A DNA stretch of 64,000 nucleotides. Source: Kalmanozyma brasiliensis GHG001 (lineage: Eukaryota > Basidiomycota > Ustilaginomycetes > Ustilaginales). The position numbers and the translations under genes are program-made. Under the pieces are notes generated by a model that saw only the letters and a list, made by a program, of their open reading frames with translations, was not told where the DNA came from and made no database searches. Below are positions 1-64,000 of this stretch, in pieces (the stretch's first letter is position 1; every line of letters starts with the position of its first letter). The stretch spans positions 62,001 to 126,000 of the forward strand of contig NW_015961988.1 of NCBI RefSeq assembly GCF_000497045.1, given 5' to 3'.

Positions 1-3000
1 TCTCTGGATGCATTCGGTACTGAATGCTGAGCAGGTGCACAGCTTGAGGTGATCGTTCGAACATCCTCACAAACAGCGACTGCGAGTAGCCGAGCTTGTC
101 CGCTTCCTGCGAGATCACGGTGGGAGGCAGCTGATTAGGATCACCGACCATGATGCACTGCTTGCAACCGTAGCGGAGCGGAATGATGCTGCTCAATTCT
201 ACCGCCTGCGCAGCCTCATCGATCACCACGGTCTCAAAGTCGAATGCAACGCCACTCAGCATCTCGTGACCTGCGCCAGAAAGCGTCGTGCAGATGACAT
301 CGGCATCGCCCAAGATCTCCATCCTGGCGCGTCTCCGGTCCGCTTCTCGCTGTCGATGCTGGCTCTGCTGCTTGTCCTTGGCTTCGTCGAGCTTGGCCAT
401 GACTCCAAGCCTCTTGGCGGACAAATTGCGGATCTCGGCCTCGAGGTGGGAGACCGTAGCCTGAATACCAGCGGCTCTAGCTTCGGACAGCTCCATCTGC
501 TTTTGCTCTCGTTGCGTCTTGAGGTTGAGGATCTCTGCATGCAAGGCGCTTGGATCGGCCGAGCTGCCCCCGTTGCGGTTGTTGTCAAAGACACTGCCGC
601 CTTCCAGCCGCTGCTCGATCAGATAGTCGAGCGAGATGTCCTTGACACTGACGTTCATAGTATCTTCTCTGCCAACTCGCACGACTTTGGGGTGGAACAT
701 TTTGCCATCGGCTAGACGCATGCCGGCTCTAGCTCGTTTGGCCACCTCATCGATGGCAGCGTTACTCGGGGCGCAGAGCAAGATCTTTTTCGTGGCGCCC
801 ACCTTGCCTTGCGTCTTTCCGGCTTGCACGGACGTCGAAGGGCCCTTGCGGTTCGAGACAAAGGCGCCGATCAGCGCACAGATGGTCTTGGTCTTACCAG
901 TACCGGGCGGACCTTGGATGAGCGAAAAGCCTTCCGTGGCGAGAGAGCCCAAGATGGCGCGAGCTTGCGGCTCGTTGACCTGATAGCCTTGCATGGTCTT
1001 CTTGACCTCGTCCGCGGCAAGCGTCACTTTGGGAGCGACCCGAGCGCGGATGACGTCGCTGAACAAGTCATAGTGAGGCGCTGCCATCAGAGCTGCAAAC
1101 TCACGATGCAGAGTCGTCAATGAGAAGAGCTTCTTGAGCTCCCACTTGGATCGGTTGACCAACGCCGTACTGGCTCCTTGACGATCCTCCGACAGGCAGC
1201 ACCGCAACGTCATTTGGTGGCCTTGCGGATGACGCTTGAAGGCTTCGACCTTGGCAAGTACAATCTTGGGCTGCTTGCCCGAAATGGCGGGCGTCCTTTC
1301 CTTGAGGCGGACGATGTCGGTGTCGTTGAAAAACTCCTTGGACGGCAGCGAATCTGGCGGGATGGTGACGTTGACGTCTACGAATGCGTCGACGGTGGAT
1401 CGACCCGCTACCTCGAGGGGGATGCTGGATGCGTTGGACGATTCCGCTTCCTCTTTGGCCTGTTGGAATTGCGCCCAGCATTCGAGCAAGAGGAGAGGAC
1501 CGAGGACGGAGCCGTAGTCGTTAGCGTTGCTGAAGTGGGGCTGGATGCGTCGGTACTCAGGAGCCTTGCCAGCCATCGCTGGAGGACGATTGCCCTCGTG
1601 AGCGTAGTTCCACACCAGGATGCTTCGATGCAAAGCGGAAAAGTCAGGAGGGCTGCGTAAGATGCGCTTGCGTTCGGCATCGGCGCGTTCACGCCGAGCG
1701 CGCTCCAGATGATAGTCCTCCTTGACGACGATCTGTCGCCGCTGCGGCTGGTTGATCTTGGGCACGCGAGGCCGGTCCACCTTACCACGAAGCGCAGCCA
1801 GTCCTTTCGCCTCGCTTTCCTCGTCGCTCGAGTCGGACGAAGATGAGGATGAGCCCGTAGAATCGCTGTCAGTCGCTCCTGCTTTCCTCGCTGCTGCTGC
1901 CTTTCCTGCCTCGGTGGTCGGACCGGGCATCTTGTTGATGAGCGCACCTGTGACCGAGCTGACGGCCGCAGGTGCTTTGACGGTGACGTCGTCCTCATGG
2001 TTGCGACCCCATCGAGCATCGCCATTGCGTACATTGGCATTCTGCGGTTTCCAAGAGCGATTCGCTCCACCGAGCTCTTGTCGTAGTTGAGCCAACTTGC
2101 CTGTGCTCGCCTTTGGAAGCCTCGAGGCAGCTGATGAAGAGCCGGCAGATGGGTAGGCGCCTCGTGCCGAGGCGCCGCGATACGCATTGATCGGGGCGGA
2201 AGGCACAGACGCGGGCTGTGCTTTCGGGCGCGTAAAGTCGAGCGTGATGGGTTTCTTGGCCGTTGTCGGAGAGGAATCGTCCTTGTCGACGTCGATGATC
2301 TGGCTGGGATCCACTTTGCCAAAGCTGAGCTTGGACTGCTTGAGCTTGTTGCGGCGTCGTTGCTCTTGGCTGTTGCTGATCATACCAAAGTTGCCGACAC
2401 CCGCCCACCAGTGCGAGTTGTCGCTCTCCTCTTTCGGTCGCGTGGAAGTCGCTGCAGACGCAGACGACGTCTTGGTACTGCCAGAGGAAAATCCATCTGC
2501 GCGTTTGGTCGATGCGGCTGGCAGACCAGGAGTGGATGTGCTGGCGGTCGACTGGGTCGTCTTCACGTCCGAGGCTGCGCTGGCCGCGTCGTCATCCTCG
2601 TCACTGATCTCGATGACGCCTGCGTTTGGATCGAGGCGCACCTTCAGATCAGCAAGCTCGTCGAGGGACAAGAGCGTGTGTCGAACGGCGGCATCCTTGA
2701 TGCCCATCTGCTCGTTGATGAAGTTGAGCATCTTGGTCTTCGACTTGGCAGGGAGGTCATACTCGACACCGAATTGATCGAGCGCCTTGAGGATGAAGGA
2801 TTGCGTTTCGCGCAGGATCTCCTCGTCGTTCATGCGCAGCCAGCTTGTAGCCGATTCGATGGGCAGGGCGAGCGCATGCACCATCATCTCTTCTTCGGCT
2901 GGCTGCAGATCCTCGGCGTCTGCGTCGCCGCTGGACTTGCCTCTCCACCGAGCTGGCGCTTCGGCGGCCCTCCGCACGACGTGACGAAAGACGGCAAGGG

Positions 3001-5380
3001 CATCGACCATCTCGGTGGCAAAGATGGTGACATCTCGGAACCACGCCACCATCTCCTCTCGAGGTAAGAGTGTCGACCAAGCAGGCGTTCGTTTGAAGAT
3101 GGACGAGACACTTTCGCACATGAGACGCCAGATGGTCGGAGCCTTGAGCGCCACAGCTTGCAGGGTGGAGCGGTCTTCGATGAGAGTCCACGACGTTCCG
3201 GGACGCAAGAGACCATCGGTGCTACCGGCAAGCACATTGACGATGTCGGCGAAACTTCGCACCATCCACTTGGCCAGCTCGTTGGCCTCGATGAGGCGGC
3301 CGGTGACGTTGACAAACTGCTGGAGGTAGTCTGCGAGAGCTCGGAAGGACGAGGTATGGTTGATCTGGAACAGGATGCGGAAGCAGTCGGCTCGACTCTC
3401 GACAGTGCTGAATGCTTGACGCAGCAGATTTTGGGCAGGTCGGTAGATGTCGGGATCGGGGCAGAGATTGAGGAGCAGTAGGCTGTAGGCGTCTGCGGTG
3501 CACAGCTGCTGTACTTCGTCTTCACGAGCGAGCTCGCCGTAGTCAGCGAGTTGCTCTGCAAAGTCGGATCGACGCATCGCTCTAAAGGCACTTTGCACGC
3601 TGGCAACCGACTGTCGAACCCGCGTGAGGTACGCATCGTAGGCGGGCGTGGTGCCTTTAGAAGGCGGCTTGAGAACATGCGTCTGCAGCGATGGCTGGGT
3701 GCACACGGCGATGCGAGCGAGAGCGCCAAGGAGGATGCTGATGCCTTCGGTCGAAGTGGCGACGGATGTGACGCTGTAGACCTCCTTCCACAGCATGGCG
3801 CAGATCTCGACAGTAGGGTAGTCTTGACGTGCGATCTCTTGGTAGAAGACGTCGGGCGACACGAGCTGCTTGTTGTCGCGCTGAGCGCGTGATCGCTCTT
3901 TCGATTTGCTGTTGTTGTTATGAGAAAGAGACGAAAGCTTGGTCAAGGCACGCATGAGCGTCTTGGCGTCTCGCTCGAAAGCTTGAGCAATAAGGTCGCG
4001 CGCGGCTCGACGTGTGGCCTCGTCTGACTTGCTGTCTTTGGCCAAAGCGATCTGTGAAATGGGTGCGGCGTAGAGGTCGACCACCTGTCTGCTATTTGCC
4101 TCGTCGGAATGATTGAGGACAAGATCGATCGCCTCGGTGAAGGCGACAGCTCGGCACTCGTTGGGAACGTGGCCTTGCTGCATGCGCTCGAAGAGGAAAT
4201 TAGCAAGGCGCTTGATGGCCTCGCTGAACAGCTTGCCGCCGTGCGACTGAAGCGTGTCGAGATGCGGACGCATCCAGCCAAAGAAGAGGCCCCGTTCGCG
4301 TGGATTCGAGACGGACTGAGGCGATTCAAAGAGCGGCTTGGTGAAGTAGGGATTGTCAAGGATGCCAGAGAGAATGACGGTGGGATACTCGTCGTCCTTG
4401 TCCGAGCTGGACGCTGTGGTGGATATGCTGCTGTTCCATATGGCTGGCCCTCGCAGTTTCAGGAGGGTTGCGTACGCCCTGAGGACATCCCCGAAACGAT
4501 CGTGTCTATCATGCACGTGGCTGAGGATGGCTGCAGTGAGGTCGGCGGCCAGGCAAGGCGCTGCGTTAAGGAGAATAGAGAGAAGGGACCAGTCGGCTTC
4601 GGCGCCCTGATCCGAGTATCTCTTTTGCACGCGTCTGAGGGCCTGAGCAAAGATGCTGAGCGAGGCCGTCTCGGGAGTGAGCGGCTTAAGAAAGAGCATC
4701 GGTCTGGCAGCGAAGGAGCGGATCAAGGCATCTTGGTCGATGCAGAGCGTGAGCAGGCCAGCGGGCAGCTCCGAGAGGTTGCTGAGCTGTTCGCTCTTCC
4801 AGACAGCTTTGAGCGTGGCTTCGAGTCTCGCAGCGTTGGGCGAGGCGACCAGAGTGAGGATGGCGTAGATCTCTACGCGGCTCAGCTTGGCTAAGGAAGC
4901 ATGCTCGGCGGTTCCTTTGACTTTTTGTACGGCATCGAGGGCGAGCTGCTCTTCGACCGAGTCGAGATAAGCAAAGAATGCGTCGAGCTTGTCCGCGGGG
5001 AAGGAAGAGAGGTAGGTGGAACGAAGGTGATCTTTTGCCCTGAGGAAGCCCTTGTAGCAGTCTAAACAGTTTGAATAGACAGCTGAGGTGACGCGTGCCT
5101 TCCATCGGTCGATGTTGTCTTTGTTGCGAAAGCTGAACACACGGAGCATGCAGCTCTCGAGCTCAAAGTCGCATGGTCGCGCAGCGGAGCAGAAGATGTG
5201 CGACTGCTTTGCTTTGCCCGCGTCGAGGAAATCGCAAGCAGCCTGGAGGAGGTCCGAGAAGACGTTAACGTCGGCCTGGCTGATGCGGGTGCGATCGAGG
5301 AGGCGCTGGAGGTTGGCCGGTAGCGCTGGCGGCTGCGGCCGAGCGGCCTGCCCGCTGAGAGGGGTGGACGGAGGAGTCAT
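1..5380 (-). CDS. SEN1: SEN1-type RNA/DNA helicase (3' end beyond window)
   Basis: Superfamily 1B helicase acting in the nucleus in transcription termination, R-loop removal and processing of noncoding RNA. The frame is open from the ATG at 5380 to the left edge (about 1793 codons) without an intron, so the C-terminus is missing. Residues about 60-830 form a helical SEN1 N-terminal region. A low-complexity Ser/Asp/Glu/Lys segment follows, with an acidic Ser-rich tract near residues 1165-1185. The helicase core begins near residue 1400. Walker A (GPPGTGKT) lies at about 1490 and the DEAA box near 1720. The GDPNQLPPT motif and the QYRMHP motif lie at the very edge. The order N-terminal domain, linker, Upf1-like core is that of Sen1/senataxin and not of the shorter Upf1. 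The start is the first in-frame ATG, giving an N-terminus beginning MTPPSTPLSG. Confidence 0.95.
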   Translation of the reverse strand, partial: MTPPSTPLSGQAARPQPPALPANLQRLLDRTRISQADVNVFSDLLQAACDFLDAGKAKQSHIFCSAARPCDFELESCMLRVFSFRNKDNIDRWKARVTSAVYSNCLDCYKGFLRAKDHLRSTYLSSFPADKLDAFFAYLDSVEEQLALDAVQKVKGTAEHASLAKLSRVEIYAILTLVASPNAARLEATLKAVWKSEQLSNLSELPAGLLTLCIDQDALIRSFAARPMLFLKPLTPETASLSIFAQALRRVQKRYSDQGAEADWSLLSILLNAAPCLAADLTAAILSHVHDRHDRFGDVLRAYATLLKLRGPAIWNSSISTTASSSDKDDEYPTVILSGILDNPYFTKPLFESPQSVSNPRERGLFFGWMRPHLDTLQSHGGKLFSEAIKRLANFLFERMQQGHVPNECRAVAFTEAIDLVLNHSDEANSRQVVDLYAAPISQIALAKDSKSDEATRRAARDLIAQAFERDAKTLMRALTKLSSLSHNNNSKSKERSRAQRDNKQLVSPDVFYQEIARQDYPTVEICAMLWKEVYSVTSVATSTEGISILLGALARIAVCTQPSLQTHVLKPPSKGTTPAYDAYLTRVRQSVASVQSAFRAMRRSDFAEQLADYGELAREDEVQQLCTADAYSLLLLNLCPDPDIYRPAQNLLRQAFSTVESRADCFRILFQINHTSSFRALADYLQQFVNVTGRLIEANELAKWMVRSFADIVNVLAGSTDGLLRPGTSWTLIEDRSTLQAVALKAPTIWRLMCESVSSIFKRTPAWSTLLPREEMVAWFRDVTIFATEMVDALAVFRHVVRRAAEAPARWRGKSSGDADAEDLQPAEEEMMVHALALPIESATSWLRMNDEEILRETQSFILKALDQFGVEYDLPAKSKTKMLNFINEQMGIKDAAVRHTLLSLDELADLKVRLDPNAGVIEISDEDDDAASAASDVKTTQSTASTSTPGLPAASTKRADGFSSGSTKTSSASAATSTRPKEESDNSHWWAGVGNFGMISNSQEQRRRNKLKQSKLSFGKVDPSQIIDVDKDDSSPTTAKKPITLDFTRPKAQPASVPSAPINAYRGASARGAYPSAGSSSAASRLPKASTGKLAQLRQELGGANRSWKPQNANVRNGDARWGRNHEDDVTVKAPAAVSSVTGALINKMPGPTTEAGKAAAARKAGATDSDSTGSSSSSSDSSDEESEAKGLAALRGKVDRPRVPKINQPQRRQIVVKEDYHLERARRERADAERKRILRSPPDFSALHRSILVWNYAHEGNRPPAMAGKAPEYRRIQPHFSNANDYGSVLGPLLLLECWAQFQQAKEEAESSNASSIPLEVAGRSTVDAFVDVNVTIPPDSLPSKEFFNDTDIVRLKERTPAISGKQPKIVLAKVEAFKRHPQGHQMTLRCCLSEDRQGASTALVNRSKWELKKLFSLTTLHREFAALMAAPHYDLFSDVIRARVAPKVTLAADEVKKTMQGYQVNEPQARAILGSLATEGFSLIQGPPGTGKTKTICALIGAFVSNRKGPSTSVQAGKTQGKVGATKKILLCAPSNAAIDEVAKRARAGMRLADGKMFHPKVVRVGREDTMNVSVKDISLDYLIEQRLEGGSVFDNNRNGGSSADPSALHAEILNLKTQREQKQMELSEARAAGIQATVSHLEAEIRNLSAKRLGVMAKLDEAKDKQQSQHRQREADRRRARMEILGDADVICTTLSGAGHEMLSGVAFDFETVVIDEAAQAVELSSIIPLRYGCKQCIMVGDPNQLPPTVISQEADKLGYSQSLFVRMFERSPQAVHLLSIQYRMHPE

Positions 5381-8300
5381 CTGAGTGATGAGAGCGACAT
5401 GGTGGTCAACGGGATCGGGAAGGTGCGATGATGCTTGTATAAGAGAAGAGGGCTAGCTGGAAGATGCTGATATCGTCGGCATTGGAAGCTTGCGAATGAA
5501 GAGACGAGGCTGCGAATGATAAGCTGGAACAACGCTTTGTGAGCGAGTGCGATGCGATGCCTCGACGAGAAGCGGGAGAACGAGTGGATGCGGAATGGAA
5601 TGCGGGATGCTGGCGCTGGGTCTAGAATGCTTTGTGCTGTCCGAGATGATGGTGAAAGGGTCAGATTGCTGCCAGTGCTCAGTCGGTCGATGAGCGATGC
5701 TGCTGAGTCGATAAGTGTGCGGATAGAGTATGTGCGTGTGACTGCTGAAGAGTGTGATGGACGGGTGCTTCCGATGATGGACACCTTAGCAAAGTGTGCT
5801 TCTTCCGCAGCAGCTGAGCCAGAATTTTTAGAGCTGGCCAGGCCTCTCCGTATGTGACAAAATGAGAAAGTTGGGCGTGCGTGTGACTTAAGAGAGGAGG
5901 AGCGAATTGCAACTGCAGGCCAGTCAAAAAGTCTTACACACGCCTTGGCCAATTTACGCGTCAGTCGGTCCCAACTCCACTTTTCCAGACAAAGCTCACC
6001 GAAGCACGCGACGAGGGCGTCAGCCACGAAATTCTGAAGTTGTTACATCTTCGCGTTTCAAGCTGCTCCGATCCCCGATTGAGATGGAGGATCTGTTTGA
6101 TTGTGCGGGCCTTGAATCGACAAGTGGCTCTCTCTGTCGGCGACAACGATCAGCCTCTGATGGCCAACGCGAGCCTGGGTGTATCGGCTTATCTTCTCGA
6201 GCCAGAAGATTCTCCGTATGGATCGAGCTCGACCGCTCCGTTGCTCCATCTGCCAGCCTCGACAGCGATCGAGGAAGGTCGTTGAGGCGATACGAGCCCG
6301 TCTGCTGACCGATCCACCGACAGCTACCTTGACACGATCCCACGGGGGATGCAGATTGGGACGCCACACTCGAGCTTGAGCGTGTGCCACAAGTCTGGGA
6401 TCGTGCGGTCCTCCTTCGACTGAGGCCGTGGGGAAGAATCTGCATCCGGACACTCTGCGAACTCGGACAGGAGCTCGCTTTCTCTCCCAACCCTGCACAG
6501 TTTGATAGTGTATCGCCGACGCCGGTGTCTCCGCCTAGGGGAGGCTCTGCCTTTCCAAGACGCCGGCTCAGAGTCCGACAGGCAAAATAAGAGTAAGCTA
6601 GACAGGTGACGACGTACTGTATGCTTGGGCCATTCTCGGTGCCTCGTCGCGCCCTACTAAGCCCTCTTTCGACGTCTGTTCTCTGCTGATATCTCGCTTG
6701 CCTTGCCGAGAAGCGGAAAAGAAAGAAGAGGCTCAGAACCAGGCGGGAAGAAACAGATGAAATTTCCGACCAGGCAGTGACTTTGTGAGGCGTCGATTCC
6801 ACATTCCGCTGCCAATTCACGTCGACCCTTCCGGTCTCTTGTTTGGATGCGGCTGCTTGTTCCGTCGGACTATTGATACCAGCATTCGGTCTGAGCTGAG
6901 AGGCATGTGAACCAACAGCGACCACCGCCATACGAGAATCGAGCGAGCGAGCATCGCTTTCACTTTGATAGCCTCCTGATAACGAGATTTCGCAACAGAT
7001 GGATTCTTTATTATATTGAAAATGCATCACAAAAAAGCAACACCAAAAAATTAACGAGAAAAATAAAAGAAGCAACGTGAAACCTGCAAAGGATCGACAT
7101 CGGAAGTCCAAGGTCAATTCGCCAGTGGTACTCGCACCCTCGATGATGATTTGGTCCAAAGCGAATCAGTCGATCGGCATGCCGACACGGTCAAGCCCAT
7201 CAGCGACTTCCGTTGAGATGATGCGATCGCAAAGCTCTGTGTGCTAGACCTGGCCACATCTCTGCCGGAAGGTTCCGTCCGATGGCAGAGCAGCCGCCAC
7301 CGGCTACTTGTTCCGTAGGCAAAGCTGTCACATGGGCCTCTGCTTGCGAAAAGCCGAGGCGAGTCAGGGACCAACAGGCGTGCCGTGCAAATAGCCGCAC
7401 AGAGGGAAAAGTGCGAAAATCAGGGCCCACTTTGGCCAGGTGGAGCGAAAATAGCCGCGCCCATTCTTTTTTTTCGGTTGCCATCATGACGATCTTGCAG
7501 GGGAGACAGAGATGCAGCGGCTCGAAAATGTCTCAAATTAATTTGATTTCTTACGGCTCTGCAAGAGAGAAACAAATTGGTACGGCCAAAGAATTCGGGT
7601 TTGACGGCGTGCATGTGCAGTGCAATCCCTGTCTTTCTCTTGACAGCGGATATCGGCACCGTCATCCTTATCCCTCACCCGCACCGACGAGCACGAGCAC
7701 GCGCACAAGGCGAAAGCGGCGGCGAAGGAGGGCAATATGGCTATGAAACATATCGAGGCCGCGCTTTGTTTGTTCGCTGTTTCGAACTCATCTGTATTGG
7801 TGGGGACAGCCGCTCTCGGCCCTCGTTCAGAGCTGATACCACGGCGTCCTCGCCGCAAGGGCTCTCACACCGGTTCTGTCGCTTGCAACCGTGAGTGAAA
7901 ATAAGGCTTGAGCTTGTGCGATACAGTTTGACCCGCGCGGGGTGTCCACCTTTGGGCGGTACAGTCCACAGGAAGCGGGCGTTGCGAGGTCTCGGATATG
8001 CCTATTGTCGCCTTGCTCAGCTGCTCGCAGTCACATTGAGTGGGCGTGGGAGGTGAAATGAGCGAGGGTGTGACTGTGCCGAAGGCTTCCACTCGCCCCT
8101 GCTTTCGGCTATCTGTCAAGAGTGTGACGACAAACAAAAGTCTTTGCTCGTGGCTCAGCTTGGTGCCCCCTCCTCCTTCCCTCGCACAGCTTCATCGGCA
8201 TACTTATTCACCCTTGGTCTCGCTCCCCTTCCTTGCACGCCCCGCGTACCTTCATTTCACGCTTGCTTCCCTCGTCACTGCTTCATCTCTTTGCCTTCCC

Positions 8301-8443
8301 TTCCACTACCATTAGCATCATCCTAAGCAACAGCATCAGCATCACCGTAATCCTCAGCACCAGCACCATCACTCGCATCAAGCAGACTATACCATTCGCA
8401 TCCCGGTCCCGCAGTAGAATCAGCCCTCCAACTCAACTCAATC
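5381..8443. other. 3.1-kb intergenic region, no supported gene
   Basis: Divergent spacer between SEN1 (minus) and the IDO-like gene (plus). Open frames here are Ser/Arg-rich, overlap on both strands and resemble no family I know. The longest (6020-7159, minus) starts at a non-ATG codon. An AT-rich patch at about 6990-7085 stands out from the GC-rich surroundings. About 8160-8330 is strongly pyrimidine-rich, as expected for a fungal promoter or 5' leader, and is followed by CAGCA/CATCA-type simple repeats just before the ATG at 8444. Confidence 0.5.
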
Positions 8444-10075
8444 ATGGCGCGACCACTCGCCTCCAGTAGCCGCAGCTCGTCGGCTTCCTCGCTAGCTGCA
8501 ATCGAGACCCCCGACTTTCTCTCGCGTCACACCTCTCAGATCTCCTCCTCAGCCACCTCGATCCTTGATGAGCCCATCAGCTACACCGTAGATCTCGCTC
8601 CTAAGCTCTCGTCCGCACTCTCCACCTGTCTTTCGTCCACGCTCGACGAGATGATTCGCACAGAAGGCGGTGGAAGCTGGCCACCAAGACCAACCTATCG
8701 CGACTCGTGGCCTCACTGCCTTCACATCTACGACCGCGTCGCCAGGCAAGCGCCGCCACGCTTCGTCACTCCACAGCTCCGACCCAACTACACAGACTCT
8801 GAGCTCCGGCAACGCATCGACGAGAATCGACTCTGGCTCGAGCAGTCCTTGTCGTCTGCCGACGTGCAACAAGTCATGGCCACTCTCCCCGAGCTCGATG
8901 TCAATGCTCGACTCGGCTTCCTCGCCTGCACAGCATACCTCATCCACCTCTATCGATGGGGCACACTACCTGTTGTCGCCATGGCGCAAGATGAGAAGAG
9001 CATCGCCTTCCCCGACTCGATCCAGACTCCCTTCCGCTGGCTCAATGACTTTTACGGCATCGAGTCGAGCGGCGGCTGTCTCTACTCCATGACCCTGGTC
9101 AACGTCGTTTCTCACGGCGGTGACGACCTCGAACTGGTCTACTCCAACATGCGCCACATGCCCTACCCGTCTGTTGTGGATGCAGAACGATACAACGCCT
9201 TTGTCTTTTATCAGATGGAGCGCCTCTCACTCGATCTGTACCATTCTATCGCGCAGTGCCAGACATTGATGGCGCAGGGTCAAGAGCAACAAGCCGCCGA
9301 TGCGCTCAAGCAGGGTCACGTCGCCCTCCGAGCCGCCTTCCGTCACTTTTTCGACACGCTCAAGGAGGAAAAGATCCGAAAGAGCGTCTGGATGTCGCAC
9401 GCCCAAGGTTTCCACGGTTGGGGCGTCGACGACTTTGACGGTGTTTCCGGCGATCACTCGCTGCTCATCAGGACGTTGGACGCCTTCCTCGACATTCCTC
9501 TGCGCACAGAGCCTGGCTGCCCCTTTGCTACAGCTCAGGTGCCTGTCAAGTCGTGGGATGCGCTTTGCCCTGTAAGCGGCGCGAGTGCTTCTACCCTTGC
9601 CGCTCCCGTCCTAGTCCCGACCGCGGCCCCTGGTCTTGTTGGTCGATTCTACAACTGGATGTGGCCAACCTCTCCAAAAGCAGAGACCAAGCTGGCCACC
9701 GTGCCCTGCGTTGGAAAGAAGCAGATGAAGGAGATCCGATTCAGCGAAGTGCCCTACTCGAACGAATATCTCCCTCGTGGTCAGGTCAAGTGGATCCGAG
9801 CCGTACGCGAGGCTCGCTTGCGCACACTAGCATCTACTACACCGAACTCGCCCGTGGCGCTCGAGATGAACGAGATGCTCAAGACGTTCAAGCTCTGGAG
9901 GATGGGCCACACGCGCAAGGCGGTCTACTACGAAGACCTCGAGCTTCCCGAGAGGAAACCCATGACGGCGTCGGGTGGTGTGGGGGGTGGTGTGGCTCAG
10001 GAGGACGAAGGGCTGGCGCAGATGATGGAGAAGCTCGAGGCGAGGTTGAGGGCGCGCATCGCCGCCACCAAGTGA
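8444..10075 (+). CDS. Indoleamine 2,3-dioxygenase-like protein, probable non-canonical heme site
   Basis: 543 aa, single exon, with ATG in good context (atcATGg). Remote but ordered similarity to indoleamine 2,3-dioxygenase (IDO; yeast Bna2) can be followed along the chain. A helical block around residue 155 (ARLGFLACTAYLIHLYRWG) fits the IDO segment before the distal pocket. The block near 335 (GVSGDHSLLIRTLDAFLDI) fits the IDO GGSxAQSS...LD..LGI signature. The C-terminal block (MLKTFKLWRMGHTRKAVYY) fits the last IDO helix. In IDO the proximal heme ligand is the His of MPPxHR/MPRExHR. The aligned stretch here is YLPRGQVKW, with Gln447 in the His place, and the IDO active-site Arg segment (RPFLxGW) reads AQGFHGW. 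Canonical tryptophan dioxygenase activity is therefore doubtful. The fold assignment is an inference; a PrnB-like or other IDO-superfamily role is possible. Confidence 0.65.
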   Translation: MARPLASSSRSSSASSLAAIETPDFLSRHTSQISSSATSILDEPISYTVDLAPKLSSALSTCLSSTLDEMIRTEGGGSWPPRPTYRDSWPHCLHIYDRVARQAPPRFVTPQLRPNYTDSELRQRIDENRLWLEQSLSSADVQQVMATLPELDVNARLGFLACTAYLIHLYRWGTLPVVAMAQDEKSIAFPDSIQTPFRWLNDFYGIESSGGCLYSMTLVNVVSHGGDDLELVYSNMRHMPYPSVVDAERYNAFVFYQMERLSLDLYHSIAQCQTLMAQGQEQQAADALKQGHVALRAAFRHFFDTLKEEKIRKSVWMSHAQGFHGWGVDDFDGVSGDHSLLIRTLDAFLDIPLRTEPGCPFATAQVPVKSWDALCPVSGASASTLAAPVLVPTAAPGLVGRFYNWMWPTSPKAETKLATVPCVGKKQMKEIRFSEVPYSNEYLPRGQVKWIRAVREARLRTLASTTPNSPVALEMNEMLKTFKLWRMGHTRKAVYYEDLELPERKPMTASGGVGGGVAQEDEGLAQMMEKLEARLRARIAATK

Positions 10076-11348
10076 GCTGTCTCGTGGTTTTCACTTGGAC
10101 ACTTTGGAACGCATCTTTGTCTTGCTACCGGCCTTTTAATGCATCGCATCATCTTTCACATCTTGAGTTTCGCCTTGAATTATCCCGGCCGAGCCCTTCT
10201 TCGCAGACGGAAGCAACGACGATGCGAGAACCTTGTCGCCACCTTGTTGAAGCACGAGCTGAAGAGCACGTTGATGACCCGCAGCACCGTACGCAAAGGT
10301 TCCCGGCGGTCACGTTGATGCTACCAATGCGAACACGGACATAGCTCGGGCCTTTTGTTCACCTCGTGTACCTGAGTTTGCCGATGCGAGCCGACAAAGC
10401 TGCGGTAGTGGATGCGATGAGGCAGGTACACGAAGGGATCAGTCGAAAATTCGCCGGCGAGTGAGGATGGACGACGATGGCTGCACGTGCAGCAACGTTG
10501 CGGCCTGAGTGGCAAGGGTGTTTGCGGCAGATGGAATCTTCGAAACGCTGCCGCCGGGTCGCGCTCTGTTTTTTTTTTGACACTCCGATCATGCCGAAAG
10601 CTGCCTGCCTCGCCACTTGGACCGTTCATACCTTCATACACTCACTGGACCATATGGTCGTAGAAATCTGATCAGCCTGTTCTGGTCCACGTTCGCCCTA
10701 AACTACCGACAATGCACCGAAGCTCAAAGATTCCCAACCAAGGTTGACCGATGGAAATCACATCCTCGAACGCCAAAGCCTGCTTGGTACCACCACCCTC
10801 GCCGTATACCTATACGCATAGACGAAAGGTAGCGCGGAACGAACACAAATGATCTTGGAGCAGCTCCATTCGGCATGCACCTGGCAAAACGTGCACTCTC
10901 TTGCCTGGGCGCGAGCGCTCGAGTTGATACAGCCTGCATACACGTGCCAAACTCGACAGGCGAGAGCGGCAGCTTTGAATTTTTGCCCCTCTCGCTTAGA
11001 GCGTCCAAACTGGCTCGCTTAGGCGCCATTTGCGGCACAATTGCCGTCGGTCCCTGCAGCCGCTGCCACCACCCGAGGGTCAAGGCGGGGCAAGTTGCAG
11101 GGTCGGTGCAGGACCGTCCGAGCGCCATGCCGGTAAGATGCCCACGCGAGGGCAAGACACGCTAGTCCACGCTCAGGACGCTTTTCGGAGCTGTCATTCA
11201 CTGGCCCTGCATCCTCGTCGAGTACCTTCGACGATGGAAGTGAAAGTATAAAGACGTCGGGTCTGCCATCCCTTGTGACCACCTACTCGCCATCACACCC
11301 TCACTCTTCCACCGCAATCAACACTCTACTCGAGCTCTCCGCGCCAAC
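10076..11348. other. Intergenic region, upstream of transporter gene
   Basis: No coding frame that I can support. It holds the 3' region of the IDO-like gene and the promoter of the Git1-like transporter. A perfect 12-bp palindrome (gaccatatggtc) lies at 10648-10659, and a run of T at about 10568-10578. Confidence 0.5.
11247..11253 (+). promoter_or_regulatory. Candidate TATA box of the Git1-like gene
   Basis: TATAAAG, 96 nt upstream of the ATG at 11349, in otherwise GC-rich sequence. The position suits a TATA-type, regulated promoter; phosphate or inositol-phosphate transporters are often regulated by nutrient supply. Seen only as a motif. Confidence 0.4.
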
Positions 11349-13050
11349 ATGGAGGTGCACACGCTCGCCGCCACCGGTCGCTCGGACACATCTGACGACG
11401 TGATCCAGTCGAAGTCCTCGCCACCTTCCACCCCTGGCGCTCACGATGCTGCTCACCAGCTCACCGCTACAACCTCCGCCGGCGAGATCAAGAAGCCGCG
11501 CTCCAACAACTCGATCCTGCTCATCCTCGCTGCCGGCTGTGCCCTCCTTTCCGATGGCTACCAGAATTCTTTGATGACCATGACCAACGTCGTCTTTCGC
11601 ACCCGCTACGGCACCAAAGTCTACGACGCAGCGACCCAGACCCGCATCTCCAACGCCTCTCTCGTCGGTGCTATCATCGGTCAGATTGCCGTTGGACTCA
11701 TCTGCGATCGTGTTGGACGCAAAGCCGGCGTGACCCTCACAACGACCCTGCTTGTGCTCGGCGCGATCTTCGCCACGGCCGCCTACCCCGTCGACAACAA
11801 GCCAGCCAACATGTTCTGGTGGCTCACCGTTGCGCGCGGCTGCGTCGGTGTTGGTGTCGGTGGTGAGTACCCCGCATCTTCCACATCCGCCTCCGAAGCC
11901 GCTAATGAGCGACTCGGCGCCAAGCACCGCAGCCAAGTCTTCATCCTCGTCACCAACCTCGTCCTGGGTCTCGGCACCCTCGTCTCGCTCGGCTTCTTCA
12001 TGGTCGTCCTCCGTATCACCGGCTACCACGACACCAAGGACGCGGCTGGCTTCCGCGACCTCGGCATCATCTGGCGCACCGTCTTCGGCTTCGGCGCCCT
12101 CTTCCCCCTCATCATCTTCTATTTCCGCATGATGGTGCTCAACTCGTCGCTGTACCGCAAGACGGCGATGCGTAAGAAGGTGCCCTACAAGCTGGCATTG
12201 AGGCGGTACTGGAAGAGACTTTTGGGTACAGCGGGTGTTTGGTTCATCTACGACTTTGTCGTCTTCCCTCTCGGCGTGTTTAGCGGTACCATCATCAGCA
12301 CCGTCCTGCACAACCCGAGTCTGATCCGGGTCGCGGAGTGGCAGTTCTTCCTCTCCTTTCTCGGCCTGCCAGGCACGTTCATTGGCGTTTGGGCCCTTCC
12401 TTATTTGGGTAGCAGGAAGTGCTTCATGATCGGTCTCGGCGGTTTCCTCGTCCTCGGCCTTATCATTGGCTGCGCATACGAGCAGGTCAGCTCCAACGTC
12501 GCCGCCATCGTCATCCTCTTCGGTCTGCTTGCTTCATCAGGAAATTTCGGCCCAGGCAATATGTGTGGCCTTACAAGCTCAGGTGAGCCCGGCAACATGT
12601 GTGGTGCACATCTAGAAGTTCACCCGTACTGACCCGACATTTCTTTCTCTTTGCGCAATAGAGGTCTACCCGTCCGCCCTGCGCGGCACGTTCTACGGCA
12701 TCTCCGCAGCTGTCGGCAAGACGGGCGCTGCAATCGGCACGCAAGCCTTTACGCCAATCCAAACGCACCTCGGCAAGAAGTGGGTCTTCATCATCTCGGC
12801 CCTCTTGGGACTGACTGGTATCGCATTGGTCTACTTCTGCATCCCAGAGACGACCAAGTTCGATCTCGCCGAAGAGGACAGGGCGTGGTTGCAGCACCTC
12901 GTGGACAACGGATGGGAGGGCGAGATCGGCGATGGAAGCGAAGGCGTGACGGGCGCCAAGGAGGCGCTTGGTAGGGTCAAGAACAGCGATGCGGACGATA
13001 TTTCGACCGACGACGAGGAGAGCGCGCTCAGTGAGAAGGCTTCTCGTTAG
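11349..13050 (+). CDS. MFS glycerophosphoinositol/phosphate transporter, Git1-like
   Basis: Two exons, 11349-12582 and 12662-13050, encode 540 aa. The intron (12583-12661) starts GTGAGC and ends GCAATAG and restores the family-typical junction GLTSS|EVYPSALRG. Without splicing the frame would stop at 12632. The protein is a 12-TM major facilitator of the PHS/Git1 group: hydrophilic N-terminus to about residue 55, first TM near 57, the MFS loop motif DRVGRKAG around residue 122, GVGVGGEYPASS at about 172, and GTFYGISAAVGKTGA after the intron. Such proteins import glycerophosphoinositol, glycerophosphocholine or phosphate at the plasma membrane. The acidic Ser-rich C-terminal tail is cytosolic. 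Substrate cannot be decided from sequence. Confidence 0.9.
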
Positions 13051-13471
13051 GATCATCACAGAATGTTTCCCGTTCAAAAGAGCTGCAGATTCAGCGGCTA
13101 ACGATCATGGTCATGTTTGAAACCGCAATGATACGCACCGAATGAGAGTGTGAGGTTGATAGACCACAAGTTCTTCTTGAGTGTTCCTCCGTGGCGTAGG
13201 AAAGCAGCGCCGCAAAAGACACGGCGCCATGCAACTTCGGGCCGTATCTCGGCCTGACCGCTGAGAGACAACGGTGGATGAGGTAGGCGCAGTCCAGGTG
13301 GCGAGTCCTGTTCATCACATACCTCGAGGCGCAACCCAACTTCGGAGTCGCCCGCGTTTTCCCAGACGGCAAGCGTCCTCAATCAGGCTGCAAGAGTAGC
13401 GCAAAGGCTCTCGCATCGAATGTGAAGTTACGCACTTGGACTCGACGTTTGTCGATCAGAAAACCATCACC
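13051..13471. other. Intergenic spacer before the secreted-protein cluster
   Basis: 421 nt between the transporter stop and the first secreted-protein ATG. No gene seen. It contains the 3' flank of the transporter and the promoter of the first cluster member. Confidence 0.5.
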
Positions 13472-14431
13472 ATGTTGATTCAAGCTGCTGGAGCGCTCCT
13501 CATCTTGGAGCTACTGGCGATTCGATTCGTTCAAGCAGCTCTCATTGGGTCAAACAACGACGATGACACGCACAAAACAGACAGCTGGTCTCCGTCCCTC
13601 GGGCATCAGCAACCCTGGCCACCCCAGAAACCATCTTCCTCATCCTCGAGCGAGGTTCTAGACGGATGGCGTCCCATAGACTTGCATGTGTCGAACGATC
13701 CACACCTTCATCAGCCGCTGAACTGGGCGCTCGACTCTACCACGCAGCCCACCGGGCTTCAAGACGTGGACTTTGACATCCTGCATGCACTTTCTGCGGA
13801 TCTTTCGCGTCCGTCTTCAAGCCATCTGCCCGTCGAGCCCGGTCAGACAGCACCTTCTGATCCGACATCCGCCTCCCCCCACTCGTTTACCAGCATCGCC
13901 CAACCCGAAGCGAAACGCCCTCGGGTGCCTCCACCTCCCGACCTCGCAGCCGCCATAGCGTCGCAAAGGGTCAAGTCCGCCGCCATCCGGAAGCGCATGC
14001 GCTGGCCCGAACCGCGCTCCTTCTCGCACCTCGTCTCCTACCCACCGTTCCGCAGCGTTGCGCGGCAGCTCTCCTCCGACACCTCACCGGAGATCGCTTC
14101 CCGCATCGTCGCCGCGTTTGCTGGCAAGCTCCAATGGGTGCCCCTGTCGCGCGACACGTCGTTACAGACAATCTTTCGCGATCGAACTCCGTACAAGCTG
14201 TACAGCCGCCGTCTACCCATCCGAATGGAAAGACAAGGTACGAGCTGGAGCGTGCACATGACCCAGCACAACGTACCTCTCCGACGAGAGGGTCTGACGC
14301 AGGGCACGCCGCTCCACGGCAAGCCGTACTATGGATTTTGGGGATTGCCCGAGGATGTGAGCAGCGGCTCTGTGCCCGCGGTGTTTTACGGATCGGGGAT
14401 TCTGGAGAAGGATTCTGGAGAAGAAGGATAA
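13472..14431 (+). CDS. Secreted effector-type paralog 1, C-terminus frameshifted
   Basis: 319 aa from the ATG at 13472. An in-frame ATG at 13436 adds 12 residues but would bury the signal peptide, and the inner ATG has the tcaccATG context shared with paralogs 2 and 3. Signal peptide: hydrophobic residues about 2-22, cleavage after the Val-Gln-Ala stretch. Two islands match the other three members. One is near residues 88-115 (WALD...DVDFDILHALSAD). The other is a long C-terminal block with WPEP, PYKLYSRRLPI, SVHMTQHNVP and GKPYYGFWGLPEDV. The linker is Pro/Ser-rich. No enzyme family is recognised; by location and form it is a candidate smut effector, possibly of the Eff1 type (from memory, unverified). 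The family's last about 20 residues (acidic LIEELE helix) are lost because of a 13-bp tandem duplication at 14397-14422. The family-type stop in the other frame lies at 14493-14495. Confidence 0.8.
   Translation: MLIQAAGALLILELLAIRFVQAALIGSNNDDDTHKTDSWSPSLGHQQPWPPQKPSSSSSSEVLDGWRPIDLHVSNDPHLHQPLNWALDSTTQPTGLQDVDFDILHALSADLSRPSSSHLPVEPGQTAPSDPTSASPHSFTSIAQPEAKRPRVPPPPDLAAAIASQRVKSAAIRKRMRWPEPRSFSHLVSYPPFRSVARQLSSDTSPEIASRIVAAFAGKLQWVPLSRDTSLQTIFRDRTPYKLYSRRLPIRMERQGTSWSVHMTQHNVPLRREGLTQGTPLHGKPYYGFWGLPEDVSSGSVPAVFYGSGILEKDSGEEG
14397..14422 (+). repeat. 13-bp perfect tandem duplication inside paralog 1
   Basis: ggattctggagaa occurs twice, at 14397-14409 and 14410-14422. Thirteen is not a multiple of three, so the reading frame shifts and the protein ends five codons later at 14431. 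Downstream, in the displaced frame, the family's C-terminal residues are still readable up to a stop at 14493-14495, so the event looks recent. Confidence 0.9.
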
Positions 14432-14495
14432 TGCAGTCGTAGACGGGCATTTCGCCCTGCTGATTGAGGAGCTGGAGGAAGAGGCCAAGGCGTGA

Positions 14496-14896
14496 GCATG
14501 GAGTCAATGTCGGCTGAGCTCTTGAACGAGTTATCGTTACTGATGTACGTCCTCGCTCGTCTGGCATCGGTCACCCACACGATTATCGCGTGCTTTGGCT
14601 CCGAGGTAATGAGAGCGGTCCCGCAAGAGGACACAGCAGCGCACAACGTCGAGCCACATCTTTGCCTTGTTGGTGGGGGACACCGGTCACGCGATGAGGA
14701 TAACGCGGTCCAGGCCCATTTGAGCGGTTCATCCCCACCACGAGCTACGACTCATCTTTGGTGACTTTGCGTGCAAGGCATAAAAAGCGCCTATCAAGCC
14801 CACGAAAGGATCTGAGTAGGTTAAGTTACGAAGGCAAACTTGACTTCCTTCTACCTCACGCAGTCGGCCTCCGATCGCATTCTCAACCCTATCACC
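14496..14896. other. Spacer between paralogs 1 and 2, partly duplicated
   Basis: Contains the 3' flank of paralog 1. The part from about 14588 on resembles the 3' flank of paralog 2 (from about 15903). No gene seen. Confidence 0.5.
14588..14627 (+). repeat. Duplicated 3'-flank segment, copy 1
   Basis: Shares TGGCTCC, GGTxATGA and AGCGGTCC in the same order and spacing with 15904-15942 downstream of paralog 2. Weaker similarity continues for over 100 nt in both copies (for example GCGATGAGGA against GCAATGAGGT). It shows that the duplicated unit extended beyond the coding region. Confidence 0.65.
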
Positions 14897-15730
14897 ATGC
14901 TGAGGACCGCCATCTCGCTGCCAGTCTTTGGGCTGCTGCTGTTCCGACTCGTGAAAGCGCTACCTATGGACCGATACGACGAAGCTGGCGCGCATTCATC
15001 ACACCGACCAGCCGCCTGGGCGCTCGACTTTTCGACGCCACCTGCCGACATGGAACCGGCCGACTTTGAGATCCTCCGTGCGCTCTCCGCTGATTTCTCG
15101 TCACCCGATCCCACTGCTTCACACGACGAGAGCCAAGGTAGCAACAATCTGCCTCGTCCTGGCTCGACGGCTTCCCTTGTGGACACGGACAACGCCATCG
15201 CGCGTCACAAAGCCACCACATCCATCGTCCGCGGCCGCATCGGCCATCCAGAGCCATACACCCTCACCTTGCTCCCCTACTACGCGCCCTTCCGAGACCA
15301 CCACCGGAGCCTCACGCACGACGACTCGCCGCAAATCCCATCGCGCATCGTCAACGCTTTTGGCGGCAAACTCCGATGGTTCCCCGCCACTACCTCGCGC
15401 GAAACCCTCGTGCCGCACAACTGGCACAACCGGTCGCCGTACAACCTCTACAGCCGCCGTCTACCCATCGCGATCCACAAGGACGGAGAGAGGCTCTCGG
15501 TGCATATGACGCAACACAACGTTCCGCCCCGAACCGCCGGCTTGACCCAAGGAACTGAGTTTTGGCGCAAGCCGTACTATGGGTTCTGGGGGTTGCCGGA
15601 GAAGCCGGAGGGTGACCTTCTGCCCATCGTCTTTTACGGACTGGGCACGCTGGAGACGCAGGATAACGAGGCGGTGGATCGACATTTGGCACCGCTGATC
15701 CAAGAGCTGGAGGGGAAGGCCAAGGTGTGA
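14897..15730 (+). CDS. Secreted effector-type paralog 2
   Basis: 277 aa from ATG 14897 (atcaccATG); an upstream in-frame ATG at 14840 is disfavoured because it would precede the signal peptide by 19 residues. Signal peptide residues 1 to about 20 (MLRTAISLPVFGLLLFRLVK), followed by the ALPMDR junction that recurs in paralogs 3 and 4 as a PMxR sequence. Conserved islands: AWALD...ADFEILRALSADFS near residues 37-66, and from about residue 112 to the end HPEP, PYNLYSRRLPI, SVHMTQHNVP, KPYYGFWGLPE and the terminal DNEAVDRHL...ELEGKA helix. Shortest linker of the four plus-strand-type members. Function unknown; secretion to the plant apoplast is inferred. Confidence 0.85.
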   Translation: MLRTAISLPVFGLLLFRLVKALPMDRYDEAGAHSSHRPAAWALDFSTPPADMEPADFEILRALSADFSSPDPTASHDESQGSNNLPRPGSTASLVDTDNAIARHKATTSIVRGRIGHPEPYTLTLLPYYAPFRDHHRSLTHDDSPQIPSRIVNAFGGKLRWFPATTSRETLVPHNWHNRSPYNLYSRRLPIAIHKDGERLSVHMTQHNVPPRTAGLTQGTEFWRKPYYGFWGLPEKPEGDLLPIVFYGLGTLETQDNEAVDRHLAPLIQELEGKAKV

Positions 15731-16180
15731 GTGTAGAGTGAATGTCGTCATATGTGCTTGTCGACTAAGCCACTGCCGTGCTTTCATCGACCTCTCAACG
15801 CTTCTTATCTCAAAAGTCTCCGGCTGAGTGTCTGCCCTTCTGTCTCGAGTGTCTCTAGCATGATAAATCGCTCGTCTGACATCGATCGTTCACATGACTT
15901 TCGTGTGCATTGGCTCCAAGGTGATGAAAGCGGTCCGCCCAAGAATACAGTTCCAGTCAACGGGCCACGCCGTTGCCTCTTTGGTCAGGAAAAACGATCG
16001 CGCAATGAGGTCGTCGCAATGCAAGCGGCAATCGCGCCGTTCAAGCCACCACAAGGCGCAACTCGTCTTCGAGACCCATTAAGTATCTGCTGGCAGCATC
16101 GGTGCACCTCGAAGCGTTAGAAGCACATGTCATCCAACGAGCACTTGAAACCGATCTTTGCCAATTGCGTGAATGTCACC
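15731..16180. other. Spacer between paralogs 2 and 3
   Basis: No gene seen. Includes the second copy of the duplicated 3' flank (15904-15942 and beyond) and the promoter of paralog 3. Confidence 0.5.
15904..15942 (+). repeat. Duplicated 3'-flank segment, copy 2
   Basis: Counterpart of 14588-14627 (see there), downstream of paralog 2. Confidence 0.65.
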
Positions 16181-17209
16181 ATGTTGACGCGTATTGCTGC
16201 AGTGCTCCTCGTCCTTTGGTTGCTGACTTTTCGACGTGTGCAAACCGCTCCCATGGAGCGACACGATGATTCTGCTCTGCAAGCAATACACAGCGGCTTT
16301 CGGCTCCCTGAACCTGGGCAGCACTGGCCGACCCCGCCCTCCCCGTCCTCGACCGATTCCGATCGCTTCTTTCCTGGTCCTTGGCATTCTACGCCCAGCA
16401 GTACTCCTTTGAACAGCTTTCATGAACCGCTATCATGGGCTCTCGATGTCGATACCCCGTCCGCCGAGCTGGAGGATGTAGACTTTGACATCCTCCGTGC
16501 TCTCTCTGCGGATTTCGCGCAGTACAGTTCTTCTTCGAATCAGCCCAGCGTCGAGCCGTCAGCCGGACTGACAGGTGCGATGCCAACCTCAGAGACCAGC
16601 GGCGCGCAGCGCCCTCAGGTCACCATCCCTGCGTCTCGACCGGCGCGAACGAAGCTGCGACCGTCTCCCCAAAAGGCGGCGGCCATCGAGCGGCATAGAG
16701 TCCGAAACGCCGCCATCCGCACGCGCATCGGCTGGCCGGAACCATCCGTCTTCTCCCGTCTCGATCACTACGCGCCCTTCCGCTCACCCAAAAAGCAGCT
16801 CACGTTCGCCGATTCGCCCCTCATCCCTGCCCGCATCATCGACGCGTTCGGTGGCAAGCTCCGATGGGTGTCCCTCTCGCGTGACATGCTGACCAAGGTC
16901 ACCTTCCACGATCGATCGCCATACAAGATGTACAGCCGCCGCCTCCCTCTCGCCTTCCAGCAGCACGACGTCCGATGGAGCGTCCACATGACGCAGCACA
17001 ACGTGCCGATCCGACAAGAAGGGCTGACGCGGGGGACGTCGCTGCACGGCAAGCCGTATTATGCCTTCTGGGGCGTGCCAGAGGATGTGGAGAGCGAATT
17101 CTTGCCCGTGGTGCACTACGGGGCGGGGGTGCTGGAGAAGGAGGATAACGAGGCGGTGGATCGACGGTTGAGATCGCTGATCGAGGAGCTGGAGGGGAGG
17201 GCGGCGTGA
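16181..17209 (+). CDS. Secreted effector-type paralog 3
   Basis: 342 aa, the longest member. ATG 16181 has the tcaccATG context of its paralogs; an upstream ATG at 16127 is judged unlikely. Signal peptide residues 1 to about 21, then the TAPMER junction. Islands: LSWALDVDTP...DVDFDILRALSADF near residues 84-113, IGWPEPSVFSRL, PYKMYSRRLPL, SVHMTQHNVPIRQEGL, GKPYYAFWGVPEDV, and an intact terminal DNEAVDRRL...EELEGRA helix. The extra length lies in the Pro/Ser-rich stretch after the signal peptide and in the basic linker around residues 145-190. Same unknown function as its neighbours. Confidence 0.85.
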   Translation: MLTRIAAVLLVLWLLTFRRVQTAPMERHDDSALQAIHSGFRLPEPGQHWPTPPSPSSTDSDRFFPGPWHSTPSSTPLNSFHEPLSWALDVDTPSAELEDVDFDILRALSADFAQYSSSSNQPSVEPSAGLTGAMPTSETSGAQRPQVTIPASRPARTKLRPSPQKAAAIERHRVRNAAIRTRIGWPEPSVFSRLDHYAPFRSPKKQLTFADSPLIPARIIDAFGGKLRWVSLSRDMLTKVTFHDRSPYKMYSRRLPLAFQQHDVRWSVHMTQHNVPIRQEGLTRGTSLHGKPYYAFWGVPEDVESEFLPVVHYGAGVLEKEDNEAVDRRLRSLIEELEGRAA

Positions 17210-17422
17210 AGGTCGAATGTATGCCATCAAGTGTGCGAGTGACTGGTATGCTTTTCACCCGGTATCGGTCTTGATGCTTTCGGATCGCAAAAGCACCAGT
17301 CAGACAGCAATTTGACTGTCTCTCGAATGTCTTCGGCACGATTCTCACTCGTTGATGTATACCGCACGAGCACCTGTTGGAAGCAGAGACTGTCGACATG
17401 TACAAGAGAAGCAGGTGCATCA

Positions 17423-18283
17423 TCACCTCGCCACACCTCTCTTCATGTGTTCCAACAGCGATCCAAGATGCGCATCTACCTCGTCCACATGCATGCCGTC
17501 AAACCACCCGGCGCCGTAAAACGTCACGGGTACCTTATCTTTCACTTCGTGCTGAGCCACCCCCCAAAACGCATAATACGGCTTGCCCTCCAGCACGCTC
17601 CCTACGAGCACGCCGCCCTTTCTTATGGGCATGTTGTGCTGCGTCATGTGCACGTGCGTCAATCCCTCTGCGCCTGTATTGGGCAGAGGGAGCACTCTGC
17701 TCGGATTCATGTAAGGTGAGCGTTTGTGGTATGCCCTTGGATCGAAACCTGTCGGCATCTCGCGCTTGTCCACCCAGCGCAGCTTGCCAGCAAACAACCC
17801 ATTGACGATGCGATCCCGAACGGAGTTGTCGCTGACGTAGGCAAGTTCGCCCCTGCCCACCAGATGGCGTAGCGGAGGCACCTCGTCGAGACGCGCCAGG
17901 GTGGGCGGTTCGGGCCAGCCAGAGGCGAGACGGGCGCTGGCGAAGCGAGAACGCCGTTTCGTCTCGCGGTCCATGAGCGTCTTACCTCGACCGCGTTTCT
18001 TGCTGCTGCCGGCGGTGAGGTCCGCCGAAAGGGATTGGAGGATCTCGTGGTCCGTCGCATCGAGCGGGCGGTCCGAGGGCGAGAATGATGGGGACCAGGA
18101 GGGCGAAGACGTGCCAGGTGAGTTGGGCGCCACCAATTGGGATGGACCAGAGACCAGGTCGTGAGTCGGAGGCTCGAATGGATCGTGGCCTCCTCCATTG
18201 CGGTTCATTGGCCAGGCAACGGCCAAGTTGCGCATCACCAAGAGAACAATAAGCAGTCCCGGGATGATTCTAGCGAGCGTCAT
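17423..18283 (-). CDS. Secreted effector-type paralog 4 (inverted, most diverged)
   Basis: 286 aa from the ATG at 18283; an upstream in-frame ATG at 18394 would add 37 residues before the signal peptide. Signal peptide MTLARIIPGLLIVLLVMRNL, then AVAWPMNR, matching the PMxR junction of paralogs 2 and 3. The first island is reduced to LDATDHEILQSLSADL. The second is present: GWPEPPTLARL, NGLFAGKLRWV, SPYMNPSRVLPL, THVHMTQHNMPIRKGG, GKPYYAFWGV and a C-terminal VDEVDAHLGSLLEHM helix. It is convergent with paralog 3 across 213 nt. The basic stretch KKRGRGKTLMDRETKRRSR in the linker is unlike the others. Confidence 0.85.
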   Translation of the reverse strand: MTLARIIPGLLIVLLVMRNLAVAWPMNRNGGGHDPFEPPTHDLVSGPSQLVAPNSPGTSSPSWSPSFSPSDRPLDATDHEILQSLSADLTAGSSKKRGRGKTLMDRETKRRSRFASARLASGWPEPPTLARLDEVPPLRHLVGRGELAYVSDNSVRDRIVNGLFAGKLRWVDKREMPTGFDPRAYHKRSPYMNPSRVLPLPNTGAEGLTHVHMTQHNMPIRKGGVLVGSVLEGKPYYAFWGVAQHEVKDKVPVTFYGAGWFDGMHVDEVDAHLGSLLEHMKRGVAR

Positions 18284-20677
18284 GGCGTGAGGGAGTCGTG
18301 AGAGTTGGAACTGGATCTGCAAGCAAGCAAGAGTGGCGGCCCTTGCAGTTTGTACTTCTTCAGTGTCAGTCACTCGAAAAAGTTCGCTTGACACCGAAGG
18401 TCGAGACGCTGGGCAGGTGGGGCGTTGTCACCACCGTGTGAACGCTCTGAAGGCGAGTTCATAGCCACAGACAGCATCCTGTCGATCCGCACTGAGGTTG
18501 CATCAACCACATCAAGATTGCCTCCCTCTGTCGGTGGCGCAAATGGGCCGGACCGGCCAAATCCTAGCTCTTCATTTCGGCGCCGGACACGGACGAAAGC
18601 ACGACATCAAGTTGGCAAGCACCAAAGGTTGCTTGGATCGACACTGTCGTCGTTTGGAGGAGAACAGAAGAGATGTGGTGCTGCCTCGATTGACGACTCG
18701 ATCCTTGGCGACGCAGACAGCTTGGATCGGGCGATCTCCGCTGGCTTTGATCCTCAGTGGCGGCGCATCTCAGTTATCGGTGGTATGGAGGCGGCGCTTG
18801 TTCGGGTTCCACCCGCACCACGACAAGGCGCCGCTCAAGATTGAGAAGCATCGGGTTACGGCCATGAATCGGATCAATTGGCTGGCTTTGAGATCCACCG
18901 CAGCCGGCAACGAGGCATCGGACATGGCGGCGGTTGCGGCTTGCCTGCCGGTACATGCTGGATAAGTTACCGCAAGGGTCTGCCGGAGAGAGGGTGACGT
19001 TGCCCAAACGTGGCCGCGACACCGAAACATGGGTGTCCTTGCATCTTTGGATGCATCAGTGCTCTACGGGAGCGCTCAACACACGGGATGCAAATGACAA
19101 GCCATCGAGGGAGGATGTGCGGAGAGCGAGGCGAGGGTATGCCGGGTTTGACGGGGCAAGCTGCTCAATAACGCGTTGCCCCCACGCTCCCCGCAATCTG
19201 TCTTTCTCCGCAAAAATCAAGGTTGCGGGCTTGAGGAAGGGGGCGCGCGGCTGCCCGATTTGGTCTTGCGTCAGCTGATCGCCCGATTCAGCACTGATTG
19301 TCTGTTTCGGGATCGCTCTTCAGATAAAAGCAGACGGGCTCTGCCGTCCACAGTCGTTTCTGCAGCCAAGCCGGTGCTGGAGCGAGGCTGTAGTTCACAG
19401 AGGGCAGCAGCTTCGGCGTCTTGACATGCACGTCCAAGAAGGGCATTTTATCGCGCTCGGTGCCAATTGACCGGCTTGGCTTGAGAGCAAAAGCTGCACG
19501 ACCAAGTCTAGAGCGAACATCGCTCGGCCTCTTCAGCACCCTCGGCAAATCACTGCACTTCTCTTGCTGCTCTGCCCACCCCGCGAGGACAGTAGACTCA
19601 CGCGAAAACTCGAAAAGACGAGAGGCAGCTGCATCTTCCCATCGCCTTCCTCAACCGAGACGCCAACTTTGCAGCACGCTTGGCGGTCTGATCTTGTCCA
19701 TCGTTGACCCTTACTGTACTTATGTACTCTCAGAGGGCTTCGCACTGTGTGCGTCCGATGCACTCTGCATGAACGCAGCTTGCGTATTCGAGTGTGTAGC
19801 ATTTGCGATCTAGGTCGCAGCTGCTCTTGCTTACCCCGCAAAAGGACCATCACGATGGAGCGGAGTAGGATGCTATAGCTCAGAAGCGAGCGCGGTCGTC
19901 ATCGAAATTGCGGGTCTGAGCGTCGATTCCATCTGAAGCGGAGTATTTGAGGCTCTGGATCAGTCAAATCGGGAACTGACGCGCAACCTTGTTTTCTCCT
20001 CACGTAAGGTCCCCTTGAAATCGCACAGACGCGAACAATTTTTTTTACCAGGAAAAGGCAGGGCTTGGCCAGTGCAATCCTGCTTGTCCGAGACGCCGTC
20101 ACTGCTGATCTGCAGTGGTAACTTTTTCACATCTGGATATCAAAGTGGGATCGCTCGACTGCGCTGTGCAGCCTACTTTTTTCCCACTTTGCTACCGTCA
20201 CACCTTCGGCTGCTGGCCGACGCTCTCTCACTGTTCTCACGCCTCTGCATCCCATCCATCTTGAGCAGGGGTCCTTGACCGCAGCTCTCTCACTCTTCCA
20301 CCAACACCCAGCTTCCTCTCGCTTTTCACCCACTCCGCAGCACATCGCCTCGACCCAACCTTCTCCATCGGCCCATCCGACCGCCGCCGTGTACCCTGTT
20401 CATCCGTGTTTCTCTCTGTCTCTCTGTTCAGCTCGTGTTCTGTTCTCTCTCTATCTGACCTTGCATCCCCACCATCATCGTCCCCAGGCATCACCTTGTT
20501 CCCACGCCTGACTTCATCCACAGCTCGCTTCCTCCGACACCGCGCGCTCGTCCCCCCGCTACATTTGCCCCGATCACTCACCTCCTCTGACCGTCGGTGA
20601 TCGCGCACTTCAACAGCCTCGACTTCGTCGGCGTAGTAGCACTTCCCTCTTCGCGCCCGCAGACCAGTCCACCAACC
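18284..20677. other. 2.4-kb intergenic region, no supported gene
   Basis: Lies between the secreted-protein cluster and the aldo-keto reductase. Short frames on both strands overlap each other and match nothing I recognise. About 20160-20560 is a long pyrimidine-rich (CT/CTCT) stretch of the kind found in promoters and leaders of strongly expressed fungal genes. Confidence 0.5.
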
Positions 20678-21836
20678 ATGTACGCCTCTGCTGTCCGAAG
20701 GTCCGCCAATTTCACCTTGGCCAATGGTGCCCAGATCCCCAAGCTCGGGTTCGGCACCTGGAAGATGACCAAGGAGCAGGCTACCCCTGCTGTCGCTCAC
20801 GCTATCAAGACGGGCTACCGCCACATCGACTGCGCTTGGGCTTACCGAAACGAAGACGCCGTCGCCGCCGGTATCAAGAAGTCCGGTGTGCCTCGTGAGC
20901 AGTTGTGGATCACCAGCAAGCTTTGGAACAGCTTCCACGACCCAGAGCACGTTGAAAAGGTACGTAGCCTTTACATGGAAGCACTCGCCCTTTAGACTGT
21001 CTTACTGACCCCGACCTCGTCTTCCCGTATTGATCGCAAAACAGGCATTGGACGCGACCCTCAAGGACCTTGGCACCGACTACCTCGACTTGTACCTCAT
21101 GCACTGGCCCGTCGCTTTCCTCAACTCAAAAGGCTCCATGATTCCCTCCATTCGCAGCACCGGTGGTCACCCCGTCGAGAGCACCGACCTTTCGCGTGAT
21201 TTCATGGCCACCTACCGCGTCATGGAGGAGATGGTCAAGAAGGGCAAGGTTCGCAACATTGGCGTCAGCAACTTCAACATTCGCCGCACTGGCGAGGTCG
21301 TCGACGAGTCCAGCATCAAGCCCGTCGTCAACCAGGTCGAGGTCAACCTCGGCGTCCACAACGACGAGCTGCGCAACTACGCTCACGCTCACGGCGTCAC
21401 CCTCCAGGCCTACTCGCCCTTTGGTTCCAGCCAGAACGTGGCCAAGTACCTCGAGGACGATGTCGTCGTCGACGTTGCGCAGAGGAACAACATCACTCCC
21501 GCTCAGGTCTTGCTCGCTTGGACTCTCGGTAGGGACATCATTCCTATCACCAAGAGTGTCACCCCCGAGCGCATCGAAGAGAACTTTGCCACGCTCAACG
21601 TCAACTTGCCCGAGGACGAGATCAAGCACCTCTCCAACGAGGCCCTCAGCCGACCCATCGAGCGCACTGTCGACCCTACAGAGGGCTGGGCTGTCACGGA
21701 CGAAATCTTCGAGGACGGCGTTGATCAGACGCGCGAGATGGAGCTCAAGGGCGGTGCCTACGTGCCCCCTCCCGCTCACGAATCGCCCGCCGAGCACCGT
21801 CTCGAGCCCCGCAACGACCCCGAGACCCCCTCGCGC
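20678..21836 (+). CDS. Aldo-keto reductase, frame without its own stop codon
   Basis: NADPH-dependent reduction of aldehydes or ketones (AKR superfamily, fungal glycerol-dehydrogenase/GCY1-like). Exon 1 is 20678-20959 and the intron 20960-21044 (GTACGT...ACAG). The tetrad is complete: Asp51, Tyr56, Lys81 (ITSKLW) and His114 (YLMHWP). The cofactor segment IPITKSVTPERIEEN is present. The fold should end near residue 330 (after RTVDPTEGW...REMELKGG), the usual AKR length. The odd point is that no stop follows: the frame continues through a Pro/Glu-rich linker into the mitochondrial presequence at 21837 and on to a stop at 22880 (705 aa if translated whole, unspliced beyond 21045), or 781 aa if joined to E1-beta. 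The end given here is the boundary to the next module, not a stop. No strong donor that could supply a private 3' exon was seen between 21600 and 21836. Confidence 0.8.
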
Positions 21837-22880
21837 ATGTTCCACACCGCCGCCCACCCCCTCGCTTCGTCGTCCGGCAGCAGCCGTCGTCCCACCGCCG
21901 TCCAGTTGCAGAAGTCCTTCTTCCGAAGCTTCTCCTCGTCCAGCCGATCCGCCGCTGTCGCCGAGGTCGTCCCACCTAGCGCATCCGAAGCTCCCGCCGT
22001 CAGCGAGAGCTCGCTCCTGCGCACCACTTCCCAATCCGCCCTCGCCACCCCCGGTCTCCGCTTCGTCGACGGAGAACAGAGCATCCAGAGAGAAACACAG
22101 AAGATGAACATGTACACGGTGCGTAGAATGTCCACATCGACCCAGACTCGAGCTTCCGTTTCCGCCGCCACTTCCCCCATCTCGGTCACCGCCTCGCCCG
22201 CGCTTGCTGCCCGCACCAAGGCATCATCCTCGTCGACATCGTCGCGCAAATACCCGGCGAAGAAGTCGTTCCTGTACGAAAAGTACCTTCGCCTGCTGAC
22301 GGACAGCCAGATGGTGGTGGTGCTGCAGCACAACAACCTCTCTGTCGCCGAGCTGGCCAAGGTGCGTTCGGACATTGCGGCTCTCAAGCTGCCCGAAGGT
22401 CAGACGGCCAAGGCGTCGCTGACGGTGGTGCGCGCGGGTCTGATGAAGGCGGTGACGCGCCAGTTGGCTTCGAACCCCGCGATGGAAGCGTTGCAACCGG
22501 CACTCAGCGGTCCGATCGCCTTGCTGACGTGCGAAACTCTTACACCTGCGTATCTCAGTGCGCTGTTTAACGTCGTGGACCGCGCATTGGGGCATGTGCC
22601 TCCGAGAGCACCGGCGATGGGCGCCAAGTTCCCCGAGACGGCCGTGGCCAACCCGAGACTGGTGCCCCTCGCAGCGGTGTTGGAGGGCAACAGGCTGTTG
22701 CAAGTGCCCCAGTCCAGGGATGTGGGCAGGATCGGCAGCCTGGACACCTTGCGCGCCCAGATTGTCGGTCTGCTGAGCAGCCCTGGTCAGCAGCTGGCTG
22801 GTGTGCTCAGCCAGGCCAGCGGTCAGCAGCTCGCCATGACGCTCGAGGGCAGGAAGAGGGACCTGGAGGCCAAGCAGTGA
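21837..22880 (+). CDS. MRPL10: Mitochondrial ribosomal protein uL10m inside the BCKDHB intron
   Basis: Large-subunit mitoribosomal protein of the L10 (uL10) family, the base of the stalk. The uL10m domain covers about 22254-22880: the start [17 protein letters not shown], the [13 protein letters not shown] segment and a C-terminal [19 protein letters not shown] helix, as in fungal uL10m proteins. The frame is open from 21837 (347 aa), so retention of the intron starting at 22119 attaches uL10m to the same presequence as E1-beta. An alternative start is the ATG at 22128 (A at -3, 250 aa), whose first 45 residues carry no acidic residue and could serve as a targeting signal themselves. The stop at 22880 is followed by AT-rich sequence that may hold the poly(A) signal. 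Which start is used cannot be told from sequence. Confidence 0.85.
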   Translation: MFHTAAHPLASSSGSSRRPTAVQLQKSFFRSFSSSSRSAAVAEVVPPSASEAPAVSESSLLRTTSQSALATPGLRFVDGEQSIQRETQKMNMYTVRRMSTSTQTRASVSAATSPISVTASPALAARTKASSSSTSSRKYPAKKSFLYEKYLRLLTDSQMVVVLQHNNLSVAELAKVRSDIAALKLPEGQTAKASLTVVRAGLMKAVTRQLASNPAMEALQPALSGPIALLTCETLTPAYLSALFNVVDRALGHVPPRAPAMGAKFPETAVANPRLVPLAAVLEGNRLLQVPQSRDVGRIGSLDTLRAQIVGLLSSPGQQLAGVLSQASGQQLAMTLEGRKRDLEAKQ

Positions 22881-24126
22881 TTCCCGCATTGCTTCGGGCC
22901 ATATCCCCCTTTCGCTTTCCGTTCGTCTACACTATTCCCCCTAAGCCAAGACTTGTATAGATTCTCTCCTAGTTCACGTCCATTATAATTAGTTTTCGAG
23001 CATCATCGTGCTGTTCGTTCCTTGTTGTACGTGATGAGCATACTGACCCCCAGCCCACGCTCCTCCAACCCTTCTCTGCCTTCTCCTTTTCTCCTCCACC
23101 GCCTCCCCATTCTCCCCCCCCCTTTAACGCACGCAGGCGATCCGTGACGCCCAAGCGCACGTCCTCACCTCGGATCCATCCGCGCTCGTCTTTGGCGAAG
23201 ACGTAGCCTTCGGCGGCGTCTTCCGCTCCACCATGAACCTCTCCACCACCTTTGGCCGGGATCGCGTCTTCAACACGCCGCTCACGGAGCAGGGCATCAT
23301 CGGCTTTGCCATCGGCCTGGCAGACATGGGCCACACGGCCATCGCCGAGATCCAGTTTGGCGACTACATCTTCCCGGCGTTCGACCAGCTCGTCAACGAA
23401 GCGGCAAAGTACAACTACCGCTCGGGGGGCCAGTTCAACGTGGGCAAGCTGACGGTGCGAGCTCCGTGCATGGGTGTGGGCCACGGTGCGCTGTATCACA
23501 GTCAGAGCGTGGAGCAGTTCTTCATGGGTGTGCCTGGATTGAAGGTCGTTGTTCCACGCAGTCCGATTCAGGCCAAAGGGTTGCTCAGGGCCAGTGTGGC
23601 GGACGACAATCCGGTGGTGTTCCTCGAGCCCAAGATTCTCTACAGGGCAAGCGTCGAGCAGGTCCCCATGGATGATTTCACCCTGCCCCTGTCTCAAGCG
23701 GAGATCGTGCGACCGGGTAACGACCTAACGCTCATCTCATGGGGCGCACCTCTCTACGCATGCGAAGAAGCCCTTGCGCTGCTCGCCAACCCACCTGCCT
23801 CCATCGCCCAGCACTTCCCTTCGAGCATCCGAGGCGCCAACGTGGAACTCATCGACCTCCGTACCATTCTGCCATGGGACCGCGAAACCGTGATCAAATC
23901 CGTCGCCAAAACCGGTCGATGCGTCATCGTCCACGAAGCCCCCGTGACCGCCGGCGTCGGCGCCGAAATCGCCGCCGAAGTCCAGAAGAACTGCTTCTTG
24001 AACCTTGAAGCTCCCATCACCCGCGTCGGTGGGTGGGACACACCCTTCCCGCACGTCGGCGAGCTCTTTTACAAACCCGAGGCCGTTAGGATCGCCGATG
24101 CCCTGGTCAAGTGTCTGACCTTTTAG
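21837..24126 (+). CDS. BCKDHB: Branched-chain 2-oxoacid dehydrogenase E1 beta subunit (mitochondrial)
   Basis: E1-beta of the BCKDH complex, which decarboxylates the 2-oxo acids of Val, Leu and Ile in the mitochondrial matrix using thiamine diphosphate. Exons 21837-22118 and 23137-24126 give 423 aa. The intron 22119-23136 (GTGCGT...CGCAG, phase 0) is needed because the conserved start of the domain is split: KMNMYT in exon 1, AIRDAQAHV...[12 protein letters not shown] in exon 2. Further family motifs: [15 protein letters not shown] with the TPP-contacting Glu, [27 protein letters not shown] segment, [51 protein letters not shown] and DTPFPH. The presequence ([19 protein letters not shown]..., [12 protein letters not shown]) is rich in Arg and Ser. 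The intron contains uL10m. The upstream frame is open into the aldo-keto reductase. Confidence 0.93.
22881..23136 (+). promoter_or_regulatory. Intron part with probable poly(A) region and long pyrimidine tract
   Basis: After the uL10m stop there is an AT-rich patch (cattataattagttttcg, about 22980-22997), a plausible polyadenylation region for a uL10m mRNA. TACTGAC, a possible branch point, lies at 23041-23047. A nearly pure C/T tract follows at about 23055-23127 and ends with the acceptor CGCAG at 23136. This looks like a poly(A) site competing with a strong 3' splice site. Confidence 0.5.
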
Positions 24127-24258
24127 AATGCAATGCATGTACAGGTTTTGAATGAACTCGCACAGCGTGTTGTGTGCTGTGCGAGCTGACCTTGATGCGT
24201 CGTTCCGAGTGGTTGCGATGGGTACAAGTACAAGTGGGAACCGCTCCTGCCGGATCCT

Positions 24259-25353
24259 TCACAGATTGAACACCCTTACCGTGCCCACCTCCTTCTGTTC
24301 GTCGCCCGCATATGCCAGCACGTACTTGCTCGGATGCCAAGCCAGCGTATTGATCATGCTCCCCTGTCCCAACATCACCTTGTGCACCGTATCCCCTTCG
24401 CCATCGCGTCCCACACTCGGACACGTTGCATTGATCGAAATAAACGGGTCCTCTCCTCCAGCAGCAAGGAGCTCACCATCGAAGCTGAACCCAATCGCTC
24501 TTGCTGGAAACGCCAGACTGGTAATCATCTTGACGCTGAACCATTCCCTACAATCCCAAAGACTCACCATGGAGTCGCTCGAGGCGGTGGCGACGAAGCG
24601 CGAAAGGGGTTCGTGTTGGATGCAAAACACGTTTGCTGTATGGGCTGAATGCGAGTGGACCCTCTTATAGTCGGATGTTTGATGGAGGTGGACGCTTCCA
24701 CTCCCACTCGAAAGGAGCAGTAGTGAACCGTCGGGGGAGAAGGAAAGCTCATTGATCTCCTCTCCACTCGCCCTGATCGTCATCTCGGTCCAGCTCCCAT
24801 CCCCTGCAGGTGGGGTGGTGCGTCTCGAGCAAACCGTATGAACAACCTTGTTCGAGGAGATATCGATGATCGACACGGTATCCGTCTTATCCCCCACGGC
24901 TACGACCTCGCCGTTCGGGTGGTAGGCAATGTTGATATTTGCCCCTGGCGTAACCACCGTCGCTGTCTCGCCGCGCGTTCTTGCATCCCACAACCGCACG
25001 GACCGATCTCCACTCGCACTAGCGAGCACCTCCGGGTGGGTAGGATGCCAACAGAGCTGGTCGACCGACTCAGTGTGTCCCCGGAGCTCGGTCGATGCGC
25101 GATGGTCGATAGAGCGTTCAGGCACCCACACGCGGATCAACCGGTCCGCACCACAGGTGGCCAGCTTGCGCCCGTCAATGGACCAATTGACGCACCGCAC
25201 GGACGAGCGATGCCCAGAGCGAAGATCCTTCGTTTTGAGACTGGGGAAGGTCGGCAGGTGGATCTGGCGGTCGGAGAACGAGGCGGCTGTGGAGGGTGGA
25301 AGGCCATTTTTGGACGACGACGCGGTCGAAGAAGGGTATAGCGAGAGCGACAT
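24259..25353 (-). CDS. THOC3: THO complex subunit 3 (Tex1/THOC3), WD40 protein
   Basis: 364 aa, single exon. Nuclear WD40 subunit of the THO/TREX complex, which couples transcription with mRNP assembly and export. Seven blades can be followed from residue 45: GHRSSVRCVNWSIDGRKLAT; GHTESVDQLCWHP...SVRLWDAR; IAYHPNGEVVAVGDKTDTVSI; INELSFSPDGSLLLLSS; HTANVFCIQHEPLSRFVATA; AIGFSFDGELLAAGGED; and INTLAWHPSKYVLAYAGDE up to the end. The length fits THOC3 (about 350 aa). The start at 25353 is chosen because the upstream in-frame extension to 25794 overlaps the promoter of the divergent NDK gene and is not conserved-looking. It converges with BCKDHB over 132 nt. Confidence 0.92.
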   Translation of the reverse strand: MSLSLYPSSTASSSKNGLPPSTAASFSDRQIHLPTFPSLKTKDLRSGHRSSVRCVNWSIDGRKLATCGADRLIRVWVPERSIDHRASTELRGHTESVDQLCWHPTHPEVLASASGDRSVRLWDARTRGETATVVTPGANINIAYHPNGEVVAVGDKTDTVSIIDISSNKVVHTVCSRRTTPPAGDGSWTEMTIRASGEEINELSFSPDGSLLLLSSGSGSVHLHQTSDYKRVHSHSAHTANVFCIQHEPLSRFVATASSDSMVSLWDCREWFSVKMITSLAFPARAIGFSFDGELLAAGGEDPFISINATCPSVGRDGEGDTVHKVMLGQGSMINTLAWHPSKYVLAYAGDEQKEVGTVRVFNL

Positions 25354-25802
25354 CGTGAACGGCGCACGACGGGTATCCGCGTGGGTACAGAGGGATGCGA
25401 CCGGGCTGGATGTGGACGAGCGAGGAGGTACGGATGAGGAGAAGCAAGGGTCCTTAAAGCCTCCACTCGCCGCTGTCACGTGTAAGATCTTCTTCCCGTG
25501 CGAGAAACCACGCAAAAACGTGGCCAGAAGAACGTCAAAGATGCACTGTTCAGCTCGAAACAACACTTTTTTTTTCTCTTTAGGTGTGGGTGGGCCTGTC
25601 TGTGCGGCCTTCTTCTGCGCTGCTTCTGCCCGAAGAACCGGCGTGTGGCACCACACATACAAGCATGCGGCGTTGGAGTGGCACCGAACTGGCGCTGGTC
25701 GTGCTGTTGATTGCTTCGGTGTTGTTCCACTTTCGCAGCTCCACTTTCCTCCCACCACCACCACCATCACCTGTTGATTCACCACAAACGACATCTTTCA
25801 CC
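25354..25802. promoter_or_regulatory. Bidirectional promoter region THOC3 / NDK
   Basis: 449 nt between the two divergent ATGs. It contains a T-rich run (about 25566-25582) and CCACCA-type simple repeats just before the NDK start. No separate gene seen. Confidence 0.5.
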
Positions 25803-26335
25803 ATGGAGCAGAGTAAGCACCGTCGCAACCCCACCGCCCTCCTCCTCCTCTATCCGATGCTGACCTGTTCTTTCCCATCTGCGCCTTGCTAGCCTACATC
25901 ATGATCAAGCCGGACGGCGTGCAGCGCGGCATTGTGGGCGAGATCATCCGTCGATTCGAGAACCGCGGTTACAAGATCGCCGCTCTCAAAATGACCCACG
26001 CTTCCGAGGAGCACCTCGAGAAGCACTACAAGGACCTTAAGGGCAAGAAGTTCTTCCCCGGTCTCATCAAGTACATGGCCTCGGGTCCCGTCGTCTGCAT
26101 CGTCTTCGAGGGCAAGGACGCCGTCAAGACCGGTCGCGTTCTGCTCGGCGCCACCAACCCGCTCGACTCGGCCCCCGGCACCATCCGCGGCGATTTTGCG
26201 ATTGATGTCGGCCGCAACGTCTGCCACGGCTCCGACTCCGTCGAGAGCGCCAAGGCTGAGATCGCGCTTTGGTTCGGCGAACAGGACGCCACCATCAACT
26301 ACACCCGCGCTGTCGACTCGTGGATCTACGAGTAA
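25803..26335 (+). CDS. NDK1: Nucleoside diphosphate kinase
   Basis: Transfers the gamma phosphate of ATP to other (deoxy)nucleoside diphosphates through a phospho-histidine. 150 aa. Exon 1 holds only 10 coding nt (25803-25812, MEQ plus one base); the intron 25813-25892 runs GTAAGC...TGCTAG; exon 2 is 25893-26335. The splice is needed to give the usual N-terminus [16 protein letters not shown]. Signature: [12 protein letters not shown] with the catalytic His near residue 117, and [12 protein letters not shown]. Length is that of the family (about 150). ATG context ttcaccATGg is strong. Confidence 0.96.
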
Positions 26336-26744
26336 ACGTGCGTTCCTCGCTTGCACTAGCGCTGCTAGACAGTAATACGACTTCGTTCGATACATTCAGC
26401 CATCGTCTGTGACCGCCAACATGGACCCGCGCCGGATTGCTCGCAGTGAATGAGGATGCACGTTCGATTTGGTATTGCGTTCGGACCACAAGGTATATGA
26501 CTCGCTCGAACCGTGCTTGGTAACAGTAGCGTCTCGGTATCAATGGCGTCTTGGATGACTGGTTCTGGTGTCGACTCAGAATGAGGCCTGACCCGAGGAT
26601 GATCGGCGTCTGGGTAGTGGAACGGAAAGTTGGTATCTAGAGAACGATCGGAGGTCCTCTTCTGGGATGTTCAACGGTGAATGAGAGCGCCGGTGGTGAG
26701 TAGAGCGTCGGCTCCTCGGTCCTGGCTGATTCTGCTGCGGCTGC
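26336..26744. other. Convergent 3' spacer NDK / NDT80-type gene
   Basis: 409 nt between two stop codons of convergent genes. Only 3' untranslated sequence expected; no gene seen. Confidence 0.5.
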
Positions 26745-29700
26745 CTAGATGATGCTGCGAATATCCATGACGGATCGCGAGGCAACCTGAGCCTCCTCTT
26801 TGTCCTCATATTCGTCGTCTGCGTCCTGCACCATGTCCACGTCGTGGTTTGGAGCGTTGTCGGCAGCGAGGAGCAGGCGTGTGCTTCGTCGGTGGCTCGA
26901 AGTCCAACCCGTGTGCGTTGCGTGATCGCGCTTCTGGTTGGGTCGATTCGACGTGCCAGCACTCCTGACCCTGTTGGTGTTGGCCGAAGGCAGCCCCGAC
27001 GTCGAACGAGAGACAGCACCTGTACCGCCACTCTTCTTCTTGCTGCTCCCAACCTCCGCCGCCGGCGCGTAGTGCACCTTGGATCGGCCCCTCACCGTGA
27101 TCGGATGACTGGTCAGACTCGCCACTTCGACTCCAGCAGCAACACTGAGCGGCCCCTGCTTCGGGTACGCCAGCAACGTCAATTTGAGCGCGTAGAATTG
27201 CTGACTAGCCGCACCGCGCTGACCGTTGTTCATTGTCGCCGAGCGGATCTGCACCCTGCGAAACGCGGCGATGGTGCCCGTTCTGACAGCAGCCTGCTCA
27301 TTAGCCGAAGCGTCTTTCGCCAGTCTGCCTCCGCTACGCAACTCGACAGGCTGAACAGGCTCGCGAGGACCTCGCTCTCGAGCGGGTCCAAATTGAATCA
27401 GAGGCACGAGACCCTGACGACCCCTTTGTAGTCGACCGTCCTCGTTGATGACGTGCGCCGTCATGTGCACAGCAAAGCGTTCGACCACGAAGGCGGGACG
27501 ACCGGCGGGTGCGCAGATCACATCGCCTTGCAGCGCATCTCGACGTCGACCTTGCTCGTCCTCGAGGTGGAAGGAGACGTCGATCTTGAGGTAGTTGCGA
27601 CGATAGCAAGCCCACTTTCCGTCGACAACGCTGAAGCAGTGGTGAGAGGTCGAGTCGAGCTTGCAGAAGAGTCTGATGCATGGCGATGCGAGAGAGAAGA
27701 GGGTCAGCTGACGTTCATCAAGCCGATGTCCAAGTATCGGCGTGGACTCACTTTGTGGAGGCATCATGGCGACCTACTTTGGTCGCGAGAGGGAGGATTG
27801 ACTTGAATTCGGCGAAGATCTCTCCGGTGCGGCCTTCCTGGGGCACATCCGACTCTGCCGTCTGATGCCGTCCCTCTGGAGTATCTCGGTGAAGGGCGGT
27901 GGTGCGTGCCGACATGGAAGGACCCGCAAGAGGCTCCTCGGATTCCTCCTCCTCGCTGTCGCTGGTCATGTCGGCAAAGGGCGACATGGCACGGAGGACT
28001 GGCATGCTGTACAGGTAGCTGTCGCTGCTACTCTTCGACAGCTGCGTGGTCTTGGCAGGCGATGCGTGTGCCGGTTTGGCAAGATCGTCGTGCTTTAGTG
28101 CTGGAAGGGCAAGCGTGGAGTTGTTGCTAGTGGCGTTGAGGTTGTGCCGATGAGCAAGAGGGAAGGCAGGCAGCGAATCATCGCTGCTCGTTGGCGAGAT
28201 AGTAATGGAAGAGGTTTCGGACATGGCCATGGGCGAGCGGGTCAAGACACGGGATCCACCTTTTTTTGGGGAGTCGAGAAAGTTGGTGCTGCCGCCGCCA
28301 TGTTGGCCGAGGTAGAAGTCAGCCTCGCTGCGCAGAGAAAGACGACGGGGAGTCGAGCCTCCGTGATCATCGAATTGCATCAGCTCGGCTGGGAAGGGTG
28401 CTGGCTCCAGGAAGAGTCCGAGAGCATTGCCGGGCAGAGCGAGGTGGGACGAAGGCAGGTGCGATGCGTTCGCTTCGAACGTGCGCACGCTGTCTGCTGT
28501 TCCAGTCTTGCTTGGAGAGTCGAGATACTGTCCCGACGTCGACCGAGGAGGAGTGAGGAGACTGGCACGGCTTGAGAAGTAGCTGGAGCTCGCGACCTCT
28601 GCGGAGTCGTCCTGTTCGGATGTAGACCGGATCGAGCTCGTCGGAGTCCGGGGAATGCTGCAAGTTGTACAAGAGAGCATCGTCGCGAGATAGAGGAGGT
28701 CAGTACAATGCTTAAGTCATGAGGCAGAGGAGACTGTCACTGAGCCTACCGCGCGGAAGACCACAGGGCTACGTCATGCGCATCGCGACGAAGACTGGAA
28801 AGTGCTAATTGCTCGCTGGACCTTCTTGCTGGAGTCGAGACAAAGTAAGGATTGTGCCTGAATTCTGCTTTGTGGCGAGTCGAGGGAAAGGAACCGAGAG
28901 GAGAGGAACGAAGAGGTCCAAAGCGGCTTGGCGAATGATGGCCTGACAAGGGCGGCAGGATGAGTCGGCCAGAATCGTCCAAAGTGAGAGCTCTGGGCTT
29001 GGTGGGCAACCAGACCTTGTGGGATGGCGTGAACTCGCCACCGGTCTTGATCGTGTTGTGAGAGGTAGACAAGCTCTTTTGGTGCTGTGCTCCCCGAGAA
29101 GATCGTGGAGAGGATGGCACCGCGTTGGACACGATGGCCTGACTCGCGCTCTCAGACACGGCGGACTCGTCCATGATGCGAGGTGACGGTAAGGGGAATG
29201 GCGGGAGCTTGGACAGCTTGCGGGCCTTCCGAGTGGAGAGGGTTGGCGAGTCTAGCCAGTCGGTGCTTCCGTCTAGTCGATAGATCAGATCAGATCGAGG
29301 AATGAAGTTGCAGCCTGGCGTATGTGGTGTGACCGGCTGAGACGAAATTCGCTGGCTTGCGTGTGAACGTGAAGAGCACGGAGGGGTGAAAAGCAGGATG
29401 GGCTTCCAGTCGTAGTGGCCAGGATCCAAGGGATGGAGGCTATGGCATGGAGTCGGAGGCGGCGAGACTAGACTGGTTGGGGGAACTGGAGTCGGATACT
29501 GTTGCTTGACCAAGGAATGAGCGATGGCGTTCTGGGAGGAGGAAGGTCTCTCGAGAGTCGAAAGGGAAGGACGAGCGATGGATCTGTGAGAGGTATCTGT
29601 GATCGGTAGCGACGAGCAGTCCTGTGTAAGACGAGAAGGACGACGGTGAGGTGAGGGGAAAGGCGGTGAAGTTGGCAGAGGGAGAGGCCTGTCCTTATAG

Positions 29701-29765
29701 TTGGGCGCTGGGCCGAGCATCTCGGTGGGCGTTGCTTCGTCAGCAGGCATCGAGGGCGGATTCAT
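26745..29765 (-). CDS. NDT80/PhoG-type transcription factor
   Basis: Three exons in transcript order, 29765-28750, 28657-27752 and 27672-26745, encode 949 aa. Introns: 28749-28658 (GTAGGC...TTGCAG, 92 nt) and 27751-27673 (GTGAGT...ATCAG, 79 nt); both keep phase. Residues 1 to about 640 are Ser/Pro/Thr-rich and probably disordered. The DNA-binding domain is at about 641-850: GKWACYRRNYLKIDVSF, VERFAVHMTAHV, the invariant-type stretch IRSATMNNGQRGAASQQFYAL, and ITVRGRSKVHYAP. The tail is acidic. NDT80-family factors control meiosis, vegetative incompatibility, nutrient or conidiation programmes in other fungi; the role here is unknown. The DNA-binding domain sits in the C-terminal third, unlike yeast Ndt80 where it is N-terminal. 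The start is the first ATG of the open frame and less certain than the rest. Confidence 0.88.
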
Positions 29766-32700
29766 GCCCAGCCTAGCAGGAGCAAGGGGCCAAAAGACGG
29801 GTGACTGGTCGAAGCGGGAGGTCCGTCTCGCTGTGTTAAGGAAGGATCACAAGTCACTGAGGCGAGCAGGAGCAAACGTTGCTGGTCGGGATATGGGACG
29901 GAAACTGGTTGTCAAAGGAGAAGGAACGAAGAAAGCAACGTCGCCGGTATCGTCGAGTCTCGGTCTGAGCCGTGTATGAGCTGAATCTTCGTTCGTGTTC
30001 GGGCTTGTGCCTGTGTCGGCTCGAAGCTTTTCTCACTTCTTTGAGTGTCACCGGTGTCGTTGCAACGAGGACTTGAACAGCTCCAGTGCGTAAAAGCTTG
30101 GTCTTTTTGACGGATGATGCGGACAAGTGATCCTTCTCTACGTCAGTGAAGCTTAGACAAGAAGCGGTTCCTCTGTTCTTTGAACGGACTTTCTGCTTGC
30201 CGACGGATCAGATCAAGCAGCATGAATTTTCGCACCAAGCAGAGCGTGAGAAAGAAAGGCAATCAGCTTCCTTGCTTGTTTGCACCGACGACTGTCCACT
30301 TGCTACTCAGAAGAGCAGAGGAAGAACAAAACCAGCAGCACCCGAGTCGGCTTATCTCCGATGAGTGATCCTGCTGATTTGTTTCTTCAGGAGGAGAAGG
30401 AGAGGAAGGAGGCTCGAGCGCTTTGTCGCCACTCAGCTGCCCAAAAATGCACGCGAGCAGTGTCAACCCAGAAGCGAGAGAAGGGACGTACCGCAAATTT
30501 CACTTGGACTCCACGAACCGACGGAGCGGTCCAAGCGCCTGGCCAAGGCAAGCGACAGGGAGACTAGTTCGGAGGAAGGCGCTGAGAATCGCCAAGAGAA
30601 ACAGATCAGCCCGTCGAACTTGGTCTTGTCGAGAAGCGAGTCCTTGTTGCGCCCAGTTGACAGCTCGATTGCGGTCCCACGTTAGGCGACGATGAGCCGT
30701 CACTGGGTGTGCGAGAAAGAGAAGGTCGGCTCGAATGATCGTTGGTAAAGAGCGAATATGGGCGGCAGACTGGAGCAGCCGACTTTCTGGATGATGCCGT
30801 TTCGAGTCGCAAAAAGGGTCTCGACCTGGAGCTCGGGCGCAAGAATGTGGCGCGCAAAGCCGTCTTCGAGGATGGACCGCTCCGCTCGCTTCCACAGCCT
30901 CGTGAAGAATCGAAGCTGTTGATCGCGAAGCTGCTTATCAGTCGGAAGGAGGGCAACACCCGTGATTCGGTTGCGGTCCCGTCGCAGCCAAGTTTCTTGT
31001 CGCAGATCTTCCGACGACAAATGGGGAGCTCGCCTCTCTCTCCTTCTTCCGACTGCGATGCGGCTGGTCGAGAGAGACAAGTTGTGAGTGCCGGGCTATG
31101 AAGAAGAAGCGAGAGTGTGCTGAAGTAACAGTGGAGAAGTTGTTCCCACGCTTGGGTCCAATGAGTGTCGAAACGTATGTCAAGGTATCGGAAGAGCGGT
31201 AGTGGGTGCAAACGAAGGACGGAGAAGGGCGAGAAGAGCATCCAGATTTGGTCCCTTTTTGTCTGCTGCAAGGGTTTGCAGCGGCCTCGCTTCGAGGCTC
31301 GAACTGCTTTCTTCCTCGGACCGCTGCCGCTGTACCTGTCCTTTTGCGAAAAGGTTCGGTGGTAGGCGGAAGCAGCCGACCGTAAGCGAGCGATTGTAAT
31401 CGTCGCAAGGAGACTGGTGAGCTGCCTCTCCGAATTTTAACCAGCCTGTCTCTTGTCGCAGTCTCTGGAGAGGAGGGTCTCGACCCTCTTTCCGTCGGAA
31501 CAAGCCTTCTTTGCGCAAGAGCATCGAATGCTCTTGTGATTGGGCCAGTGATAGCTCAACGGCAGAGTCAGAGCGACGATTGCACAGTCGGCACGTCCGT
31601 CAGAGCAGAGTCGAGCGGCCAGAATACGAACAAGGGGCGCGGTTCTTTGTCCACTGTGGCAAAGTTTGCTCCAGCAACTCACGTACAGTAGAAGTCGCAA
31701 GACAGCTTCCGAGGGTGGCAATGCACAATCCCCGGCGTCGTTCCATTGCGCCTGTGTTGAACATCGTTCCTCGTCAAGAGTCAAGACGAAGCAAACGGAC
31801 AGTGTGCTCGGATTTCGCCGCGTTTATTTCACGACGGATGGTTACAGCGCGCCGACGTTTCCAGAGCGCACATCTTGGCTAAACCAAGCGTCCCCTTTTT
31901 CTCGTAAATGCACCAAGCTTGAGCTTGTCGCTGGCTCAGCTTCCCTCTGCCAAGCGAAGGACGAGCCAGCATGCCAGCTTCAAGACTCTCCTCCAACTCC
32001 ATCGCCACGCTATCCACAATCCAAGCTTCAAGCTCTGCACGGCCCTCTACGCAGACCCAATGTGGTGTGACTTCTCACGAGGCCGCAAAGGCGCACAACG
32101 AGGATGAATTAGTCAACGATAGTAGAGCTTTCCAAACTTGGTATGATCAGCACACCGACACGGGCGGAGACGAGAGCCGATCTCTGAGCCAGTTGGCATC
32201 GTTCATAAGCTAGATCGTGAACAAGAAGCCAATTTAGAGATCTTGCACGCCGCACAAGCTCGATGACCGCCCCTACAGACACGGACCGGCAGTCGACCTC
32301 GACTTTCTTGCTCTCGATGACACCTTTCAAGTCGCAGCAACAAAGAGGCTCAAGAGGTCTGCTGTCACGACGAGACATTCGCTCAACTTCTTACTGTCGA
32401 GTTTTGTCTTCGACGGCCAAGATTAGAGCAAATACGCCTCCAAACCTCCCGCAAGAAGCTTGCGTCAAGATTGCGCCATCATCTACGGCTTTTAGGTTCA
32501 ACCTTAGGTCAGATCCAAGACCGGTGAGTGTAAGACTAAATTAAGATCCGGGCTGCCCGCTGCCGGCTGTTGCTTGCCCAGCACAAACTTAACCCACATC
32601 AATTGGTCGTGGAGACGAACGTCGAGAAACTCAAATGTGCGCTTCGAGAACACGCTTGCGCCCACATGCGCCTAGGAGTGCATGCATTAGGTTTTGGGGT

Positions 32701-33038
32701 GCTGTCAAAACCCTCATCAAGACAAGTCCGCTGCGCAACCAAGCGGCCCATCTGCAACCTTGCGCCCTCTTGCACCGGCATACGGTCCAGATTGCAGCCG
32801 CTCGCATCTTCATTTGCGGGCATCTTATTGTTTATTCACTCGGACGATCGGAACGCGACAGTCACGTATGCCAACCTCGCTGACGGACGACGCTTCGATC
32901 TGCAAAGCACCGGTGCATCGTCCTGCACTTCCACAAATCCAGTGTGTCCCGATGTCGCAATGGCGCTTGATTCCATCATATGCAGAGATCAACAAGAATG
33001 GTGGTGGGTATCAATACTCGTTCCGTCGCACCGCTGTG
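29766..33038. other. 3.3-kb region without a supported gene
   Basis: Upstream of the NDT80-type gene and downstream of AOX. Short frames overlap on both strands. The best-looking is 30700-31080 (minus, 126 aa, mixed charged composition), but an overlapping plus frame (30742-31101) looks equally good, so neither is called. A hairpin GAGGGT-CTCG-ACCCTC lies at 31473-31488. A long regulatory region or a noncoding transcript is possible. Confidence 0.45.
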
Positions 33039-34337
33039 CTATGCGGTCTTTTCAGCGGCAGCCGCTGCATCCGATCCATCGCCCGACTGCTTTCCTTTGG
33101 CCCACTCGAGCGCTTGCTGCCTTTCCAATCCGTACGTCTCTGCGCGCATCTTGGCCGGTGGCTCCCTCAGCGCAAACGGATTCGGATCCTCCGCCTCCAA
33201 CGACGCAAAGGTATGGTTGATGTGTCGATGCGTCGCCTCATCCGCCCTCACTGCCCTGATCACATCCACCAGCATCGCCTCATCTCCCAACTGCCAGTAC
33301 TGCTTGGCGATCTCTGGCGCCGCCACATCCTCCCATTCTGGCAGCCTCCCTTCCTTTAGATCCTCCAAGATCAACGAATACGTCACGACCGCTTCCTCCT
33401 CCAGCACGCCCACGAAGCGATGCGCCACCCGCGGCGCCATGAGATAGAACACGAAGAAGAAGTTGTAGAACACGCCCTGGGCGAGCAGCGCAAACGTCCT
33501 CGCGATCCATCCGGGCTTGGCGAGCTCCATGAAGGTGAGCAGATGCATACGCTCGTTCTCGGCGTCCTCGAGCATCGTGTGGATCCACCCTTTATCGCGC
33601 TTCATGAGCCGGAGGGACTGGAGGTGGCGACAGGTCGCAGCAACCATGCCGGGAACGCCAGCGATGGTTTCGAGGAAAATGATGCGGTTGAGCCACGCAT
33701 CGGGCCCGAAACAGAGTCCTTTGGCACGCATCTCTTGGAGCGTCATGGCGCCGTCACTCTGCGAGAGGTGGGTGAGGTCCGCGCCGGTCTTGTTGACTAT
33801 CGCTGTTGTGCCTTGGGCTGGTGTCGAGCTGGCTTCATCCGAAGTAGTATTGCACTGCTTCAGCTTATCGACTTGCCTAGCGAGGTGCGAGGGCAGACCG
33901 ACCGTCTTTTCGACATCCTTCTTGAGGGGTGGGAACTTGACGCCGTTGTGATCGGGATATCGGGTGGCCATGTCGAACACGGTGCGTGCGGCCGTGCACA
34001 TGGCTCTCGCCACCTTGTCGCCCAACGTCTTGCTCTCGCGATGCACGACCTTGACGCTGTCCAGCTCGGTTTCCGAGTAGATCGGGTGGAAGAGGAGGTA
34101 GCTTCCGTCGGGATGGCGGAGACCGGGTGCGCCTGGACGGTCCTTTCCTTGCACGGCGGGTTTGCTGGGAGAGATGGTAGTTGAGAATGCACGACGCGAG
34201 GAGGAGGGTGCAGGCAGCGGATGGCGCGCTACGACGGTGAAGAAGAGCGCGACGGAGACATGGCGGTTTGCGGTGCTGCTCGTCGTGCGGAGCAGCAGGG
34301 CCGTCGCAGTGTGTACAAGTGGTGTACCCAGCGGCAT
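33039..34337 (-). CDS. AOX1: Alternative oxidase (mitochondrial, cyanide-resistant)
   Basis: 432 aa, single exon. Diiron ubiquinol oxidase on the matrix side of the inner mitochondrial membrane; it bypasses complexes III and IV. The ATG at 34337 gives a basic Ser/Thr/Arg-rich presequence (MPLGTPLVHTATALLLRTTSS, SSRRAFSTT). Iron ligands are visible in order: Glu of FLETIAGVPGM, Glu and His of DAENERMHLLTF, Glu of LEEEAVVTY, and Glu and His of RADEATHRHINH. The two membrane-binding helices lie around VPGMVAATCRHL and FALLAQGVFYNFFFVFYLM. An in-frame upstream extension to 34520 is taken as leader sequence. A short Thr/Ser-rich insertion precedes the first ligand helix. Confidence 0.96.
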   Translation of the reverse strand: MPLGTPLVHTATALLLRTTSSTANRHVSVALFFTVVARHPLPAPSSSRRAFSTTISPSKPAVQGKDRPGAPGLRHPDGSYLLFHPIYSETELDSVKVVHRESKTLGDKVARAMCTAARTVFDMATRYPDHNGVKFPPLKKDVEKTVGLPSHLARQVDKLKQCNTTSDEASSTPAQGTTAIVNKTGADLTHLSQSDGAMTLQEMRAKGLCFGPDAWLNRIIFLETIAGVPGMVAATCRHLQSLRLMKRDKGWIHTMLEDAENERMHLLTFMELAKPGWIARTFALLAQGVFYNFFFVFYLMAPRVAHRFVGVLEEEAVVTYSLILEDLKEGRLPEWEDVAAPEIAKQYWQLGDEAMLVDVIRAVRADEATHRHINHTFASLEAEDPNPFALREPPAKMRAETYGLERQQALEWAKGKQSGDGSDAAAAAEKTA

Positions 34338-35677
34338 GGAGTAGAGTTTGAGTGGTGGTTGTGTGTATGCTTCGTTTTGGTCTGATGGAGGATCGAATCC
34401 AAAAGTCGGTCCACGAGAGGGGGCTGATATACCTTTGACAGCCACCTCGTTCGGTATCATTCGGGGAGAACACCAGACACACGGACCAGCAATACGGGCC
34501 ACGCCTTCGTGGTACCGCACTCAAAATGAGGCGGCGGAGCGCGAAAGCTGCCCTGACAGCTGTCCGACCCTAGCCGACCCGTTTGCTCAGCTGACGGGCT
34601 GAACCCTGCATCGAAATTAACCTTTTCCCGTGTTTGCCTTCATCGTTTCATAGAACTCGTTGCTCGGCTTGTGGCGTGTGCTCGCAACGACCCGCACTCA
34701 CACGAGAGCTCGTCGAAGATGGCGTGGAGAACGAGCTGAGGCATATTGTGAGGTTCGGGGTCGGGGAGGGATTAGAGAGCGCTCCCTGAAGCCTCCGGAC
34801 CGGTCTGCTAAGCCCACGTGTTGGGTTCGGGAGTCGCCGTGTGGGATTCATTTGACCGGCGCCACCAACTCGCATCTTCGATTGCGTCGATCGTCTTCCC
34901 GAGCATCGTATGCATGATCCTGCTCAGCCCATCGTTGCTGGACCGCTGGACCGCTCCGCCGCTCGTATTGCTCAACTCATTGCGAGACGTGAAGAGTGGA
35001 AGTTTCGTACGCCCGTATAATTGCCCGACTGCAAAAGGATCAAAGGCAACAGCGACCCACCCAACCTTGCGAACACCCTCAAGGAGGGAGAGGGCCAAAC
35101 GAAAAGCCTCCGAAAGACTGACGACATCCCGCATGCCACCGCCACCTCTTGCTTCCGACGTTCCGAACGAGGAACGAATCAGATTGGGATGATTTGCTAT
35201 GCATATGACTCGTCCAGCCTTCGAATGGCAGAGCGCTCTTCCGGTCCGTTTTCGAGGCGGCCCGTTCCGGAAGCCATTTCCTAAATCACTGTTACATCGA
35301 AATTTGATTCGGGCGATCCGTTCGCAGATCTCATCCCCCGCCTATCAGACCTTCTGGCTCTGCATCGCTTTCGAGCCCGCAACTCTCACACTGTGTGGAC
35401 TCCGCCTCGATCCACACATCGTCACCAAGGCAGACGACCACAGCGACATCCAACCCAAATCTCACACTCGCAGTCCAAAAACACACACTCACACACAACG
35501 CAACGAAGAGGACCATGGTACAAGAGCGCTTTGGCATTGACAAATGCATGAGTGCTTTTTGGGTGTGTGTATGTGCGAAACAACGCCCTCCTATCTCAGA
35601 GAGTCATTGTTCCACGAAATGCGGTGTGTGTGGGTGTGTTGCAAGAGAGACAAAGAGACAAGGAAAGAGGAACGGGT
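34338..35677. other. Intergenic region between AOX and eL34
   Basis: 1.3 kb with the AOX promoter and the 3' flank of eL34 (minus). CA-rich (about 35478-35500) and GT-rich (35560-35575, 35621-35642) tracts could pair imperfectly. No gene seen. Confidence 0.5.
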
Positions 35678-36259
35678 TTACTTCTTGGCCTGAGCCTTGA
35701 GCACGTTCTTGACAATCTTGGCCTCCTCGACGAGGAATGCGCGGATGATGCTGTGCGGATGAACAGGAGGGGAGGAGATGGGATGGTTAGTACAGTGTTC
35801 GTGGATCTTGGGCTGAGATGTGATGATGCGGATGATGGGTGTGCGTGGTGTGTCGAAGATGCATCGCAGCGTGCAGTCGGTGTCATTGGAAGGTGCAGTC
35901 CAGCTGTGCCGGCGACGCATCCAAGCAAAGACCGCGCCGTCTGTGCCGAAGACAGACCATGCCAATCAATCCACCATTTGTGCTGTGAAAACTCACCGAG
36001 TGCGAACGCAAGACGAGCAGCGCGAACCGCCGTAAGCGCGCGAAACCGTCTTTTGACGCTTCGAGATGGTGCCAAACTCGCGGGGCCTGTGGGCCTTGAT
36101 GCCGCTCAGGTCCGAGTGGCAGTCACCGCACTTGGGCACAGTGCCGCGCTTCTGGACGTGCAGGTATCGGAGGTGGCCACCGGGGGTCTTGACCACCTGG
36201 CGACGAGCCGACTTGGTGTTGTACGGGTTGCGCTTGCGGAGAGTGACACGCTCAGCCAT
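35678..36259 (-). CDS. RPL34: 60S ribosomal protein eL34
   Basis: Cytosolic large-subunit protein, 111 aa. Exons 36259-35997 and 35750-35678. The intron 35996-35751 (GTGAGT...CACAG, 246 nt) interrupts the Arg codon after the SRAYGGSRCSSCVRTR segment and is needed to attach the conserved tail IIRAFLVEEAKIVKNVLKA. The two Cys pairs (CGDC and CSSC) form the zinc site known for this family. N-terminus MAERVTLRKRNPYNTKS is typical. The intron is longer than most in this window. Confidence 0.96.
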
Positions 36260-37785
36260 CTGAATAGGTGAAGCAGGATGAAGGAGGGAAGGGTCAGTAT
36301 GCGGTTGAAGGGATAAGGATTGGACAGCAGTCGGACAGCAGTAGCAATAGCAGTGGCGGGAGCAGAGGTGGTAGACATAGCTGACGGCTGGCGAACAGGA
36401 TGATGTCGATACGAAAGGCGGTGCGCGTGGGTACGACGACATTAGGAAGATGCGAAGCGGACTGTGGGCCCGAGTGGTGGCCGACACGAGGACGAGGTGG
36501 TGAGAATGTTTGGTCGAGCCTGTGCCGCTTGTCGTGATGTTGGAAGGCCGAGACAAAGAGCAGCAAGCTGTTGACTCCCAATCCACCACGGGTCACGACT
36601 GATGTCGTCGCCGTCAGAGTCATGCAAGACAATGTCCAGCGGACAGCCCATCAAAAGCGCATGCTGCGGAGTGGCGGCGTTGTCGAACATGTGCCTGGCT
36701 GTGCATGATGTGTCGCATTGTCGTCCGCTTACGAAGTGGAAGTCGGTAGCGGTGCTCGAAACCCATCAACAGTACCCTTGCGTCCAGGTCGCCCAGCATG
36801 CCCATTTCGACTGGCACGGCAAGGCTAGGAGTCCAAACCACATGTGTATGTAGCCTGCAAGAGAATTACTGCTTGAGCATGATCGATCAAGCGTTCGGCC
36901 GTTGCTCTAGCGGTGTGCGTGGGTGCCATGCCATCCAAGCTTTGTGATCTGAACTGCATCCTCCGTACCTGGTTTGCAATGGTCCTACTGATGCCGGGTG
37001 GTGCCAGACCCAATGATGCCGCCAGAATGCTGTCGCGAGAGGCGATGCAGCTGTCGATATTGTCATGGTTGGTGACGCCTTCCTTTATGCTGACGGCTGT
37101 TCCATATCTGAGTGCTGCTGTCGCCTATCGATGCTGCCTGCTGATCCTGCTACCACACCTGCTGTCTACTGCTGTTGCGTCCGTCTGCTGCTGAAGATGC
37201 CGAGAGATACCAACCTTGACGAATACTTTCTTGATGAGGGATGGGTGAAGAAAGGGTTGGTGGGGAGAAAGGTTTGGCTGGGTAACGACGACGACTAGCA
37301 AACTGTCCTCGTGTGCGGCTGGCTGCTGCGACCTGGGAAGGATGGCAAACCTCGAATTCGAGAGAGACTGCTGTACTGTTGACTTTGTGCTCACTGCGTA
37401 GCCACTGTGCTCTGCTGCCGTCGAGGTCTGGAATTTCGACAGAGAGCCGTGTGCAGGCTGAATTCGAATGAGATGGCGCAGTCACGTGCGTCAAAACCAG
37501 AACTGTAAAAGTTTTTTAGTCGGCCTCGTCCAGCCAGAAACTATTTTTCGAGTGGCATCCAAGCATATAGAGGTCTAACACTTTGACCAATGCGGATCTG
37601 TGTCAGATCTGCGCGGAATCTGCCGATGAACAAAGTCAGAGCGGGTCCGCCTCGGAAGGCCATGCGAGCGAAAAATTGGCCAATCCGAGAAGAAACGACG
37701 TCGAGGCTTCATCACCATCATCTTTGATCACCTCAGATCCCTCCACCAACGCGGCCGCCTCTCCTTCCCTCGTCGCCTCGCCGCC
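36260..37785. promoter_or_regulatory. Divergent region between eL34 and uL6m genes
   Basis: 1.5 kb between the two divergent ribosomal-protein genes. Frames here are short and unconvincing. No tRNA or snoRNA box pair was recognised. It must include both promoters and perhaps a leader intron of eL34. Confidence 0.45.
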
Positions 37786-38655
37786 ATGGTCGCAGCACCA
37801 GCAACAGCGTCGACCTCACGTCTCACACGTCAACTTGGCGGCCTTCTCCTCTCCTCCTCATCCTCCGCCTCGTCCTCCTCACGGATCGCCCTGCCCGCCC
37901 TTGCCTCGGCCTCCCTCGGCAGCATCCGTCACTCGCACGTCGGTTCCGCACCACTCGATCTTCCTCCCTCAACATCCATCCAGATCTTGCCCTATCCACC
38001 GCACCCGAATCCATCGCGACCTTTGCTGCCCTCCCTTCGCCGCGCGCGCTCGGTCCTCGTCCAGGGTCCCAAGGGTGAAGTGCTCATCCCTCTGCACGAG
38101 TGTATCAACCTCTCTGACGCCGAATCCCGAATCTCACTCAGCATCAAGGACGATTCGAACAAGAAGCAGCGCGGAACATGGGGTCTCACGCGGTCGTTGC
38201 TCAACAATGCACTGCAGGGTGTGTCCGAGGGGCACACGGTGAGCCTCAAGCTGGTCGGTGTCGGATACAGGGCAAGCGTCGAACCCGACCCGCTACCGAG
38301 GAGGAGCAAGTTGGATATCGCACTGAGCGGGGAAAAGTCGTTCTTCGTGTCCGAGGCTGCGAAGCAGGCAGAGATCGAGAGGGAACAGAGGGCAAAAGAC
38401 AGCGCGGAAAAACAGGGCGCGGTGAGGTTGCATATCCGACTCGGATACTCTCATCCAGTGCTGCTGCCGGTTCCGCATGGCATCAGCGTGCTCGTTCCAC
38501 AGCCGAATCGGATCGTGCTCAAGGGTGCGGACAGGGAGCAACTGGGTCTGTTCGCAAGCCAGATCAGGAGCTGGAGGAAGCCAGAGCCGTATAAAGGCAA
38601 GGGCATCTTTGTGGATGGTGAGACGATTCGTTTGAAGACGGCCAAGAAGAAGTAG
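37786..38655 (+). CDS. MRPL6: Mitochondrial ribosomal protein uL6m
   Basis: 289 aa, single exon. Large-subunit mitoribosomal protein of the L6 family. The first about 50 residues (Ser/Ala/Arg-rich, ending GSIRHSHVGSAPL) look like a mitochondrial presequence. The L6 body shows a first half around VLVQGPKGEVLIPL and TRSLLNNALQGVSEGHTVSL, and the classical L6 signature at the end: IVLKGADREQLGLFASQIRS followed by KPEPYKGKGIFVDGE. A charged insertion (EIEREQRAKDSAEKQ) separates the two repeats. Convergent with the R3H gene over 114 nt. Confidence 0.95.
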   Translation: MVAAPATASTSRLTRQLGGLLLSSSSSASSSSRIALPALASASLGSIRHSHVGSAPLDLPPSTSIQILPYPPHPNPSRPLLPSLRRARSVLVQGPKGEVLIPLHECINLSDAESRISLSIKDDSNKKQRGTWGLTRSLLNNALQGVSEGHTVSLKLVGVGYRASVEPDPLPRRSKLDIALSGEKSFFVSEAAKQAEIEREQRAKDSAEKQGAVRLHIRLGYSHPVLLPVPHGISVLVPQPNRIVLKGADREQLGLFASQIRSWRKPEPYKGKGIFVDGETIRLKTAKKK

Positions 38656-38769
38656 AGAGTAAGCAATGCGATATCAGCATCACCAGCAGCTTCCTGTTCA
38701 GTGTGTGTCTCTGTGCGCGTTTGAGGCTGCCTCCATGAGAAGACGGCGATGTATATATTGCTTGCGTAT

Positions 38770-40251
38770 CTACCCATCGCTGAGGGAAAGCACCTCGTCC
38801 TCGTCCTCCTCTTCACTGTCCTCTTCAGCAATCGCGTCCGCCGTCAGCGTCGCATCTGGATCTATCGCATCGCTTCTGCTGGTTTTTCCTCTCGTCGATC
38901 TACTCTCCCTCACTCCCAGCGGTGACGCCTCCCTACTCTCCCCTTCCTGCCGCTCTTTACGCTGTCGATGACTGTCGATCGCCCACCGCCTCACCCTCCT
39001 CAGAATCTCGGCCTCCTCTTCGTCCGTATCCACCGCCTCCTCTCCCCGATCTTCCAGGCTCAACATTCGCTCCGTATCCGCTTCCAAGCTCTCCTCTGAT
39101 GGGGGGACGATGACCATGGACCCACCCAAACTCTCGGCATCCGTGTCCACCCCCACCTCGCTTTCCGTTTGAGAATCGAAATCGGTCGTTGGGGGTGTTT
39201 CCAGCGCTCCCAACCCGAGCACCGGTCTCGGCGGGGGCACGACGTCGACGGTGGAGCTCGAGACGGACACTCGCCTGCCACGCCGACTGCGCCGCGAGAG
39301 AGGGTTGCGATTGAGCACCCAGGTGAAACGTAAACCCGGTCGGCTGAGATCGTCCTTGCTGAACGAGGGGCATTTGCTGACTCGCGCCAAGCAATGTACG
39401 ATTAACCGCAGAAATGGATCGTGCACCAACCACACCAGCGCATTGGGTGTTCGTTGGAACTCGATCAGCTGTCCTCCCTGGCCGGACTTGATCGTGTCCA
39501 GTGACACCACGGGTACCTCTCCCGCTGACCCTCCGTCGAAGGGGGGAGTGGTGAAGTCGAATGCGGTATCGAGCAAAACTCGTCCCTCCTTTCGATCCGA
39601 CGTTGAGGGGGAGAAGACGTGCACCTCGCCTTCGGACCAAACCCGTATCTCGCGCTCGACCAGCCAAATGAAGCGTTCCAGCTCTCCCGCTGTACCGTCC
39701 CTCACCATCCGATCCACTCCTCCCACCTCCAACCGTCTCAGCACACGCTGGGCATCCTTGAGACTAGAGCCAAAATGTCCCTCGTTCGCCCCCTTGGCAT
39801 CGTGCGTCGGCTCGCTGTATCCCACTCTGCTGGAGGAGGGAACGGGGAGGTTAAGCTCCTTCTTAGCGACGGTCGCTGGAAACGTCGAACGGATCTCATT
39901 CGAGTGCAATCGATAGTCCTTGATCGTCGGTCGTACGGCATGCGGGTTGGCCAGCAAGCGGGCGTTCTCGGATCGACGCTGTTTGCGACGTCCCTGTTGC
40001 GGTTCTTTCGCCGGCAAACGCGTGCGCGTGTTGCGTGAGGGTGGATAGGAAGAGGAGGATGCACGAGGATGGAGTAGGTACGAAAGGTGGTTGGCTTGGG
40101 AGGAGCCGTTGCGTAGGATCGAAGGCATCGTCATGGGTATCGCACCCGCGACTGAGGAGGTGGGCTGCGGCTTGGGAACACTGGGGGTGGTGGCGCCATG
40201 GCCCGTGTCGAGCGTCGCCGGGTGCAGTTGAAGATTCGCCTCTTCGTCCAT
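38770..40251 (-). CDS. R3H-domain protein with R3H-associated N-terminal region
   Basis: 493 aa from the ATG at 40251; the in-frame extension to 40500 is considered leader. The single-stranded nucleic-acid-binding R3H motif is visible as Arg282-x3-His286 (RLIVH) in DPFLRLIVHCLARV. Before it, residues about 85-200 (QGRRKQRRSENARLLANPH, VARV-type helices, RFIWLVEREIRVW) resemble the R3H-associated region found in fungal proteins of unknown role. The C-terminal third is highly acidic and ends in a Glu/Asp run. Probably an RNA- or ssDNA-binding protein; partner unknown. Confidence 0.7.
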   Translation of the reverse strand: MDEEANLQLHPATLDTGHGATTPSVPKPQPTSSVAGAIPMTMPSILRNGSSQANHLSYLLHPRASSSSYPPSRNTRTRLPAKEPQQGRRKQRRSENARLLANPHAVRPTIKDYRLHSNEIRSTFPATVAKKELNLPVPSSSRVGYSEPTHDAKGANEGHFGSSLKDAQRVLRRLEVGGVDRMVRDGTAGELERFIWLVEREIRVWSEGEVHVFSPSTSDRKEGRVLLDTAFDFTTPPFDGGSAGEVPVVSLDTIKSGQGGQLIEFQRTPNALVWLVHDPFLRLIVHCLARVSKCPSFSKDDLSRPGLRFTWVLNRNPLSRRSRRGRRVSVSSSTVDVVPPPRPVLGLGALETPPTTDFDSQTESEVGVDTDAESLGGSMVIVPPSEESLEADTERMLSLEDRGEEAVDTDEEEAEILRRVRRWAIDSHRQRKERQEGESREASPLGVRESRSTRGKTSRSDAIDPDATLTADAIAEEDSEEEDEDEVLSLSDG

Positions 40252-40540
40252 GGTCGCTTGATCTATGGTGTTCTGAGCTTGAGATTCCAATTCGCTGTAG
40301 AACAGGCGTCGATCTGGTCTGTTCTCGATCTGTTGAGGTGATCGTATGCAGCTGGATGTCGTCGATGCTGAGAAGAGGGTCTTGAATATGGCACCGTGCG
40401 GGGTGCATCTGACTCCACCCTTTCCACGGCTCACGTCAGATTCGGCGAATTTTGCTCTCCGGCTTGCAGGCCCAAATTTCACGCCGAGATCCGGGACCAT
40501 GAAACGACCTTTACATTACTATCGTCGTTGTTTCTACATA

Positions 40541-42580
40541 TCACATTGGTGTCTCTGCAGTCAGAGCCTTTGGCGTCGACAGAAGCACGCAGTGTGCCGG
40601 AGAGGGCGGCGCGATATCTACGATGGGCGAATCTTGACCTCCATTGCCGAAGGTACGCGCGCTGAGGCTCCCCTGCGTGTCGTACGTCCCTCCCGCCATG
40701 GATGCGTCTTGACTGACGCCGCTCAGCCGCGATCCCAGCTGCAAGTGGAGTGCAGCGAAGAGTCCACGTCGACGGCGCACCTGCGAGCAAGAGGTGGTCG
40801 ATTTGGCCGAAGTTCCTGTCCCAGGCCGGGAGCTGAGCCGGCGCTGATCGAGGACAGACCGGGTTGTGTCGGAAGTGATGGTGCAGGCAGAATCGGCGGT
40901 GTCCGGACGAGCTGCTGTCACGTAGGTGGCTTCAGGAGGTTCGCGACAGTCAATTCGACTCTCAGTGTGGGAACATTGAGCTTTGGGCTCCATGACGCTT
41001 GGCGAGCAGCGATCGGAGTCGTGCGCGGCAGGGTCCTCTTTCGACGAGATTCCGCTCGAGCTCGCTGCAGTCTTCACGGCTCGGTACGACTTGACATCTA
41101 TATGGGCCGGCGTCTGTCCATCATCGATGCCCGTGACGTCCCCTGCGACTGACTGACAAAGAACAGCTGGTCCTGCGAGAGGCTTCTCTTCGTGCAGTCG
41201 CTCCGCAGTCTGCCTGTCTTCGTTCGATTTCAAAGCGTTCCTCGCCGATCCTCTGCTGCTCATTCGAGGCGTCAGGCCGGCTGCTTCACCAAAATTCCCT
41301 CGCGAGAAGTCAGGAGGCGACAAGGTCGTGAACAGCCTCGCCGACTTCCCAGATGTCTTGTTTCGTCCTTTGCCCTGCCCAAAGATTGGCTGATGCGCAA
41401 TGCACCCTGACGCAAAGTCCACAGCGTGTGCATAGTCAGTATCGTACCCGTGCCTGTTGCGTGGTTGAGATGCAGACCAGCTTGGAGGAGGATGGTCGAT
41501 CCCTCGCTTGCTGGAGCGAGGAGCGAAATCGCTCGCGGCACGAGTCGAGGCGGGCGAGAGTTGGAGTCTCTCGCCTCGATAGACGTGGTCCGGAGTGGAC
41601 GCTGCTTCGTGGAAGGAGCCCAGCAAGGCATTGGTGTTGGAGCCGGAGCGAGTGTCGAGGGCCGCTCGGCGTAGGGACCAGGAGCTGGAGGCTCGTAGGC
41701 TGTTGGTATCGGACCGACATCCGTGCGTCACCATATTGGTAGCTTGTTCTGAGAGAGCGAGAGCATTCCCACCGTACAGAGCGGTTGGTGGTCGTGCTAA
41801 AGCGGAGGTTTCGTCGTACAGATCGATCACGCATGGTTGCGATGCGTCTGATCCCGGCTCCTTCTTGGTTTGACCAACATGGCCTTTGTCTCGCACGATG
41901 AGGTGAAGAGGCTGGAGACTCGCACCATCGTCTTGTCGGTTACGTGCTGCTCCCGGCCTACAAAGCGAAGCGGAGATGAGATAGACGACGCTGATGGCCA
42001 ACGACGCAGCACAAGCCGTGTACGTTAGCATCTGACTCGTCTTGTTGACTGAGACGTTAACCCAAGCCACGCTGCCAGCAGCTTGGCCAGGTACGGCGTC
42101 GATCTTGACACAGTGAGGGGCGAGCGGCCGGACCAGATAGACCGCTGTTCCGAAAGCGGGTGGGCTCTTCTGTGATCCTAGCTGCGTCGTCGGTGGGGGC
42201 GTTCTCGGTCCAGTGGCGGCTGTGATGTTGGGCATCGCCCCTGGTGTGGGAACAGGTAGCTTTGAGGAAGTCACCGGGTGAGAAGGCCCTTTCGCCTGCA
42301 CGTCGCAAGGGAGAGTGGAGAGCCTATCGAACGTCATCGCAGACGCCACAAGGAAGCAGAGCGCTCTGCAAAAGTGAGGAGAACGCTTGCGAGACCCCTC
42401 GGTAAGCCGCCGACATGCAGAAAGCTCTTGAGCGACGATCAGGCCGCTCAGGCCGATGAGAGCGGTGCTGACAGCGGTAGAACGGATCGTGAGAGGATGT
42501 ACGAGAAAGTTGATGACAGCTGCGAACCACAAGATGACGACTCCAAGGAGGTGGATCGCCATGCAGGATGCCGACGCCAT
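40541..42580 (-). CDS. Orphan membrane protein, four predicted TM helices
   Basis: 679 aa from the ATG at 42580, single exon; the in-frame extension to 42829 is not supported. No family recognised. TM segments at about residues 8-28 (AIHLLGVVILWFAAVINFLV), 35-52, 70-85 and about 185-208 (ACAASLAISVVYLISASL). The loop between TM3 and TM4 has Asn-glycosylation sequons (NIT, NVS, NKT), so it is probably outside the cytosol. The remaining about 470 residues form a Ser/Arg-rich, low-complexity, presumably cytosolic tail. Possibly a lineage-specific surface protein. Confidence 0.6.
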   Translation of the reverse strand: MASASCMAIHLLGVVILWFAAVINFLVHPLTIRSTAVSTALIGLSGLIVAQELSACRRLTEGSRKRSPHFCRALCFLVASAMTFDRLSTLPCDVQAKGPSHPVTSSKLPVPTPGAMPNITAATGPRTPPPTTQLGSQKSPPAFGTAVYLVRPLAPHCVKIDAVPGQAAGSVAWVNVSVNKTSQMLTYTACAASLAISVVYLISASLCRPGAARNRQDDGASLQPLHLIVRDKGHVGQTKKEPGSDASQPCVIDLYDETSALARPPTALYGGNALALSEQATNMVTHGCRSDTNSLRASSSWSLRRAALDTRSGSNTNALLGSFHEAASTPDHVYRGERLQLSPASTRAASDFAPRSSKRGIDHPPPSWSASQPRNRHGYDTDYAHAVDFASGCIAHQPIFGQGKGRNKTSGKSARLFTTLSPPDFSRGNFGEAAGLTPRMSSRGSARNALKSNEDRQTAERLHEEKPLAGPAVLCQSVAGDVTGIDDGQTPAHIDVKSYRAVKTAASSSGISSKEDPAAHDSDRCSPSVMEPKAQCSHTESRIDCREPPEATYVTAARPDTADSACTITSDTTRSVLDQRRLSSRPGTGTSAKSTTSCSQVRRRRGLFAALHLQLGSRLSGVSQDASMAGGTYDTQGSLSARTFGNGGQDSPIVDIAPPSPAHCVLLSTPKALTAETPM

Positions 42581-44189
42581 GTTCGTGGACGGTGAAGATG
42601 GTGTCCCCGAGGTCTGCTTTGTGACTTTAGCCAGATAGCTTGGCCTGCGATTGCTCAGGAACGTGTAACGTTGCTGGCATGGGACTAATACGAGACCAGC
42701 CCGTTCCGTAGATTGCGCCAGGCAATGTGACAGGTAAGCGTTTCGGAGCGACAGTAAAGCTGCCGAACGTGATGCTTCTGCACAGCAGAGTCGAGCAGGA
42801 CGCAAGCGGTAGTAGAAGAACGCAGACATACGCCTTGCAAGCTGCGTACTTCTTTAATGGCGAGACAATGGCCGGCTTCATACAAGCGACACGCGCGGCA
42901 GCAATCGATCCCACAGAGCGGCGGCCATACCCTTGTCTTGGCACACCGGCATCTCCGGTTCCTGAGACGGCAACCTGCCCTCAAATGAAAAGAGACTTTG
43001 CCGTCAGCAAGGCTTGACGGGTCACAGAAGGAAACAAATTTGATCATCGACGTCGTGCTCTTCGTGGTTCAACGCCACATGAGATGGCAGCTGCGATAGC
43101 CGTCTCATATGTTGCTGCCCTTTCAGGGACTGCCGGCATGTGTTGATGTGTGGGTTGGAGGCGAACAATGAAAGTGGGTCCAGCCACAGGGCAAACAAGC
43201 CCGCATCAACAGGTATGAAGAGCACATGCATCCCTCCTCCATCTTCGGAGAACGGAAGTCGGAGACGCAGGCTGTACGGAGCGGGGCAGGGCTACTGTAA
43301 CTCGAAGGGTGGTGAACCCACCAACACCGTTGCCGCCAAGATGGACTTTGCCGCACTACGCAGTACTACGCAGTCGCGGCGGAGCAACCGAAGTTACTTT
43401 ACTGATCCGCTTCATTCTTTTCGCTAGTTCCGAGGTCATTTCAGGGCATCACTTGTTGATCAATGACTGTCGTTGTTCTCGGTGAGGATCAATCTTGCCG
43501 ACTAATGACGACAGGCATAGAGCCGACCTAACACGCTACTGAGAACTAGCCTTCAAAAATCTACAGCTGTCAAATCATGAACGCCGCAGCGCGAATTCCG
43601 CGGCTGTCAGCAGATCTCGCCAAGAGCCATGGCGGATGATTCGTCATTGCGCTTCGACAGCACAGCCTCGGCGACTTGTTTTTTTTCCTTCTTGAGCCTC
43701 GCACAGCCTGCTAGAACCCTTTCCCCACCTTGTCGCTCGCCACCATGCTCGACGAGCACAGCCGACTGCGACAGAAGTGCGGGCTGTGTGTCGAGACAGT
43801 GCGATCTAAGGATCGGAATTGAAAGGCATCGACTCCGGCTATTCGACCCGTGTGCCTGATCCACTCCTGATTCGTGTCTCGAGCCCTCTGAGAGTCGCGA
43901 GAGCGGTACGTGCTGTGACGGGCGTCGAGCGCGAGGCTGTGGACCTTGGCGCGGCAAGGCAGATGGGCGGGCGTCAGGGTCTTGCCAAGGGCATTGTGCG
44001 AGCACGGCCCGTCCTCTCCTCGTGCATAACGGCGTGCGTGACGGAATCTGTCTCCACCTCAGTCGACCGTCGAGAAAAGTCTCATAAGTAGCCTCTCCTT
44101 TCATTCCCTTCCCCTACCAATTCACCATCACCATCTCTCACACCCGCAACACCTTCCCAGAGAGCATCTCGCCTTTACAACTCAGCACC
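42581..44189. other. 1.6-kb intergenic region
   Basis: Divergent spacer between the orphan membrane protein (minus) and the glycine-zipper protein (plus). No convincing gene. About 44090-44185 is a C/T/A-rich leader directly before the ATG at 44190. Confidence 0.45.
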
Positions 44190-44876
44190 ATGTCGTACTA
44201 TCCAGGCGGTCCCTCCTCGAACCAGTCGTCGTATCCCGGTGGCCCGCAGTCGTCGTACCCCGGCGGCGCACAGTCGTCCTACCCTGGCGATCCACTCGCG
44301 ATGCCTTCGTCCGGCGGCTACCAGTCCTCGTACTCTGGCGGACCTCCATCATCCTACCCTGGCGGACCTCAGCCGTCGTACAACAACGGATCCGGCTATG
44401 ACTCGCATCAGAGCTACAACAGCGGACCCGGCTACGACTCGCCACAAGGCTACAACTCGAACTACGGCCCGCCTTCGAACCCGAACCAGTCCTCGTACGG
44501 TCCTCCTTCACATGCAAACCAGTCTTCGTATGGCAACTCGTCGTCGCCTTCACCGTACGCAGGTCAGCCACCGCAACAGCAGGGTCCGATGCAGTACGAC
44601 CAGAACGGCCAGCCCATCGAGGGCGAGCGCGGCATTGGCACCATGGCCGCGGGAGCCGCTGCTGGTTGGGCTGGTAACAAGATGACGGGTGGTCACATGG
44701 GCACCTTCGGCTCGATGGCGAGCGGAGCCGTCTTGGCGCAGGCGGGCAAGATGATTTTCGAAAAGATGAACGATAACAAGAAGCCTCACAACGGCGGATA
44801 CGGTGGCAACCCCTACGGTCCTCCTCCCGGCGGTCATCACAATCAAGGCGGCTTTGGTGGCTTCTTCAAGCACTGA
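44190..44876 (+). CDS. Glycine-zipper protein with YPGG-rich low-complexity N-terminus
   Basis: 228 aa, single exon. Residues 1-140 are almost only Ser, Tyr, Pro, Gly, Gln and Asn, with repeated SSYPGG units (at least four near residues 13-60) and then SYNxGxGYDS units. Residues about 145-195 form a glycine-zipper segment (GIGTMAAGAAAGWAGNKM, FGSMASGAVLAQAGKMI) of the 2TM glycine-zipper type, expected to insert in or lie on membranes. The tail is Gly/His/Asn-rich. Such architectures occur in fungal stress proteins of unknown function. The N-terminus is prion-like in composition. Confidence 0.8.
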   Translation: MSYYPGGPSSNQSSYPGGPQSSYPGGAQSSYPGDPLAMPSSGGYQSSYSGGPPSSYPGGPQPSYNNGSGYDSHQSYNSGPGYDSPQGYNSNYGPPSNPNQSSYGPPSHANQSSYGNSSSPSPYAGQPPQQQGPMQYDQNGQPIEGERGIGTMAAGAAAGWAGNKMTGGHMGTFGSMASGAVLAQAGKMIFEKMNDNKKPHNGGYGGNPYGPPPGGHHNQGGFGGFFKH

Positions 44877-45038
44877 ATGTCGTAGCGTCCGATCTATACC
44901 CTGTCCTGCATGCAGTTTCGTTCGATTGATGTTGCTTCCTCCCGTTGTCAAATACTCACGAGTTTCACGTTTCGCTATAATTACAATTCACAATGTCCGT
45001 CCTGTTGTTCATTGGTTCTGCATCGCGAAAGCATGAGT

Positions 45039-45452
45039 TCATGGCTTGACAAAGTTGGCGACAATGTTGACATCTTTGCACTCGCTGTCCTCGAGCCGGG
45101 CCACTTCGTTGCCGTTGACCACTTTGGTGATGGTAGGAATGCACTTGATCGCATACTCTTTGCGGAACCTGTTGTCTGGCGTTTTCCATCTGAATCGAAA
45201 CAAAGCAGAGTGACGATGTCAGCTCGATCGCCTCTCATTCTTTGCTTCGTTCTGGGTGACGACTTACTCTGGCTTCTCACCGACAAGCACGATATGGCCA
45301 TCTACGTTGCTACCGCCAAACACCTTGTCGACCGCAGGCTGCGCATCGACGCAATCGGGACACCAGGGTGGGGCGCCCGAGCTGAAAAAGATGAGGAACT
45401 GAGGCTTGTCCCCTGACGAGGAGGGCACGTCGTTGGATGTTGTGATCGTCAT
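45039..45452 (-). CDS. TXNDC17-like thioredoxin-domain protein
   Basis: 111 aa. Exons 45452-45268 and 45189-45039; intron 45267-45190 (GTAAGT...TTCAG, 78 nt). Small cytosolic thioredoxin-related protein of the TXNDC17/TRP14 (DUF953) group with the diagnostic active site WCPDC (residues 30-34) in PPWCPDCVDAQP. The splice gives the family-typical VGEKPEWKTPDN, followed by KCIPTITKV. TRP14 proteins reduce selected disulfides and cystine. Start at the first ATG in good position (45452); an in-frame extension has no ATG. Confidence 0.92.
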
Positions 45453-45945
45453 CTTCGATGTTAAGGGAAGCGGCTGAGATGATGGAAGCTGAGCATCAAG
45501 ATCCAAAAAGCGAGCTCTAAAAAATGTCACAGAAAATCAATTTGTAGCGCACGGGCAGAGCAGCGCTTAGAAAAGTGTTGGTCTCGTCTGAACTGAATCG
45601 GGGGTGAGTCGCGTTCCTCTGGCGCGGCGCGTTGATTGCTCCTGACAAGCGCTTTCCTTGCAGGTGTGGAGGTTTGCTGCCATTGCCATTCGAGCTTGGC
45701 TGAGCACTCACTCCCTTCTTCCACCACCACCATTGAACGCAAGCAGCATTGGACTCATCGTTTTCCCTCGTGGAGCGCTCGCTTTCGTCACGATCATCGC
45801 TCTCTACAGATACCCGCGCTGTCTGTGCGCACTCGCCAGAGGTACGCTTCTCCGAGCCTCGACCCTCTCTTTCGCCGGAAGCACAACTCGACTCTCCCCG
45901 TCCTACCCCCGGAAGTCTTTGCATTCGCTTCAGCGCTTTTTGACC
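45453..45945. promoter_or_regulatory. Divergent promoter TXNDC17-like / UNG with candidate leader intron
   Basis: 493 nt. On plus, a canonical-looking 60-nt intron is possible at 45604-45663 (GTGAGT, CTGAC, TTGCAG). After it, the frame of UNG is open for 94 codons before the first ATG. Confidence 0.5.
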
Positions 45946-47277
45946 ATGTCGGCAAGAAGTACACTCTCCAAGCGAGATGCGAACACGCTCGCCTCAGATG
46001 CGGACGGCACATCGCAAGCAGGCGCAGCGAAACGAGCAAAGACGGGCATAGCTCTTCCAAAAGACGATTTCGACACCTCGGATCAAGAATTCGACGAAGA
46101 AGCCCTCATAGCTGCAGCAGAGCAGGCCGAGTCTGCTGCGTCCAATCCGCCGTCCTCTCAGCCAGATCCAGCGTCGTCGCAGCCATCTTCAGCGGCAAAG
46201 TCTTCAGCGACGACAACAGCTCTCGACTCTGCCGCCGTCTCCGCTTCGTCTTCGACACCTCGTTCATCCCTTCGTCAAGCCACGCTCACTCCGTCCAAGA
46301 ACGGGTCGACCATGAAGCTATCCCAGTCCTCCGCCCCGTCGGCTGCCACTCCTTCCGACCTAGTCCCGAAACTGCAACCACCCTCCGACCCTCCCGCCGA
46401 CCCACTGTGGCTCGAACGCCAAACCATGTCTCCCACCTGGCTCTCCATCCTCCGCCCCGAAATGGAAAAGCCCTACTTCAAGACACTCAAGACCTTCCTC
46501 GCAGCCGAAGACAAGGCTGGCAAGAAAACCTACCCACAACGAGAGCTCATCTACTCGTGGTCACGCCTCGTCCCCTCCCCGTCGCACGTGCGCGTCGTTG
46601 TTGTCGGGCAAGACCCGTACCACGGACCCAACCAGGCTTGCGGTTTGTCGTTCAGCGTCCCCAAAGGTATTCCTACGCCGCCCTCGCTGAAGAACATATA
46701 CAAGGAGCTGGCGAGCGAGTATCCAGGCTTCAAAGCGCCGAATCATGGATGCCTGGATGGGTGGGCCAGGCAGGGCGTGCTGATGCTCAATGCGTGTCTT
46801 ACCGTCTCGGCTGGTGCTGCGGGGAGTCATCACGGGAAAGGCTGGGAGGGGTTGACCAAGCATGTGTTGAAGCGGATCGCGGATGAAGCGGCGGGGTCGA
46901 GTGCTGCGAAGGCGGCTAATGCGAATGCCACGGCCAACTCCAAGATCGCTACCATGTTTGCCAAGGTGCAGAGCAAGTCCACCGACAAGGAAGAGAATCA
47001 TTCCGAGCCATCAGCCAAGGTCGAGCCGAGAGAGGACGGTGATGCGCAGCAGAGCAAAGGCGTCGTCTTTCTCGTTTGGGGCGCTCCGGCGGCAAAGACA
47101 CTAGCAGAGGCAGGCGTGACCGACAAGAGTGCCAACATTCTCATTCTCAAATCGCCCCACCCTTCGCCGCTTTCTGCGCATCGCGGATTCTTGGGCAATG
47201 GACACTTCAAGAAGGCCAACGAGTGGCTGAAGCAGCGCTACGGCGAGGAGGGCATGATTGATTGGGCGAAGCTATAA
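45946..47277 (+). CDS. UNG1: Uracil-DNA glycosylase (family 1)
   Basis: 443 aa from the ATG at 45946. Removes uracil from DNA (base excision repair). Residues 1 to about 150 are Ser/Ala/Pro-rich. The catalytic domain shows the water-activating loop GQDPYHGPNQACGLSFSV near residue 220, PPSLKNIYKEL, LMLNACLTV, and the minor-groove loop HPSPLSAHRGF near 405. An insertion of about 55 low-complexity residues (about 316-370) lies between the GWEGLTKHVLKRI helix and the VVFLVWG strand, where family members usually have a short turn. The 94 codons upstream of the ATG are open in frame, basic and free of acidic residues, so a mitochondrial isoform from a non-AUG start is conceivable. Convergent with ALDH. 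Confidence 0.94.
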   Translation: MSARSTLSKRDANTLASDADGTSQAGAAKRAKTGIALPKDDFDTSDQEFDEEALIAAAEQAESAASNPPSSQPDPASSQPSSAAKSSATTTALDSAAVSASSSTPRSSLRQATLTPSKNGSTMKLSQSSAPSAATPSDLVPKLQPPSDPPADPLWLERQTMSPTWLSILRPEMEKPYFKTLKTFLAAEDKAGKKTYPQRELIYSWSRLVPSPSHVRVVVVGQDPYHGPNQACGLSFSVPKGIPTPPSLKNIYKELASEYPGFKAPNHGCLDGWARQGVLMLNACLTVSAGAAGSHHGKGWEGLTKHVLKRIADEAAGSSAAKAANANATANSKIATMFAKVQSKSTDKEENHSEPSAKVEPREDGDAQQSKGVVFLVWGAPAAKTLAEAGVTDKSANILILKSPHPSPLSAHRGFLGNGHFKKANEWLKQRYGEEGMIDWAKL

Positions 47278-47393
47278 CCCGGGCCGCCTCTCATACTCGG
47301 CTCGACACAGGAACAGCAGCACAAATGCAATACCTTGTTCTCATACATCACACAGGGTGGGACACGACGTCAATTTGCGCATTGCGAGGGGAA

Positions 47394-48932
47394 TCAGCCG
47401 GTAAGCGGCCAATCGAGCATCTCTCCAAAGTTCCAGTGCACACTCTTGACCTGGGTGTACTCCTTGATGGCATCGACACCGAGCTCCCTTCCAATACCGG
47501 AGCTCTTGAATCCACCAAATGGCACCGCATTGCTCACCACCACGTAGTTGTTGACCCACACCGTCCCCGCCTGGATGGCGCCGCTGACCCTCATGCACGT
47601 GTTGGCATTCGAACTGAAAACGCCGGCGCCCAGGCCGTAGCTCGTGTCGTTGGCCAGCTTGATCGCCTCCGCTTCGTCCTTGAAGCTGGCCACCGCGAGG
47701 ACGGGACCGAAGATCTCCTCGTCGACGATCTTCATCCCGCGCTTGCAGCCCGAGAAGATGGTCGGTTGGACGTAGAACCCTTTGGCAAAGTCGCCCGTGC
47801 CCTCTGTCCAGGCGCCACCGCCGATCTCGACCTTGGCGCCCTCGGCTTTGCCGGACTCGATGTAGTCGAGAATCCTCTGTTGATGTCGCTGCGTGATCTG
47901 GGGTCCCTGGAAGGTTTGCGAGTCGAACGGATCGCCGATGGTGTGCGCCTTGAAGGCTGCGACGAGCTTGGGGAGGAACTTGTCGTAGATGCCCTCTTGG
48001 ACGAAGAGGCGCGAGCCGGCGGTACAATCCTGGCCCTGGTTGAAGAGGATTCCGAGCGCGACCCAGTTGACCGCCTGATCGATGTCAGCGTCGTCAAACA
48101 CCACCACGGGCGACTTACCGCCGAGCTCGAGGGTGACCTTCTTGAGGTTGGACTGGGCGGCACGTTGCATGACGCGCTTACCGATGGCGGTGGAGCCGGT
48201 AAAAGCGACCTTGTCGACATCCATATGGCCCGTGATCGCATCACCCACCACCGGGCCGAGACCATTGACAACGTTAAACACGCCCTTCGGCAGACCCGCC
48301 TCGACCGCGAGCTCGGCGATCTTCAACGCCGTCAAGGGCGTCTGTTCCGCCGGCTTGAGCACTACACAGTTGCCCGCAGCCAACGCAGGTGCCACCTTCC
48401 ACCCGAGCATCCCGATGGGGTAGTTCCACGGGATGATCTGCCCGCACACCCCCAAGGGCTCGAGACGCGTAAAGGCCAGCTTCTCGCCCTCCTTCTGCTC
48501 GATCGTCTTGCCCTCGATCTTGTCCGCAAGCCCGGCGTAGTAGCGGAAGCAACCGGCGGTGTCGGCGATGTCCATGGTTTCGGCGATCCATCGTGGTTTG
48601 CCGTTGTCCAGCGATTCGAGTTCGGAGAGTTCCACGATGTGTTCTTCGAGCAGGGAGGCGAGCTTGAAGAGACACTCGGCGCGTTGGGAGGGAGTAGAAT
48701 TGCGACCCCAGACGGTGTTGTATGCGGTTCGTGCGGCAGAGACGGCGAGATCGACGTCCTCAGCGGAGCCAGCGGAGACGTGACCCAACGAAGCACCCGT
48801 CGCCGGGTTGATCGTTTCGAGTGTGTCGCCCGTGACCGAGGGCACAAAGGCATTGTCGATGAACAGACCTGTGGGGACGGTGAGCGTCTTGCCCGAAGGC
48901 GAGGCGATGCTGAGCGTGGAAGAAATCGCCAT
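47394..48932 (-). CDS. NAD(P)+-dependent aldehyde dehydrogenase
   Basis: 512 aa, single exon. Oxidises aldehydes to acids. Catalytic Cys303 in NQGQDCTAGSR, general base Glu of TLELGGKSP about 34 residues earlier, Asn of the PWNYP motif, the cofactor motif FTGSTAIGKRV and the late EEIFGPV motif are all present. No clear targeting peptide: the chosen start (48932, MAISSTLSIASPSGK) gives a cytosolic-type enzyme with the usual length of about 500. The upstream open extension to 49097 is regarded as leader. Smuts have indole-acetaldehyde and other ALDHs; the substrate cannot be read from sequence. Confidence 0.94.
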   Translation of the reverse strand: MAISSTLSIASPSGKTLTVPTGLFIDNAFVPSVTGDTLETINPATGASLGHVSAGSAEDVDLAVSAARTAYNTVWGRNSTPSQRAECLFKLASLLEEHIVELSELESLDNGKPRWIAETMDIADTAGCFRYYAGLADKIEGKTIEQKEGEKLAFTRLEPLGVCGQIIPWNYPIGMLGWKVAPALAAGNCVVLKPAEQTPLTALKIAELAVEAGLPKGVFNVVNGLGPVVGDAITGHMDVDKVAFTGSTAIGKRVMQRAAQSNLKKVTLELGGKSPVVVFDDADIDQAVNWVALGILFNQGQDCTAGSRLFVQEGIYDKFLPKLVAAFKAHTIGDPFDSQTFQGPQITQRHQQRILDYIESGKAEGAKVEIGGGAWTEGTGDFAKGFYVQPTIFSGCKRGMKIVDEEIFGPVLAVASFKDEAEAIKLANDTSYGLGAGVFSSNANTCMRVSGAIQAGTVWVNNYVVVSNAVPFGGFKSSGIGRELGVDAIKEYTQVKSVHWNFGEMLDWPLTG

Positions 48933-50265
48933 GTTGACAAAGATGCGATGGCAGAGTGTGTTGGTGTAAGGATTCGAGGAAAGAACGTGGAGGAGGTGCC
49001 GAGAGGTATATATGGAATCTGCGCTTGCCCGATCGAGGATGCCGAAGAAGCGAGGCCTTATCTGGCCGCGTGCCCGGCACCGGCGGTCAACGACCAAGCC
49101 AACCTGCCGTGTCTGCGTATCGAAAACTTCGTAGCCGCCACCCCATGTCGAGCTGCTCGAGCAGCAGGGTCCGGCATCGACATTGGCCCGTGTGCTGCTT
49201 CGAGGAAATTGGCGCGCTACCCGCGCTAATCGCGCCTGCCGCGACGATAGGGTTCGCAGCGAAAATCAAGACTTACACAGGTGCAGTGCCCAAAGCAGGA
49301 CGGACCCTGGACGCAAAAACAGCGCGCCGGGTAGAGACACTCGAGACGGGCCTAGGCAGGGCCAGGACAACCTACGAGGGTAGCTCAACGATGCTCTCCG
49401 AAGGGCAAGCAGGCGACGGAAGCTGGCAGGGGAGCGCTGTGTTGCGGGCAGTCGATGCGTAGCCTGCAGCCGTGCGAGGGACAGCGAGCCACGCGACAAA
49501 GCAATTGGAGTAATGGCTATGGAGCGGCTTCGGACGGAATTCCATCCTGCTATCGATTCAGGCCAGATAGATCATGTAGGCATGTTCATCGTCGAACACT
49601 TGACTGAGCCTGGTGGGACACTCCGACTGTTCAGCTGACCGCAAGCGTCGACATCGTGACGGAAGAGCGAGGCGACGTTGTCCAAGAGGCAAGCCCGGCA
49701 ATCGGAGCCAAAGCTGGGAGCTGTTCCGAGTGCCGAAGCCGAGCACTCTTTTGGCTGAGCTTGCGTTTCATTTGCCTCGTTACCTGTTGCTGCACCTCAA
49801 CCATCAACCGGCCATATCCCGCTAGCCTTCATTTCGCCAAACGTTCGCTTCTGCATCTTTTGCCAGCGTCAAAGTCAATCCGGTGGGCACTGCTGCTGAG
49901 CTTGCTCCTGCGCAACCCAACCTGTCCTCGGCAGCCCTTCCGTGCGCCCTTCTTTTGCACCGGTCCTTCGGTACCGACCGAGCGGCTGCCAGATAAGCGG
50001 TTGCTGCACGGAACCACGGCGATCAAGTAGTTGCCGTGAATCCCGACTCGGCTGCTCATCAAACATTTGCTGACATCGGACGGCTTTCCACATCACCTCG
50101 ATCGCAAGCGCAGCTGTGCATCCACTGTCGTCCCTTCCATCGATGTGCTACAGGTGCGCGTGAGGTATGACGTCTCAATTGACCCCTTCCGACCATCACC
50201 ATCCGTCACATCTCGATTCTCGACCGACAAGATAGCCCAGCAAGCGGAGCGGTCATCTTTCCACC
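48933..50265. promoter_or_regulatory. Divergent region between ALDH and Zn2Cys6 gene
   Basis: 1.3 kb. A TATATAT element at 49007-49013 lies about 75 nt upstream of the ALDH ATG and is a candidate TATA box for that gene. No further gene recognised. Confidence 0.45.
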
Positions 50266-52779
50266 ATGTCTTCGTCCGGATCGAGCTCAGCTTCGGGCTC
50301 CGGATCCCCTGCCGCTGCCTCGTCGTCAATAGCAGCAGGCTCAGCAACACGACAGCTGCAACAAAACGTCTCTTCCTCTGATCTGCCACCTTTCATCAGC
50401 AGCACCAACGGCGATTCGGGAGCGGCAAGCTCGCACAACCTCGACGCCGATGCATCCAACCAGGCCAGCACCAGCGCATCCGTCCCTCTAGCAGGCAAAC
50501 GATCCCGCTCCGGCTGCCTCACATGTCGAAAGCGCAAAAAGAAGTGCGACGAGACGCTCTGCGAAGAGACCGGAGGCTGCTGGCGATGTCGTAATGCGGG
50601 GTATCAGTGCGAAGGCTTCCGAAGGGCGCCGGTCGTCTTTGCGCCTGGTACCGCTTCGTCGTCGAAAGGAAAGCGGACCAAAAGATCTCCCGAGGCCGAC
50701 TCGCCAGGCACAGGCAGTCGGGTCAAGCTCGAACCGGGGGCGAATGGATACGGCAACGGGCTCGCAGATGCGCAGTCGGCAGCATTAGGCCATGCCTCCT
50801 TCACATCCGTGGGAGCCGCGGGCGGCATCGATCAGGAGAGCCTCGACATGGCCAACAGTCTAGCAGAGTTCGCTGGTCTCGCCACGAGTTCAGCTGCTTG
50901 GCCGCTCGCCAACGACATGGCTGCCACCGGCTCCCACGATAGCATGTCCAAAGACGCCACTTCGACATCAAACTTTAAGAACGGCGCACCGTCTTCCTAC
51001 ACCTCGTTCGCGCACCCGTCCATGCTTCCGCCCGCTCCGCAACGGCCTCTTCCACCCGACTCGTCGCTGCTTCCTCTGCAATCCCCCATGATACCCTGCG
51101 AGATCGTCGGCGACTGCCTCTTTTCCGGCCACCACCTGTGTGCCTCTTGCTCTGCCGTGGCAAATCGACTCATGCAGCCCGACCCAGCGGCCCTCGCCGC
51201 GCTCGACGCCGACCTCGTGCAAGTCGCACCTTCGCTCTCCACGCCCACGGGATCGCGCCACCATTCCCCCGCCCTCGATGGGTATACGGACACGCACGCT
51301 GCCGCGCACCACGCCAACGCGAAATCGCGCCTCGTGATGGAGTCCCTCATCGGGTATTACAGCACGCTCATCGTGTGCTGGGTGCAGGGGTGTGATGTGC
51401 GCGGGCTGGAAGCATCGACGCTGTTCCGTCAGCTCGTTCCGTACCTCCTGGACAGCGTCGACAAGCATCCACCCCTTCGACTGTCCATCGCGGCCGTCAC
51501 GGCCGGCTATGTCGGTGGAGCGAGACTCACCTGGCCCAAGGACGTCGTTGCCATCCATCAGTGGGCGAACACGCTTCGAGCCGACCGAACGAGCATCGCC
51601 GACTGCGTCAAAGCGAATCTCACCTTTGGCTTCCCCGGCACACCGGATACCATCTGGTCTGCGTCCCCTGGATCGGAACCGCATGGCAAGGGCGCGCTTT
51701 CGCCGGCCAACGTCGAGCGTCTGCGTCGCGCCTCGTCCACCCATGCTACGCTCGACGATCTGCTCGTGGGTCAAGCGCAGACGTTGAAACACCTTGCGGT
51801 GCGATCGCTCGAACAAGCCGTGGCGGACTACAAAGCGAAGACCACCCGTGCGATGGGAGTGAGTTTTACGGAGAAAGGCTTCATCGCCGAATGCGTGCAT
51901 GTCAACCCGCTGCTCATGGCCTCGCTCAACATCGCCATCTACGCCTTCGCCGAGGAGGGGATGACGAGCTACTTCGAGGAGGCAGCTCGAATGCGAGGAC
52001 TCATCGAAACGCTATTGGGCTCTTTCCCACCGGTGAACCTGTCCAAGTTGACGAGTCACGAGCATTTGGGTTTTCGAACGTATGTCTGGTCGGATGTCAC
52101 CACTGCCATCGCTTGCGGGACGCGACCGCATCTTCAACTCGCACTGTCGACCTACATCACCGACGTGGATGTCACCACGAGTTCGCAGGATCTCACGTTC
52201 AGCATGATCGACGTCATCCTCGTTGCGTTGTCGGACATTGCGCGGTTGCGATACGAATTCGATGGAGGGGACTTTAGCCGCACTGCCCGACGCCAAGCGG
52301 GGGTGCCGATCCCGCAATGGGTGCGGGATCGAGCTAAACGCATCCAGGCTCGGGCCGAGTCGTGTCGGATCAAAGGACCTCTCACTACGGGAAGCGCGAT
52401 ATGTGCTGTGATGACCAAAAGCGCATGCATCATCCTGATTCACACGCTCATCTACCGTCTCGGTGCGCTACATCCAATCATCGTCAGCCTGCTACGCAGC
52501 ATGTTGGATCTGTGGACTAGCGCGGGGGAGAAGTACTGCAAGAGTGTGGGGTGTAGCAACTTCAACCTCCCCATGTTCGTAGCGAGCTCCGTGGCGGTGA
52601 GCGAAGAGGACAGAAGGATCTGCGAAAGCGCCATGAAGGTCGTCGGCCACGAAGAGGCCGGTCCGGCGAGCGGAAGGGAGTTGATCAGGGAGGTGTGGAG
52701 GAGGAACGATGTTACGGGTGTTCCTTGCTTTTGGACGGATGTCGTTGCCAGTGGCGAGTATGCGGTTGCTTTTTTCTAG
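50266..52779 (+). CDS. Zn2Cys6 fungal transcription factor
   Basis: 837 aa, single exon, start ccaccATGt. Zinc binuclear cluster at residues 84-115: Cys84-x2-Cys87-x6-Cys94, then after ten residues Cys105-x2-Cys108-x6-Cys115 (SGCLTCRKRKKKCDE, GCWRCRNAGYQC), preceded by a basic stretch AGKRSRSG. Residues 1-75 are Ser/Ala-rich. The region from about 320 to the end is helical and resembles the fungal-specific transcription-factor domain (LIGYYSTLIVCWVQGCDVRG, IYAFAEEGMTSYFEEAARMRG). Targets unknown; flanking genes are an ALDH and an OPT transporter, but distances of over 1 kb make no operon-like link. Confidence 0.92.
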   Translation: MSSSGSSSASGSGSPAAASSSIAAGSATRQLQQNVSSSDLPPFISSTNGDSGAASSHNLDADASNQASTSASVPLAGKRSRSGCLTCRKRKKKCDETLCEETGGCWRCRNAGYQCEGFRRAPVVFAPGTASSSKGKRTKRSPEADSPGTGSRVKLEPGANGYGNGLADAQSAALGHASFTSVGAAGGIDQESLDMANSLAEFAGLATSSAAWPLANDMAATGSHDSMSKDATSTSNFKNGAPSSYTSFAHPSMLPPAPQRPLPPDSSLLPLQSPMIPCEIVGDCLFSGHHLCASCSAVANRLMQPDPAALAALDADLVQVAPSLSTPTGSRHHSPALDGYTDTHAAAHHANAKSRLVMESLIGYYSTLIVCWVQGCDVRGLEASTLFRQLVPYLLDSVDKHPPLRLSIAAVTAGYVGGARLTWPKDVVAIHQWANTLRADRTSIADCVKANLTFGFPGTPDTIWSASPGSEPHGKGALSPANVERLRRASSTHATLDDLLVGQAQTLKHLAVRSLEQAVADYKAKTTRAMGVSFTEKGFIAECVHVNPLLMASLNIAIYAFAEEGMTSYFEEAARMRGLIETLLGSFPPVNLSKLTSHEHLGFRTYVWSDVTTAIACGTRPHLQLALSTYITDVDVTTSSQDLTFSMIDVILVALSDIARLRYEFDGGDFSRTARRQAGVPIPQWVRDRAKRIQARAESCRIKGPLTTGSAICAVMTKSACIILIHTLIYRLGALHPIIVSLLRSMLDLWTSAGEKYCKSVGCSNFNLPMFVASSVAVSEEDRRICESAMKVVGHEEAGPASGRELIREVWRRNDVTGVPCFWTDVVASGEYAVAFF

Positions 52780-55700
52780 GTCACCGTGTGTAATGGTTCA
52801 TATCTGCCTAACAAGGTGCGAACAACGTCGGGTTCATGCTGAGGACGATGGTGAGGAGGAGCCGGCCGAGAACAGCTCCCCCACGATGAAAGATCGCCAC
52901 AATGTCTCGCTCGTCCTCGAGGCTGGTCCGAGAGCAGGGCTGATCCTTCAGACAGTGCAGCCTCATCTCTGGACCGTCTCGGAGGGAGCCTATCCGACGA
53001 CACGCTCCATCAAAAGTCTTGGCGAATCACAAAGAGGCTTATCTACCCCGCACTCGCTTTACGGTCGAGCGTCGTCCTATCTTAGCATACGCCATAGCGT
53101 TCCTGAGTCACGATAAGCGGAGCTGGGTTCGAAGCAGCGGGCATGAATCGCAGCGACGGAGGTGGAGCGACGTCGTCCGTGGTACCGTATCGGGTTGAAC
53201 GGGTTCAACGGGCTTCGCTGCATGGACGACGCAGCATGTGAGCTCATTCTGCGATTGCGCACGTCCCAGTCGAGCGCGACGTTCCTGCATCGCCAGGCGA
53301 GAAGCACCACCGACCTGATCAGAGACACGAGAGGCAGGGGGGAGGGGCGTGGCAGAGGATGCGCATCGTGACGCGCCCGATCTCTACATGGGGTTAGCCA
53401 TGGCAGCGCTTCATGAGCACCAAAAGGTGCCCGATTCGACGCAAGCGATTTGGCTTTAGAGCGACAACGCCAAACCCGAGCATCCGACAGCCTTCGCAAC
53501 CCAGTCTCGGAGCGAAGATATCCGAAAGCTTAGCCCAGAGCAGAGCCTGTCACGTACTGCCTGACTGAAAATTCAAGAATCATGCGCCAAGAAGTTCGCC
53601 TATTTCCGTGCTTCTTTGCCCTCTCAAGGCATGAGAGCCAAGGAAGGCGAGAGCTTCCATTTTGCGGACCTCTCTCTTCCGTCCGCCACGCGAGCCATAG
53701 ACGGTTTTGCCCGAACGATGGTGGTTGACCGCCTAAACTCGTCCCTTCTCCTCGAGCCTGCGACTGTTCGGTATTGTCGCCGAATCAAATGAGGCTCGCT
53801 TGGAAGTGTTGGAAGTGTTGGCGTTGGCGTATCAGCCAGCTAGCAGTGAGTTACCGCAGTAGCGCACGTACAGAAGCCCACTTTCGTCAGTGGCTCATAC
53901 CATGTCGGTCCCTCTCCTCGTCGAACATCGAAAAGCTTTTTTTTGCGCGAGAAAAGTCAGCGATTCAAACTCAACCAACGGCTGAGAGTCGGCCGAAGGC
54001 ATCCTGCAACTCCGCTCTTCTTCCTTTTGAGCAGAAGCATCAGCGAAGCAGGCACAGTAGAAGGGCAGTGGGTTGCGGACTGGGAAAGGGCAAGAAATGC
54101 CCGCCTGGATTCGGTCGTCTGCAGGTGGGCATGCATGCGAAATTTGCTTGGCACAGCACCAAATTGCTCCGATCTGGCATTTGGCCGCACAAAAGGAACC
54201 CAGGTTTGATCGTCGAGCAGAGCGGAACGACGTCCTCCGAGATACCGTCGATTCGTACCATTCCACCACCTCTGTCAGATGACTTGTCGACAAGATGGTG
54301 GCTCGTCCAATGAACACCTCGGATCGGTCAACTATCTGATCAGTGCGAGACCACCTCCGCCATGCAGGAACCGTGCAACGTGGAATCGAGAGACCAGCTC
54401 GAGATCTCGACGTGGGCTAGCTCGCTCGCTCTCAAAACAAGCTGGCAATTGGAATATGCTGTTGGTGGAGCCAACGTCTTCGTAGCTCGAGGCGATCAGA
54501 GCAGCCAACGGAGAAAGGGCGAGCCAGGCAGTAAGCTCTCACCGATGGCAACCAGTGAAAATGTAGATGGCGCTGCACCCCGCAGTCTCGTTCGCAGCCC
54601 CTCGCTTAGCAATCAAGCTCGAGCGGATACCTGACTGACTGGCTGACTGGCTGGAATGCTGGCTGATAAGACTCGGTTTCTGGCCATTTCATGGGAGCGT
54701 GTTTCGATCGGTCTTCGATTTTCTGGTGCAATTCATGCGTCCTAGAGCCGCTCGCTTGTATGGCATGGCGTTCTTGGCTCGTCGTCTTTTCACCGTGTCT
54801 TTGTCACCATATTACAGGTCAAACGACGCTCGACGATAAGCAGTCCATTCCAGCGCCTTAGACTGAGAAGAACAGGACCGGAGGAGCGTCAATTCAGACC
54901 GAGCGTCGTCGGGAAGCGCTGGCGACTTGTGGAAGGAAGCGGAGAGACAACGCAATCAAACCTGTCACAAGAGGAAAGTTGCCCGGTGCATAGTTTGAGT
55001 CGCACTGCAACGGTCTCGAATCGGCAGAGTGGAAGCACACTATGGGAGCCACTTTGGAACGGCGCTTCTTTCGGTCGGTGAGTCGGTCAAATGGCTTCTT
55101 CTGTTCCCAACCCGCGGTATGTCGAAGCGTGCCTCCAAGACGCCACCGAGCGTCAGCAGCATGCTGCTCCCGCAGGCGCCATAGACGCACCTCGCGACGA
55201 GACAATGGCGCACCGCCATCGCGTCTTCATCGAAATTCGTGTATCTCTGCATGGTGCGAGTGGGAGCGAGGGCGGTACAATCGAGAGAGAACCCCTTGAA
55301 AGCGAGAAACCGACGGCGATTGGTCCGAGGATAGCGAACAAAAACTGGGTCGCTGCCCCAGTGCATCTCGAAAAGTTTTGTCCTACGCTGCTGCCTCCTT
55401 CGTTTGACAGCTTGGCGCTTCTGCTGTGTCGCGCTCTACTGCGGTATTCCGCCTTTGCCACTGGAAAGCCCCCGGTGCACCCATGCGCAGGCCAAACACT
55501 GCAAAGCACCTCGAGCGTCGGAAGCTTGGCACCCTTGTTCGACCCTTCCATTGATGAGCAGTTGTCCTTTATCACCTCGCCTATGCAGCCCACATGATAC
55601 TGCTGCTGCACTGTGGTCGTTCACCCCGCTTCCGCGAGCCAATCGTGCTTCGTCGTCGTCGTCGGCGGCGGCGGTGTGGCTCGCCTGCCTGATAAGCGTC

Positions 55701-56242
55701 TTCGTTGAAGCCCTGCCACGAGACCCGGGTGGTGACCGAGCCTCTGATTCAGCGCCTGTCACACCACCGCTGCTCCTCCTGCTGCATCCAGGCACCATTC
55801 GTAGTCCTCATGAGACCATCTCTGTCCAATCGTAGCCCTTTTCGCTCAAATCCGCTCCGTCCCTGCATGTGCAGAGGCAGCAGCAGCAGCACCAGAAGCG
55901 GACGGGCTGCTCCGCACCCGCCCTCGCCACTGGTCCGCCATCTGTCCACCCACTCACGCTAGTCTGCCACCATCGCTCTTGGCATCCCACCCTGGGCGTC
56001 CGCTCCTGCCTATGTCTCCCATCGCGCGACCTTGCACTTCGGATCGGTTCCTTCCGGTCCCGTCCAGTCCAACGTCCACCACCGCTGACCGTCGTCCACT
56101 TGACCGATTGCGAACGAGTCACCCCTCTCGCTCCGCGCTCGTCCATATTAATACCCTTGCTCTCGTGTCCACTCCTTCCTCTCTTCCTTCGTCACCCTCA
56201 AGCCCACCTTCCCCCTCTTCACCCTCCCCATCGCCCTTCACC
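52780..56242. other. 3.5-kb gene-poor region
   Basis: Between the Zn2Cys6 gene and the OPT transporter. Frames such as 53774-54313 and 55091-55597 (plus) have ATG starts but no recognisable domain and are overlapped by opposite-strand frames. A short CTGA/CTGG repeat lies at about 54631-54655. From about 55840 on the sequence is C/T-rich, consistent with promoter and leader of the transporter. Confidence 0.45.
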
Positions 56243-58510
56243 ATGGCCGCTCCCACCCCCACCTGGGGACAGATGCACAACGAGGCCAACGAGATCACCG
56301 AGACGCACGTCCCTCACTACCAGGAGCACCACGGCCTCCAGGCCCGCACTCCTTCCGTCGATGACGAGAAGAAGTCGCCTCTCTCCTCGCAGGATGGTCT
56401 CGACGCTCAGCTCCCCGTCACCGGCTACTACGATGCCGAGAAGAAGGCCGTCGCCGCCGATGAGGACTACGAGCCCGAGGATCTCCACTCCGGCAAGCAG
56501 TTCGACGAGAAGTACTTTCCCGAGGAGACCCACCAGCTGACGATCCGTTCCATGGTGGTCGGTACCGTGCTTGGTTGCGTCATTGCCGCCTCCAACGTCT
56601 ACCTCGGTCTCAAGACCGGTTTCACGTTCGGTGCTTCGCTCTTCGGCGCCATCCTCGGCTACTCGATCATCAAGGTGATGCAGAAGGCGCTTCCCGAGAA
56701 GCTCGGCGGTGGTTTCTTCGGTCCTCGGGAGAACTGCACTGTCCAGACCGCCGCTACCGCCGCCGGTTCGCTCACCGGCATGTTCGTCGCCGCCGTCCCC
56801 GCCATGTACCAGCTCGATCTGCTTCATGACCCGCTCAAGGACTTTGGCCGCCTCATCACCTTCTCGGCCGTCTCGGCCTACTACGGTGTCTTCTTCGCCA
56901 TCCCCCTGCGCAAGTTCTACATCTTGAAGCAGAAGCTCATCTTCCCTTCGCCCACCGCCACCGCCTACACGGTTCGATCGCTCCACGCCCCCGGTGGAGA
57001 GGCTACCGCCAAGAAGCAATCGCGCGCCCTCCTCTACTCGTTCGCCGCCGCTTTCACCTTTGTGGTCGTCAACCAGTACGCCTCGGGCATCCTCATGGAC
57101 TGGCACATCTTCTACTGGCTGTACAGCTGGGGATGGAAGAGGGCCATCGTTGTCGACAACTGGGGTTGGATCATCGAATGGACCCCTGCGTTCCTCGGTG
57201 CTGGTATGCTTTCTGGTATGAACGCATCCTACTCTTTCTTGGGAGGTTCGTTCCTCATGTGGGCCATGATTGGTCCTGCCATCATCGCCACCGGCCAAGC
57301 ACACGGTCGCAACACCGGTATCGCCCCTTACTACGAAGGTGACAACCCGGAACCCCTCCGTTGGGCCTACACCTCGATGAGCTTCAACCCCAACACCACC
57401 CCGCTCAACCGTGCTTCTCCTCGTTACTGGGGTCTCTGGCCGGGTGTGCTCATGATGCTCGCCTACTCGTTTGCCGAGATCGGCATGAACGGACCCACGA
57501 TCTACCGCGGTATGCGCGCCGGTGCACAGGAGATCTACTGCAAGATCGCCCGCAAGGACCCGCCCACCTACGAGGACGCCATCGCCGACCCTTGCGAGAA
57601 GAAGGACCAGGTTCCCGTCTGGGCCTGGACCGGCGGTCTGCTGCTCAGCATCGTCTTCACCTGCCTCGTCTGCACGCTGCAGTTCCACATGAACCTGGGT
57701 AACGTCATCCTGGCTATCATCCTTGCGTTCCTCTTCTCGTTCGTCGGTGTGCAGGCGAGTGGTGCGACGGACACCAACCCGGTCGGCTCGGTTGCTAAGG
57801 CGTCGCAGTTGATCGTGGGTGGTGCATTGCGTGGTCAGGGTAAGACCGGTGCTTCGGGTCTGTTGGAGAACCTGATTGCCGGTTCGATCGCCTCGTCTGC
57901 CGCCTCGCACGCCGTCGACATGGTCGGAGATCTCAAGACGGGTCATCTGCTTCGTGCCAAACCCCGCACTCAGTTCTGGGCCCAACTCTTTGGTTCGTTC
58001 TTCTCGATCTTTGTCTCGACCGGTCTGTTCGTGCTGTTCACCAAGGCCTATCCGTGCATCACCAACGCCGATGCGGACGAATGCCCCTTCGCCGCTCCCG
58101 CCGTCGCTGCCTGGAAGGCCGTCGCTGTCGCCGTCATCTCGCCCAAACTCCCCGTCAGCCTCTCCTCCGGTATGACCGCCATCGGTTTCGCCATCATTTC
58201 CGTCCTCACCGTCGTGCTCAAGTACAAGGTGATTCCGGCCAAGTACCACGTCTACGTGCCCAACTGGAACGCGGTCGGTCTCGGCTTTGTCGTTCCGCAG
58301 GTGTACTACCCCATTGCCATGTGCATGGGTGCCACCACCGCGTTGATCTGGAAGGGAAAGCGCCCCCAGTCGTTCGATCTGCTGGCGTTTGCCATCGCCG
58401 CCGGTTTGATCGCCGGCGAGGGCATGGCGGGTGTCTTCAACGCCATCCTCACCATCATCGGCGTCGACGGCGGGACTTATGGTAGCACCGTCGGTCTTCC
58501 CCCTTGGTAA
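56243..58510 (+). CDS. OPT-family transporter, YSL-like
   Basis: 755 aa, single exon, ATG at 56243 in strong context (ttcaccATGg); the open extension back to 55979 is pyrimidine-rich leader. Oligopeptide-transporter superfamily protein, YSL-type branch that includes yeast YGL114W; these move small peptides or metal-chelate complexes across membranes. After an acidic cytosolic N-terminus of about 100 residues, many hydrophobic helices follow. Family landmarks: ASNVYLGLKTGFTFGASLFG, GFFGPRENCTVQTAATAAGS, KLIFPSPTATAYTVRSLH, GAGMLSGMNASYSFLGG, AKASQLIVGGALRGQG and VGLGFVVPQVYYPIAMCMG. Codon choice looks strongly biased, suggesting high expression. Confidence 0.94.
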   Translation: MAAPTPTWGQMHNEANEITETHVPHYQEHHGLQARTPSVDDEKKSPLSSQDGLDAQLPVTGYYDAEKKAVAADEDYEPEDLHSGKQFDEKYFPEETHQLTIRSMVVGTVLGCVIAASNVYLGLKTGFTFGASLFGAILGYSIIKVMQKALPEKLGGGFFGPRENCTVQTAATAAGSLTGMFVAAVPAMYQLDLLHDPLKDFGRLITFSAVSAYYGVFFAIPLRKFYILKQKLIFPSPTATAYTVRSLHAPGGEATAKKQSRALLYSFAAAFTFVVVNQYASGILMDWHIFYWLYSWGWKRAIVVDNWGWIIEWTPAFLGAGMLSGMNASYSFLGGSFLMWAMIGPAIIATGQAHGRNTGIAPYYEGDNPEPLRWAYTSMSFNPNTTPLNRASPRYWGLWPGVLMMLAYSFAEIGMNGPTIYRGMRAGAQEIYCKIARKDPPTYEDAIADPCEKKDQVPVWAWTGGLLLSIVFTCLVCTLQFHMNLGNVILAIILAFLFSFVGVQASGATDTNPVGSVAKASQLIVGGALRGQGKTGASGLLENLIAGSIASSAASHAVDMVGDLKTGHLLRAKPRTQFWAQLFGSFFSIFVSTGLFVLFTKAYPCITNADADECPFAAPAVAAWKAVAVAVISPKLPVSLSSGMTAIGFAIISVLTVVLKYKVIPAKYHVYVPNWNAVGLGFVVPQVYYPIAMCMGATTALIWKGKRPQSFDLLAFAIAAGLIAGEGMAGVFNAILTIIGVDGGTYGSTVGLPPW

Positions 58511-58749
58511 ACTTCACGATTCGTCATGGGCATCAACACACACTTGTATCACTTTTCTCTTTATGCCTTACTCATGAATCAGCATACCCTTTTCTCTCAC
58601 GTTCCACATTCCGTGCGATAATTTTTTGTGTGATGTGGACCATTGTTTTTGTGAGATATGTACCCTTCGTGAGAAATGTGATAACAGAATGGGAAGCAAT
58701 TGCGTCGGGGGTGCGACGTGATTTTTGGAGCGGGGCGCGGCGACAACGC

Positions 58750-59563
58750 TCAAAGGATAGCGCGGACGATGGTGACGTTTCGCTCTTCGAACGCCAACCA
58801 CGTCTGAGTTCCCACGACGCTGTCGAGCGAACCGGGACTGTCAACGCGCTCGAACACTGTAACGAGGAAGCCGTGTTCCACGGTCAAGGGTCAGTCATCT
58901 TCCCACGAAATCCATTTCCCATGCCCGAAAGGTTAAATGAGTGGGACTTACTGGTGAGCTCCTGTCCCTCCTCAGTGACAAACAAGCGCGGGGTGAACTG
59001 GGGTCCGATCGCGAGGTTGCGCTGCTGCAACTGGTTGCCGGTGTTGGTGCACGAGCCGGAGCAGTACTGCAGTCCTGAAGTGGACGCAAAGGCGAGATTG
59101 TACGCGTCACCATCCTCGATGCCGTTGTTGGTGTAGAAGCTCGACAGTGTGCCGCCCTGACGGGAGTTCTCGGTGGACGGTACGCAACGGGTGACGCTAC
59201 CTGCTCCGCCCTCTTGCGACGAAGCGTAGGGGTACTCGTCTGTCCGACAGTCAGAAGGATCGAGTCAGCTCGACGGCCAGTGAGCACCGAAAAAAGGGAA
59301 GGAAACTTACCACACGAGTTGGCATCCGACGGACCATTGGCACACCGGTTGGGCGACTTGCACGCCGTCTTGGCCCGGTTGGTAGAAGCGTTGGCCGAGT
59401 CTCGGTGCAGCGTTGTTGGCTTGCCAGCGCAATTGATAGCAAAACAATCGTTACTACAAATATTGGGTATACGTGTGCAATCCCACGTCAAGGTGGCTGC
59501 TTGGGCAGTGCTGGCCATGCCGAGCAGCGCGATGCCAGCGAGGATCCAAGAGAGACGCATCAT
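58750..59563 (-). CDS. Secreted NucA/NucB-type DNase
   Basis: 215 aa from three exons in transcript order: 59563-59311, 59239-58952, 58856-58750. Introns 59310-59240 (GTAAGT...GACAG) and 58951-58857 (GTAAGT...TTACAG). Signal peptide residues 1 to about 22 (MMRLSWILAGIALLGMASTA), then a Cys-rich mature protein. The first splice creates SCDEYPYASSQEGG, the signature of the NucA/NucB deoxyribonuclease family with the acidic catalytic or metal residues. Further family-like parts are ACKSPNRCANG before it and NLAIGPQF later. The second intron is less certain; without it the frame would end at 58884 with an unrelated tail, while splicing gives an exon with protein-like composition. Role might be extracellular DNA degradation (nutrition or attack on plant DNA traps); inference only. 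Confidence 0.78.
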
Positions 59564-60635
59564 GTTTGAGGGAAAGGGAACTAGGGCGGGGTGGCTTTCG
59601 GGAAGCTCTTGTGATCGGGGTGGGGTTCTTGAAGAGGGGAGCTGTTGCGTCTTTGTACTGATTGACCGCCCTTCGATGAGCATGCTTTATACGATTCGAG
59701 TCTCGAGTGACAGACGGAAGACCGGATGCTGAACAAGCGCAAGACAGCGATAGCCCTCCCCCGCACTGCGAAGGAAACGCAGGCGGCTGTTCATGCGGGT
59801 AACAGCAGCCTCACTGCGGTGTGTGAGAGCACGTTCTGAAGCATCCGCCGGATATGCTTTCTATCAGTCATGCGACAGCGCTTTGTTCGACGGTCGTCCA
59901 GACAAGATTTCTGCTCAGGGTTCACGCCATTGATTCTGTATCAAGCCTGTCATGCGACGCCCCAAGAACAAGCTCGACCAGCACCGAGTCCTCGGAGAAG
60001 GGCGAGAGGCGAGAGAGAGAGACGTCGCTTAGCGCCACACGTTCTGATATCGGCTAAACGGGTTGCAGCGTTCAGGGTTCAAACGCGCCCCCTTTACCTC
60101 GGTAATGGACAATTGAGCGTGTGCTGCCAAGACTCGCTGTACTTCCTTCGCGCTCTGCTAGTAACGAAATCGCACATGCGGAAGTCGGACCCTACCGTCA
60201 CGGAGGCGACGAGAAGCGAAGAGGCTAGCGTCCAGCTTTGCATGCGGCTTCTCGAGTTCCGAATAACCGTCGTATCACTCCCCCCCACAAGATAAGCAGA
60301 GCGTGTTGGACTCGCGCTTGGCCGGACAGGAACGTGCCATCAGAACGCTTCAACCGCTAACGATAATGCTCTGGCTCCCATTCATTCAAGCGAGGCTGCG
60401 CTGGCTATGGGGGACGAGGATGCTCGGAAGCGCTAACTCAACCATGAGTGCTCGCATCCAGCCTCGCAAACGGACTCTCAAAACCATCTGCTGCCGGAAT
60501 GACCGTCCTCTGAGCATACTCTTGTCAGCAAGCCGGAACACGGTCGCGGAACGTGGGATCGAAAGGCGGGCTCGATTTGATTCGGTACATCATTGCGAGT
60601 TGATACGTTTGAGAACAGTTTTTTTTGAAGCCCGT
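59564..60635. other. 1.1-kb intergenic region
   Basis: Upstream of the DNase (minus) and downstream of the alcohol dehydrogenase (minus). No gene recognised. Confidence 0.5.
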
Positions 60636-61790
60636 TCAAAGATCAGCATTGACGTGGATGACCATCTTTCCTTGATGCTCCGGCTTGGCGTAGTCGTCAC
60701 GCATCTTGTCGACCTCCTCGAGCGGATAGGCGATGGTCTTGACCTGAATCTTATGCTTTGCGACCAGCTCGCACATCTCTTGTGTGGTCTCGGGATCGCC
60801 CAGCAGGCTGCCCTTGACGGTGATGTCGCGGAAGATGAAGTGGTCGTAGTGGATGGGGATGGGGTCGTTCGGCTGTCCAACCACCATGAAGAGACCGTGG
60901 TTCTTCGTGATGGCAAGCCCAAACTCATAGGCGGGGATCACGTCGGTGCACATGATCACAGCATCGGCTCTCTCGCCGTCCAGCTGGGTCTTGACGAGCT
61001 CATCGACAGCATTGGCGTCGTGACCGTCGATCTTGCCCGAGTTGACCGTCTTGTCTGGAGGATAGGGCAGCGACTTGCACATCTCCAATGGCGCATCTCG
61101 TGCATCGAAGAGCCAGACCTTGTACCCGAGGCATTTGCCAAATTGAACACCGAGATGACCCAGCGCACCTGCGCCAATAATGGCAAGAGTTTGGCCTTGC
61201 TTGAGCCCACACTTGACGATCGCAGTGTAGATGGTTGCGCCGGCGCAAAAGAGTGGTGCAGCCGAGTCAAAGTCGAGCGACTCTGGGAGCACCACGCAGG
61301 ATCGATAGTCGGCAAGCATGTATTCCGCAAAAGCTCCGTCTGCGGTCACACCGACCATGTCCTGATTCTGACAGTAGCGTGGTGTGCCACGCTTGCATTC
61401 GCTGCATTCACCGCAAAAGTCGCGGAAGGTGATGCTGCCAACGCGATCGCCCAGCTTGAGCGGCACGTTGTTATTCTGGCCATCGTCGCTTCGCTTGCCA
61501 CCAGCAGCGTTTGAAGCGGCATTCGAGCCGAGTCCAACGACCACACCGGTAGGCTCGTGCGATGGGATGAGGGGCAATGGGTTGCGTGCCTTGCCAGCAA
61601 ACTCTCCTCGCGCCACCATCATCTCCGTGTGACAGTAGCCGGCGGTCGCAATGCGAAGGAGCACGTCGTTGGGTCCGATCTCGGGCACGGGCACGTCGTC
61701 GCGCAGCACATAGGGCGGATCAGCGTTGAACTCCTCGATGCGAAGCGCCTTCATCTTCTTGGGAACGTCGGGTGCAATTGTTGACGACAT
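60636..61790 (-). CDS. Zinc-dependent alcohol dehydrogenase (MDR family)
   Basis: 384 aa, single exon. Medium-chain NAD(P)H-dependent alcohol dehydrogenase. Catalytic zinc ligands: Cys of TAGYCHTEM and His of IPSHEPTG. Structural zinc: four Cys in CGECSECKRGTPRYC. Rossmann motif IIGAGALGHLGVQFGK followed by the Asp of LFDARD, which suggests NAD preference. An unusual Asn/Gly-rich insertion (about residues 90-108, SNAASNAAGGKRSDDGQNN) lies between the catalytic His and the structural zinc lobe, where most relatives have a short loop. Start at the first ATG (61790). Confidence 0.94.
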   Translation of the reverse strand: MSSTIAPDVPKKMKALRIEEFNADPPYVLRDDVPVPEIGPNDVLLRIATAGYCHTEMMVARGEFAGKARNPLPLIPSHEPTGVVVGLGSNAASNAAGGKRSDDGQNNNVPLKLGDRVGSITFRDFCGECSECKRGTPRYCQNQDMVGVTADGAFAEYMLADYRSCVVLPESLDFDSAAPLFCAGATIYTAIVKCGLKQGQTLAIIGAGALGHLGVQFGKCLGYKVWLFDARDAPLEMCKSLPYPPDKTVNSGKIDGHDANAVDELVKTQLDGERADAVIMCTDVIPAYEFGLAITKNHGLFMVVGQPNDPIPIHYDHFIFRDITVKGSLLGDPETTQEMCELVAKHKIQVKTIAYPLEEVDKMRDDYAKPEHQGKMVIHVNADL

Positions 61791-62154
61791 GTTGAGTTGA
61801 TTCCCGTAGTGTCGTTATGAGTACAGTGAGTTAGGAGGGTATGGTGTCTGCGAGCAACGGGAAGACCACCTCAACAAGCCTTGTACACAGATGGCCGGCG
61901 GGCCTGTGCAGCATCATGAGCCGCCGCTCGATGATGCATGTCGTTCGACACAAGGCAGCCTGCGGCTATACTCTCGGCCTCCACTCGGTGACGATGCGTA
62001 AATGCGTGATCTGCAAATCGGGACCCGATACTGATTCGAGTCGCGTAAATTGGCTCTCAACGCGCGTCTCGTGCTGCGAATTTGGCCAGAGTCCAACACT
62101 CTTGTTGGTCTTGAGAGCCTTGCCTTCCACACGATCCTCATCTAGAGCATCAAG
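61791..62154. promoter_or_regulatory. Divergent promoter alcohol dehydrogenase / DPB2
   Basis: 364 nt between two divergent ATGs. No gene seen. Confidence 0.5.
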
Positions 62155-64000
62155 ATGACGAGCGTCGCGATCGCACCACCGCCAGAGCTGCGCAGAACCA
62201 TCCTGCGAGTGTTCACCACCAAGCACTCGCTGCAGCTCCATTCGTCCGCCATCTCGTTCATCACCTCGACACTGGCAGAGCATGGACTCTTGGAACAACC
62301 ACTCGAATGGGAGGAAGCCATCGATGCGCTTGCACAAGGCGTCGTCGAGGGTCAGTCCGACGTCGATCCGAAAACGCCTTCCACCTCTCGGGCAGCTACA
62401 CTAGCTCGCAACGGCTCGGCTGGCCGCGGGCTCGATGACGATGACAGCACGGATCCGTCCGACGTAGTGACAGCAGCGGCACTCGAGAAGGTCTACTCCA
62501 GGCTCGTAGTTGCCGACTCTGCTGCTCATACCAACCCCGGCGTCGTCGACGATGGCGTTCATCGGCATCCGCACGAGCTCACAGATGGAGAGCTGCCAGA
62601 TCCGCATCGATACTTTGGCGTCCACTCCGCCTTCTCCCAGCCAAAGCTCGCCTTCGACCCCATTCGCAAAGTCTTCGAATCATCAGCGTCATCGCCAACA
62701 GTACTGCCAACAGCATCGACTCGATCGTTGTTCCCAAGACAGCGATATCACATCCTCAAGAGCGTCATTTCGAGGAACGAGAACTTCTGCCCGCCGCTCG
62801 CCATCCCGACCGCAGGCTCCTCATCCTCGTCACGCAACAACGCAGCGGACGGCTTCATGAAGCTCACCTCGACCAAGAACCTGCTCGGACGACAAGGGCA
62901 GCGTTTCCTGCTTTTTGGCATGCTCAGCACCTCGTCCGACGGTCGTTACGAGCTCGAGGACGCAGATGGAACAGTTGGCCTCGACCTCGAGAATGCGATC
63001 CCCGGCGAAGGCATCTTCACCGAGGGCAGCTTGATCCTCGTCGAAGGCGAATACACCCAGGAGGAACGAATCCGCGTCTTTGCCATCGGTCATCCACCGA
63101 GCGAGACGCGAGCACAGGCACGATTGATTCATGCCCACACCGACTTTTTAGGCCCGCCACAACCGCCCACCGTCGCTTCTGCCTCCGCACCCAGTCGAGC
63201 CGCAACATCCGCGCCGTGGAGGGGAGCCATGTCGGTCAAGGAAGAAGCGGCCTTCCAAGTGCACGAGGCCAATCACTCCGACCTATGCTTTGTCATCTTT
63301 TCCGACCTTCATCTGGATCATCCCAAGACGATGTCCGCGTTCGCCACGGTGCTGCAGGGATATGTCGACGCCGAGTTCATCCCCTTCGCGCTGGTGCTGT
63401 GCGGCAACTTTGCGAGCCAGCAGTACTCGTCCGCTGACATGGTGGACAAGTACAAGACGGGCTTTGCGGCGTTGGGCGAGACGCTCTCGTCATTCCCAGC
63501 GGTGGTGCGGACCAGTCACATCATCATCGTTCCCGGTCCGCAAGATCCGTTTTCGACCTCGCTCGTTCCGCGACCGCCGCTTCCAACTTTGCTCGTGCAG
63601 CCGCTACTCTCAAAGCTCAAGCCCCTGCACGCGACGATTCACCTCGCCTCGAACCCATGTCGCCTTTCCTACTTCTCCCAACAACTGGTCATCTACCGCG
63701 ACGACACGATGACGCGTTTCCTGCGCAACACAGTGCGCATCAAGGACGAGACGCACGAGCAGGAGCGCGAGGAGCGCGAAAAGGAGGAACGCGATCTCAA
63801 AAAGTTTCTCGTCTCGACGGTGCTGGATCAGGCGCATCTCGTACCGTTGGCGCAAAGGATTCGACCGGTGCTGTGGGACCACGATCACGCGCTGAGCCTG
63901 TATCCCATGCCCACGGCGCTCGTGCTCGCAGACGCCTACGATCGGTACGAGCTGACCTACGAAGGATGTCACGTCGTCAATCCGGGCTCGTTCCGCTCGG
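62155..64000 (+). CDS. DPB2: DNA polymerase epsilon subunit B (3' end beyond window)
   Basis: 615 codons in the window, open to the right edge, no intron seen. Noncatalytic second subunit of the leading-strand replicase. Residues 1-75 form the helical N-terminal domain (RRTILRVFTTKHSLQLHSSA) that contacts GINS in yeast. An OB-fold lies near residue 250 (RFLLFGMLSTSSDGRYELED). The calcineurin-like phosphoesterase fold starts near 378 (LCFVIFSDLHLDHPKT), and the segment VLCGNFAS replaces the GNHD motif of active enzymes, in line with the inactive fold of B subunits. The start ATG at 62155 is the first in frame. Confidence 0.95.
   Translation, partial: MTSVAIAPPPELRRTILRVFTTKHSLQLHSSAISFITSTLAEHGLLEQPLEWEEAIDALAQGVVEGQSDVDPKTPSTSRAATLARNGSAGRGLDDDDSTDPSDVVTAAALEKVYSRLVVADSAAHTNPGVVDDGVHRHPHELTDGELPDPHRYFGVHSAFSQPKLAFDPIRKVFESSASSPTVLPTASTRSLFPRQRYHILKSVISRNENFCPPLAIPTAGSSSSSRNNAADGFMKLTSTKNLLGRQGQRFLLFGMLSTSSDGRYELEDADGTVGLDLENAIPGEGIFTEGSLILVEGEYTQEERIRVFAIGHPPSETRAQARLIHAHTDFLGPPQPPTVASASAPSRAATSAPWRGAMSVKEEAAFQVHEANHSDLCFVIFSDLHLDHPKTMSAFATVLQGYVDAEFIPFALVLCGNFASQQYSSADMVDKYKTGFAALGETLSSFPAVVRTSHIIIVPGPQDPFSTSLVPRPPLPTLLVQPLLSKLKPLHATIHLASNPCRLSYFSQQLVIYRDDTMTRFLRNTVRIKDETHEQEREEREKEERDLKKFLVSTVLDQAHLVPLAQRIRPVLWDHDHALSLYPMPTALVLADAYDRYELTYEGCHVVNPGSFRS

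What the first reader, a model, noticed from the sequence alone, without database searches (positions are those of the whole stretch)
22119..23136. uL10m gene nested in the E1-beta intron, sharing one mitochondrial presequence
Seen: the donor GTGCGT at 22119 and acceptor CGCAG at 23136 are needed to rejoin the conserved start of E1-beta, and they fit phase 0. The resulting 1018-nt intron is far longer than any other here. It contains a full uL10m domain whose frame is continuous across the donor with the presequence exon (21837-22118) and ends at 22880. Inference: splicing yields E1-beta, retention yields uL10m, both targeted to mitochondria by the same exon. Known parallel: in maize and rice nuclear rps14 sits in an intron of sdhB and borrows its presequence by alternative splicing. 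I know of no description for this fungal pair. It would link mitoribosome supply with branched-chain amino-acid breakdown.
Basis: partly seen in the sequence, partly recalled or inferred. Interest (0 to 1): 0.92.

Follow-up and report, generated by a model that had tools for sequence, protein, structure and literature searches.

The report
Three mitochondrial proteins from one gene
In smut fungi and their relatives one gene encodes, in a single reading frame, a reductase followed by a mitochondrial ribosome protein that lies inside a predicted intron of a branched-chain amino-acid enzyme, so that keeping or removing that intron would likely decide which of the two mitochondrial proteins is made.

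Summary
Observation confirmed and enlarged. The predicted 1018-nt intron (22119-23136) of BCKDH E1-beta holds the only credible uL10m gene of the genome, in frame with the exon before it. Human BCKDHB aligns without a gap across the junction; the intron-encoded domain matches Neurospora uL10m by sequence and fold. The frame is open from ATG 20678 (one 85-nt intron removed) through a conserved tail and the presequence to the donor, then into uL10m or, by splicing, E1-beta. The AKR-block arrangement occurs in 44 of 121 proteins examined (own species included), from Ustilaginomycetes and Exobasidiomycetes. Behind the block stand V (41 of 44), then R, G or C, as a 5' splice site requires. The starts at 21837 (Met in 6 of 44) and 22128 are not conserved. 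Best explanation: one pre-mRNA, spliced to AKR-E1-beta or retained as AKR-uL10m, both imported and cut in mitochondria. Splicing, retention, import and cutting are inferred; no RNA or peptide was seen. Precedents: cereal rps14/sdhB, yeast Arg5,6. No description of this locus turned up in the library held.

The parts
20678..20959 (+). Exon 1: N-terminus of the aldo-keto reductase, with a short basic leader MYASAVRRSANF
   Evidence: translation; 28 of 28 complete N-termini chosen for one search have 2-4 basic and no acidic residue in this leader
20960..21044 (+). 85-nt intron (GTACGT...CAG) with an in-frame stop; would have to be removed for every product
   Evidence: P0129, P0138 and P0141 read straight across this point
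21045..21836 (+). Exon 2, first part: rest of the aldo-keto reductase and its C-terminal tail (conserved LEPRN at 21801-21815)
   Evidence: PF00248 E 2.1e-34; tail motif in 42 of 44 rows and in none of the other reductase hits among P0170-P0240; frame-0 codon score 0.63 in the tail, the highest of five stretches
21837..22118 (+). Exon 2, second part: shared presequence-like region (cleavage-like RSFS at 21924-21935) and N-terminus of mature E1-beta ([10 protein letters not shown] at 22089-22118)
   Evidence: 98 of 120 listed E1-beta proteins match the corresponding block pattern; human BCKDHB aligns from residue 84 of the spliced protein
22119..23136 (+). 1018-nt E1-beta intron, donor GTGCGT, branch-like TTAAC at 23124, acceptor CAG
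   Evidence: donor-compatible residues behind the block in 41 of 44 rows; acceptor before AIRDAQ also in public gene models P0121, P0135, P0141
22119..22259 (+). uL10m-specific leader encoded in the intron, cleavage-like RRMS at 22122-22133
   Evidence: cleavage-like site in 38 of 41 rows against 11.9 expected from shuffles; modelled with low confidence
22260..22880 (+). uL10m domain and stop codon, inside the intron
   Evidence: PF00466; N. crassa uL10m best in sequence and fold
22881..23136 (+). Intron tail behind the uL10m stop: stops in all three frames, equal GC at the three codon positions; a possible place for polyadenylation of a uL10m mRNA (inferred)
23137..24126 (+). Terminal exon: remainder of BCKDH E1-beta
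   Evidence: PF02779 and PF02780

Best explanation
One gene encodes in one open frame an aldo-keto reductase, a presequence-like stretch and, beyond a single predicted donor site, either uL10m (frame continues into the intron) or the BCKDH E1-beta subunit (reached only by the predicted splice), so that intron retention or removal likely sets which mitochondrial protein is made together with the reductase. Shown in the sequence: the open frame from ATG 20678 to the uL10m stop (85-nt intron removed), the fit of E1-beta across the junction, the single copies, and the same arrangement in relatives' proteins. Inferred: (1) two mRNAs, the spliced one (AKR-E1-beta, 781 aa) and an unspliced one (AKR-uL10m, 705 aa) that probably ends at a poly(A) site in the 256-nt intron tail; (2) translation of both from the reductase start codon, the only conserved one that I found; (3) import led by the short basic reductase leader; (4) cutting by the mitochondrial processing peptidase at the RxF/Y-type sites in the shared stretch and, for uL10m, at a second site just behind the donor, which would remove the E1-beta block from uL10m and free the reductase. 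The result would be the reductase always, with a mitoribosome stalk-base protein or a branched-chain catabolic subunit as alternative partners.
For: Frame without a stop in the window. In one search (best 120 of 300 listed) plus P0004, 44 of 121 proteins carry the E1-beta block behind an AKR (P0121 is the window's own species); two more (P0137, P0161) were missed by my pattern and read the same. Behind the block: V in 41 of 44 (the other three are P0141, already spliced to E1-beta, and gene models P0151, P0152), then in those 41 R 37, G 3, C 1, then little conservation (mean identity 0.62 over 20 aa before, 0.25 over 20 aa after), which is what GTNNGN demands. Cleavage-like site R-x-[FYL]-[AGST] in the shared stretch in 40 of 44 (11.0 expected from shuffles); the looser R-x(0-1)-[FYLM]-[AGST] in the uL10m leader in 38 of 41 (11.9 expected) (rows are related, so not independent). 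No conserved internal start codon. AKR active-site motifs in 26 of 27 complete N-termini. U. tritici has AKR-uL10m and a 297-aa E1-beta under neighbouring locus tags NDA13_004079 and NDA13_004080. Named hosts looked up lie in Ustilaginomycetes and Exobasidiomycetes. Thecaphora frezii has one AKR-E1-beta and, on a contig of another length, one AKR-uL10m with most of the reductase core missing, as expected if a two-product gene was duplicated and divided.
Against: No transcript, poly(A) or peptide data were available. DNA of relatives could not be fetched (one search found none), so their donor is inferred from amino acids and the acceptor only from a few gene models. Many rows are gene models or ORF calls, and all are related by descent. 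33 of 40 rows have some Met between reductase tail and cleavage-like site, and 6 of 44 have one aligned with 21837, so some species may start internally. The reductase leader is short (12-17 residues) and was judged by composition only. The codon score of the uL10m leader does not favour the frame used (-0.21 against 0.30 in another frame). Two gene models (P0151, P0152) join the block to points inside uL10m, which simple retention does not predict unless those models are wrong. Malassezia, in the same subphylum, has uL10m alone (P0016, P0017).
Confidence: 0.62

Rival explanations
1. One reading: reductase and presequence are separate units; E1-beta and uL10m are translated from an internal start near 21837 (own transcription start, leaky scanning or a non-AUG codon), share that presequence, and are chosen by splicing or retention.
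For: ATG 21837 exists here; an aligned Met in 6 of 44 rows, MHT in 8 more, and some Met before the cleavage-like site in 33 of 40; non-AUG starts are known in fungi (PMC7214817, start of abstract in the listing).
Against: No stop ends the reductase in the window and no GTRNG-type donor lies in 21650-21836; tail motif in 42 of 44 rows; 7 of 40 lack any Met between tail and cleavage-like site. It does not explain why the frame is kept.
Confidence: 0.25
2. uL10m is an independent nested gene with its own promoter and start at ATG 22128; its frame with the exon is incidental.
For: ATG 22128 is followed by an S/T/A/R-rich leader that looks like a presequence; the codon score does not favour the frame of this leader.
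Against: 29 of 41 rows have no Met between donor and domain; the frame is open in those rows; the residues at the donor are conserved only as a splice site demands.
Confidence: 0.07
3. One giant protein: reductase, uL10m and E1-beta in a single chain, as in the public 1045-aa model of K. brasiliensis (P0121).
For: It is the deposited model.
Against: It loses the last uL10m residues to a small predicted intron, and the Moesziomyces model P0135 makes another join, inside uL10m; apart from these two no row with the block holds both uL10m and E1-beta (E1-beta signature in P0121, P0135, P0141 only).
Confidence: 0.02
4. Only one of the two outputs matters: the frame is kept for uL10m, and E1-beta is made from a truncated 297-aa start at 23233, or not at all.
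For: Proteins of 297-298 aa in six rows: three named deposits (P0244, P0251, P0314) and three unnamed ORF calls (P0242, P0245, P0246).
Against: They lack the [11 protein letters not shown] region; 113 of 120 listed E1-beta rows have FGED, the one other exception, P0357, being full-length. The E1-beta block before the donor is conserved (mean identity 0.62) although uL10m should not need it.
Confidence: 0.04

Closest known systems
rps14/sdhB of maize and rice
   Same: Gene of a mitochondrial ribosomal protein joined with a gene of a mitochondrial enzyme subunit; one presequence used for both by alternative splicing (PMC2631504, passages and reference titles; the original papers Kubo 1999 and Figueroa 1999 are not held, further details recalled)
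   Different: There, as recalled, no third enzyme precedes the targeting exon, and rps14 came from the mitochondrial genome. Here uL10m is stand-alone in mushrooms and Malassezia, a reductase is fused in front, and the arrangement spans two classes of fungi.
Arg5,6-type tandem precursors (yeast Arg5,6; S. pombe Rsm22-Cox11)
   Same: Several proteins in one chain with internal presequence-like stretches and processing-peptidase sites (PMC8847149, passages, which also names rice RPS14 among the composite precursors)
   Different: In those, as far as described there, the second protein is fixed; here the C-terminal protein would be exchanged by splicing. Cutting is untested here.
SKI7/HBS1 of fungi
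   Same: One gene, two proteins by alternative splicing, with division between duplicates in some lineages; U. maydis is among the cases (PMC3597508, abstract and one section)
   Different: Related proteins from one ancestral gene, not unrelated proteins with a shared targeting exon.

Membership tests
rps14/sdhB-type shared-presequence locus | Ribosomal protein frame inside an intron of a mitochondrial enzyme gene, in frame with its upstream exon | tested here: met
   (intron predicted from sequence)
rps14/sdhB-type shared-presequence locus | Both mRNAs observed | not testable with these tools
   no RNA data
rps14/sdhB-type shared-presequence locus | Shared exon is a stand-alone targeting exon with its own start codon | tested here: not met
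   frame continues into the reductase; internal Met not conserved
Arg5,6-type tandem precursor | Two domains in one frame with a linker between them | tested here: met
   the stretch before the uL10m domain is modelled with low confidence (pLDDT 42-63 over residues 1-130, two short helices)
Arg5,6-type tandem precursor | N-terminal and internal presequence with processing sites | tested here: inconclusive
   composition and motif enrichment only
Arg5,6-type tandem precursor | Cut into separate proteins in the matrix | not testable with these tools
   needs peptides or an import assay
uL10m | L10 domain and uL10 fold | tested here: met
BCKDH E1-beta | Transketolase pyrimidine-binding and C-terminal domains; closer to BCKDHB than to PDH E1-beta | tested here: met
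   429 bits to 1dtw_B against 161 bits to 1ni4_B, PDH E1-beta
Aldo-keto reductase | PF00248 and active-site motifs (Asp/Tyr, Lys, His; motifs recalled) | tested here: met
   motifs in 26 of 27 complete rows, the window's own protein included as P0121

The most novel reading that the evidence does not exclude
A splice-switched polyprotein gene: one promoter makes a mitochondrial reductase that always carries a second mitochondrial protein behind an internal presequence, and retention or removal of one giant intron swaps that passenger between a mitoribosome stalk protein and the branched-chain dehydrogenase. The arrangement is older than the split of Ustilaginomycetes and Exobasidiomycetes, tunes organelle translation against branched-chain amino-acid burning, and was divided between two duplicates in Thecaphora.
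Probability: 0.5. Interest if true: 0.87.

Novelty: new variant of a known kind. Interest (0 to 1): 0.77.

Why it matters
It would be a fungal, deeply conserved counterpart of rps14/sdhB with a third, fused enzyme, and the first case known to me that unites alternative splicing with a cleavable tandem precursor. It makes a concrete prediction of coupled control: each transcript can supply the mitoribosome or branched-chain breakdown, not both. It also corrects annotation: three named smut deposits (S. reilianum P0244, U. tritici P0251, P. flocculosa P0314) give E1-beta without its N-terminus (297-298 aa), and in U. tritici the neighbouring AKR-uL10m model holds the missing first exon.

Tried and rejected
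Considered and rejected: a reductase stop hidden by a further intron between 21650 and 21837 (no GTRNG-type donor among six GT sites). A separate first exon for E1-beta in the intron tail (one ATG at 23034, one GTRNG-type donor lying upstream of it, an in-frame stop before the acceptor). The 1045-aa public model. Chance open frame: not excluded by the window alone (11.5%); rejected because of its conservation, which is my judgement and not a test that corrects for descent.

Led nowhere: viral-contig scan for DNA of relatives (no relative). PDB sequence search with the reductase at 1e-40 (none at that threshold). The codon score of the uL10m leader did not favour frame 0 (-0.21 against 0.30 in frame 2); its S/T/A-rich make-up differs from the training stretches, but it counts, weakly, against my reading. 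A first pattern for E1-beta outgroups matched 0 of 120 because they read YQ, not YT; replaced. A pattern for the uL10m C-terminus was badly chosen (6 of 44) and not used; another found 40 of 121, 38 of them with the block. Met counts included the reductase tail and were redone. The motif for the uL10m leader is looser than that for the shared stretch; each was compared with shuffles of the same stretch under the same motif.

Literature: ten searches were answered (two found no paper). None listed a paper on this locus by title or start of abstract. Beyond listings I saw passages or sections of PMC2219887, PMC2631504, PMC3597508, PMC5414199 and PMC8847149. The library lacks most subscription journals, so this is weak evidence of absence.

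Full report
What is there. The window lies in a 17.27-Mb genome of 26 contigs; a deposited Kalmanozyma brasiliensis GHG001 protein matches the locus at 100% over all 705 query residues (P0121), so the window is very likely from that species. Introns of Ustilago maydis average 170 nt, and 49 well-supported retained ones ranged from 30 to 743 nt (PMC2219887, passages), so 1018 nt is long for this group. The same paper calls intron retention the main form of alternative splicing in that fungus (59% of events).

Both products belong to known families. Spliced, the protein aligns with human BCKDHB across the junction without a gap ([13 protein letters not shown] against TQKMNLFQSVTSA; E 1.2e-127). 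Of 120 listed E1-beta proteins 98 match a pattern for the corresponding N-terminal block. Unspliced, the frame runs into a Ribosomal_L10 domain whose best relative of known structure is Neurospora crassa uL10m, by sequence (2.5e-13) and by fold of a model made from 43 aligned sequences. The model is confident over most of the domain (block means 91-96 for residues 141-250, 73-89 beyond) and of low confidence before it (42-63 for residues 1-130, with two short helices). uL10m is single copy as far as the search shows, and the next E1-beta-like place in the genome is 37% identical.

The exon that carries the presequence starts at 21045 inside an aldo-keto reductase, and there is no stop between the reductase start at 20678 and the uL10m stop at 22880 once the 85-nt intron is removed. 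Of 16 reductases from other fungi or unnamed sources whose ends I read, 14 stop within a few residues of the point where this one continues and two have other short tails. Here the chain goes on with a tail holding the motif LEPRN, which 42 of 44 rows share and none of the other reductase hits among P0170-P0240 has.

Conservation. Of the 120 proteins listed (of 300 found) for the 705-aa query, plus P0004 from the first search, 44 of 121 carry the E1-beta block behind the reductase; the window's own species is one of them. Most of the remaining rows match the reductase part only. Two more, P0137 and P0161, differ by a letter from my pattern and show the same arrangement. Named hosts among these rows in the listing: Kalmanozyma, Pseudozyma hubeiensis, Ustilago (trichophora, loliicola, tritici, nuda, hordei), Melanopsichium, Moesziomyces, Testicularia, Pseudozyma flocculosa, Violaceomyces, Thecaphora, Meira, Jaminaea, Ceraceosorus, Parajaminaea, Sympodiomycopsis. 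Those that I looked up belong to Ustilaginomycetes and Exobasidiomycetes. Malassezia (Malasseziomycetes) and mushrooms have a stand-alone uL10m; of 90 of the 120 listed uL10m proteins with a C-terminal signature only P0004 carries the block, but that search could not see long fusions.

The donor signature. Directly behind the block stands V in 41 of 44 (the exceptions are one protein already spliced to E1-beta and two gene models that jump into uL10m), then, in those 41, R 37, G 3, C 1; from the third residue on conservation is low. V is GTN, and R, G and C all have G in the middle: GTNNGN, the pattern of a splice donor (consensus recalled). Mean identity falls from 0.62 over the 20 residues before the donor to 0.25 over the 20 behind it. 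A protein reason for such a pattern is hard to see; a kept donor explains it.

Start codons. Neither ATG 21837 nor ATG 22128 is conserved. A Met aligned with 21837 is present in 6 of 44 rows, and MHT in 8 more. Seven of 40 rows have no Met between the reductase tail and the cleavage-like site, 33 have at least one; 29 of 41 have none between the donor and the uL10m domain. The reductase start is the only conserved start that I found. The 28 complete reductase N-termini that I looked at begin with 12-17 residues holding 2-4 basic and no acidic residues. Sites of the kind cut by the mitochondrial processing peptidase (motif recalled; R-x-[FYL]-[AGST]) occur in the shared stretch in 40 of 44 rows (11.0 expected from shuffles) and, in a looser form, just behind the donor in 38 of 41 (11.9 expected). 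Rows are related by descent, so these are not independent counts.

A natural experiment. Thecaphora frezii has two such genes on contigs of different length: ACQY0O_005798 reads reductase-presequence-E1-beta (777 aa), ACQY0O_007525 reads reductase remnant-presequence-uL10m (510 aa), in which most of the reductase core with its active-site motifs is missing while leader, tail, block and donor residues remain. This is what one expects if a two-product gene is duplicated and each copy keeps one product, as described for SKI7/HBS1 (PMC3597508, abstract and one section). It rests on gene models.

Mechanism and its limits. I read the locus as one transcription unit with a choice at one donor: removal of the intron gives reductase-E1-beta, retention with an end in the 256-nt intron tail gives reductase-uL10m; both would be imported and cut so that reductase, E1-beta and uL10m work apart. 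The frame, the junction fit and the conservation are shown; the two mRNAs, the single start, import and cutting are inferred. Against it stand the unfavourable codon score of the uL10m leader, the internal Mets that many rows do have, and the two gene models that jump into uL10m. The yeast tandem precursor Arg5,6 is cut internally by the processing peptidase, and a review lists Rsm22-Cox11 and rice RPS14 among composite precursors with such internal signals (PMC8847149, passages), so no new enzyme is needed.

Annotation. Six listed E1-beta proteins have 297 or 298 aa and lack the [11 protein letters not shown] region: three named smut deposits (P0244, P0251, P0314) and three unnamed ORF calls (P0242, P0245, P0246). 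In Ustilago tritici this protein and the AKR-uL10m protein bear neighbouring locus tags. The split of the locus into two models hides the shared exon, which may be why I found no description: searches listed none, in a library that lacks most subscription journals.

Noticed in passing
window 23233-24126 and P0244, P0251, P0314 (also ORF calls P0242, P0245, P0246): Smut E1-beta is deposited as a 297-298-aa protein without its N-terminus; the missing first exon sits in the AKR-uL10m model.
   Followed up: partly
P0121 (Kalmanozyma brasiliensis, 1045 aa) and P0135 (Moesziomyces, 939 aa): Public models weld reductase, uL10m and E1-beta into one chain with improbable joins, different in the two species.
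   Followed up: partly
P0141 and P0156, Thecaphora frezii: Two copies of the locus, each with one product; most of the reductase core is missing in the uL10m copy.
   Followed up: partly
P0173: A record filed under the fern Adiantum nelumboides encodes a reductase-E1-beta piece of this fungal kind, probably contamination.
   Followed up: no
P0151, P0152: Parajaminaea and Sympodiomycopsis gene models join the shared block to points inside uL10m; either wrong models or an alternative acceptor in these fungi.
   Followed up: no
P0217, P0222-P0226 and others: Mushroom-type relatives of the reductase carry long N-terminal extensions with a hydrophobic stretch (read by eye), unlike the short basic leader here.
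   Followed up: no
window 24259-25794, minus strand: A long open frame that looks WD-repeat-like by eye (not searched) ends 133 nt from the E1-beta stop, tail to tail.
   Followed up: no
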